Shown piece by piece: positions 1-37,318 of a DNA stretch of 37,318 nt. Position numbers and translations under genes: made by a program. This DNA is from Marinitoga litoralis. GTDB taxonomy: Bacteria > Thermotogota > Thermotogae > Petrotogales > Petrotogaceae. Position 1 is the stretch's first letter. Every line of letters starts with the position of its first letter. The notes under the pieces were generated by a model. That model saw only the letters and a program-made list of their open reading frames with translations, made no database searches and was not told the DNA's origin. The stretch spans positions 1-37,318 of the forward strand of contig NZ_JAFBDI010000023.1 in NCBI RefSeq assembly GCF_016908145.1. The letters run 5' to 3'.

Positions 1-97
1 TTTTAAATAAAAAGAGAAAGAAGGTTTGTTACGAAAAACTAAGAAAAAACGAGATTCAGGAGGCTAATTAAGAATATTTCTTTGAAGAGGTGATATT
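1..97 (+). other. Upstream edge, possible tail of a preceding gene
   Basis: One reading frame (third base onward) stays open from the window edge to a TAA at 69-71 and could be the lysine-rich C-terminus of an upstream gene. The other two frames stop within the first ten bases, so an upstream gene could equally end there. An AGGAGG at 58-63 has no sensible start codon behind it. Bases 84-97 contain the GAGGTGAT ribosome site of rsmB. Nothing else is recognisable. Confidence 0.3.
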
Positions 98-1366
98 ATG
101 GTTAGAAAAGATGCTTACTTATTATTAAGGGAATTTGATAAGAAACATTATATACCCCAAAAATCCTTTGATTATTTTACAAATATTTATACAAATCAGG
201 ATATGGCATTATTGAAAAATTTGGTATGGGGTACAATTAGAAATCTTGTAAAAATAGATTATTATTTAAAAAAATTGATAAAGAATTATAAAGATATTCC
301 GCCTGCTTCAAAATGGATACTTAGATTAGGTGCTTACCAAATATTAAACAACTTCAAACCGTATGTTGCTGTAAATGAAACTGTTAAAATTGCAAAAAAT
401 AGAAAAGTAAGAGGTTTTGTAAATGCTACTTTGAAAAATCTATTAACCAAAAAGGATGAAATTAATTTACCTGAATGGATAGAGTATTCTATTCCTAAAT
501 GGTTATATGACTATTTAAATGATAATTTTCCTAACGATTTTGTTATAGAATATATGAAAAAAAGCTATTCAATTAATCCTATTACATTAAGAACTAATAC
601 TTTAAAAATTTCTAGAGATGAATTAATTAGTCATTTGAATGATTATAATGTTGAAACATCCAAACATTCACCTTTTGGAATTATAATTAAAAATCCACAA
701 TTTCCATTAGAAAATACTGAATATTATCATAATGGATTTTATTATATACAACATGAAAGTTCACAAATAATACCATTAATTTTAGACCCGAAACCTGGTG
801 AAAATGTGCTTGATATGTGTTCAGCCCCTGGGGGAAAAACCACCGAATTAGCACAATTAATGAATAATGAAGGCACAATTATGGCATTAGATATTGATAT
901 TGATAGACTTGAATTAGTAAGTATTAATAGTAAAAGACTTGGTATAGATATAATAAAAACAAAATTAATTTCTGGAATAGAATATTCTGGCGAAAAATAT
1001 GATAAAATACTTATTGATGCACCATGTACTTCATTAGGAACTTCTTCTATTCATCCTGAGGTTTTACATAGGGTAAAAAGAAAAGATTTTATTACTTATT
1101 CAGACATTCAAAAACAATTATTAGAAAATGCAATAGAAAATTTAATAAAAACTAATGGTTCAATTGTGTATTCAACCTGTACTATTTCAAAGGAAGAAAA
1201 TACATTTAATATGAAATATATAAAAGATAAATATAGAAACATTGAATTTGAAAAAATAAATCTTGAAAAATATAATATTAAATATTATTTTGATGGTTAT
1301 GGTTATTATTTCTATCCAAATGATACTTTAATTCCTTTTTATGTTGCAAAAATAAAAATAAATTGA
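98..1366 (+). CDS. rsmB: 16S rRNA (cytosine-C5)-methyltransferase RsmB
   Basis: Cytoplasmic enzyme that transfers a methyl group from S-adenosylmethionine to C5 of a 16S rRNA cytosine (C967 in E. coli numbering). The first ~125 residues form the NusB-like RNA-binding domain. The Rossmann methyltransferase domain follows, with SAM motif LDMCSAPGGKTTE (~residues 238-250), motif IV DAPC (Cys310) and motif VI STCT (Cys361). The two cysteines are the release and nucleophile residues known for this family. At 422 residues the length is normal. The ATG follows GAGGTGATATT. It heads a plus-strand run with the asparaginase gene 12 bases downstream. Family assignment is firm; the exact target base is from family knowledge. 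Confidence 0.95.
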   Translation: MVRKDAYLLLREFDKKHYIPQKSFDYFTNIYTNQDMALLKNLVWGTIRNLVKIDYYLKKLIKNYKDIPPASKWILRLGAYQILNNFKPYVAVNETVKIAKNRKVRGFVNATLKNLLTKKDEINLPEWIEYSIPKWLYDYLNDNFPNDFVIEYMKKSYSINPITLRTNTLKISRDELISHLNDYNVETSKHSPFGIIIKNPQFPLENTEYYHNGFYYIQHESSQIIPLILDPKPGENVLDMCSAPGGKTTELAQLMNNEGTIMALDIDIDRLELVSINSKRLGIDIIKTKLISGIEYSGEKYDKILIDAPCTSLGTSSIHPEVLHRVKRKDFITYSDIQKQLLENAIENLIKTNGSIVYSTCTISKEENTFNMKYIKDKYRNIEFEKINLEKYNIKYYFDGYGYYFYPNDTLIPFYVAKIKIN

Positions 1367-1378
1367 AAGGGGTTAATT

Positions 1379-2365
1379 ATGGGAAAAATAGCAATTATTA
1401 CAACTGGTGGTACAATTGCAATGGAACATGATCCATTATTAGGAGTAATTCCTTCAGAGGAAAGAAATAAAAATTTAAACGAAATTCCTGAGTTAAAAAA
1501 AATAGCTGAAACAGAATTAATAGAATTTACTAATATTCCTAGTCCCCATATGACTCCCAAAATTATGTATGATTTATCAAAATTTGTAAAAAATATTCTT
1601 TCTAGAGATGATGTTGATGGAGTTGTTATTACACATGGTACAGATACATTAGAAGAAACAGCGTATTTTTTAGATTTAGTTTTAAATGAAAAAAAACCTA
1701 TTGTATTAACAGCTGCTATGAGAAATTGGAATGAACCTAGTACAGACGGACCAGCTAATTTAATTTCATCTGTAAGAGTAGCTTCATCAAAAAAAGCGTA
1801 TAATAAAGGGATACTTGTGTGTTTAAATGATGAAATACATTCTGCTAGAGAAGTTACAAAAACATATACTAGTAATGTAGCTACATTTGATTCACCTGGT
1901 TATGGCCCATTAGGGATTGTTGATGAAGATGCTATAATATTCTATAGGGAATCTCTATTAAGAATGCACATTGATGCAAGAGATGTAGAAGATAAAGTAG
2001 CATTAATTAAAACTTATACTGGCGATGACGGATCTATATTAAGTGTTTTACCTGAACTTGGTTTTAAAGGAGTAGTAGTTGAGGGATTTGGAAGAGGAAA
2101 TGTGCCTCCTAAAGTTGCTGATAAAATTGAATGGCTTGTTAAAGAGAATAATATTCCAGTAGTTGTAGTATCAAGATGTTTTAAAGGAAGAGTTTTAGGT
2201 GTATATGGTTATCATGGTGGTGGGGCAGACTTAAAAAACAAAGGTGCTATTTTAGGAAATGAAGTATCTGGACAAAAGGCTAGAATAAAATTAACGGTAG
2301 CTCTTGGAGTAACTAATGATATGGAAGAATTAAGAAAATATTTTGAATTTAATGGAGTTGATTAA
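1379..2365 (+). CDS. ansA: L-asparaginase, cytoplasmic type
   Basis: Hydrolyses L-asparagine to aspartate and ammonia. Both signature sites of the asparaginase/glutaminase family are present: TTGGTIA near the N-terminus (nucleophile Thr12) and HGTDT at residues 86-90 (Thr88/Asp89). The AMRNWNEPSTDGPANL stretch matches the conserved AMRP...DGP region. The 328-residue length is usual and there is no signal peptide, so the enzyme should be cytoplasmic. It starts at ATG behind AAAGGGG, 12 bases after rsmB, and its stop is one base before the next gene. Whether it prefers asparagine or glutamine cannot be read from the sequence. Confidence 0.9.
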   Translation: MGKIAIITTGGTIAMEHDPLLGVIPSEERNKNLNEIPELKKIAETELIEFTNIPSPHMTPKIMYDLSKFVKNILSRDDVDGVVITHGTDTLEETAYFLDLVLNEKKPIVLTAAMRNWNEPSTDGPANLISSVRVASSKKAYNKGILVCLNDEIHSAREVTKTYTSNVATFDSPGYGPLGIVDEDAIIFYRESLLRMHIDARDVEDKVALIKTYTGDDGSILSVLPELGFKGVVVEGFGRGNVPPKVADKIEWLVKENNIPVVVVSRCFKGRVLGVYGYHGGGADLKNKGAILGNEVSGQKARIKLTVALGVTNDMEELRKYFEFNGVD

Positions 2366-2366
2366 A

Positions 2367-3380
2367 ATGAAATTAAGCACCAACTTAAGGGGCGCTTTAT
2401 TTACTGTGTTTTATCTTTTAATATTTATTAGTATATCTTTTATTTCAACAGATGTTTTTACAATAATAATTTTTACTTTAGGGTTTGTTTTAGCAATTAA
2501 CCTAGTAGCTAAAGGATTGAATTATCTTAAAATTCCTATGAAAATTGCTACAATAATTTCTTTAATTGCATCAATGTTCTTTCTATACTTACTTTTAGTA
2601 CTATTAGTGCCAACGGTAATAAAAGAAATAAGCAATTTTATAATTTTCCTTAACGACTTTTTCCAAAAAGCTCAATGGAAAATATTATTACAAAATCAAC
2701 CCGAAAATATAATAAATAACATTGAAAATTTCATGAATGCACTTCAACCCAAAATTATTGAATTGCTATCTAATATTATTGAATTATTACCTACATATGG
2801 TCAAAAAGCCTTTACTTTTTTATTTTTCTTAACCATAGGTACTATATATTTTAGTTTTTACTTTGATACTTTTAAAAATAAATTACAATATTTATATCCA
2901 AAATCTCTAAGAAATTCTGCAAGAGCATTTTACAATGAGACTTTTAATCAAATAGAACATTATGTAGTTGCTACATTACTTGCTTCTGCATTTGTTGGAG
3001 TATCTGCTTTTTTTGTAATGTCCTTTTTAGGAATTAAATACCAATTATTGTTAAGTTTCTGGGCGGCTGTTACTAATTTCATTCCAGTTATTGGTGTAGT
3101 TTTAGAATTTATACCTATGATAATAGTAGGTGTGTCTAGTGGAATTTCTACTATGCTTATTTTTCTATTAATAATGTCAATAATACATGCTATTGCATTT
3201 ATTATTTTTATTTCAATAATGAAAGATTATGGTAGAGTTAATCCTGTTGTCACTATTTTCTCATTATTAATTTTAGGATCATTAATAAGTCTTACTGGAG
3301 CATTAATCGCTGTTCCAATTGCAATGATTATAAAAGTATTTTGGAATACATATATAAAACCTGAATTAGAAAGGAGCTAA
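2367..3380 (+). CDS. AI-2E/PerM family membrane protein
   Basis: Polytopic inner-membrane protein of the PerM/AI-2E transporter family (PF01594). The pattern fits: hydrophobic segments near residues 11-30 and 36-75, a hydrophilic amphipathic stretch (~80-140), then several more membrane helices, including the conserved FIPVIGVVLEFIPM region and a C-terminal LTGALIAVPIAMIIKV. Members export or exchange diverse small solutes and the substrate here is unknown. I chose ATG 2367, preceded by GGAG at 2354-2357, over an upstream in-frame TTG at 2343 inside the asparaginase gene. This gives 337 residues. It is cotranscribed with its neighbours, with a 1-base gap on each side. Confidence 0.85.
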   Translation: MKLSTNLRGALFTVFYLLIFISISFISTDVFTIIIFTLGFVLAINLVAKGLNYLKIPMKIATIISLIASMFFLYLLLVLLVPTVIKEISNFIIFLNDFFQKAQWKILLQNQPENIINNIENFMNALQPKIIELLSNIIELLPTYGQKAFTFLFFLTIGTIYFSFYFDTFKNKLQYLYPKSLRNSARAFYNETFNQIEHYVVATLLASAFVGVSAFFVMSFLGIKYQLLLSFWAAVTNFIPVIGVVLEFIPMIIVGVSSGISTMLIFLLIMSIIHAIAFIIFISIMKDYGRVNPVVTIFSLLILGSLISLTGALIAVPIAMIIKVFWNTYIKPELERS

Positions 3381-3381
3381 G

Positions 3382-4773
3382 ATGAAAAAAATTGTATTTG
3401 TTTTTTTTGTATTAATATCAATTTTGACTCTATCAACCTTGACTTTCTCTACTACTATAGAAGATATTAAAAATCTTTCTAAAATGCCAAATACATTAGA
3501 AAATGCATGGGGTGAATTTATTAAATACATTTCTGAAAACCCAGATGATCCTTCTATTGGTGTTTTGGGAGAAATCTTATCTTCAAAAAAATATTTTTTA
3601 GAAAACTATAAAAATGCTCCTTTTTTAGAACCTTTAATTCAGGAAAATTTTAATAAATTCTGTAGTTCGTTAGGTCTATATAATAATTCTTTAAACCCTG
3701 AAGAAACTCAGTTATTACTAAAAATATTTCCTCAAATTCCTTTAACTTTAAAAAGAATTATTGAAACAGGTATTATGGAATTAAATTCATATAAATATCT
3801 ATATAAACTAGATGGTATTGAAAAATATGTATCCCCCTTTACATATCAAGGATTTTTACAAATTTTTGTTGATAAATCTATTAAATCTCCTGTTTTTTTA
3901 GACAAAGACATGGAAAATTTTGTAATTAAATTTATTCCTAAGTCTAAATTAAAAGATATTAATAGTATTTTAAGTAATTCTACATATTTTCTAGATGAAA
4001 ATAATTTTTTAGGCGCATATAAATTACTAGATTTTTTGAAAAGGTTGGGAATCATAAGTCCTGAAGAATTACAAACATACTCATTATTAAATAAATATTT
4101 TGAACTTAAGGCAAAAATAGGTGAACTTTCTTCTAATATTTATATAATAAACCCAGATGAATTAGAAGATTTTACTTTAACTATTTTAAATATTACTGAG
4201 CAAGTTATAAATTTAAGTGTTGAAAAAAATACATTATATACCTTATTAACTGGTATTATAAAAACTGTTAGAATTAGAATCGAAAGCTCTAATAAAATAA
4301 TATTTAATAGTTATCCTGATAAAATAGATTTATTAATAGAAAAATCAAAAGATCCTATAAAAAGCGAGTTATTAGAATTAAAAAATATTATTGAAAACTC
4401 TGTGTTTAATAAGAAAGAATCTGTAAAAAACACTGAAAAAAGCACTGATTCTAGTATATTAACAACTAATGAAAATATAAAAACCTTTAATATATCTTAT
4501 TTTATTTTTGGTTTTTCTATAATTATATTGATTGTACTGTTTTATATACCTTATTTTATTCCATCACATAAATCTATTGAATTTTATATGAAGTTTAAAT
4601 TATACAAAATTGCATTAAAATTATCTGAAAAACTCTTACTTAAAAATCCTAATGATTATAAAACATATATATTAATGGCCCGTATTCTTGAAGAATTAAA
4701 TGAAGTCGAAAAAGCTATGATGGCATACAAAATGGCTCACAAAAAGAAACAAAATCAAGATTTAAATTTATAA
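3382..4773 (+). CDS. Unknown membrane-anchored protein with C-terminal TPR-like region
   Basis: Not recognised as a named family. It begins with a signal-peptide-like segment (KK, then ~18 hydrophobic residues to about residue 24). About 340 mostly helical, extracytoplasmic-looking residues follow, then a single strong transmembrane helix at ~372-393. The ~65-residue C-terminal tail contains a TPR-like helical pair (KIALKLSEKLLLKNPNDYKT..., MARILEELNEVEKAMMAY) and would be cytoplasmic if the N-terminal segment is cleaved or spans the membrane. The ATG sits right after AAAGGAGC, which overlaps the perM stop. Its last 19 bases overlap the convergent hydrolase gene. A scaffold or envelope role is only a guess. 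Confidence 0.7.
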   Translation: MKKIVFVFFVLISILTLSTLTFSTTIEDIKNLSKMPNTLENAWGEFIKYISENPDDPSIGVLGEILSSKKYFLENYKNAPFLEPLIQENFNKFCSSLGLYNNSLNPEETQLLLKIFPQIPLTLKRIIETGIMELNSYKYLYKLDGIEKYVSPFTYQGFLQIFVDKSIKSPVFLDKDMENFVIKFIPKSKLKDINSILSNSTYFLDENNFLGAYKLLDFLKRLGIISPEELQTYSLLNKYFELKAKIGELSSNIYIINPDELEDFTLTILNITEQVINLSVEKNTLYTLLTGIIKTVRIRIESSNKIIFNSYPDKIDLLIEKSKDPIKSELLELKNIIENSVFNKKESVKNTEKSTDSSILTTNENIKTFNISYFIFGFSIIILIVLFYIPYFIPSHKSIEFYMKFKLYKIALKLSEKLLLKNPNDYKTYILMARILEELNEVEKAMMAYKMAHKKKQNQDLNL

Positions 4774-5294
4774 TCTAATAATAAGTGTACGAAAAAACCA
4801 ATTACTAATGATAATGACACAAATAAAGCATTATAATCTAATGAATAATAATTATTTGTAATTAAAAAATATGATATAATACCCAAAATTATTCCTGTAA
4901 TGGGATTATGCCATTTTCCTCTATGTTTAGTAATATTATTAAATAAATATCCAATTAATCCTCCAAGTATTATTCCAATTATTATATATAAAGTATTTAA
5001 AATATATATTTTAGTTGATAAAAAAGCTAAAAAATCATAGTAATTTTTAATTTTAAAAATAGTAGAAATGCTTAATCCTACTAATAGTATTCTAAAAAGT
5101 TTATTTATTAAAGAAAAATTATGATCGACATCTGGTAAGTCAGCTCCTAAAACAAAAAAGAAAAATGAAATTAAAATAATTGATTCATTGGGATAAAATT
5201 CCCCATTTATAATATCTAATATAAATGAATATAATAGGAAATATGTTGGATAAAACAAAATACCTGTAATAATATGTGTTTTAAAATTTGGCAT
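4755..5294 (-). CDS. Membrane-bound metal-dependent hydrolase, YdjM/DUF457-like
   Basis: A 179-residue integral membrane protein of the YdjM (LexA-binding, membrane-bound metal-dependent hydrolase) family. It carries the family's scattered metal-ligand motifs: N-terminal HIITG (His7), GADLPDVDH near residue 50, HRGKWHNP near 122-129 and a terminal HLLLDYK. About four hydrophobic helices lie between them. The reaction is unknown for the family. ATG 5294 follows AAAGGAGAATAATC. The gene runs convergently into the unknown gene at 3382-4773, overlapping it by 19 bases. It is divergent from tsaB with only 28 bases between starts, so its promoter must lie inside tsaB. Confidence 0.75.
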   Translation of the reverse strand: MPNFKTHIITGILFYPTYFLLYSFILDIINGEFYPNESIILISFFFFVLGADLPDVDHNFSLINKLFRILLVGLSISTIFKIKNYYDFLAFLSTKIYILNTLYIIIGIILGGLIGYLFNNITKHRGKWHNPITGIILGIISYFLITNNYYSLDYNALFVSLSLVIGFFVHLLLDYKFKS

Positions 5295-5322
5295 GATTAT
5301 TCTCCTTTCAGGTGGTGATATT

Positions 5323-5991
5323 TTGAATATATTAGGAATCGATGCATCAAATAATGGTGTATTAATAGCATTAAAAAAAGGAAACGATATTTTTCATAAA
5401 GAAAGCAAAGAAAAAAACTCTGGTAGTTATATTATTTCCTTAATTGATAATATGTTAAAAGAAAATAATTTAACTATTAAAGATATTGATTTATTTGGGT
5501 GTACCATTGGACCAGGATCTTTCACTGGTATTAGAATATCCATAGCTTCAATTCAAGGATTATTATTTAACTTAAACAAAAAAGTTGTTCCTATAATTAC
5601 AACTGAATTATTATATAATAACTATAAAAAAAATGATAAAATTGCTGTCTTAAAACGTGCTAGAGTTGATGCTGCTTATGTTCATATTTTTGAAAATAAT
5701 AAAAGTATTTTTGGACCAAATTTAATTTCTATTAACAATTTAGAAAATATAATACAAAATGCTTTATTATTGGGTGAAGAAGGTTTGTATTTTAAAGAAA
5801 AATTAAAATTAAAAAATGAATTAATACAATCAAATTTATTGCCAAATACTTTAATTGATTATATAGAAAATAATTCTGATAATGCTGTTTTCCCAAAAGA
5901 TTTAAAAATTCTTTATCTACAAAAACCATTAGCTGTTGAAAATTTTGAAAAGAAAAATAGCATAAAAATAGATGAAAGTACATATAATTAA
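5323..5991 (+). CDS. tsaB: tRNA threonylcarbamoyladenosine biosynthesis protein TsaB
   Basis: Partner of TsaD and TsaE in making N6-threonylcarbamoyladenosine at position 37 of ANN-decoding tRNAs. The ASKHA fold is visible from NILGIDAS at the N-terminus and the family hallmark GPGSFTGIR around residues 61-69. I start it at TTG 5323, directly behind AGGTGGTGAT. An in-frame ATG at 5293 would overlap the divergent gene and add ten residues not typical of the family. That gives 222 residues, normal for TsaB. The stop is immediately followed by a bidirectional terminator shared with csrA. Confidence 0.9.
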   Translation: MNILGIDASNNGVLIALKKGNDIFHKESKEKNSGSYIISLIDNMLKENNLTIKDIDLFGCTIGPGSFTGIRISIASIQGLLFNLNKKVVPIITTELLYNNYKKNDKIAVLKRARVDAAYVHIFENNKSIFGPNLISINNLENIIQNALLLGEEGLYFKEKLKLKNELIQSNLLPNTLIDYIENNSDNAVFPKDLKILYLQKPLAVENFEKKNSIKIDESTYN

Positions 5992-6017
5992 AAATAGCCC
6001 AACGGGCTATTTTTTTT
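5991..6017. terminator. Bidirectional intrinsic terminator between tsaB and csrA
   Basis: AAAATAGCCC (5991-6000), loop AAC and GGGCTATTTT (6004-6013) form a perfect 10-bp stem. It is followed by T's on the plus strand, and by TTTTAATTA after the stem on the minus strand. The csrA stop codon lies inside the stem. It ends tsaB on one side and the long minus-strand tal-to-csrA run on the other. Confidence 0.88.
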
Positions 6018-6240
6018 CAAATAATTTTTTAACTTCTAAAACATCTTTTACTTTTGTCGCAGATAAATTTTCTTCCATTATGCTTTCATACACTTCTTCT
6101 CTATAAATCTTGAAATTCCTTGGTCCTTCAAACCCTAACTTAATAGCATTTCCTTCTATTGACAAAACTTTTATTTTTAATATTTTATCTTCAATCATTA
6201 TTGTAATGCCTTCATTAGGCTTTCTTGATAATACTAACAT
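6007..6240 (-). CDS. csrA: Carbon storage/translation regulator CsrA
   Basis: Small dimeric RNA-binding protein that recognises GGA in hairpin loops and blocks translation; in FliW-containing bacteria its main target is the flagellin mRNA. It begins with the canonical MLVLSRKPNEGI and keeps IKVLSIEGNAIKLGFE and the IYREEVYESI helix region. At 77 residues it is longer than the 61-residue E. coli protein. A C-terminal extension is typical of CsrA proteins that bind FliW. ATG 6240 follows AAAGGGGTG located in the end of fliW, leaving a 1-base gap, so translation is probably coupled. Upstream in-frame codons to 6294 lie inside fliW and are not part of the gene. Confidence 0.95.
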   Translation of the reverse strand: MLVLSRKPNEGITIMIEDKILKIKVLSIEGNAIKLGFEGPRNFKIYREEVYESIMEENLSATKVKDVLEVKKLFEKK

Positions 6241-6241
6241 A

Positions 6242-7219
6242 TCATGCACCCCTTTCGTTATTAGGTGCGGATTGTTCTTGCACAATTTTTTCACTTCTTT
6301 GAATTTCTTTTTTCACATTATGCTTAAGATGATATTCATCATCATCTAATATTAATTGTATTCCCTTATTGTTTATTTTCGAAATCAATACTGGAGCCTT
6401 TAAATTAACTGTAATATTTTCAGGATCACCGTGTGGAATTGTCATAATAGTAAATATTTTTACATCTTCTGGCTCATTAACTTCCAAATATTCAACTAAA
6501 TCTTTTGGCAAATCAAATGAATAATCTACTCTAACTAATAACGGGTCAATAATTGGAAAAGTTATATCTAAATTATCTAATGAAATTAGCCATTGAATAG
6601 GAAATGTTTCTTTGGAAAAATATACGTAAAACTTTTTTAAATTTTCAAATCCTGGTATCCCATTTTCAAAATATATTATATCATTCTCTGCAATCTCAAG
6701 TTCTCCAAATTTAGTATTGTATTTTTGTTTTTTATGTGACATTTTGGATATTTCTTTTATTTGGTTTTCTAAGATTTTTTGGCTTATTAGTATTTCATCT
6801 TTTATACTATGCTTTAAATCATAATTATCTAAAATATATTGTATCCCTCTATTGCTTGTTTTTGAAACAATAATAGGGGCTTTCAAGTTAATCGTAGCAT
6901 CTTCAGGATTATCATGAGGGATAGTCATAATTGAAAAAACCGCTGCTTCATCTTCTGATTTTATACCTAATTTTTCACCTAATTCTTGTGGGATTTTTAC
7001 CTCATAATCAATCTTAACTAATTTAGGCTCTATAATTGGAAAAGATACTAACTCATCTTCCAAAGAAACTAACCACATTATAGGATATGTCTCTTTTAAA
7101 GTAAGGATAATAAACTTTTTTAGATTTTCAAATCCTGGTAATCCCTCTTCAAAATATATTATATCATTATCGTCTACTTCTAAATCACCTATTCTTGTTT
7201 TATACTTTTTCAATGACAT
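6242..7219 (-). CDS. fliW: Tandem-duplicated flagellar assembly factor FliW
   Basis: FliW binds flagellin and also CsrA, releasing CsrA repression when free flagellin is low. A normal FliW has about 150 residues; this one has 325 and contains two complete copies. Copy 1 spans ~5-147 (NDIIYFEEGLPGFENLKKF, FPIIEPKLVKIDY, IMTIPHDNPEDATINLKAP, RGIQYILD, LKHSIKDEI). Copy 2 spans ~165-312 (NDIIYFENGIPGFENLKKF, FPIIDPLLVRVDY, IMTIPHGDPENITVNLKAP, KGIQLILD, LKHNVKKEI). By eye roughly half of aligned residues are identical. Copy 2 even opens with its own Met160-Ser, like an old start. ATG 7219 follows GGAGGAG. It lies between flgL and csrA. Confidence 0.93.
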   Translation of the reverse strand: MSLKKYKTRIGDLEVDDNDIIYFEEGLPGFENLKKFIILTLKETYPIMWLVSLEDELVSFPIIEPKLVKIDYEVKIPQELGEKLGIKSEDEAAVFSIMTIPHDNPEDATINLKAPIIVSKTSNRGIQYILDNYDLKHSIKDEILISQKILENQIKEISKMSHKKQKYNTKFGELEIAENDIIYFENGIPGFENLKKFYVYFSKETFPIQWLISLDNLDITFPIIDPLLVRVDYSFDLPKDLVEYLEVNEPEDVKIFTIMTIPHGDPENITVNLKAPVLISKINNKGIQLILDDDEYHLKHNVKKEIQRSEKIVQEQSAPNNERGA

Positions 7220-7233
7220 GGTTAAACTCCTCC

Positions 7234-8130
7234 CTATCTAATAAAATCCACAAGGGATTGTGGTAAAATTTGTGCTGTCGTTTTTAAAGCTGCTTGCAAT
7301 GCAGTTTGCTCAAGAGTTAAATCGCTAATAGCTTTTGTCAAGTCTGTACCTACTAAATCATTTATAATATCTGTATTATTATCTATTACATTTTCAAACC
7401 TTTTTTCCATTGATTCTAACATATTATCTACACTTCCTACTCTTGCCAAATTAGCATTTACATTATTCAATATACTATCAAGAGAACCTAAATCTCTTTC
7501 AATTGAATCTGTATCTCCACTCTCTATAGAGTTTATTAATCTTTCTAAAATACCAAAAGCTGTTTCACCAGTATCTGTTTTAAAAACATCATATACTGTT
7601 ACACCATACTCTACCTCTATATTTTCTAATGGAAGTTTAGCTCTAACATTTGCTTCTTGAGGGGTATTAATAATTACAGACTCATTTTCTTTTCTCACTG
7701 GTGGAATATCTGTTTTAGCCCCACCAAAAATATACTTACCTCCAATTTGTGTATTTGCTAATTTAAAAAGATGATCTTTTAATTGTTCTAATTCTAAAGC
7801 TATATGATGTCTATCCTCAACTGTTTTTGTATCATCTGCAGCTTGTACTGTTAATTCTTTAATTCTATGGTTTATGGTTTGCATTTCTTGTAATGCAGTA
7901 TCATAATACTTTAATACTGATCTTGTACCTTTAATATCTTCTATATAACCATTTAATATTCTATTCCTACTCATTAAATAACTACTTTTTCCTGCATTTG
8001 AAGGATCATCTGAAGGTTTATTTATTTTTTTACCCGTAGTTATCTGTTCACTTAATTCTTCTCTTTTCAACATAGAATTCCTAATATTTTTTAATGCGTT
8101 ATTTGCTATCATACTTTGGGTAATTCTCAT
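7234..8130 (-). CDS. flgL: Flagellar hook-filament junction protein FlgL (HAP3)
   Basis: Structural protein joining the hook (via FlgK) to the flagellin filament; exported by the flagellar type III system. The N-terminus MRITQSMIANNALKNI and the following LSEQITTGKKINKPSDDPSNAGKS are typical of the FlgL/flagellin D0-D1 helices. The C-terminus (LTKAISDLTLEQTALQAALKTTAQI) is the matching helix. At 298 residues the length is normal. I use ATG 8130 behind GAGGTGAT; an in-frame GTG at 8139 is part of that ribosome site. It follows flgK by 5 bases and precedes fliW by 14. Confidence 0.92.
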   Translation of the reverse strand: MRITQSMIANNALKNIRNSMLKREELSEQITTGKKINKPSDDPSNAGKSSYLMSRNRILNGYIEDIKGTRSVLKYYDTALQEMQTINHRIKELTVQAADDTKTVEDRHHIALELEQLKDHLFKLANTQIGGKYIFGGAKTDIPPVRKENESVIINTPQEANVRAKLPLENIEVEYGVTVYDVFKTDTGETAFGILERLINSIESGDTDSIERDLGSLDSILNNVNANLARVGSVDNMLESMEKRFENVIDNNTDIINDLVGTDLTKAISDLTLEQTALQAALKTTAQILPQSLVDFIR

Positions 8131-8135
8131 ATTAA

Positions 8136-11057
8136 TCACCTCATCAATCCATTAATTATCCTATCTAGCATACCATCAACCACATTAATTATTTTTGCAG
8201 CTGCATTAAATGCTTGCTGATATTTAATCATATTTGCCATTTCTTCATCTAAAGAAACTCCTTTAACACTTTCTCTTTGATTAAAATATTCTGTTTTTAA
8301 GCTATCACTATTAATTTCCATTCTTTTAGCTTTTTCTCCTGTAAGTCCTACTTCTGTTATCATATCAGATATATAATCATCAAAATCATGTCGTCCATCT
8401 GAAAAAAGTTTGGTATTTTTTAACATATAACCTTCTTCCCACAATGTGGATGAATGCTCTCCTGATGGAATTATTGTATCTATATCTCCATCATTATCAG
8501 AATCAATCATTTTACCTAAATCCATAGCTAACATATCTGGATTGTTTAAAAGAAAATCTTTAACTTTTATTTCCTTTGCAATTGGAGTATTCTCATTTAG
8601 TATAAATTTTGATGCATATTTTAATTTATTTTCAAATGTTGTTGAACTATATGTTGGATTTAAAAAAGTAAAATTTTCTGAATATGGTTGAGTGTTGTCT
8701 TCATGTTTCCATAATCCTAATAATTCAAATAATCTTTCTGGACCCTTTATTTCTGCATTTTTTAAATCATAATTTAGTGTTTGATCTGCCTTTAAAACAA
8801 ACCTTCCTGAAGGAGTAAAAAATGCTAAAACCCCTGTATTTGTATTATTTATTTTTTCAGCTAAACTGCTTAAAGTATCCCTATTAAAATCTATTTCTAT
8901 TTTTTTACTTTGAATAGATAAAAAAGAGCCGAAGTCTAATAAATCCATTCTCCATTTTAAATCTGAATCTGATTTTAAATTTAATATAGCAGTTTGATTA
9001 TCAGGAGCCCACCCTTGTGAAACAAGCTTATTCGCTGCAGAATTTTTATCATAATAAAAATTTTCAATTTTTATTGCATTTCCATTTACATTAATCTCAA
9101 TACTATCAACTTTGTCCCAACTATATGTATTACCATCAGCACCTGGTAATATTTCAAACTCTTCTCCATTTTGAACAATTTCAAATTCGCCAGATGAACC
9201 AATTGTACTTCCATTTAGCAAGGATTTCTGAATAGCATTAATATCCTGTGTTCCATCCTTATAATTAATAGTAATGTTTACGTTATCTGTTAGTTGATAA
9301 TCTGATAAATCAAAAGATTTTGTCTTGTATGCATATAATCCAAAAGCATTTTTCAATGAATTTTGTGATGTATCTAAAACTGATAAGTCAACAGAGGAAG
9401 ACTTCATTTCATGAAGCATTCCTTTTGGATCATCTATAATGATATTTTTCATATCATTATATGCATTTTCTGTTGGAACTATATATAATTCATTATTCCT
9501 CACAAAAGCTCTAACTAATTTTAATCCACTATCTGTATTTCCATCACCATCAGAATCGGTATTAATTCTATTAGCAATTTCGTTTAATGTAGTAACCCCT
9601 TGAAGGTTTAGAGTTTCTGAATAGTTTCCAGGACCTTTAAATGTCATTATCCCTTGTGTGTCTGTTGTTGGTATATCTGTCCATTTTAATGCTTGAATAT
9701 CTTTTGAGGGGAATCCAAGCTGTTTAAAAATATTCCTATTAAAATCTATTATTAATCTATTGTCTAATGAAGCCCCACCTTCATTAGCAAAGGTTAATAA
9801 ACCACCATTTTGAGCATTATAATTATAATTAAAGTTTCCTCTGAATTTATTACCAGTTAATATGTTATCTATTGAATCACCAGAATTTAATGTTGCTATA
9901 TAATCTCCATTATCTACAAAACCATTTTCTATATTAATTAATTCACCATTTCCAATATCAAAATTAAGTTTTATATCACTAATTGTATCTTGATTAAATT
10001 TAATATAACTATCTACATAATTCTTTGGTTCACCACTTAAAGATATGCTTCCTGCAATCCTTCTTAACTTATCATTTGCTAAATTCCCAGATTGTATTTC
10101 ATTAAAAAAATTCATTCCCCTTATAGTTCCTGTTAGATCAAAACCTTCTTCATGAATTAAATTTAATGTGTCATAAAATGTTGCAGCAAATTCATTTATT
10201 CTTTTTAACTGATCATTGAGTAAATTATCTCTTAATTCAAACATAGCGCCTAATGAACCTTCTTTTAATCTCAATATGCCATTATCTACAAATAAATGTT
10301 TATTGCCATTTATTTCTTTTAAACTTAATTTTTTGTATATTTCTCCATTTAATAATTCGCGTCCTTTAACAATAATACTTATTTGACCATCACTTTTTTC
10401 TTTAACAATAAAATTAAATTTTTCAGATAATTCATCCAATAAAACATCCCTTTTATCTAACAAGTCATTTGGACTAATATTTTGGTTTTTTAATTCTTTA
10501 ATTTGTCTATTTAATGTAGCTAATTCATCTAATTTTGAATTTATTTCATCAATACTAGATTGAATATCATTATCCATATTATCTTTTACATTTTCTATAT
10601 CATTATATAATGAATTTAATTTATTCGCTAATTCATTTGCCTTATATACTAACTCTCTCTTATTTTCTGGAACCGTTGGTTCAGATAAAATTTTATGTAT
10701 TGATCCCCAAAATTCATCTATTGTTTTTCTGAATCCTTCTTCAGATGGTTCTCCATATAATGATTGAATATAATTCAAATTTGAATTAATAGTTTTCCAA
10801 TATCCATGTTCGGTATTATATTTTCTATACTGTATATCTAAAAATTGATCTCTAACACGTTGTAGAGATTCTATTTTTGTTCCAGTACCTAATTCAAGTC
10901 CTCCATAATTTACTGGAATACTTGTAGACATATTTACTTCTCTTCTTGAATAATTTGGATTATTAACATTAGCAATATTTTGTGAAGTAGCATTCATGGC
11001 TGTTTTACTTGCAAATAATCCGGAAACTCCTACATTCAATGTGTTAAATAATGACAT
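8136..11057 (-). CDS. flgK: Flagellar hook-associated protein FlgK (HAP1), expanded
   Basis: First hook-filament junction protein. The N-terminal hallmark (LNVGVSGLFASKTAMNATSQNIANVNNPNYSRR, residues 7-39) and the C-terminal FlgK helix (SLDEEMANMIKYQQAFNAAAKIINVVD, ~935-961) are intact. The protein is 973 residues, against about 550 in E. coli. The extra material sits between ~330 and ~880 and looks like several beta-rich surface domains. It contains two DxDxDGxxD loops (501-509 and 852-860) of the kind that bind calcium in other extracellular proteins. ATG 11057 follows GAGGTGAT. It lies 9 bases after flgN, the gene for its probable chaperone. Confidence 0.93.
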   Translation of the reverse strand: MSLFNTLNVGVSGLFASKTAMNATSQNIANVNNPNYSRREVNMSTSIPVNYGGLELGTGTKIESLQRVRDQFLDIQYRKYNTEHGYWKTINSNLNYIQSLYGEPSEEGFRKTIDEFWGSIHKILSEPTVPENKRELVYKANELANKLNSLYNDIENVKDNMDNDIQSSIDEINSKLDELATLNRQIKELKNQNISPNDLLDKRDVLLDELSEKFNFIVKEKSDGQISIIVKGRELLNGEIYKKLSLKEINGNKHLFVDNGILRLKEGSLGAMFELRDNLLNDQLKRINEFAATFYDTLNLIHEEGFDLTGTIRGMNFFNEIQSGNLANDKLRRIAGSISLSGEPKNYVDSYIKFNQDTISDIKLNFDIGNGELINIENGFVDNGDYIATLNSGDSIDNILTGNKFRGNFNYNYNAQNGGLLTFANEGGASLDNRLIIDFNRNIFKQLGFPSKDIQALKWTDIPTTDTQGIMTFKGPGNYSETLNLQGVTTLNEIANRINTDSDGDGNTDSGLKLVRAFVRNNELYIVPTENAYNDMKNIIIDDPKGMLHEMKSSSVDLSVLDTSQNSLKNAFGLYAYKTKSFDLSDYQLTDNVNITINYKDGTQDINAIQKSLLNGSTIGSSGEFEIVQNGEEFEILPGADGNTYSWDKVDSIEINVNGNAIKIENFYYDKNSAANKLVSQGWAPDNQTAILNLKSDSDLKWRMDLLDFGSFLSIQSKKIEIDFNRDTLSSLAEKINNTNTGVLAFFTPSGRFVLKADQTLNYDLKNAEIKGPERLFELLGLWKHEDNTQPYSENFTFLNPTYSSTTFENKLKYASKFILNENTPIAKEIKVKDFLLNNPDMLAMDLGKMIDSDNDGDIDTIIPSGEHSSTLWEEGYMLKNTKLFSDGRHDFDDYISDMITEVGLTGEKAKRMEINSDSLKTEYFNQRESVKGVSLDEEMANMIKYQQAFNAAAKIINVVDGMLDRIINGLMR

Positions 11058-11066
11058 GTTATCACC

Positions 11067-11543
11067 TCAGCCTTGCCAGTTTGTTTTGCTTTGATTGACA
11101 GAATTATTATATACACCATTTTTGTTATATACTGGCACATTGTTTTTAGGCTCAATAAATAATCTAATTAATATATCGTTGTATTCTATTCTAGCCTTTA
11201 ATAAATCCTTCAAAACATTGTTTAAAGAAGAAATATCCATTAATTTCTCAGATAAACTTTTTAAGTTTTGAACTAGTTCATAGTCCTTATCTGAAAAATA
11301 CTCGATAAAACTATTTAAATTATTTTTAATATTTTTTTCTAAGGCTATTTTTTCAAAGATTTCTATTCTTTGTTTTTCTTTTTTGGATAGGTTCAAAGCA
11401 TTTTCACTAATCTTTGATACATAAACATTTAATATGTTTATTTCTTCGTTATTAAGTATTCCATTTTTTAATTTTTCCATATAATAAAAAAGATCCACGA
11501 GGATATTTATCTCCTCGTGGATTATTATATTAATATCTGACAT
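11067..11543 (-). CDS. flgN: FlgN-type flagellar export chaperone (probable)
   Basis: A 158-residue, nearly all-helical protein. The pattern (N-terminal EEINILVDLFYYMEKLKNGIL, a KKEKQRIEIFEKI helix, a central LVQNLKSLSEKLMDIS and a final LKARIEYNDILIRLF helix) and the position between flgM and flgK fit FlgN, the chaperone that delivers FlgK and FlgL to the export gate. Sequence conservation is low in this family, so position carries much of the weight. ATG 11543 has its GGAGG inside the last codons of flgM, leaving a 1-base gap. In-frame codons upstream to 11558 lie within flgM. An intrinsic-terminator-like hairpin lies within its first ~20 codons. Confidence 0.75.
   Translation of the reverse strand: MSDINIIIHEEINILVDLFYYMEKLKNGILNNEEINILNVYVSKISENALNLSKKEKQRIEIFEKIALEKNIKNNLNSFIEYFSDKDYELVQNLKSLSEKLMDISSLNNVLKDLLKARIEYNDILIRLFIEPKNNVPVYNKNGVYNNSVNQSKTNWQG
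11485..11522 (-). terminator. Terminator-like hairpin inside the start of flgN
   Basis: On the minus (coding) strand, ATCCACGAGGA (11522-11512) and TCCTCGTGGAT (11503-11493) form a perfect 11-bp stem with an 8-base loop. C plus six T's, then ATTAT, follow directly. This has the full shape of an intrinsic terminator but lies about 20-58 bases into the flgN reading frame. Ribosomes translating flgN would keep it open; untranslated mRNA would let it fold. The structure is seen in the sequence; its activity is inference. Confidence 0.6.
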
Positions 11544-11544
11544 A

Positions 11545-11832
11545 TTAGAAACCTCCAAGCATTTTTTCTGCTATTTTTTCCGCGTCAATTTTGTATAAGC
11601 CTTTTTCTATGGCCTGGCGCATCTCTTCCACGAGGTTATCCCTAATATCAGGGATTTCTTTCCTGGCCATTTCTATATATTTTTTTGAAGAACCGTCAAC
11701 TGATACTTTTACAGGAGAATTGTCCTGTTTTATTATTCTATCTTCTTTGGAGGTTTTCCCTATTTTATTTTCTTTTTTTAACATTTCGTTTATATATTTT
11801 TGATATTCACCATTTAATTTATTTATATCCAT
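11545..11832 (-). CDS. flgM: Anti-sigma-28 factor FlgM
   Basis: Binds sigma-28 and holds late flagellar genes silent until the hook-basal body is finished and FlgM is secreted. It is 95 residues with the family layout: a flexible, polar N-terminal half and a C-terminal sigma-binding region with IPDIRDNLVEEMRQAIEKG, LYKIDAEKIAEKML, matching the FlgM consensus (R..KV..I..AI..G.Y.VD...IA..ML). ATG 11832 follows GGAGGTG. It opens the flgM-flgN-flgK-flgL-fliW-csrA group and is itself preceded by a sigma-28-like promoter, so it should feed back on its own sigma factor. Confidence 0.9.
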   Translation of the reverse strand: MDINKLNGEYQKYINEMLKKENKIGKTSKEDRIIKQDNSPVKVSVDGSSKKYIEMARKEIPDIRDNLVEEMRQAIEKGLYKIDAEKIAEKMLGGF

Positions 11833-11877
11833 AATTACACCTCCAGAAAAAATGCCAAATATACCTTAACATAATAT

Positions 11878-11904
11878 ATATCGCCTAAAATTTGTCAGAT
11901 ATTA
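11878..11904 (-). promoter_or_regulatory. Sigma-28-like promoter of the flgM operon
   Basis: Minus strand: TAATATCT (11904-11897), an 11-base spacer, then GGCGATAT (11885-11878). The sigma-28 consensus is TAAAGTTT-N11-GCCGATAA. The predicted start near 11871 gives a leader of about 39 bases. No terminator hairpin is visible between pheT and this site, so readthrough from pheST could add a basal level. Confidence 0.65.
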
Positions 11905-11942
11905 ATATATTTTTATAATTTAATTCTTTTTTAACAATTTAT

Positions 11943-14303
11943 TTATACTCTAACATTAACATCCAATTCCATTTTTAACATATCTATAGTTTTTTCTGCA
12001 ATTCTATTTATTTCATCGTCTGTTAAAGTCCTATCTTTAGCTCTATATGTAACTGTTATTGTTAAACTTGTTTTCCCTTTCTCGATGTTTTTACCTTTAT
12101 ATACATCAAACACTTTAATATCTTCAACTAATTTTTTTCCGACTTTTAATATAATATTTTTTATATCTAAGAAAGTTACTTTTTCATCTACCAACATAGA
12201 ATAATCTCTTCTCATTGATGGATATTCTGCAGATACTATACCTTTCTTTTTATCATTTTTTAGTTCATACATTTTTTCTAAATCGACTTCTGCAATAAAT
12301 ACAGGTTGATTAATATCATATATATTTTTTGCAATATCTACATCCATTTTACCCATAAACCCTATCTCAGTATTTTTTACAAAAATTTTTGCACTTTGAG
12401 AATATGCCATCCCTTCAATACTATCTCTTCTGTATTCTACTTCTATTCCAAAATAATCGAATAAATTATCTAAAGCACCTTTAAAAGTATAGAAATTTAC
12501 TGCTCTTTTGTCAGTATAATCTAATGGATTTTCTTCTCCTACAGAAACAAATGCAAGTTTTTCAATTTCTTTTACTTTTGTATCTGAATTTTCATCACTT
12601 AAAAAACTTTTTCCTATTTCAAATAATTTTATATCCCTAATTTGATTTCTAAAATTATAGGATGCTGATTCTAAAACACCATATACTACTAATGGTCTCA
12701 TTGTTCCTAGTTCTGAAGATATAGGATTTTCTAAAAATACTTCCCCTTCTTTTAACCACATTCTAGAGTTATCCATAAAAGAAAAGGTAAATGCTTCATT
12801 ATAACCATTTAGTCTCATAATCTCAGATACTTTTTCTCTAAATTTAATATAGTCAGATACTCCACCTATTAAATTATGATATGGTAATACTGAAGGTATA
12901 TTATGATATCCATATATTCTTCCGATTTCTTCAACAAGATCTATCTCTTCTGTTATATCTGGTCTTCTTGTTGGTATAGATACTTCAAAACCATTTTCTT
13001 TTGGTTCATATGAAAAATCTAATTTATTTAATATTTCTTTTACCCTGCTTTCTTCTATTGAAACACCTAATCTTTCATTTAAATATTTATTTCTTATAAA
13101 CACTTTTTTATTTGTAATAACTTCAGGATATACATCAGTCATTGGAGATGCTACTTTCCCATTTGCAAGTTTTTCTATTAAATATGCAAGTCTTCCCATT
13201 ACAAATTCAACATCGTTTGGATCAATACCTCTTTCAAATCTATATGAAGAATCAGATGATATTTTATGGTATCTAGCACTTTTTCTAATATTTACTGGAT
13301 CAAAATACGCAACTTCCAATAATACCTTTTTAGTGTTTTCATTTATTCCAGAATCTTGGCCACCCATAATTCCACCAAGGGCCAATATTTTTTTACCGTC
13401 GGTTATTAATGTTTCTGTTCCATTCAATTCATATTCTTTTTCATCTAACAATTCAACTTTTTCACCTTTATTTGCTTTTCTTACTACAATTTCATCTCCT
13501 ATTAAATCCATATCAAAAGCATGCACTGGATGTCCTGTCTCTAATAATACATAATTTGTAATATCAACAACATTATTTATGCTTCTTATTCCAGCAGTAG
13601 CTAGTCTTTTTACTAACCATGCTGGAGATGGTTTTATCTCTACATTTTCCATTACCAATGCTGCGTATCTTTTACAACCTTCATATTCTATTTTTACAGG
13701 AAATCCATTACCTTTATCCAATTGTTTTACTTCAGGATATCTTAAATTTTCTGCTGCATCTATTGCTATAAATTCTTTTGCTACTCCTAAATAAGATAAT
13801 AAATCTGGTCTATTAGGGAAAATTTCTATATCAATAATATCATCTTTTAATTTTAAATATTCTATAAAATCTGTTCCTAATTCTAAATTCTCAGGTATTC
13901 TATATACATATTCAGATTTTTCTTCTAATCCTAATTCTTCTAAAGAACAGAACATACCTTCAGACATAATTCCTCTCATAGGTCTTGATTTTATTTTAAA
14001 ATTACCTGCTAAAACTGCACCGTCAATTGCTACTGGAACTAAATCATTTACTTTAACGGACTTATCAGCAGTTAAAATCTGTAATTTTTTATCCCCAATA
14101 TCTACAGTACAAATAACAATTTTATCTGCATTAGGGTGATCTTTAATATCTATTATTTTTCCTACTACAACTCCTCTGATACCTTCACCTAATTTTTCTA
14201 CACCTTCAACATTAGTAGAATGTAATTTTATTTTATCAACTAAGTTATTTGTATCAACTTTAAAATCTATATAATCAGATATCCAATTTCTTGATATATT
14301 CAC
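11943..14303 (-). CDS. pheT: Phenylalanyl-tRNA synthetase beta subunit
   Basis: Beta chain of the alpha2-beta2 enzyme that charges tRNA-Phe; it carries editing and tRNA-binding functions. The N-terminal tRNA-binding OB domain is visible (VVVGKIIDIKDHPNADKI, ~45-62). B3/B4 editing and B5 regions follow (NNVVDITNYVLLETGHPVHAFD; the RRPDITEEIDLVEEIGRIYGY segment). The C-terminus is the FDX-ACB anticodon-binding domain (YPSMRRDYSMLVDEKVTF... to the end). Its 786 residues are normal. The start is GTG 14303 behind AAGGAGGAATTGTA, 13 bases after pheS. Downstream lie the flagellar genes with no visible terminator between. Confidence 0.96.
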   Translation of the reverse strand: MNISRNWISDYIDFKVDTNNLVDKIKLHSTNVEGVEKLGEGIRGVVVGKIIDIKDHPNADKIVICTVDIGDKKLQILTADKSVKVNDLVPVAIDGAVLAGNFKIKSRPMRGIMSEGMFCSLEELGLEEKSEYVYRIPENLELGTDFIEYLKLKDDIIDIEIFPNRPDLLSYLGVAKEFIAIDAAENLRYPEVKQLDKGNGFPVKIEYEGCKRYAALVMENVEIKPSPAWLVKRLATAGIRSINNVVDITNYVLLETGHPVHAFDMDLIGDEIVVRKANKGEKVELLDEKEYELNGTETLITDGKKILALGGIMGGQDSGINENTKKVLLEVAYFDPVNIRKSARYHKISSDSSYRFERGIDPNDVEFVMGRLAYLIEKLANGKVASPMTDVYPEVITNKKVFIRNKYLNERLGVSIEESRVKEILNKLDFSYEPKENGFEVSIPTRRPDITEEIDLVEEIGRIYGYHNIPSVLPYHNLIGGVSDYIKFREKVSEIMRLNGYNEAFTFSFMDNSRMWLKEGEVFLENPISSELGTMRPLVVYGVLESASYNFRNQIRDIKLFEIGKSFLSDENSDTKVKEIEKLAFVSVGEENPLDYTDKRAVNFYTFKGALDNLFDYFGIEVEYRRDSIEGMAYSQSAKIFVKNTEIGFMGKMDVDIAKNIYDINQPVFIAEVDLEKMYELKNDKKKGIVSAEYPSMRRDYSMLVDEKVTFLDIKNIILKVGKKLVEDIKVFDVYKGKNIEKGKTSLTITVTYRAKDRTLTDDEINRIAEKTIDMLKMELDVNVRV

Positions 14304-14316
14304 TACAATTCCTCCT

Positions 14317-15333
14317 TTATAACCCTAAAAATCTCATATCATTTCTATAGAATTCTCTCATGTCGGAAATTCCATGTTTTAACATTGCAATTCTTTCAAC
14401 TCCAGTTCCAAATGCAAATCCTTGCCATTCATTAGGATCATATCCAACATTCTTTAACACATTCGGATGTACTAACCCAGCACCTAATATTTCTATCCAT
14501 CCAGTACCTTTACATACATTACAACCTTTTCCACCACAGAACATACAATCAACATCTACTTCATATCCTGGTTCAACAAATGGAAAATAACTAGGTCTTA
14601 ATAATACTTTTCTAGAACCACCAAAATACATAGTTAAAAATCTTTCTAATGTAGCCTTTAAATGGCCTACTGTTACATTTTTATCTATATATAATCCTTC
14701 AACTTGATTAAATGCTGGAGAATGCGTTGCATCAGGTTCATCTTTTCTATATACTCTACCGGGTGAAATAATTGCTAGTGGAGGTTTATTATTTAACATT
14801 GTTCTTACCTGCACAGGAGATGTATGAGTTCTTAAAATAATATTATCTTTAATATAAAAAGTATCTTGCATATCCCTTGCAGGATGCCAATCTGGAGTAT
14901 TTAATGCATCAAAATTATGCCATGTTGTTTCAATTTCAGGTCCTTCAACAATTTTATAGCCCATACTTGAAAATATATCATATATTTCTCTTATTGTTTG
15001 TTTTAATATGTGTTCATAACCAATTTTTCTTCGAGCACCAGGTAATGTTATGTCAACCCAATTTTTCTTTTCTTCTTCCTCTTTTATTTTTTTCTTTAAA
15101 TTCAAAAAGGCTTCTTCTAATATTTGTTCAGCTTCTTTTTTAATACTATTTACAAATGCACCAAATTCTTTCCTTTTTTCCGGTTCGATTTTGGAAATTC
15201 CTTTCATTAAATTGGAAATCTCACCTTTTTTACCAAGAAATTTCGATTTTAAAACTTGAAATTCTTGAATATTTTTTACTTCTTTAATCTTTTCAGTTAA
15301 ATCATTTAGAATTTTATCTTTTATTTCTTTCAA
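14317..15333 (-). CDS. pheS: Phenylalanyl-tRNA synthetase alpha subunit
   Basis: Catalytic class II aminoacyl-tRNA synthetase chain. It has an N-terminal coiled coil (~1-90) that binds tRNA, motif 2 (PGRVYRKDEPDATHSPAFNQ), the cysteine cluster CMFCGGKGCNVCKGTGW typical of bacterial PheS, and motif 3 near the C-terminus (GFAFGTGVERIAMLKHGI). It has 338 residues, as usual. It appears to start at TTG 15333 behind GGAGGAAAACCAAA; no ATG lies nearby in frame. The first 20 bases overlap the end of the upstream membrane-protein gene, so the two are cotranscribed. Confidence 0.95.
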   Translation of the reverse strand: MKEIKDKILNDLTEKIKEVKNIQEFQVLKSKFLGKKGEISNLMKGISKIEPEKRKEFGAFVNSIKKEAEQILEEAFLNLKKKIKEEEEKKNWVDITLPGARRKIGYEHILKQTIREIYDIFSSMGYKIVEGPEIETTWHNFDALNTPDWHPARDMQDTFYIKDNIILRTHTSPVQVRTMLNNKPPLAIISPGRVYRKDEPDATHSPAFNQVEGLYIDKNVTVGHLKATLERFLTMYFGGSRKVLLRPSYFPFVEPGYEVDVDCMFCGGKGCNVCKGTGWIEILGAGLVHPNVLKNVGYDPNEWQGFAFGTGVERIAMLKHGISDMREFYRNDMRFLGL

Positions 15334-16105
15334 TTTGGTTTTCCTCCTTACTATTTTTGACTTTGTATATTGATATTGTATTTAGGATAATATTAAATAA
15401 GATTGATATTAAAAGAATAATAATAGCAATTTTTATATTATTTACATAAAATGATACTACAAATCCGATAATATAAAAAATTAATTTTATATAATTCTTT
15501 TTAAATATAGATGCTAAAAATACAAAACTTAAACTATAGATAATATAAATAATTATATCAGGATTAAAATAATATAATATTAAAAAGAAAGAAAATATTA
15601 TAATTAAAAAAGAAAAAAGTCTCATCATTATTGTCTTATAATAATGCAAAAGAAGCAATTTTAAATTATTCTTATCAAACAATGTAAATATTAATCCATT
15701 AAAATATACAATTGTATAAGCTATTAATCCTGATAACCTTAAATAAAGCAAATATACATTTGGCGCTTTCAAATTAATAACTTCAATAAAATAAGGCTTA
15801 ACAATTTTATTTAGTTTTATAGATATATCATATAAAATTATTTTTATCTCTTTAAAAATTAAATCAAAATAATTACTATTTTTAGGCAAATAAACTTTCA
15901 ATATAGTATCTTCTAAAGTTAATATCGCTTTAGCTTGTTGCGGAAATTCTTTAGATAATTTTAAGTTGTCACTTTCAATTGGAAATAAGCCATAATAAAA
16001 ATATGGTTCATTTTGAAATATATAATTAAAAATCATTTGTGACAAAAATAAATATACTATTAAAAATAATATACTAGATAAATATACTGCTTTTTTATTA
16101 ATCAT
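15314..16105 (-). CDS. Unknown six-helix membrane protein, ABC-2 permease-like topology
   Basis: A 263-residue protein with one transmembrane helix (~6-28), an ~85-residue extracytoplasmic stretch, then five helices (~116-142, 161-180, 183-201, 206-221, 224-246) and a charged tail. This layout (one helix, large outer loop, five helices) is that of ABC-2 type permeases. The call rests on topology and on the adjacent ABC-ATPase-like gene, not on a recognised motif. I start it at ATG 16105, which overlaps the upstream stop as ATGA, behind GGGTGTTGAT. It runs 20 bases into pheS. Confidence 0.6.
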   Translation of the reverse strand: MINKKAVYLSSILFLIVYLFLSQMIFNYIFQNEPYFYYGLFPIESDNLKLSKEFPQQAKAILTLEDTILKVYLPKNSNYFDLIFKEIKIILYDISIKLNKIVKPYFIEVINLKAPNVYLLYLRLSGLIAYTIVYFNGLIFTLFDKNNLKLLLLHYYKTIMMRLFSFLIIIFSFFLILYYFNPDIIIYIIYSLSFVFLASIFKKNYIKLIFYIIGFVVSFYVNNIKIAIIILLISILFNIILNTISIYKVKNSKEENQIERNKR

Positions 16106-16671
16106 ATTATCAACACCCTTTTTTTTATAATAAAAGGATGACATTTTTTATTAATTTCTTCTATATTATCAAATTCTTCCATATTATATAGATCCAAAAA
16201 AATAGTTTTTTCTTCAAATTCTAATTGATTACCATCTTCATCTAATACCCTATCACATACCGATTCTAATAATTCTTTCGAATTTGTTATTAACAATATA
16301 CTCTCATTTTCCATATTTTTTCCTATATATTCTGATATCTCAAATATATTCGTTATATTTTTTTCTAAAACACTAATAATAGATAATTTTCTATTCTCAG
16401 ATTTATTTTTTAATATATCTATAACCTTTTCACCATTCCATAATTTAGTAGAAACAAAATGAATTACTCTTCTACTAAAAAATGATAAATTTTCAACATC
16501 TATTCCTTCTAAAATAAATTCTTTTACATACTTTTTGGGTCTAAGTACTATTTTAAAAATATTATCAAAAATTTCTTCGGGTTTATCTGTATATATACCC
16601 AATTTTTCTTCTGCATTTAATTCTAAATCCGGCACAGAAAGTTTCGCATCATTAATTTTTAACATAATCAT
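16102..16671 (-). CDS. ABC-ATPase-like protein lacking the P-loop (degenerate)
   Basis: A 189-residue protein that reads like an ABC transporter ATP-binding domain with its catalytic parts worn away. EKLGIYTDKPEEIFDNIFK (22-40) sits where GE..GI.G.NGSGKST is expected, but the glycines, Lys and Ser/Thr of Walker A are missing. EFILEGIDVENLSFFSRRVIHF (51-72) resembles the G-I-L-DG-DI...R...V block. ESILLITNSKELLESVCDRVL (123-143) resembles the ..LLVTHD...L...CDRV switch region, with His replaced by Asn. No signature or Walker B motif is visible. ATG 16671 follows GGAGTGATTAAT overlapping the pcm end. It overlaps the membrane-protein gene as ATGA. Remote similarity by eye only. Confidence 0.5.
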   Translation of the reverse strand: MIMLKINDAKLSVPDLELNAEEKLGIYTDKPEEIFDNIFKIVLRPKKYVKEFILEGIDVENLSFFSRRVIHFVSTKLWNGEKVIDILKNKSENRKLSIISVLEKNITNIFEISEYIGKNMENESILLITNSKELLESVCDRVLDEDGNQLEFEEKTIFLDLYNMEEFDNIEEINKKCHPFIIKKRVLII

Positions 16672-16672
16672 A

Positions 16673-17593
16673 TTAATCACTCCAAGGAATAAAATTCAAA
16701 AAATCATATATTTCTACACCTTTAAATTTAGCAGAATACAAATCAACATTTTTCAAATTATCAATTATGTTTATTAATTTCTCTCCGTTAAATTTTAATA
16801 TTCCATTTTTATATATTCCATATTCATCTAGAATATTAATACATTTATTATACGAATTAAAGTATGTTATACAAAATTCAAATACCTTTTCAGATATATC
16901 TAATCTTTTATTTATAGTAAAATCAAAATACTTACACTCAATATGTTTTTTAAAAGATAATTTTCCTAAAGCTCTTAAAAATGATGTTCTAACAATAAAT
17001 TTAGCATAAATATCATTATCTTTTTTCTCGAATAAAAATGTATAATCAGTTATATCATCTCCTAAAACTATAGGAGCTATGATTTTCCCATGTTCTTTTA
17101 ATTGCATTACCCATTTTTTAGGAATACCATCTATTGCTACAGTTGATATTATTGCATCAAATTTTTTCATATCATATCCATAATAGCCATCTATATTTAA
17201 CACTAAAACGTTTTTATACTTTTTTAAATTTTCTTTTGCTAATTCAAAAATCTCATATTCAGGTTCTGTTGTTACCAAAAAACCTTTATCTCCTATTATT
17301 CTTGACATTATCGCAGCATTATAACCAGTCCCTGTACCAATTTCAAATACTGTATCTCCTTCTTTGAGGTTTACAGATTTGAAAAATAATGCCATTAAAG
17401 AAGGTTGACTAGACGTTGACAAAAAATTTTTTCCATAATATGTTGGAATAGCTTGGTCTGAATATATTAAAGCTTTAAAGATTCCACTATATACAAAATT
17501 TTCTCGTGGAATCTCTTTAAAAGCATGTGTTAAATTATCATCAATTTCTACTTTTCTTTTTATTTCGTTAACCAATATCTCACTATAATCCAT
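16673..17593 (-). CDS. pcm: Protein-L-isoaspartate O-methyltransferase, C-terminally extended
   Basis: Repairs aged proteins by methylating L-isoaspartyl residues with S-adenosylmethionine. The methyltransferase core covers ~1-205: PRENFVYSG, STSSQPSLMALFFK (substrate loop), SAM motif VFEIGTGTGYNAAIMS and post-I TTEPEYE. It is 306 residues, against ~210 for the minimal enzyme. The extra ~100 C-terminal residues match the extended architecture known from the Thermotoga maritima enzyme. ATG 17593 lies one base after the tal stop and I see no ribosome site in front of it, so initiation is probably coupled to tal translation. Confidence 0.88.
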   Translation of the reverse strand: MDYSEILVNEIKRKVEIDDNLTHAFKEIPRENFVYSGIFKALIYSDQAIPTYYGKNFLSTSSQPSLMALFFKSVNLKEGDTVFEIGTGTGYNAAIMSRIIGDKGFLVTTEPEYEIFELAKENLKKYKNVLVLNIDGYYGYDMKKFDAIISTVAIDGIPKKWVMQLKEHGKIIAPIVLGDDITDYTFLFEKKDNDIYAKFIVRTSFLRALGKLSFKKHIECKYFDFTINKRLDISEKVFEFCITYFNSYNKCINILDEYGIYKNGILKFNGEKLINIIDNLKNVDLYSAKFKGVEIYDFLNFIPWSD

Positions 17594-17594
17594 A

Positions 17595-18254
17595 TTATTT
17601 ATTTTTTAATTCTAAATATTTTCTCCAATCGTCATTAAATCTTTCTATACCTTTATCAGTTAAAGGATGGAAAAATAGTTTTTGTAAAACCCCAAAAGGT
17701 ATTGTAGCTATATCGCATCCCATTTTTGCAACCTCAACAACATGATATGGATGTCTAACACTAGCTGCAATAACTTGAGTATCAAATTCATAATTATAAT
17801 ATATTTGTAAAATCTCTTCAATTAAATCTAATCCTTGATTTCCAACATCATCTATTCTTCCAATAAATGGACTTACATAAGTAGCACCTGCTTTTGCTGC
17901 TAATAATGCTTGTAAAGGACTAAATACTAAAGTAACATTTGTTTTTATTCCTTCTGATGATAATGTTTTTACTGCTTTAATACCATCTTGTGTCATTGGA
18001 ATTTTAACAACTACATATTCACTTAAGGAAGCCAAATGTCTAGCTTCTTTTACCATGTTTTCATAATCCATAGAGACAACTTCTGCACTAACTGGCCCCT
18101 TTACAACTTCACATATTTCTTTTACTCTTGTTTCAAAATCAATATTTCCCTCTTTTGATACTAATGTGGGATTTGTTGTAACTCCATCAATAATTCCCCA
18201 ATCTTTTGCGATTTTAATTTCTTCAATATTCGCAGTATCTAAAAATATTTTCAT
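17595..18254 (-). CDS. tal: Transaldolase, short (TalC/FSA) subfamily
   Basis: Cytoplasmic Schiff-base aldolase of the non-oxidative pentose phosphate pathway, or a fructose-6-phosphate aldolase. The TIM barrel is recognisable from [30 protein letters not shown] and the active-site strand VVKIPMT with Lys84. [15 protein letters not shown] and [17 protein letters not shown] are also conserved. Length 219 places it in the short subfamily, in which transaldolase and FSA activities differ at very few residues; I cannot separate them securely. ATG 18254 follows AAAGGAGGCGACACT. It heads the long minus-strand run. Confidence 0.93.
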
Positions 18255-18296
18255 AGTGTCGCCTCCTTTTCAAATTTACACAATATTTCCAATAAT

Positions 18297-18305
18297 ATTA
18301 TATCA
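18297..18305 (-). promoter_or_regulatory. Extended -10 promoter of the tal run
   Basis: Minus strand TGATATAAT (18305-18297), an extended -10 element, lies ~43 bases before the tal ATG. The -35 position falls in the terminator of the upstream gene and has no clear TTGACA. It is the only promoter-like site seen before the tal-to-csrA run apart from the one at flgM. Confidence 0.5.
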
Positions 18306-18309
18306 CAAA

Positions 18310-18340
18310 ACAAAAAAAATAAGGCATTAACGCCTTATTT
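18310..18340 (-). terminator. Intrinsic terminator after the secreted unknown gene
   Basis: AAATAAGGC (18340-18332 on the minus strand), a 6-base loop and GCCTTATTT (18325-18317) form a 9-bp stem followed by TTTTTTGTTTTG on the minus strand. The stem overlaps the last codons and stop of the gene at 18335-19177 and separates it from tal. Confidence 0.85.
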
Positions 18341-19177
18341 CTTAGATATTTTAATCTTCACATTTCTGATCCAAAGATCTGCAGATAATGTTTCATAATC
18401 ATGACTTCCAAATGTCCAAAATATAACTCTCATATATTTTATATCTTCATTATGAGTAATATCTTTAACATTAAAAGATATATTAAATTCTCTAGAATTA
18501 TTCAAAGGCATAGGATTAATCCAAAAATATTCTTTAAATGGATATTCAGACGAACTCCAAGCAAATGCAACTTTATCTATAGTTTCCATTTTTTCATTTA
18601 AAAAGGAAAATATTATTCCAGATGTACTATATACATTTTCAGGTAATAATTTACTTTTGCTTGCTAATCCCGCTATTTCTGAAGAAAAACTAACAAAAGT
18701 ATCTATTCCAAAAGGTAATTCAAAATCTTTATATAAATTATTTTCTGTATTGCCTTCTTTATGAATTCTATACCATATAGTATTATCTAAAGTACTTAAT
18801 TCCGATTTATTAATTCCTTCTCTTCTACCGCCTTCTTTCCAATATATGTAGTCTTTAGGCATAAAATATTCAAAGGTGTGTGATTTTTTATATAAATTTA
18901 TCGCTTCGCTTTTCGCTAATGCATTTCCTACCATATAAATATCTTCTTCCAAATTCCCTGATTTTTCATAATTTTCATCGTCAATTACTCCGTCTTTAAT
19001 AATAATTATTCTTTTATCTGAATCTTCATTTAAATCTTTTTTAGAAGACACTACTTCAACATTATTGTTTTGATTATTAACAGAACCCGCATATACTTTA
19101 TTTCCTATTACATAATAGGTTTCAGCAAATAATAAATATGGAATTATTAGTAAAAAAATGAAAAATCCTTTTTTCAT
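18335..19177 (-). CDS. Secreted protein of unknown function under a sigma-28-like promoter
   Basis: A 280-residue protein with a clear signal peptide (MKKGFFIFLLIIPYLLFAET, cleavage likely after Ala18). It has a short low-complexity, charged region (~35-75) and then a mostly beta-type mature part with many aromatic residues, ending in DLWIRNVKIKISKK, which looks like the closing strands of a jelly-roll domain. I do not recognise the family with confidence. The size, export signal, beta fold and promoter make a flagellar sheath or filament-associated protein (FlaA-like) worth testing. ATG 19177 follows AAGGAGGGGATAAA. It is monocistronic, between its own promoter and terminator. Confidence 0.75.
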   Translation of the reverse strand: MKKGFFIFLLIIPYLLFAETYYVIGNKVYAGSVNNQNNNVEVVSSKKDLNEDSDKRIIIIKDGVIDDENYEKSGNLEEDIYMVGNALAKSEAINLYKKSHTFEYFMPKDYIYWKEGGRREGINKSELSTLDNTIWYRIHKEGNTENNLYKDFELPFGIDTFVSFSSEIAGLASKSKLLPENVYSTSGIIFSFLNEKMETIDKVAFAWSSSEYPFKEYFWINPMPLNNSREFNISFNVKDITHNEDIKYMRVIFWTFGSHDYETLSADLWIRNVKIKISKK

Positions 19178-19209
19178 TTTATCCCCTCCTTGGCTATTTT
19201 TCTTTATCT

Positions 19210-19236
19210 AAATCGCCGATTTTTTTTTAACCTTTA
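19210..19236 (-). promoter_or_regulatory. Sigma-28-like promoter of the secreted unknown gene
   Basis: Minus strand: TAAAGGTT (19236-19229), exactly 11 bases, then GGCGATTT (19217-19210). Against TAAAGTTT-N11-GCCGATAA the -35 box matches 7 of 8 and the -10 box 5 of 8. Its -10 box is almost the same as that of flgM (GGCGATAT). The predicted start near 19203 gives a ~25-base leader. Confidence 0.62.
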
Positions 19237-19252
19237 ATTTTTTTTATGTTTA

Positions 19253-19261
19253 TGATATAAT
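19253..19261 (+). promoter_or_regulatory. Extended -10 promoter of rng
   Basis: TGATATAAT, with TATAAT at 19256-19261, lies 31 bases before the GTG start. The -35 area is T/A-rich without a clear hexamer. The element TATGATATAAT recurs before the coiled-coil/zapA operon and before rimP. Confidence 0.6.
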
Positions 19262-19291
19262 AAATTGAAAAATAGTAATGTGGGTGATATT

Positions 19292-20704
19292 GTGAAAAAA
19301 TCCATTGTTTTTAGTAATCATGAAGATGAAATTAGAGTAGCATTATTAGAAGATAAAAAGTTAATGGAAATATATTTTGAAGATTTAGAATCAGGAAAGT
19401 TAGCAGGAAAAATATTTTTAGGCAGAGTAGAAAATGTTGTACCTGCATTAGAATCTTTTTTCGTAAACATTGGTGCCAAAAAAAATGGTTTTTTAAGATT
19501 CAAAGATACCACTGTAGATCCAAATTCTTTACATAGAGGTTCTATAATTATTGTTCAAGTAAAAAAAGATGGAAATACTAGAAAAGGCCCTCAATTAACT
19601 ATGAGAATTAATATTCCTGGAAGGTATATGGTATATATGCCATATGGAGAAAATAGTATTGGTATTTCAAAAAAAATATTTTCATCAAACGAAAAAGACA
19701 GATTACGAGAAATAGGTGAAATTTTAATCGAAACAGAAGAAGAAGGAATTATTTTTAGAACTAATAGTGAAAATGTTGATTTTAAAACATTAAAAAATGA
19801 ATTTACTGAATTAAAAAATATATGGAAAGACATACTTGAAAAATCAAAACAAAATAATAAACCTACATTATTATATGAAGATGAAAATTTTATACAATAT
19901 ATACTGAGAGAAAAATTAGATAGTGAAACACATGATCTTATTACAGACGATATGAAATTATTTAAAGAATTTAATAATTTAAAAGAAACATATCCTAATT
20001 TAATTGTAAGAAAAGTTGATATTGATGCTTTTGCTTGGGCTAATATATATGAACAATTAGATGATTTATTTTCCAGAAAAATTGAATTGCCAAGTGGTGG
20101 AATAATAACAATAGATAAAACGGAAGCTTTAACAGTTTTTGATGTAGACTCTGCAAGCAATGTTTTAGAAGATAATGTAGAAACTACCTCATTCAAAACT
20201 AACATAGAAGCAGCTAAAGAAATATGTAGACAATTAAGATTAAGAAATATAGCTGGCATAATACTAATAGACTTTATTGATATGAAAGATAATTACCATA
20301 AGGAAGAAATAATTAATATTATTAAAGAAGAAGCATTAAAAGATAAGGCTAAAATTTCTATTTCTGGATTTACTAAATTAGGTTTATTGGAGCTATCAAG
20401 AAAAAGAACTGCTCCTTCAATAGACGCTTTACTTTTTACACAATGTCCAATATGTCAAGGAACTGGAAAAATAGCTTCTCCAAAAATAGTTTTTAGGCGA
20501 GCATTTAAGGATTTAGAAGAATCTTTAGAAGATCTGAAAAAAAATCATGAAATAAAAGAAGTATATGCTAGCGTTTATCATAATCTATCAGGTTATTTTA
20601 CAAAAGAAAAAAAGAAATATATTGAAGAAAAATATAATGTAAAACTTGATATAGATTTTAACTGGCCTGATCCTAATTCATATAATATTAGATATAGGAA
20701 GTGA
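19292..20704 (+). CDS. rng: Ribonuclease E/G family protein (RNase G)
   Basis: Endoribonuclease that processes rRNA and starts mRNA decay, preferring 5'-monophosphate RNA in AU-rich single strands. An S1 domain covers ~30-110. The catalytic DNase-I-like domain has the two metal-binding aspartate regions (TVFDVDSAS and ILIDFIDM) and the zinc-link cysteines CPICQGTG. Its 470 residues match RNase G, without the RNase E C-terminal scaffold. GTG 19292 is preferred: it follows GGGTGATATT with the same spacing seen at other starts here, and an in-frame TTG at 19265 has no ribosome site. The next gene overlaps its stop. Confidence 0.92.
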   Translation: MKKSIVFSNHEDEIRVALLEDKKLMEIYFEDLESGKLAGKIFLGRVENVVPALESFFVNIGAKKNGFLRFKDTTVDPNSLHRGSIIIVQVKKDGNTRKGPQLTMRINIPGRYMVYMPYGENSIGISKKIFSSNEKDRLREIGEILIETEEEGIIFRTNSENVDFKTLKNEFTELKNIWKDILEKSKQNNKPTLLYEDENFIQYILREKLDSETHDLITDDMKLFKEFNNLKETYPNLIVRKVDIDAFAWANIYEQLDDLFSRKIELPSGGIITIDKTEALTVFDVDSASNVLEDNVETTSFKTNIEAAKEICRQLRLRNIAGIILIDFIDMKDNYHKEEIINIIKEEALKDKAKISISGFTKLGLLELSRKRTAPSIDALLFTQCPICQGTGKIASPKIVFRRAFKDLEESLEDLKKNHEIKEVYASVYHNLSGYFTKEKKKYIEEKYNVKLDIDFNWPDPNSYNIRYRK

Positions 20705-21576
20705 TGATGTTGAGAATTCAGTTTCAAATTAAAGAAAAATTACTTCCTATATATGAAATAGAAAAAAAACAAGATATTTTAATAATTGGTGGAATTGAAG
20801 TACTTATTAAATCAATTTTAGATATACCTCAAATTTCATTGGAACTAAATGGAATAGGTACTAAATTAGCTGTTCATTTAAAGAGATTAGGTTTATTTCC
20901 TGTCATATTTGATTTTTTAGGCGATGATGAATTTCTAGATCTAATAACAAAGTATTTTGAAAAGAAAGAAATTATGTTATTTTTTGCTAGACAACCATAT
21001 GGAACAAAAAGGGTTTTAAAAACTTTTGAAAAAGATGCTGTCAAAGTATATAAGGATTATAGGTCTATAGAAAAAATTGATTATAATATTACAATAAATA
21101 GTTTATCCGATGTATATAATGAAGTAAAAAGCGTATACTTAATCTTACATAATTGGAATACCTCTTTAGCTAGAAATATTAAATTAATGGGAAAATTTTT
21201 ATTTTTAGACTTTGAAGAAAGTATAGATATTCCTGAAGATAAAGAAATATTTGGAGATTTTATTTTTACAAATGAAGATATTAATTTAAATAACAATATT
21301 AAATTTTTATACAAAACAACATTTTTAAATGATGGTAATATAAAATTTGATTTTTCAAATGAAAGTTGGACTATTGAACCCTTTTCAAATAAGAGGGATT
21401 ATTTATTTGAAGCGAAATGTGCTTTTAAAAGCGCTATTATTAATTCATTATTTGATGGAAAAAATATTAAAGATTCATTATTGTTAGCAAATATTGCTTA
21501 TTCATATGCTTTAGATAATAAGGGAAAAATGATTTCAAAACATTTATTATTTGAAGAATATTATAAAAGGAAATGA
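20704..21576 (+). CDS. Degenerate PfkB/ribokinase-fold protein
   Basis: A 290-residue protein resembling a sugar kinase of the PfkB family but without its catalytic site. ILIIGGIEVLIKSIL near the N-terminus, LNGIGTKLAVHLKRLGLFPVIFDFLGDDEF (~48-77) and the C-terminal DGKNIKDSLLLANIAYSYA match the N..GG...N.A..L.RLG....G..G.D and ....A...A family blocks. Where GAGD precedes AF, this protein has EAKC (~236-239), so the catalytic Asp is replaced by Cys. A binding or regulatory role is more likely than kinase activity. Start uncertain: ATG 20704, ATG 20707 or TTG 20710, all behind AGGAAG. It overlaps the rng stop. Confidence 0.55.
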   Translation: MMLRIQFQIKEKLLPIYEIEKKQDILIIGGIEVLIKSILDIPQISLELNGIGTKLAVHLKRLGLFPVIFDFLGDDEFLDLITKYFEKKEIMLFFARQPYGTKRVLKTFEKDAVKVYKDYRSIEKIDYNITINSLSDVYNEVKSVYLILHNWNTSLARNIKLMGKFLFLDFEESIDIPEDKEIFGDFIFTNEDINLNNNIKFLYKTTFLNDGNIKFDFSNESWTIEPFSNKRDYLFEAKCAFKSAIINSLFDGKNIKDSLLLANIAYSYALDNKGKMISKHLLFEEYYKRK

Positions 21577-21596
21577 GATTAACTCTCATTTCCTTT
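21566..21596. terminator. Shared hairpin between convergent genes
   Basis: AAAGGAAATGAGA (21566-21578) and TCTCATTTCCTTT (21584-21596) form a 13-bp stem with a 5-base loop. Both neighbouring stop codons lie in or against it. The U-run is short on each strand (TTT / TTTTAT), so it may terminate weakly or mainly protect the 3' ends. Confidence 0.6.
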
Positions 21597-22361
21597 AAAA
21601 AATCTTATTATTTCATCTGCAACTTTTTCTTTCTCTATATCATTTACTACTACATGAGGGCTTTTTTCTAATACTACAGTTTCAATTACTTTCGAGCTAA
21701 TATTATTTTTTATTATATTTGCAACACTTAAAGGAACTGCTCCATCTCTTTTTGATACAATTATTAATGTATCGCTTTTTACCATATTAAGTCTTTTTCT
21801 TGCTAATTTTTGAAGTTTATATAAATTTGCTCCTCCAGAAGGCCAATCATAATCCCAGTATTCTCTTGCTAATCTATTTAACCCATCTTCTTCATAATTA
21901 TCTTTTTCTTTACGCTCAATTTTTTTAGTAAACCATTTTATTATAGGAGTTAATTTTAATAATTTATTTCTAGCCTCTAAAGCAGGTGCTGCTAATGCTA
22001 TCTTTTTTGGATTAAATTGTGCTGCTATTAATAACGATAATACTCCACCCATAGATAATCCTGATACATAAACATTTCCATATTTCGAATTTAATTCTAT
22101 ATACGAATCAACAACTCTTCTTAACCAATCTTTCCAATTACTATTTAAAAAATCTATTGAGTTTGTCCCATGACCTGGTAATCTTGGTATATAAACAGTA
22201 AAGCCCGCTTCATTTAATCTATAACCTAAATAATACATATCATGTGGAGTTCCAGTATAGCCATGAATAAGTAATACTGCATCTTTACCTCCTTCTAAAA
22301 ATAACGGATGGGATTTTTCATATATAATTTTTGTATCTTTTGGTATATTATCCAAAAACAT
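21579..22361 (-). CDS. Alpha/beta-hydrolase, carboxylesterase/monoacylglycerol lipase type
   Basis: Cytoplasmic serine hydrolase of the Est30/YvaK-like carboxylesterase family. It has the oxyanion segment LLIHGYTGTPHDM (~30-42), PRLPGHG (~59-65), the nucleophile elbow GLSMGG (Ser103), the acid SKRDGAVP (Asp206) and KSPHVVVND (His236). At 260 residues it is the usual size. Natural substrate unknown, probably short- to medium-chain esters. ATG 22361 follows AGGGGGCGATAAG. It is convergent with the pseudo-kinase gene and divergent from flagellin. No operon partners. Confidence 0.88.
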   Translation of the reverse strand: MFLDNIPKDTKIIYEKSHPLFLEGGKDAVLLIHGYTGTPHDMYYLGYRLNEAGFTVYIPRLPGHGTNSIDFLNSNWKDWLRRVVDSYIELNSKYGNVYVSGLSMGGVLSLLIAAQFNPKKIALAAPALEARNKLLKLTPIIKWFTKKIERKEKDNYEEDGLNRLAREYWDYDWPSGGANLYKLQKLARKRLNMVKSDTLIIVSKRDGAVPLSVANIIKNNISSKVIETVVLEKSPHVVVNDIEKEKVADEIIRFFKGNES

Positions 22362-22391
22362 CTTATCGCCCCCTAAACTATTTTCTATATA

Positions 22392-22400
22392 ATTTTATCA
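22392..22400 (-). promoter_or_regulatory. Possible -10 of the esterase gene
   Basis: Minus strand TGATAAAAT (22400-22392), an extended -10-like element about 31 bases before the esterase ATG, back-to-back with the flagellin promoter. No convincing -35 is visible. Confidence 0.35.
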
Positions 22401-22418
22401 CAATTTATAAAAAATCTC

Positions 22419-22445
22419 TAAAGTATAAAAAATTTTAGTCGAAAT
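22419..22445 (+). promoter_or_regulatory. Sigma-28-like promoter of flagellin
   Basis: TAAAGTAT (22419-22426), exactly 11 bases, then GTCGAAAT (22438-22445), against the sigma-28 consensus TAAAGTTT-N11-GCCGATAA. The predicted start near 22452 leaves a leader of about 41 bases that contains the CsrA hairpin. Confidence 0.7.
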
Positions 22446-22473
22446 ATATATCGGTTGAAAAAAATTATTACAT

Positions 22474-22489
22474 TTCACACGGAGGTGGA
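22474..22489 (+). promoter_or_regulatory. CsrA-binding hairpin over the flagellin ribosome site
   Basis: TTCAC (22474-22478) pairs with GTGGA (22485-22489, one G-U pair), presenting the hexaloop ACGGAG (22479-22484). CsrA is known to prefer ANGGAN hexaloops. The GGAGG ribosome site is at 22481-22485, so bound CsrA would cover it. A second GGA lies at 22487-22489. Confidence 0.65.
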
Positions 22490-22492
22490 ATT

Positions 22493-23671
22493 ATGAGAAT
22501 TTATCACAACATGGAAGCTATGAATGCTTGGAGAACACTTACTGGTGTAAAAAGCGATATGGGGAAATCTTTAGAAAAGTTATCCTCAGGTTTAAGAATT
22601 AACAGAGCAGCTGATGATGCAGCAGGTTTGGCTATTTCTGAAAAGATGAGAAACCAAATTAAAGGTTTAGACACTGCGGTTAGAAATGCTCAAGATGCTA
22701 TTTCTATGATTCAAACTGCTGAAGGTGGATTAGATGAAGTTCACTCTATCTTGAAGCGTATGAGAGAATTAGCAGTTCAAGCAACATCAGACACAAACAC
22801 TGATGCAGATAGAGTTCAATTACAAAATGAATTTACTGAATTAAGAGATGAAATCAACAGAATAGCAAAAACAACACAATTTAACACAAAAAATTTATTA
22901 GATGGTTCTTTAAAAGAAACAAGAGATGCTGAAGCTAAATTAGTTTCTCCTGGTTCTGCTCATTTTGCTGTTGGAACATTGGTTTCACAAAATTATACAA
23001 AATCAGGTAATATAATATTAGAAGTGGGACAATTTACTGGATCTTCTGCAAGCACTCTAGAAGTAAAAGCTACTTTTATTACAGCTACAGGAAGTGCTGT
23101 TACTTATGTTGCTTCTACTGCTGGAGCTTTAACTATTGCAGGAACATCAATAACCTGGGATACAAATCAAATTGCATCAATTAATGATTACGGAGGAACT
23201 TTAGCTACTGGAACAGTTGTTGACGGTGGCGCAGCTGTTGTATATGGTCAAGTTACTGCTGGCGCTACTGGTGTTGCACCATTAAACTTCCATATAGGAG
23301 CTAATGAAGGTCAAGTTATTTCTATGGGTTTTGAAAGTATGAAAGCTGATGATTTGGGTTTAACTACTGGAATAAGCATTGACTCTGCATCAAATGCTGA
23401 ATTTGCTATTAGTGCTGTTGATGCTGCTGTATATAGAGTTTCTGCTTTCAGAGCTAAACTTGGTGCTGCTCAAAATAGGCTTGAACATACAGTTAAGAAC
23501 TTAGGTGTTGCTTCTGAAAACTTAACTGCTGCTGAATCACGTATTAGAGATGCTGACATGGCTAAGGTTATGGCTGAATTTACTAAACAACAAATACTCA
23601 TGCAATCAGGTACTGCTATGTTATCTCAATCAAATCAATTACCTCAACAAGTATTACAATTACTAAGATAA
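22493..23671 (+). CDS. fliC: Flagellin
   Basis: Major filament subunit, exported by the flagellar type III system. The conserved N-terminal D0/D1 helices (~1-140) include LEKLSSGLRINRAADDAAGLAISEKMRNQIKG and AVQATSDTNT. The C-terminal D1/D0 helices (~320-392) include ESRIRDADMAKVMAEFTKQQILMQSG and end in QQVLQLLR. Between them lies a ~170-residue variable region, poor in charge and rich in Gly, Ala, Thr and Val, presumably the exposed D2 surface. Length is 392. ATG 22493 follows GGAGGTGGAATT. It is monocistronic with a sigma-28-like promoter, a CsrA hairpin and a strong terminator. Confidence 0.96.
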   Translation: MRIYHNMEAMNAWRTLTGVKSDMGKSLEKLSSGLRINRAADDAAGLAISEKMRNQIKGLDTAVRNAQDAISMIQTAEGGLDEVHSILKRMRELAVQATSDTNTDADRVQLQNEFTELRDEINRIAKTTQFNTKNLLDGSLKETRDAEAKLVSPGSAHFAVGTLVSQNYTKSGNIILEVGQFTGSSASTLEVKATFITATGSAVTYVASTAGALTIAGTSITWDTNQIASINDYGGTLATGTVVDGGAAVVYGQVTAGATGVAPLNFHIGANEGQVISMGFESMKADDLGLTTGISIDSASNAEFAISAVDAAVYRVSAFRAKLGAAQNRLEHTVKNLGVASENLTAAESRIRDADMAKVMAEFTKQQILMQSGTAMLSQSNQLPQQVLQLLR

Positions 23672-23680
23672 TATTTAATT

Positions 23681-23710
23681 AAAGGGCGAATGGATTCGCC
23701 CTTTTTTGTT
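23681..23710 (+). terminator. Intrinsic terminator of flagellin
   Basis: AAAGGGCGAA (23681-23690), loop TGGA, TTCGCCCTTT (23695-23704), then TTTGTTTTT. A textbook Rho-independent terminator ten bases after the flagellin stop. The rest of the gap to 23847 is AT-rich with nothing recognisable. Confidence 0.9.
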
Positions 23711-23847
23711 TTTAAAATTCGATTCAAGATATTTAATTATTATAATCAAATTATCATTTAAATCGAATTTTTCAGTCACAAATTATTTATTATAAAAATA
23801 TATAAAAGTAGTACGAATTAATGATAAGTAATTATTATTAATTTCAA

Positions 23848-23884
23848 ATAAAAATCCCATCCTTGGAAAGGATGGGATTTTTAT
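23848..23884 (-). terminator. Intrinsic terminator of yajC-secD-secF
   Basis: A near-perfect long stem (23848-23864 with 23868-23884, 17 bp, loop GGA) has a core of ATCCCATCC/GGATGGGAT and flanking A/T runs. It lies just after the secF stop on the minus strand and could also act on the plus strand. Confidence 0.85.
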
Positions 23885-23888
23885 AAAA

Positions 23889-24797
23889 TTATATTTTTGA
23901 TTTTTTCAACCAACCAATAACAATTGGACTTGCAATATATAATGATGAATATGTACCTACTACAACACCTACAGCTAATCCAAATGCAAATGGAGCAATT
24001 GCTTTTCCACCCCAAATTAATATTGGTAAAACTACTAAAAATGTTGTTAAAGATGTATTTATTGATCTTACAATAACTTCATTAATACTTATATTTACTA
24101 TTTCTTCAATGCTATTTTTACCTCTGTATTTTTTCATATTTTCCCTTATCTTATCATATACAACAATTGTATCATTTAATGAATAACCTGCTAAAGTTAA
24201 GAAAGCTGCAATTGCTGCTACGTTAATTTCAATATTAAACATTGAATAAAAACCCATAGTTATTAATATATCATGAGCTAATGCTAAAATTGCTCCAACA
24301 CCAAATGAAAATTTAAATCTCAATGTTATATATGCAAGTAATAATATTAATGAAATAATTACAGCATACCAAGCATATGATTTAATTTCTTCTGCAGCAT
24401 AACCTGAAACATCATTAAATTCTAAAAATTCTATTTTAACACCTTTTTCAGAAAATTTCGCTTTCATTTGATTAATTAACTCTTCTTTTAATGAAGTGTC
24501 TCCTGATAAAGAGTCTTTCAAAACAACAGAATATTGGAATAACTGTGTATTTTCAACATTTAAATTTTTTAATTTTGCAATTTTTGCTGTAGCATAATCT
24601 GATTTAATTGATGTTAAAATATCCCTCACTTCATTTACTTCTACTTCTTTATCTGAAGAAATTACAAATTCTGTTCCGCCTGCAAAGTCAACACCTAAAT
24701 TAAACCCTTTGGTGAAAACAAAAATCAAACTAGCTATTATTAATAACAATGATAAAAGAAGAAATACTTTTCTTTTTCCGACAAAATCAAACATCAT
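23889..24797 (-). CDS. secF: Protein translocase subunit SecF
   Basis: Inner-membrane partner of SecD that uses the ion gradient to help SecYEG release exported proteins. It has the N-terminal helix, then the SecF hallmark NLGVDFAGGTEF (~32-43), a periplasmic P1 domain (~45-130), and five more helices including YSLNDTIVVYDKIRENM and the final GVVVGTYSSLYIASPIV. At 302 residues it is normal. The first ATG overlaps the secD stop (ATGA) behind GAGGAGG, so translation is coupled; a second ATG follows directly. Last gene of the operon. Confidence 0.96.
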   Translation of the reverse strand: MMFDFVGKRKVFLLLSLLLIIASLIFVFTKGFNLGVDFAGGTEFVISSDKEVEVNEVRDILTSIKSDYATAKIAKLKNLNVENTQLFQYSVVLKDSLSGDTSLKEELINQMKAKFSEKGVKIEFLEFNDVSGYAAEEIKSYAWYAVIISLILLLAYITLRFKFSFGVGAILALAHDILITMGFYSMFNIEINVAAIAAFLTLAGYSLNDTIVVYDKIRENMKKYRGKNSIEEIVNISINEVIVRSINTSLTTFLVVLPILIWGGKAIAPFAFGLAVGVVVGTYSSLYIASPIVIGWLKKSKI

Positions 24798-26203
24798 TTT
24801 CCCTCCTCTGCAGCCGCTTTTTGATATTTTTTCACGTTTATTAGATGGCTTGTGGATTCAAGAATTGATCTTGAAACTACTAAATTAGTAAACATACTAC
24901 CTAAAGTACCAATAATCAATGTAATTGCAAATCCTCTAACTGTACCTGTAGCAAAGTAGTATAATACAACACCAGCTAATACTGTAGTTAAATTAGCATC
25001 AAATAATGTCCAGAATGCTTTATCAAAACCAAATCTAACGGCTGTTAAAGGAGGTCTTCCATGTCTCAATTCCTCTTTTATTCTTTCATAAATAATTACA
25101 TTACCATCCACCGTTGTACCAAAGGTTAAAATAATACCTGCAAGACCTGGTAATGTTAAAATTGCATTTGTTCCTGCTAATATCCCTAATAATAACATTG
25201 AGTTAAATAACAATGCTATATCAGCAACTACACCCATCCAACCATAGAAAAATACCATGTATATCATAACTATTGCTAAACCAATTAATCCAGCTTTTAT
25301 TATAGTTTCAACAACATCTCTACCTAATGTAGGACCTGTTGTCCTTTCTTGGAATTTAACTAAATCAACAGGTAAATTTCCAGCTTTAATTAAAGCAGCA
25401 ACATTTCTAGCTTCTTCAATTGATTGAATTCCAGTAATTTCCGCACTACCACCAGTTATTTTTTGATTTACTGTAGGAGCTATAATAACTCTATTATCTA
25501 AAATGATAGCTAATCTTTTTCCAATCAAATTACCAGTAACTAATTCAAATTTTTTGCTTCCTTGAGAACTGAATTTTAGATTAACTTTAAATCCTTGATC
25601 TCTTGTGTTAATGTCAGCATTTGCATCAATTACTTCAGCACCTGTAAATTCAAATGGTTCTGCTCCAAAAGTAAAGTATTTTTTTACTTTATACCATGTT
25701 GTTTCATCATACATGTCTCTCACATAATCATATAATTCTTCTTCATTACCATTAATTACAACATATTTATTTCTTGAAACATTTGGTTTCACATCTGATG
25801 TTTGAACTTCAATAACTTCAGCAAAATATAATTTACCTCTACTACCAATTAACTTTTCTGCTGTTTCAACATCTGTAATTCCTGGAATTTCAACACGAAC
25901 TCTAATTTTATTACCACTAACTACTTTTGTAACTACAGCTTCTGTATATCCAGCAGCATCTAATCTTTTTCTTAAAACTAAAATAACATTATCTATAATT
26001 TCGTTTGGATCGGTTCCTTCATCTAATTTCATATCGTATTCTAACATACTTCCGCCTTGAATATCCAAACCTAATTTAATGTTTGATAAATATTTTAACA
26101 CCCCAGAGTTTTCTACATTTTCATTTGATGGCCAAAAAAACATTAATAAGGCCGTTAGTATAACTAATACTGATATGATTACTCTAACTCTATGCGCTTT
26201 CAC
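24794..26203 (-). CDS. secD: Protein translocase subunit SecD
   Basis: Six-helix membrane protein with a large periplasmic P1 region, acting with SecF after SecA-driven export. Motif LGLDIQGGSMLEYDM (~43-57) follows the first helix. The P1 domain (~60-270) has the LIGSRGKLYF and NLPVDLVKF landmarks. The membrane part includes GIILTFGTTVDGNVIIYERIKEE and DANLTTVLAGVVLYYFATG. It has 469 residues, shorter than the 615-residue E. coli form but usual for Thermotogota and clostridia-like SecD. Start is GTG 26203 behind AAGGAGGTTGGTTTT. It lies 20 bases after yajC. Confidence 0.96.
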   Translation of the reverse strand: MKAHRVRVIISVLVILTALLMFFWPSNENVENSGVLKYLSNIKLGLDIQGGSMLEYDMKLDEGTDPNEIIDNVILVLRKRLDAAGYTEAVVTKVVSGNKIRVRVEIPGITDVETAEKLIGSRGKLYFAEVIEVQTSDVKPNVSRNKYVVINGNEEELYDYVRDMYDETTWYKVKKYFTFGAEPFEFTGAEVIDANADINTRDQGFKVNLKFSSQGSKKFELVTGNLIGKRLAIILDNRVIIAPTVNQKITGGSAEITGIQSIEEARNVAALIKAGNLPVDLVKFQERTTGPTLGRDVVETIIKAGLIGLAIVMIYMVFFYGWMGVVADIALLFNSMLLLGILAGTNAILTLPGLAGIILTFGTTVDGNVIIYERIKEELRHGRPPLTAVRFGFDKAFWTLFDANLTTVLAGVVLYYFATGTVRGFAITLIIGTLGSMFTNLVVSRSILESTSHLINVKKYQKAAAEEGK

Positions 26204-26223
26204 AAAACCAACCTCCTTGATAA

Positions 26224-26604
26224 TTACTTTTCTTCTTTTTCTTCTTTATTTGATTTGGATAAAATTGCAACTATTGAGCTTTTTGTAATATCTAATTCTG
26301 TTTTATCAGCAGTTCTTATTCTAACATAATCATTATTAATATTAACTATTTTTCCAACAATACCAGCTTGAGTTAATATTTTATCATCTTTTTTTAATTG
26401 AGATAACATATCTCTATGTTTTTTTTCTTGTCTTCTTTGAGGCATAATAATTAAAAAGTACATCATACCAAAAATTAAAATGAATGGAAATAATAAACTC
26501 CATATACTTCCAGTTGTTGCTGTTGCTGTATTAGCAGCTGTTTGTGGTGCTGCTGTTTCAGGTGGTCCAAAAAATAAAATGTTTGTTAAACTATAAAAAT
26601 TCAT
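26224..26604 (-). CDS. yajC: Preprotein translocase accessory subunit YajC
   Basis: Small single-helix membrane protein that associates with SecDF. The helix (IWSLLFPFILIFGMMYFLIIMPQRRQEKKHRDM, ~34-65) ending in MPQRRQ is the family signature. It is followed by the cytoplasmic LKKDDKILTQAGIVGKI...D domain. The N-terminus carries an Ala/Thr-rich stretch (~17-32) before the helix. 126 residues. ATG 26604 follows GGAGGTGAAGTTACT. First gene of yajC-secD-secF. Confidence 0.94.
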   Translation of the reverse strand: MNFYSLTNILFFGPPETAAPQTAANTATATTGSIWSLLFPFILIFGMMYFLIIMPQRRQEKKHRDMLSQLKKDDKILTQAGIVGKIVNINNDYVRIRTADKTELDITKSSIVAILSKSNKEEKEEK

Positions 26605-26639
26605 AGTAACTTCACCTCCAGATAATTTTTTCTTAGAAT

Positions 26640-26648
26640 ATTATAACA
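26640..26648 (-). promoter_or_regulatory. Promoter of yajC-secD-secF
   Basis: Minus strand extended -10 TGTTATAAT (26648-26640). TTTCCA at 26669-26664 is 18 bases further upstream as a weak -35. It overlaps back-to-back with the promoter of the plus-strand coiled-coil/zapA operon. Confidence 0.6.
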
Positions 26649-26675
26649 CAGTTTTGTGATTTATGGAAATTTTTA

Positions 26676-26684
26676 TGATATAAT
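26676..26684 (+). promoter_or_regulatory. Promoter of the coiled-coil/zapA/murI operon
   Basis: Extended -10 TGATATAAT (TATAAT at 26679-26684). A TTGTGA at 26654-26659 is a weak -35 with long (19-base) spacing. The leader would be about 60 bases. It is divergent from, and interleaved with, the yajC promoter. Confidence 0.6.
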
Positions 26685-26749
26685 TATAAAGGAAAATTTT
26701 TTTCTTATATAGAAAAACTAATAAAATAAAAAATCAAGGGGGTATTAAG

Positions 26750-27073
26750 ATGGATTTATTAAAAGAGTTAGAAAGTATTATCAACAACCTTACAAATAAG
26801 TATAACCAAGTAAAAGAAGAAAAAGAAAAATTAAAAAAGGAAAATGAAGAATTATATACTGAATATGAAAATATTACAAGAGAAAGAGATCTATTAAAAA
26901 CTCAAATAGAAGAATTTAAAAAGAATGAAGAAGAAATGAAAAAATATATTCAAGATATTAATTTGAAATTAAAAGAAATATTAGGTGATGAAATTACAGA
27001 AAATCCTGTAGAAAAAATTGAAAACAATTCAAATGACAACGAAGAATTAACATATGAAGAACCTAAATGGTAA
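26750..27073 (+). CDS. Coiled-coil protein, ZapB-like (unassigned)
   Basis: A 107-residue, highly charged protein. Residues ~1-78 form an almost unbroken heptad-patterned coiled coil (LNNL..KY.QVKEEKEKLKKENEEL..., RDLLKTQIEEF). The tail is acidic and ends in EEPKW. Coiled coils cannot be assigned by sequence alone. It sits 21 bases upstream of zapA, and its length and shape resemble ZapB, which bridges ZapA and the chromosome in E. coli, so a divisome role is plausible. ATG follows AAGGGGGT. First gene of the operon. Confidence 0.7.
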   Translation: MDLLKELESIINNLTNKYNQVKEEKEKLKKENEELYTEYENITRERDLLKTQIEEFKKNEEEMKKYIQDINLKLKEILGDEITENPVEKIENNSNDNEELTYEEPKW

Positions 27074-27094
27074 TAAAATTTAGGCGGTGTATTT

Positions 27095-27364
27095 ATGGGA
27101 GACAGGAAATCTAAACGTATTTACTTTGATTTAATGGGTAAAAAATATGATTTCATTACAGATGAGCCTGAAGAAGTAGTAAATGAAATACTTGAAAATA
27201 TAAAAGCAAATGTTGAAGATATATATTCTAAGATGAACAATCCTGATATTGTTCATATTCTTTTATACTTATTATTAAATGAGAATCTAGAAAAAATAGA
27301 AATGAAAAATGGGTTGAAAAATTTAATAGAAAAAGCAAACACTGTCTCCCATAATAAAGGTTAA
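27095..27364 (+). CDS. zapA: Cell division protein ZapA
   Basis: Small protein that bundles FtsZ filaments. The N-terminal RIYFDLMGKKYDFITDEPEEVVNEILENI is the ZapA head domain (the usual start is V.I.G..Y.I....E.....), and the helical C-terminus (LLNENLEKIEMKNGLKNLIEKA) is the dimerising coil. It is 89 residues, typical. ATG follows AGGCGGTGTATTT. It lies between the coiled-coil gene and murI. Confidence 0.8.
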   Translation: MGDRKSKRIYFDLMGKKYDFITDEPEEVVNEILENIKANVEDIYSKMNNPDIVHILLYLLLNENLEKIEMKNGLKNLIEKANTVSHNKG

Positions 27365-27379
27365 TTGGTGGTGTATTAA

Positions 27380-28159
27380 ATGAAAATAGGTTTTTTCGAT
27401 TCCGGAATAGGCGGTTTAACCGTTTTAAAAAAGGTGGTCAATACCTTTAAAGGCCACCATTATTTCTATTTTGGAGATACTTTGAACGTGCCATATGGAT
27501 CTAAACCAATAGAAAAAATTATTAATATATTAAAAGAATTATTCCATTTCTATGAAGAAAATGGGATAGATATTGTTGTAGCTGCTTGCAATACCTCTGA
27601 TTCTCTTATTCTTAGAAATTATATTGATATTAGAAAATATAATTTTAATTATATAAGTATTTTAGAAAATGCAGTTTCTCAAATAAATGAGAGAGATAAA
27701 GTGCTACTTCTTGCTACTGAAAACACAGTAAGAACAGGTACATATAGAGAATTATTAGTTTCAAAAAAAGCTACTGTAAATGAAATTGCATGTCCATTAT
27801 TCGTACCTTTAATTGAAGAAGGAATTTGGCATGGCCCTATTGCAGAGTCCATAGTAAATTTTTATTTAAAAAATCAAAAATCATATGATAAAATTATTTT
27901 GGGTTGTACTCATTACCCAATTTTAGATAAACATATAAAAAAGGTTGTTAAAGGAAATATTATTGATCCTGCTGATGGAATAGTAGAAACGCTTAAAAAT
28001 TATATTTCTATAAAAAATGATAATCCTAAAATTGACTTTTATGTTTCTGGAAACATAAATAAATTTATACATAATACAGAAAGAATATTAGGAAAAAACA
28101 CTTTTGATATTTCATATAAAAACCTTGTTTTAGGAGAAAGTGGTGTGATTCCATGGTAG
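27380..28159 (+). CDS. murI: Glutamate racemase
   Basis: Makes D-glutamate for peptidoglycan. Both catalytic cysteines are present: Cys70 in VAACNTSD and Cys176 in LGCTHYP. The N-terminal GFFDSGIGGLTVLK and FGDTLNVPYGSKP are family signatures. 259 residues. ATG follows GGTGGTGTATTAA, 15 bases after zapA. Its last seven bases overlap rapZ, which suggests coupling. Confidence 0.95.
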   Translation: MKIGFFDSGIGGLTVLKKVVNTFKGHHYFYFGDTLNVPYGSKPIEKIINILKELFHFYEENGIDIVVAACNTSDSLILRNYIDIRKYNFNYISILENAVSQINERDKVLLLATENTVRTGTYRELLVSKKATVNEIACPLFVPLIEEGIWHGPIAESIVNFYLKNQKSYDKIILGCTHYPILDKHIKKVVKGNIIDPADGIVETLKNYISIKNDNPKIDFYVSGNINKFIHNTERILGKNTFDISYKNLVLGESGVIPW

Positions 28160-29025
28160 AACAAAGAAAATTATTATTAATTACAGGTTTATCTGGTGCA
28201 GGAAAAACAACTATACTAAAAATATTAGAAGATATAAATTATTATACTATTGATAACATACCCCCTCATTTAATAGAGGACTTTATTACAATGCTTTTAA
28301 ATAGCACTGAAATAAATAATATTGCTTTTGTAAGTGATATTAGATGGAAGGACTCAGAAAAACTTAAAAATGAAATATTAAAAATAAAAGGGAAATTCAA
28401 AAACATGAATGTAGATTTCAAAATAATATTTCTAGATTCTTCACAAGAAACTATAAAAAATAGGTTTATGAAATCTAGAAGAGGTCACCCTCTCCAAAGT
28501 AATTATATCTCTTTAGATGAAGCAATTGAAAACGAAATAGAATTAATGACTCCAATAAAGGAATTATCCGATTATATTATAGATACTACAAATTTGGAAC
28601 CATCTAATTTTAGAGAAAAAATTTTAGAAATATTAAGCGAAAAAAAAGCTAATAATACTAAAATAAACATAATGAGCTTTGGTTTCAAATATCTTCCTCC
28701 GCATGATTTAGATTATATGTTTGATGTTAGATTTTTACCCAACCCATATTATATAAAAGAATTATATATTAAAACTGGAAAAGATAGTGAAATTATAGAA
28801 TATTTAGAACATTTTGATGAAACAAAAGAAACTATTGAATCAATATATAATTTAATTACTAAAATTCAAAAATGGTATTCTTCAACTGGAAGGGTATCAA
28901 TAAACGTTGGTATCGGATGTACTGGTGGAAGACATCGTTCTGTATACGTTGCAGAAAAATTATATAATCTATTAAAAGAAAATAATTACAATGTCTCTAT
29001 TTCTCATAGAGATATTGAAAGGTGA
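28153..29025 (+). CDS. rapZ: RNase adapter / nucleotide-binding protein RapZ
   Basis: P-loop protein (YvcJ/RapZ family). In E. coli it targets RNase E to GlmZ small RNA to control amino-sugar synthesis; in Bacillus the homologue binds nucleotides. Walker A GLSGAGKTT at 12-20, YTIDNIPP at ~31-38, and the C-terminal ligand-binding domain with DVRFLPNPYY and GCTGGRHRSV are intact. 290 residues. Starts at ATG 28153 inside the murI end and ends 4 bases before whiA. In many Gram-positive bacteria yvcK/glmR lies between rapZ and whiA; here it is absent. Confidence 0.93.
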   Translation: MVEQRKLLLITGLSGAGKTTILKILEDINYYTIDNIPPHLIEDFITMLLNSTEINNIAFVSDIRWKDSEKLKNEILKIKGKFKNMNVDFKIIFLDSSQETIKNRFMKSRRGHPLQSNYISLDEAIENEIELMTPIKELSDYIIDTTNLEPSNFREKILEILSEKKANNTKINIMSFGFKYLPPHDLDYMFDVRFLPNPYYIKELYIKTGKDSEIIEYLEHFDETKETIESIYNLITKIQKWYSSTGRVSINVGIGCTGGRHRSVYVAEKLYNLLKENNYNVSISHRDIER

Positions 29026-29029
29026 TATT

Positions 29030-29947
29030 ATGTCTTTATTTTCAGAAAAGGTTAAATTAGAATTAGTTAACGCGAAAATAGACTATCCTGAAATAGAACT
29101 TTTTGGTTTTATCAAAGGCAAGGGAAGTTTTGTAATTAATGGAGATCAATATTTTTTAAAATTATCTGTATCTTCGATGAATACTTTAAAGCGTGTATAC
29201 AAAATATCAAAAGAACTATTTGAGGAATGGATTACAACATACATTAAAGTTGAAAAAAGATTAAAATTAGGTAGAATGGGTGAGTTATATTTTAACTTAA
29301 TGCATGCAAAAATTGTTTTTGATGACAAAAAAATTGATATTTTTTCCGATAAATTACCTTTGTATATTTCCTCTGATCCGTATCTTTTTGGAATTTTTTT
29401 TAGAGGTTTATTTTTAAGTTGTGGGTCAGTTTCTATTACAAAAAATTATCATTTTGAAATTTTTTCTGATTTTACAGAGGATTTTGCTCAAATGATAATA
29501 AAAATTTTACATAATCTTATAGGAATAAAAGCTAATTATATAAATAAAAATAATAAAATAAAGATATACATAAAATCTTCTAATGATATAATGAATGTAT
29601 TGGAACTGATAGGAGCACACAATTCTGCTGAAGAAATTTCCAATATCATTAAAGTTCGCGAATTGAAAAGCAACGTATCGCGAACATTTAATTTTATCAC
29701 CGCAAACGCTTCAAAAACAGCTGAAAGCGCATCAAAACAAATAGAAGATATTGAACTGATAATTAAAAACAATTTATTTGAAGAATTACCTAATGATTTG
29801 AAAGAAATAGCTATGTATAGATTAGAAAATGAAAGTGATAGCTTAAGCGAAATGGCAGAAAATTTAAATTTATCAAAATCTACATTATATTATAAATTAA
29901 AAAAAATTGAAAAACTTGCAAAAGAAATTAGAGGTGAAGAAAAATGA
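29030..29947 (+). CDS. whiA: WhiA-family DNA-binding regulator
   Basis: WhiA joins a LAGLIDADG homing-endonuclease-like N-terminal domain (non-cutting) to a C-terminal helix-turn-helix. Here the LAGLIDADG-like repeats are around PYLFGIFFRGLFLSCGSVS (~115-133). The HTH SLSEMAENLNLSKSTLYYKLKKIEKLA is at ~275-301, and the ASKTAESASKQIEDIELI linker is typical. I start it at ATG 29030 behind GAAAGGTGATATT, giving 305 residues; an upstream in-frame start at 28991 lies inside rapZ. It overlaps nrdR as ATGA. In other bacteria WhiA influences division and chromosome segregation, fitting its place downstream of zapA. Confidence 0.9.
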   Translation: MSLFSEKVKLELVNAKIDYPEIELFGFIKGKGSFVINGDQYFLKLSVSSMNTLKRVYKISKELFEEWITTYIKVEKRLKLGRMGELYFNLMHAKIVFDDKKIDIFSDKLPLYISSDPYLFGIFFRGLFLSCGSVSITKNYHFEIFSDFTEDFAQMIIKILHNLIGIKANYINKNNKIKIYIKSSNDIMNVLELIGAHNSAEEISNIIKVRELKSNVSRTFNFITANASKTAESASKQIEDIELIIKNNLFEELPNDLKEIAMYRLENESDSLSEMAENLNLSKSTLYYKLKKIEKLAKEIRGEEK

Positions 29948-30399
29948 AATGCCCATATTGTGGACATGATGAAACTAAGGTATTAGATTCAAGAACTATT
30001 GCCGAGGGAACAGTTACCAGAAGAAGAAGAGAATGTTTAAAATGCAATAGTAGATTTACTACATATGAAAGATATGAAACACATAAAATATTTGTAATTA
30101 AAAAAAATGGCCAAAGAGAATTATTTGATAGAAAAAAAATATTAAACGGTTTAATAAAAGCATGTTATAAAAGAGCTATCAGTTATGAGGATATTGAAAA
30201 TATTGCCGCCCAAATTGAAGAAAATATTAGAAAATTAGGAGTTTCTGAAATTGAAAGTGTTAAAATTGGTGATATGGTAATGAATGAGCTTAAAAAAATT
30301 GACCATGTTGCATATGTTAGATTCGCTTCTGTATATAAGGAATTTGGAGATTTAGATCATTTTATAAAAATAATAAATGATTTGAAAAAAAAAGATTAA
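29944..30399 (+). CDS. nrdR: Transcriptional repressor NrdR
   Basis: Zinc-ribbon/ATP-cone repressor of ribonucleotide reductase genes, reading dNTP/ATP levels. The zinc ribbon CPYCGHDETKVLDSR...RRRRECLKC is at 3-34, followed by FTTYER, and the ATP-cone domain spans ~49-139 (VIKKNGQRELFDRKKILNGLIKAC). 151 residues, normal. Its ATG overlaps the whiA stop. I did not find NrdR-box pairs in the window. Confidence 0.96.
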   Translation: MKCPYCGHDETKVLDSRTIAEGTVTRRRRECLKCNSRFTTYERYETHKIFVIKKNGQRELFDRKKILNGLIKACYKRAISYEDIENIAAQIEENIRKLGVSEIESVKIGDMVMNELKKIDHVAYVRFASVYKEFGDLDHFIKIINDLKKKD

Positions 30400-30414
30400 T
30401 AAGGAGGTTTAAAT

Positions 30415-30915
30415 ATGGTTCCAGGCGAAAAAATACAATTAACAAAGGAAGGTTATGAAAATCTTTTAAAAGAAAAAGAAATTTTAAAGAAAAGATTAAT
30501 GACAGAAATCGCTGAAAGAATTAAGGAAGCTAGAGAATTAGGTGACTTATCTGAAAATAGTGAGTATGAAGAAGCAAAAAACGAACAAGGTAAAATTGAT
30601 TCTAGAATAAAAGAAATAGATTATATATTAGATAATGCAGAAGTTATTGATGAATCTGAAAGCAATAGTGATGAAGTGAATTTAGGAAATACTGTAATTG
30701 TTAAAGACTTAAAGAAAAATATTGAAGAAACATATAAAATTGTTAACTCACAAGAAGCAGATATATTCTCTAACCCTAAAAAAATTAGTTCTGAATCTCC
30801 TTTAGGAAAATCATTATTAAAAAAGAGAATTGGAGATAGAATAAAATTTAAAACCCCTTCTAACGTGGAAAGAGAATTAGAAATATTAGCTATTTTAAAA
30901 TATGGAGGTGCTTGA
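30415..30915 (+). CDS. greA: Transcript cleavage/elongation factor GreA
   Basis: Rescues backtracked RNA polymerase by stimulating cleavage of the nascent RNA 3' end. The N-terminal coiled coil carries the acidic tip [17 protein letters not shown] (~39-55, Asp and Glu essential). The C-terminal FKBP-like domain contains [17 protein letters not shown]. 166 residues, slightly longer than the usual ~158. ATG follows AAGGAGGTTTAAAT. It ends one base before lysS. Confidence 0.95.
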
Positions 30916-30916
30916 G

Positions 30917-32416
30917 TTGAGCGATTTAAGAGATCAAAGATTAAAATTAATTGAAGAAATTAGAAACGAAGGAAGAAACCCTTATCCTTATAGATTTGAA
31001 AAAGAAATGAAAGTTGAAGAGATTAAAGAAAAATATAATAATATAGCTGATGGAGAATTAATTGAAAATGACGTTTTTAAATTTGCTGGTAGAGTAATGT
31101 CTATTAGGAAACACGGTAAATCTGCTTTTATAGTTTTAAAAGATGATACTGGAAGAATACAAGCTTATATTAGAAAGGATAAAGTTCCAGAAGGAAAATT
31201 TGATGAATTTAAAAAATACATGGATATTGGTGATTGGGTTGGATTAGAAGGTTTTCCTTTTAAAACTCATACTGGTGAATTAACATTATTAGTTTTAGAC
31301 TTTGAAATATTATCAAAGGCATTAAGACCATTACCAGAAAAATGGCACGGATTAAAAGATAGAGAAGTAAAGTATAGACAAAGATATGTTGATATGATAG
31401 CTAATGATGAAAGTTTAAAAACTTTTGTTACTAGATTTAAAGCTATAAGATATATTAGAGAATTCTTACATTCAAAAGGTTTCCTTGAAGTAGAAACACC
31501 TGTTTTACACCCGATTTTAGGTGGAGCTAATGCTAGACCATTCATAACTCATCTAAATGTATATGATGTAGATATGTATTTAAGAATTGCTCCTGAATTA
31601 TACTTAAAGAGATTAGTTGTTGGTGGATTAGAAAAAGTATTTGAAATTGGAAAAAACTTTAGAAACGAAGGTGTTTCATACAAACACAATCCTGAATTTA
31701 CTATGATGGAATTATACCAAGCATATGCAGATTACACAGATATGATGAAATTAACTGAAGATGTATTATCTTATGTTGTTGAAAAAATACACGGTACTAC
31801 TAAGATAGTTTATGATGGTGTTGAAATTGATTTCAAACCTCCTTTCAAAAGAGTTAAAATGAGAGATTTTATAAAAGAACATTTGGGTGTTGATATTTTA
31901 GAAGATCCTGATGAAAAATTAGTAGAAGTATTAAAAGCAAATGGTGTTGAAATAGCTGTTGAAGATAAAGGACATTATATCGATGAATTATGGTCTTTAG
32001 TTGAACATCATATTGTACAACCAACATTTGTTCTAGAACATCCAGTTGAAATATCTCCATTAGCAAAAAGACATAGAGAAGATCCAAGAGTTACAGAAAG
32101 GTTCGAATTGATAATTTATGGAAGAGAATTAGCAAACGCATTTAGTGAATTAAATGACCCAGTTGATCAATTAGAAAGATTTAAAAAACAAGTTGAATTA
32201 AAAGATAAAGGTGACGAAGAAGCTCAAATGATGGACTTAGATTTTGTCAGAGCATTAGAATATGGATTGCCTCCAACTGGTGGTTTAGGTATTGGTATTG
32301 ATAGATTTGTAATGTTCTTAACAAATGCTGAAACTATTAGAGATGTTATTGCTTTTCCTATTGTTAAACCTATGAAATTTGAAGATGAAGAAAATTTATT
32401 TGAATCTGATGAATAA
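30917..32416 (+). CDS. lysS: Lysyl-tRNA synthetase, class II
   Basis: Charges tRNA-Lys. The N-terminal OB anticodon-binding domain ([23 protein letters not shown]) precedes class II motif 1 ([21 protein letters not shown]), motif 2 ([26 protein letters not shown]) and motif 3 ([13 protein letters not shown]). I start it at TTG 30917, eight bases after GGAGG at 30904-30908. The in-frame ATG at 30902 is that ribosome site itself and lies in the greA end. This gives 499 residues. Last gene of the zapA-murI-...-lysS run. The 98 bases after it carry no obvious hairpin terminator. Confidence 0.96.
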
Positions 32417-32454
32417 TTTTAACTTTTTTTAAATATTAAATTCATCTTTATGTA

Positions 32455-32460
32455 TATAAT
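32455..32460 (+). promoter_or_regulatory. Likely -10 of rpmB
   Basis: TATAAT in TGTATATAATATAC, 55 bases before the rpmB ATG in an otherwise AT-rich gap. No clear -35 hexamer. Plausible because rpmB is spaced 98 bases from lysS. Confidence 0.4.
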
Positions 32461-32514
32461 ATACTAGGTACAAAATATAAAATAATAATTAAAATATATA
32501 GGAGGCTGATTAAA

Positions 32515-32709
32515 ATGGCTAGAGTTTGTGAAGTTTGCGGAAAAAGACCAACAGCAGGAAATAGCGTAGCACACTCAAAAGTAACTACAAGAAGATGGTG
32601 GAAACCTAATATTCAAAAAGTTAAAGTTTTATTAGAAGATGGAACTGTAAAAAGAATGAATGTATGTACAAGCTGTTTAAAAGCTGGAAAAGTTAAAAGA
32701 GCAATATAA
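32515..32709 (+). CDS. rpmB: 50S ribosomal protein L28
   Basis: Large-subunit ribosomal protein. The N-terminal [20 protein letters not shown] and ...[13 protein letters not shown] are L28 signatures. It keeps the zinc-ribbon cysteines CEVCG (6, 9) and CTSC (52, 55), so it is the zinc-binding (C+) form. 64 residues. ATG follows a strong AGGAGGCTGATTAAA. Monocistronic, with its own terminator. Confidence 0.96.
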
Positions 32710-32711
32710 TT

Positions 32712-32738
32712 AAAGCGCCGAATGGCGCTTTTTTGTTT
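32712..32738 (+). terminator. Intrinsic terminator of rpmB
   Basis: AAAGCGCC (32712-32719), loop GAAT, GGCGCTTT (32724-32731), then TTTTGTTT. Immediately follows the rpmB stop. Confidence 0.9.
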
Positions 32739-32742
32739 AATA

Positions 32743-32751
32743 TGTTATAAT
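32743..32751 (+). promoter_or_regulatory. Promoter of dnaE-like gene
   Basis: Extended -10 TGTTATAAT (TATAAT 32746-32751) right after the rpmB terminator. The start would be near 32757, leaving a leader of only about a dozen bases that is nearly all ribosome site (GAGGTGAT). Confidence 0.5.
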
Positions 32752-32769
32752 ATTTTAGAGGTGATAATT

Positions 32770-35052
32770 TTGAAAATCTTAGGTCCTGTTGTTACTTCTA
32801 AATCCATTGGTGAATCATATATTCAATTAAGAGATTTAATACCTATATCTAAAAGATTAGGTTATAACGGAATAGTATTATATGAAAATCATCCAAAATC
32901 ATGGATAAGTTTTGTTAATCTATGTAATCAATATAAAATTACCCCATATATTCTATTTGAAAAAGATAATAAAATATATTTCCCAAAAAATTCAACAGAA
33001 TTAAAAAAACTTATAAGAATATATAATGGAGAATCTGAGGATTTACCTTTCTTCGAAAAAAATTTGGTTTTCAAGAAAATAGTATATCCAACAAATCAAT
33101 TTTCAAAAATTATAAATAATATCGAGGGGGATTATATTAGAAAAAATTATCCTTTAGAATATTATGTTAATGAAAAACTTTTTAATGAGATCATTAATAA
33201 TACTCCAAATTATAATATCTCTGATTTTTATATTGGAATACCAAAATTAGGCGGTTTTAAAAAATTATATGAAAGTATTTTGCCCATTATTAGCAAATTA
33301 CCAGATAAATATGTTGAAAGATTAAAAATAGAATTAGATACTATTAGAAAATTAGATGTGTCAGATTATATTTTAACAGTAAAAAAGATTATTGATATAG
33401 CTAAACAAACAGGCAGTTTAGTAGGACCTGGAAGAGGATCTGCTGTAGGTTCTTTAATTGTATATTTATTAGGTATAACTTTAATTGATCCAATAAAATA
33501 TAATTTATATTTTGAGAGATTTTTAAATGAGTCAAGAAAAGAGCTACCTGATATAGATATTGATGTAGAGTCTAGTAAAAGGGATTTAATAATAGAAGAA
33601 TTAAGTAATAATTTTCAAATTGCCCAAGTTAGAACATATGTAAGAATGAAAAATAAGAGTGTTTTTAAGAAAATAAAAGAAATTCTTAATGTAGACTTTT
33701 CTAACGAATTTTCTAAATCAATTCGTTCTCCAGAAAATATGAAATTATATAATAATCCAAAGTACAAAGATTATTACACATTAGCTTTCTATTTGGAAGG
33801 TATCGAAATTGCAGAATCAGTTCATGCCGCTGGTATTATTTTAACTGATAAAATTTTAAAAAATGAAATACCTTTAGATTTTAGTAGAAATATTCCAATT
33901 ACATTATGGGAAATGGATGAATTAAAAAGCATAGGAATTGAAAAATTTGATTTATTATCTTTAGATACATTATCTTTTTTAAGAGAATTTAATTTTCATT
34001 ACACAAAAGAACATTTTATTAATTTAAACAATAACAAAGCCTATAATATTATTTCACAAGGTTACACTGAAGGAATATTTCAACTTGAATCAAAACTTGC
34101 TAAAAAACTTGCTAAAAAATTAAAACCAGATTCTTTTGAAAAATTATATATTTTACTTGCTTTAAACAGGCCGGGACCATTAAACTCAGGGATGTTTGAT
34201 GAATATATACATGGTACTAGTAAAGATTATCTAAAAAATCTCCTTCCAGAAACAAATGGAGTTATAATTTTTCAAGAACAAGTTATGTATTTAGCACAAA
34301 AATTAGGAAATTTATCTCCTTCAGAATCTGATGACTTTAGGAAAGCTATTTCAAAAAAGGAAATAAATAAAATAATTCATTTAAAGAAAAAATTTATTTC
34401 AAACGCTTCTAAAATAATAGGAGAAAATGAAGCAAACTTATTATTTGAGAAAATTGAAAATTTCGCACAATACGCTTTTAATAAATCTCATAGTGTTGCT
34501 TACGCTCATTTGACTTATTGGATAGCTGAATTAAAAGGAGTATATCCAGAAAAATTTTATTTAGAATATATAAAATATAAAGGAATATCATTTGATTTAT
34601 TTAATGAAATAAAATCAATGAAAATAAACATAAATTTACCCAATATAATGCTACCAAAGGGAACTTTTAATGATAAATCTATAACTTTACCTTTAAGAGT
34701 AATAAAAGGAGTTGGAGAATTTGCTGAAAAAACAATATATGAAGATATACAAAAGTATGGTAAATACTCTAATTTTGAAGACTTTATAATCAGAGCAAAA
34801 GAATTTGGAATAACCCGTAATATTATAGAGCAATTAATAAAAGCTGGGGCATTTGATGTATTTGATAAAAACAGAAGAAGACTTATACGAAAAATTTCTG
34901 AAATCGAAATGAATGCCAGTGAATCATCAAAAAAGATTTTATCTAATGTTTTTGGCGAAAATATTTCAGATGATAATAAAAAAATAATAACTACAAAAGA
35001 AGATATTAAAAATTTTGAAAAAGAGGTTTTTGGATTTATTATTTCTGCTTGA
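32770..35052 (+). CDS. dnaE: DNA polymerase III alpha subunit, short DnaE type
   Basis: C-family DNA polymerase. The polymerase core is intact: GPGRGSAVGSLIVYLLGIT (219-237), catalytic PDIDIDV (260-266), third aspartate in KFDLLSLDTL (Asp394), LALNRPGPLNSGMFDEYI, IFQEQVMYLAQ, FAQYAFNKSHSVAYA, and a helix-hairpin-helix region near 690-745. The N-terminal ~130 residues look like a PHP domain without its metal-binding histidines. The protein ends at FEKEVFGFIIS, where other DnaE proteins continue with GHP, the OB fold and the tau-binding domain. It has 760 residues, against ~1,160 in E. coli. Start TTG 32770 behind GAGGTGATAATT. An upstream ATG (32722) is in the rpmB terminator. Probably accessory to a separate PolC, by family knowledge. 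Confidence 0.9.
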   Translation: MKILGPVVTSKSIGESYIQLRDLIPISKRLGYNGIVLYENHPKSWISFVNLCNQYKITPYILFEKDNKIYFPKNSTELKKLIRIYNGESEDLPFFEKNLVFKKIVYPTNQFSKIINNIEGDYIRKNYPLEYYVNEKLFNEIINNTPNYNISDFYIGIPKLGGFKKLYESILPIISKLPDKYVERLKIELDTIRKLDVSDYILTVKKIIDIAKQTGSLVGPGRGSAVGSLIVYLLGITLIDPIKYNLYFERFLNESRKELPDIDIDVESSKRDLIIEELSNNFQIAQVRTYVRMKNKSVFKKIKEILNVDFSNEFSKSIRSPENMKLYNNPKYKDYYTLAFYLEGIEIAESVHAAGIILTDKILKNEIPLDFSRNIPITLWEMDELKSIGIEKFDLLSLDTLSFLREFNFHYTKEHFINLNNNKAYNIISQGYTEGIFQLESKLAKKLAKKLKPDSFEKLYILLALNRPGPLNSGMFDEYIHGTSKDYLKNLLPETNGVIIFQEQVMYLAQKLGNLSPSESDDFRKAISKKEINKIIHLKKKFISNASKIIGENEANLLFEKIENFAQYAFNKSHSVAYAHLTYWIAELKGVYPEKFYLEYIKYKGISFDLFNEIKSMKININLPNIMLPKGTFNDKSITLPLRVIKGVGEFAEKTIYEDIQKYGKYSNFEDFIIRAKEFGITRNIIEQLIKAGAFDVFDKNRRRLIRKISEIEMNASESSKKILSNVFGENISDDNKKIITTKEDIKNFEKEVFGFIISA

Positions 35053-35077
35053 TTTTATATATTTTTTATGATATAAT
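35049..35077 (+). promoter_or_regulatory. Promoter of rimP-nusA
   Basis: TTGATT (35049-35054), 17 bases, then TATAAT (35072-35077) with an upstream TG (TGATATAAT). The best-formed housekeeping promoter in the window; its -35 overlaps the dnaE stop. The leader would be ~70 bases and includes the hairpin at 35103-35125. Confidence 0.75.
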
Positions 35078-35102
35078 TTATATGATAAATATTAATTTAG
35101 TT

Positions 35103-35135
35103 GTTCGAGGGCTTAGCCCTCGAACTCTCTTTTAT
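35103..35135 (+). terminator. Hairpin in the rimP-nusA leader, terminator or attenuator
   Basis: GTTCGAGGGC (35103-35112), loop TTA, GCCCTCGAAC (35116-35125): a perfect 10-bp GC-rich stem followed by TCTCTTTTAT. It can end dnaE transcripts, but it also lies downstream of the rimP promoter, so it would sit in the rimP-nusA leader and could attenuate it. Confidence 0.6.
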
Positions 35136-35154
35136 ATCATGGAGGTGAATATTC

Positions 35155-35619
35155 ATGAGAGAAATTAAAGACTTGATAAAAGTAAAAGCTGATGAAATTG
35201 CTAAAAAGATGAACTTAGAGGTTTTTGATATTTCATTAAAGAAAGTAAGACGAAAATTAAAATTAGAAATTATAATCGATAAAATTGACGGATTTGTGGG
35301 AATAGATGATTGTGAAATCTTTTCAAGAGATATTGAATCATTTTTAGATGAAAAAGATATAATTGACTCTTCATATGATTTAATAGTTAGTTCTCCAGGA
35401 TTAGACAGACCTTTAAGAAATATTAATGATTTTATTAGATTTAAAGGTAAATTATCAAAAATAATTCTTAAAGAAAGAATTGAAAACAGAACAGCTATAA
35501 AAGGATATATTGAAGATGTTCAAAACAACATAATTTCTATTAAAGAGAAAGATGGAGGAAAAGTTATAAAAATACCATACGAAAAAATATTAAGATCAAA
35601 TCTAGAAATCGATATATAA
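35155..35619 (+). CDS. rimP: Ribosome maturation factor RimP
   Basis: Needed for 30S subunit maturation. The N-terminal alpha/beta domain (~1-82) has the typical LEVFDISLKKVRRKLKLEIIID and the conserved VSSPGLDRPL (~79-88). The C-terminal SH3-like domain follows (KGYIEDVQNNIISIKEKDGG). 154 residues. ATG 35155 follows GGAGGTGAATATTC. It precedes nusA by 13 bases, the usual pairing in bacteria. Confidence 0.93.
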   Translation: MREIKDLIKVKADEIAKKMNLEVFDISLKKVRRKLKLEIIIDKIDGFVGIDDCEIFSRDIESFLDEKDIIDSSYDLIVSSPGLDRPLRNINDFIRFKGKLSKIILKERIENRTAIKGYIEDVQNNIISIKEKDGGKVIKIPYEKILRSNLEIDI

Positions 35620-35632
35620 TGGAGGTGCTAAC

Positions 35633-36658
35633 ATGAATGTTGTATTAATAGAAGCTTTAGAGGAATTGGAAAGAGAAAAAGATATAAAAAAAGAGGTTCT
35701 ATTGGAAATTATCGAAAAAGCTATTGAAAAAGCTTATAAAAATAATTATGAAATGGAAAACGTTGAAGTTTTTATTGATAAAACACATGGAGAAATATCT
35801 ATCTATCAAATATTAAAAGTGGTAGAAGAAGTTACTAATGAGGGTGAAGAAATATCATTAGAAGAAGCAAAAAAAATAAACCCAAAGGCGCAAATTGGAG
35901 AATTAATTAAAAAGAAAATTAATCCCAAAAAAGAATTTAAAAGAATTGCAGCACAAACTGCAAAACAAGTTATTAAACAAAGCATTAGAGAAATCGAAAA
36001 GGAAAACTTATACCACAAATATTCCCCTTTACAAGGAAAAATAACTACAGCAGAAGTTTTAAAAGTTACTCCTGATTATGCTGATATAAGAATTGGTAAA
36101 TTAGAAACAAAATTACCAAAAAAAGAATGGATACCTAATGAATCATTATATACAGGAGATATAATTAAAGTATATATTAAAAGTATTCAACAAACAACTA
36201 AAGGCCCAAAAATTTTAGTTACTAGAAGCGAGCCAGAATTTGTAGAAGAGTTATTTAAAATGAATATTCCTGAAATAGAAGATGGTATAGTTAAAATCAA
36301 AAAAATATATAGAGAACCAGGTGTTAGAAGTAAAATAGCTGTTTATTCTGAAGACCCTAAAATAGATCCAGTTGGGGCATGCATTGGTGAGAACGGAGTA
36401 AGAATTAGCCAAATTTTAGAAGATTTAAAAAATCTTGAAAAAATCGATGTTATAAAATGGTCAGATGATATCGAAGAATTAGTCAAAAATGCTTTAGCTC
36501 CTGCTCAAGTTTTAAATATTAAATTAGATAAAAAAAATAAAACTGCTATTGTTACAGTACCAGAAAATCAATTATCACTAGCGATAGGTAAAGGCGGCCA
36601 AAATGCAAGGGCTGCTGCAAAAATCACTGGTTGGAAAATAGACATACACACTGTTTAA
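35633..36658 (+). CDS. nusA: Transcription termination/antitermination factor NusA
   Basis: RNA polymerase-binding factor affecting pausing, termination and antitermination. N-terminal domain (~1-125), S1 domain (~130-200, GKITTAEVLKVTPDYADIRIG), then KH1 (VGACIGENGVRISQILEDL) and KH2 (LSLAIGKGGQNARAAAKITGWKIDI). At 341 residues it is the short form without the C-terminal acidic repeats of E. coli NusA. ATG 35633 follows GGAGGTGCTAAC. No infB follows in the window; a 98-base AT-rich gap without clear signals leads to the Fur gene. Confidence 0.96.
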   Translation: MNVVLIEALEELEREKDIKKEVLLEIIEKAIEKAYKNNYEMENVEVFIDKTHGEISIYQILKVVEEVTNEGEEISLEEAKKINPKAQIGELIKKKINPKKEFKRIAAQTAKQVIKQSIREIEKENLYHKYSPLQGKITTAEVLKVTPDYADIRIGKLETKLPKKEWIPNESLYTGDIIKVYIKSIQQTTKGPKILVTRSEPEFVEELFKMNIPEIEDGIVKIKKIYREPGVRSKIAVYSEDPKIDPVGACIGENGVRISQILEDLKNLEKIDVIKWSDDIEELVKNALAPAQVLNIKLDKKNKTAIVTVPENQLSLAIGKGGQNARAAAKITGWKIDIHTV

Positions 36659-36756
36659 AATATAGGAACACAATTTTAATAATGTTTAAATCAAATTTTT
36701 TTCTTTATGCTGTACAATTTAGCTGAACTAAAAAATGAGGAGGCGGTTTATACAAT

Positions 36757-37200
36757 ATGTCGCAACAAGTTTTAAAAAAGGTACTTAAGGATAAAAAGCA
36801 AAGAATGACAGCACAAAGAGAATTAATTTTAAAAATATTTATAGAATCAAAGGGTAGATTAATGAGTTTAGATGATGTTTATATGAGTATAAGAAAAAGA
36901 AAAAATCATAAAACAAGCAAAATGACAGTAAAAAGAGGTATTGATTTATTAGAGGAATTAGGTATTATAAGAAGAGTGGATTTTGAAGATGGTACTCCAA
37001 GATACGAATTAATTGATGAAGTTGAAGAAAAAAATAATGTTCTTTTTATTTGCGAAAATTGCGGCAAAGCTTTAAAAGTAGACATTGACAAAAATAATTT
37101 AAAAAATCTATTACCAGACGATGCATTTCCATATGATAGTATTGAAATCACTGATATTGATTTAAAAATATATGGATATTGTAAAGAATGTAAAATATAA
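36757..37200 (+). CDS. Fur-family transcriptional regulator lacking regulatory histidines
   Basis: Winged-helix regulator of the Fur/PerR/Zur family, 147 residues. The DNA-binding half (~1-85) is clear: QRMTAQRELILKIF, SLDDVYMSIRK, KMTVKRGIDLLEELGIIRRVDF, TPRYEL. The structural zinc site CENCG (99, 102) and CKEC (142, 145) is kept. The histidine cluster that normally precedes the first CxxC (HHDHLIC-type) is NNVLFIC here, and the whole protein has a single His (51). It probably does not sense iron in the usual way. ATG follows GAGGAGGCGGTTTATACAAT. The regulated genes are unknown. Confidence 0.85.
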   Translation: MSQQVLKKVLKDKKQRMTAQRELILKIFIESKGRLMSLDDVYMSIRKRKNHKTSKMTVKRGIDLLEELGIIRRVDFEDGTPRYELIDEVEEKNNVLFICENCGKALKVDIDKNNLKNLLPDDAFPYDSIEITDIDLKIYGYCKECKI

Positions 37201-37203
37201 TAA

Positions 37204-37223
37204 CCAGGGCTTTTCAGCCCTGG
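37204..37223. repeat. Short hairpin after the Fur gene
   Basis: CCAGGGCT (37204-37211), loop TTTC, AGCCCTGG (37216-37223): an 8-bp GC-rich stem right after the Fur stop. No U-run follows on the plus strand, so it is a poor terminator by itself and may act as a 3'-end stabiliser. Confidence 0.6.
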
Positions 37224-37230
37224 CAGACTG

Positions 37231-37260
37231 TTGACAAACCCCCGCTTCTAGTAGTAAAAT
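37231..37260 (+). promoter_or_regulatory. Promoter for a gene beyond the window
   Basis: TTGACA (37231-37236), 18 bases, TAAAAT (37255-37260). A GGAGGGA ribosome-site-like sequence stands at the last bases of the window (37311-37317), so a gene probably starts just outside. Part of the promoter is embedded in the inverted repeat at 37241-37275. Confidence 0.55.
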
Positions 37261-37279
37261 TAGACTAGAAGCGGGTTTT
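37241..37279 (+). repeat. 12-bp inverted repeat straddling the -10, operator or terminator
   Basis: CCCGCTTCTAGT (37241-37252) and ACTAGAAGCGGG (37264-37275) are perfect inverted arms, 11 bases apart, followed by TTTTATTCATTTT. As RNA it is a terminator shape that could end the Fur transcript. As DNA it flanks the TAAAAT -10 box symmetrically and could be an operator. Confidence 0.7.
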
Positions 37280-37318
37280 ATTCATTTTGTTGGCATTTTT
37301 TAGAAAAGATGGAGGGAT

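Follow-up and report, generated by a model that had tools for sequence, protein, structure and literature searches.

Next to csrA, Marinitoga litoralis, a member of a deep-branching bacterial genus, carries a fliW gene whose single open frame runs to 325 residues. Is this FliW doubled on itself, and if so, what would two FliW domains on one chain do in the circuit that balances flagellin, FliW and CsrA? We addressed these questions in the 37,318-nt stretch of contig NZ_JAFBDI010000023.1 that was analysed here in full (the window), and in comparisons with other genomes. The gene and its two domains are placed as follows.

6242–7219, minus strand: fliW, tandem double-domain, 325 aa (single open frame and profile search).
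6743–7219, minus strand: FliW domain 1, residues 1–159, including most of the linking helix 140–161 (PF02623 match at 6806–7159; AlphaFold2 helix).
6242–6742, minus strand: FliW domain 2, residues 160–325 (PF02623 match at 6317–6676); the csrA ribosome-binding site falls within its final codons (ERGA).

The tandem double FliW at 6242–7219 is real. In hmmsearch and hmmscan the protein matches PF02623 twice, each time over profile positions 1–121 of 122, with scores of 126.6 and 128.7 bits against a curated cut-off of 25 bits, and it also passes the NCBIfam FliW equivalog models. Aligned over 152 residues, the two domains share 53% identity (E = 4e-60), a similarity far beyond chance, and the family-invariant residues of FliW (GxPGF, TxNLxAP and others) are present in both copies in 7/7 Marinitoga genomes. 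These results bear out a sequence-only reading of the locus, which had described two full copies in one 325-residue frame, about half identical by eye, with the same motif blocks in each.

At the level of structure, each Marinitoga domain corresponds over its whole length to the family, as represented by FliW of Bacillus subtilis and Geobacillus (PDB 5DMB, 5DMD and 5JAK) and Bacillus halodurans BH3618 (2AJ7); the difference is that Marinitoga has two domains per chain, joined by a helix. An AlphaFold2 model (mean pLDDT 89, pTM 0.56) predicts a continuous helix from domain 1, residues 140–161, after which the opening strand of domain 2 (strand 164) follows almost at once. The alignment behind the model is deep over domain 2 only, so the orientation of the domains is not to be read from it. 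Domain 2 superposes on 5dmd with Z 21.0 and rmsd 1.5 over 138 residues and has the FliW beta fold (VIA-align), and the confident structural matches from Foldseek and VIA-align are FliW structures only; the FliW identity of domain 1 rests on its profile match. The linker is of one length throughout the seven genomes, with a QIK..SK pattern that hardly varies; its helix probably packs in a defined manner rather than serving as a loose tether.

How widespread is the fused pair? Of the Marinitoga genomes, 7/7 (G000 and G039–G044) have an in-frame double fliW of 325–328 aa without stops; one of these, G042, is M. piezophila KA3, with a 13,386-base plasmid 100% identical to NC_016748. Elsewhere in Thermotogota, FliW is present in 71 of 96 genomes and comprises two full domains in 0/71, with one draft genome (G055) holding a stray 32-position FliW fragment on another contig. 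The Bacillota gave the same picture, with FliW in 276 of 398 evenly drawn genomes and a fused pair in 0/276; all 80 of the 80 proteins fetched from named Bacillota genomes are 139–177 aa long. Several Bacillota candidates for a tandem were rejected. Genome G231 (L181 and L185) resembles Marinitoga in having more than one FliW per cell, but as unfused, separate genes on two separate contigs; the two matches of G384 are a single domain interrupted by an insertion; and the long open frames of G329 and G409 hold one domain apiece. With none found elsewhere among the 354 FliW-bearing genomes (the 7 of Marinitoga included), this survey of Thermotogota and Bacillota places the fused pair in Marinitoga alone. 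Helicobacter has two FliW paralogues in one genome, as separate proteins.

A single domain of about 150 residues is no formal criterion of PF02623, yet it is true of every other member examined, and the two-domain Marinitoga proteins depart from it. In the open-access papers searched, FliW was not mentioned together with Marinitoga or together with duplicated domains, and double FliW was nowhere described as the norm in this lineage. The double FliW is a genus-wide architecture of a known regulator, one that had apparently gone undescribed.

The history of the two halves is partly recorded in their tree. The seven N copies form one clade (support 100/97) and the seven C copies another (100/99); the duplication is therefore older than the living Marinitoga species. 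In the best ML tree the two clades are sisters with weak support (61/69), and topologies that place the N or the C copy with the single-copy FliW of the family's other genera could not be rejected either (p = 0.40 and 0.49); in-place duplication is therefore the simplest reading, not a proven one, and likely took place on the Marinitoga stem. Of the earlier proposal of duplication and fusion in place, the fusion stands firmly and the in-place origin is plausible. The same reading had taken Met160-Ser, at the head of copy 2, for a former start codon, and this part did not survive comparison. Residue 160 is M, L, I, L, F, I and F across the seven genomes, so that the methionine of M. litoralis is not conserved in the six others, and no Shine-Dalgarno sequence was found before it. 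Met160 is thus no evidence for a former start, and we rejected it both as a relic and as a working internal start.

Gene conversion between the halves was considered and set aside as weakly supported: N–C identity is 0.512 within a genome and 0.502 in other pairings, with 142 of 5,040 permutations as high, a slight signal driven partly by M. piezophila. A separate observation in M. piezophila (L036) is a pair of substitutions, I to V and H to Q, at equivalent sites of both halves (20/181 and 102/263), which possibly reflect local gene conversion or the constraint of a shared partner.

The surroundings of the gene indicate the system in which the double protein would act. It lies in a flagellar cluster on the minus strand.

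11545–11832, minus strand: flgM, first gene of the cluster (profile match).
11067–11558, minus strand: flgN (profile match).
8136–11057, minus strand: flgK (profile match).
7234–8139, minus strand: flgL, hook-filament junction protein (Flagellin_N and Flagellin_C matches; identity as flgL inferred from its place after flgK).
6007–6240, minus strand: csrA, 77 aa, 1 base past the fliW stop (profile match and junction sequence).
5990–6014, minus strand: intrinsic-terminator-like hairpin after csrA, predicted from sequence as the operon end.

The gene order is thus flgM–flgN–flgK–flgL–fliW–csrA, followed by the terminator-like hairpin; fliW of B. subtilis likewise sits between flgL and csrA. In 7/7 Marinitoga genomes csrA starts 1–2 bases beyond the fliW stop, and its ribosome-binding site lies inside fliW, encoded by a C-terminal ERGA that is invariant in the genus. 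A comparable fliW/csrA overlap in B. subtilis goes with coupled translation (PMC6529632). The M. litoralis genome has one csrA. Ile54 and Asn58 of its product (51 and 55 in B. subtilis) are invariant across Marinitoga, and in other bacteria CsrA requires the equivalent residues to bind FliW (PMC7829508). Separately, CsrA of the family's sampled genera (here 6007–6240; L039–L050) has three extra residues between its first strands, which the other Thermotogota and the Bacillota CsrA aligned lack.

The presumed target of the circuit lies on the opposite strand.

22493–23671, plus strand: flagellin gene (392 aa), which the CsrA/FliW loop presumably targets.
22472–22491, plus strand: candidate CsrA-binding hairpin AUUUCAC-[ACGGAG]-GUGGAAU over the flagellin ribosome-binding site.

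Hairpins with an ANGGAN hexaloop are predicted over the ribosome-binding site in nearly all sampled flagellin leaders, and that of the main flagellin is nearly identical across the main-locus flagellin leaders of the genus. Among 156 starts tested, stems of 7–8 pairs occur at main-locus flagellin genes only; the other matches, including flgL and a few further genes, have stems of 3–4 pairs and may be due to chance. The predicted leader hairpin of a distant M. piezophila flagellin is weaker. Folded alone, the main hairpin is moderately better than shuffled sequences (z = −2.4), so the candidate CsrA hairpin is a prediction resting mainly on conservation.

Marinitoga flagellins fall into two long classes and one short one. 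The short flagellin is divergent, 269–270 aa long (L166:1324–2133, with counterparts L167–L171), has a leader hairpin of the form AGGG-[AGGGAN]-CCCU or similar, and has relatives at 31–47% identity that are widespread in Thermotogota. In one Marinitoga genome it is split into two frames (L172, G041:C7:529882–530689), through a sequencing error or as a pseudogene.

These features resemble the Hag–FliW–CsrA loop of B. subtilis (PMC6529632) in the adjacency of fliW and csrA, with the csrA ribosome-binding site inside fliW, in the FliW-binding residues kept by CsrA and in flagellin leaders with predicted CsrA-type hairpins; they differ from it in the two FliW sites per polypeptide. Because the loop appears intact, it is simplest to suppose that the double protein acts as FliW with two sites per chain. 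We therefore favour, at about even confidence, a natural bivalent FliW working in an ordinary flagellin–FliW–CsrA homeostasis loop, with both domains functional.

Under this account, the tandem duplication of fliW and the fusion of its copies would be older than the split of the present-day Marinitoga species, and neither domain would have lost its function since. CsrA would block flagellin translation at the hairpin over the ribosome-binding site; FliW would relieve this block by binding CsrA when flagellin is scarce, and would itself be titrated away by accumulated flagellin. If csrA translation is still coupled to that of fliW, two FliW sites per polypeptide would roughly double the FliW sites made per CsrA. 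If each half binds a partner, either the flagellin level that titrates FliW would about double, or both sites of a CsrA dimer would be filled by fewer molecules. This mechanism is inferred from the intact surroundings and the signs of selection in the sequences. In B. subtilis, about 9,000 FliW face 8,000 CsrA dimers, near 1:1, the flagellin level oscillates around that of FliW, and a single FliW is enough to silence one CsrA dimer (PMC6529632). Since flagellin there tracks FliW, the flagellin threshold would be expected to rise with doubled FliW sites; since one FliW suffices per dimer, the second site would not be needed for inhibition as such.

Could the two halves instead have divided the work, CsrA falling to one and flagellin to the other, or a different flagellin to each, with the partner switch thereby made intramolecular? 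The copies separated before the genus radiated, as their own well-supported clades attest, and the genus has its two long classes of flagellin and the short one. At ten alignment positions all N copies share one residue and all C copies another. Four of these lie in the tails; the others are T40/F201, Y45/F206, M48/Q209, V58/I219, N104/D265 and A108/I269. In addition, positions 144 and 145 of the N-copy helix are hydrophobic in 7/7 genomes, where the family's other genera have E/K and R, and the change at residue 209 of the C copy, already among the ten, is likewise fixed in the genus. Given these changes at 144, 145 and 209, the halves may not function equally.

Other observations speak against such a division. 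First, purifying selection is acting on both halves, as judged from NG86 pairwise dN/dS values that are similarly low in each (0.05–0.20 over every pair, most of them with nearly saturated dS). Second, neither half varies in its FxxGxPGF and TxNLxAP blocks across the seven genomes. Flagellin protects residues 3–11, 22–28 and 95–115 of Bacillus FliW from exchange (PMC6070490), and the GxPGF and TxNLxAP blocks fall in the protected segments at about 22–28 and 95–115, in a numbering that is approximate and was transferred via Parageobacillus FliW. That both halves keep these segments is a mild argument against a clean split of one half per partner. Third, several flagellins, the short one included, are also found in relatives with a single FliW, so the number of flagellins fails to explain the doubling. 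We regard a divided FliW as doubtful, though with a real chance of being right.

Two more specific roles for domain 2 were considered and rejected: that of a partner for the 269-aa short flagellin, as short flagellins are widespread in single-FliW Thermotogota, and that of a replacement for a missing FliS chaperone, as FliS is present once in 21/21 family genomes.

A double FliW might also grip one CsrA dimer at each of its two FliW sites and so gain avidity. The dimer does take two FliW molecules (PMC7829508, PMC6529632), and the constant linker length, the invariant linker residues in 7/7 genomes and the hydrophobic N-copy positions 144–145 suggest a fixed arrangement of the domains. The two sites lie on opposite sides of the dimer, however (PMC7829508), and the short helix 140–161, running into strand 164, may not reach between them, the orientation in the model being uncertain at its pTM. 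We consider this grip unlikely.

Slightly less probable again is that one half does the work of FliW and the other has been kept to support or stabilise the protein, for example against heat. The C-terminal helix of the N half has changed relative to single-copy relatives; yet both halves are full length at 127–129 bits, keep the family-invariant residues and evolve under strong purifying selection. Hotter members of the phylum also retain a single FliW: Thermotogota such as Thermotoga maritima grow at higher temperatures. Finally, a sequencing or assembly error that deleted a stop between two genes, the caveat attached to the original observation, has virtually no chance of being the explanation and was rejected, as seven separate genomes, single-contig ones and M. 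piezophila KA3 among them, agree in the frame and the linker length.

Beyond the bivalent FliW that we favour, a further reading, less likely than not, is that two rigidly joined, non-equivalent domains bring CsrA together with flagellin, or engage the CsrA dimer on both faces, on one molecule. If true, what is elsewhere a switch of partners between separate complexes would become a single regulatory device with two sites. More generally, the flagellin–FliW–CsrA loop is thought to run on near-exact counting, and Marinitoga would be a natural experiment on that counting. Its FliW offers a ready-made, obligately bivalent form with which to ask what sets the flagellin threshold: the number of sites, avidity or simultaneous binding.
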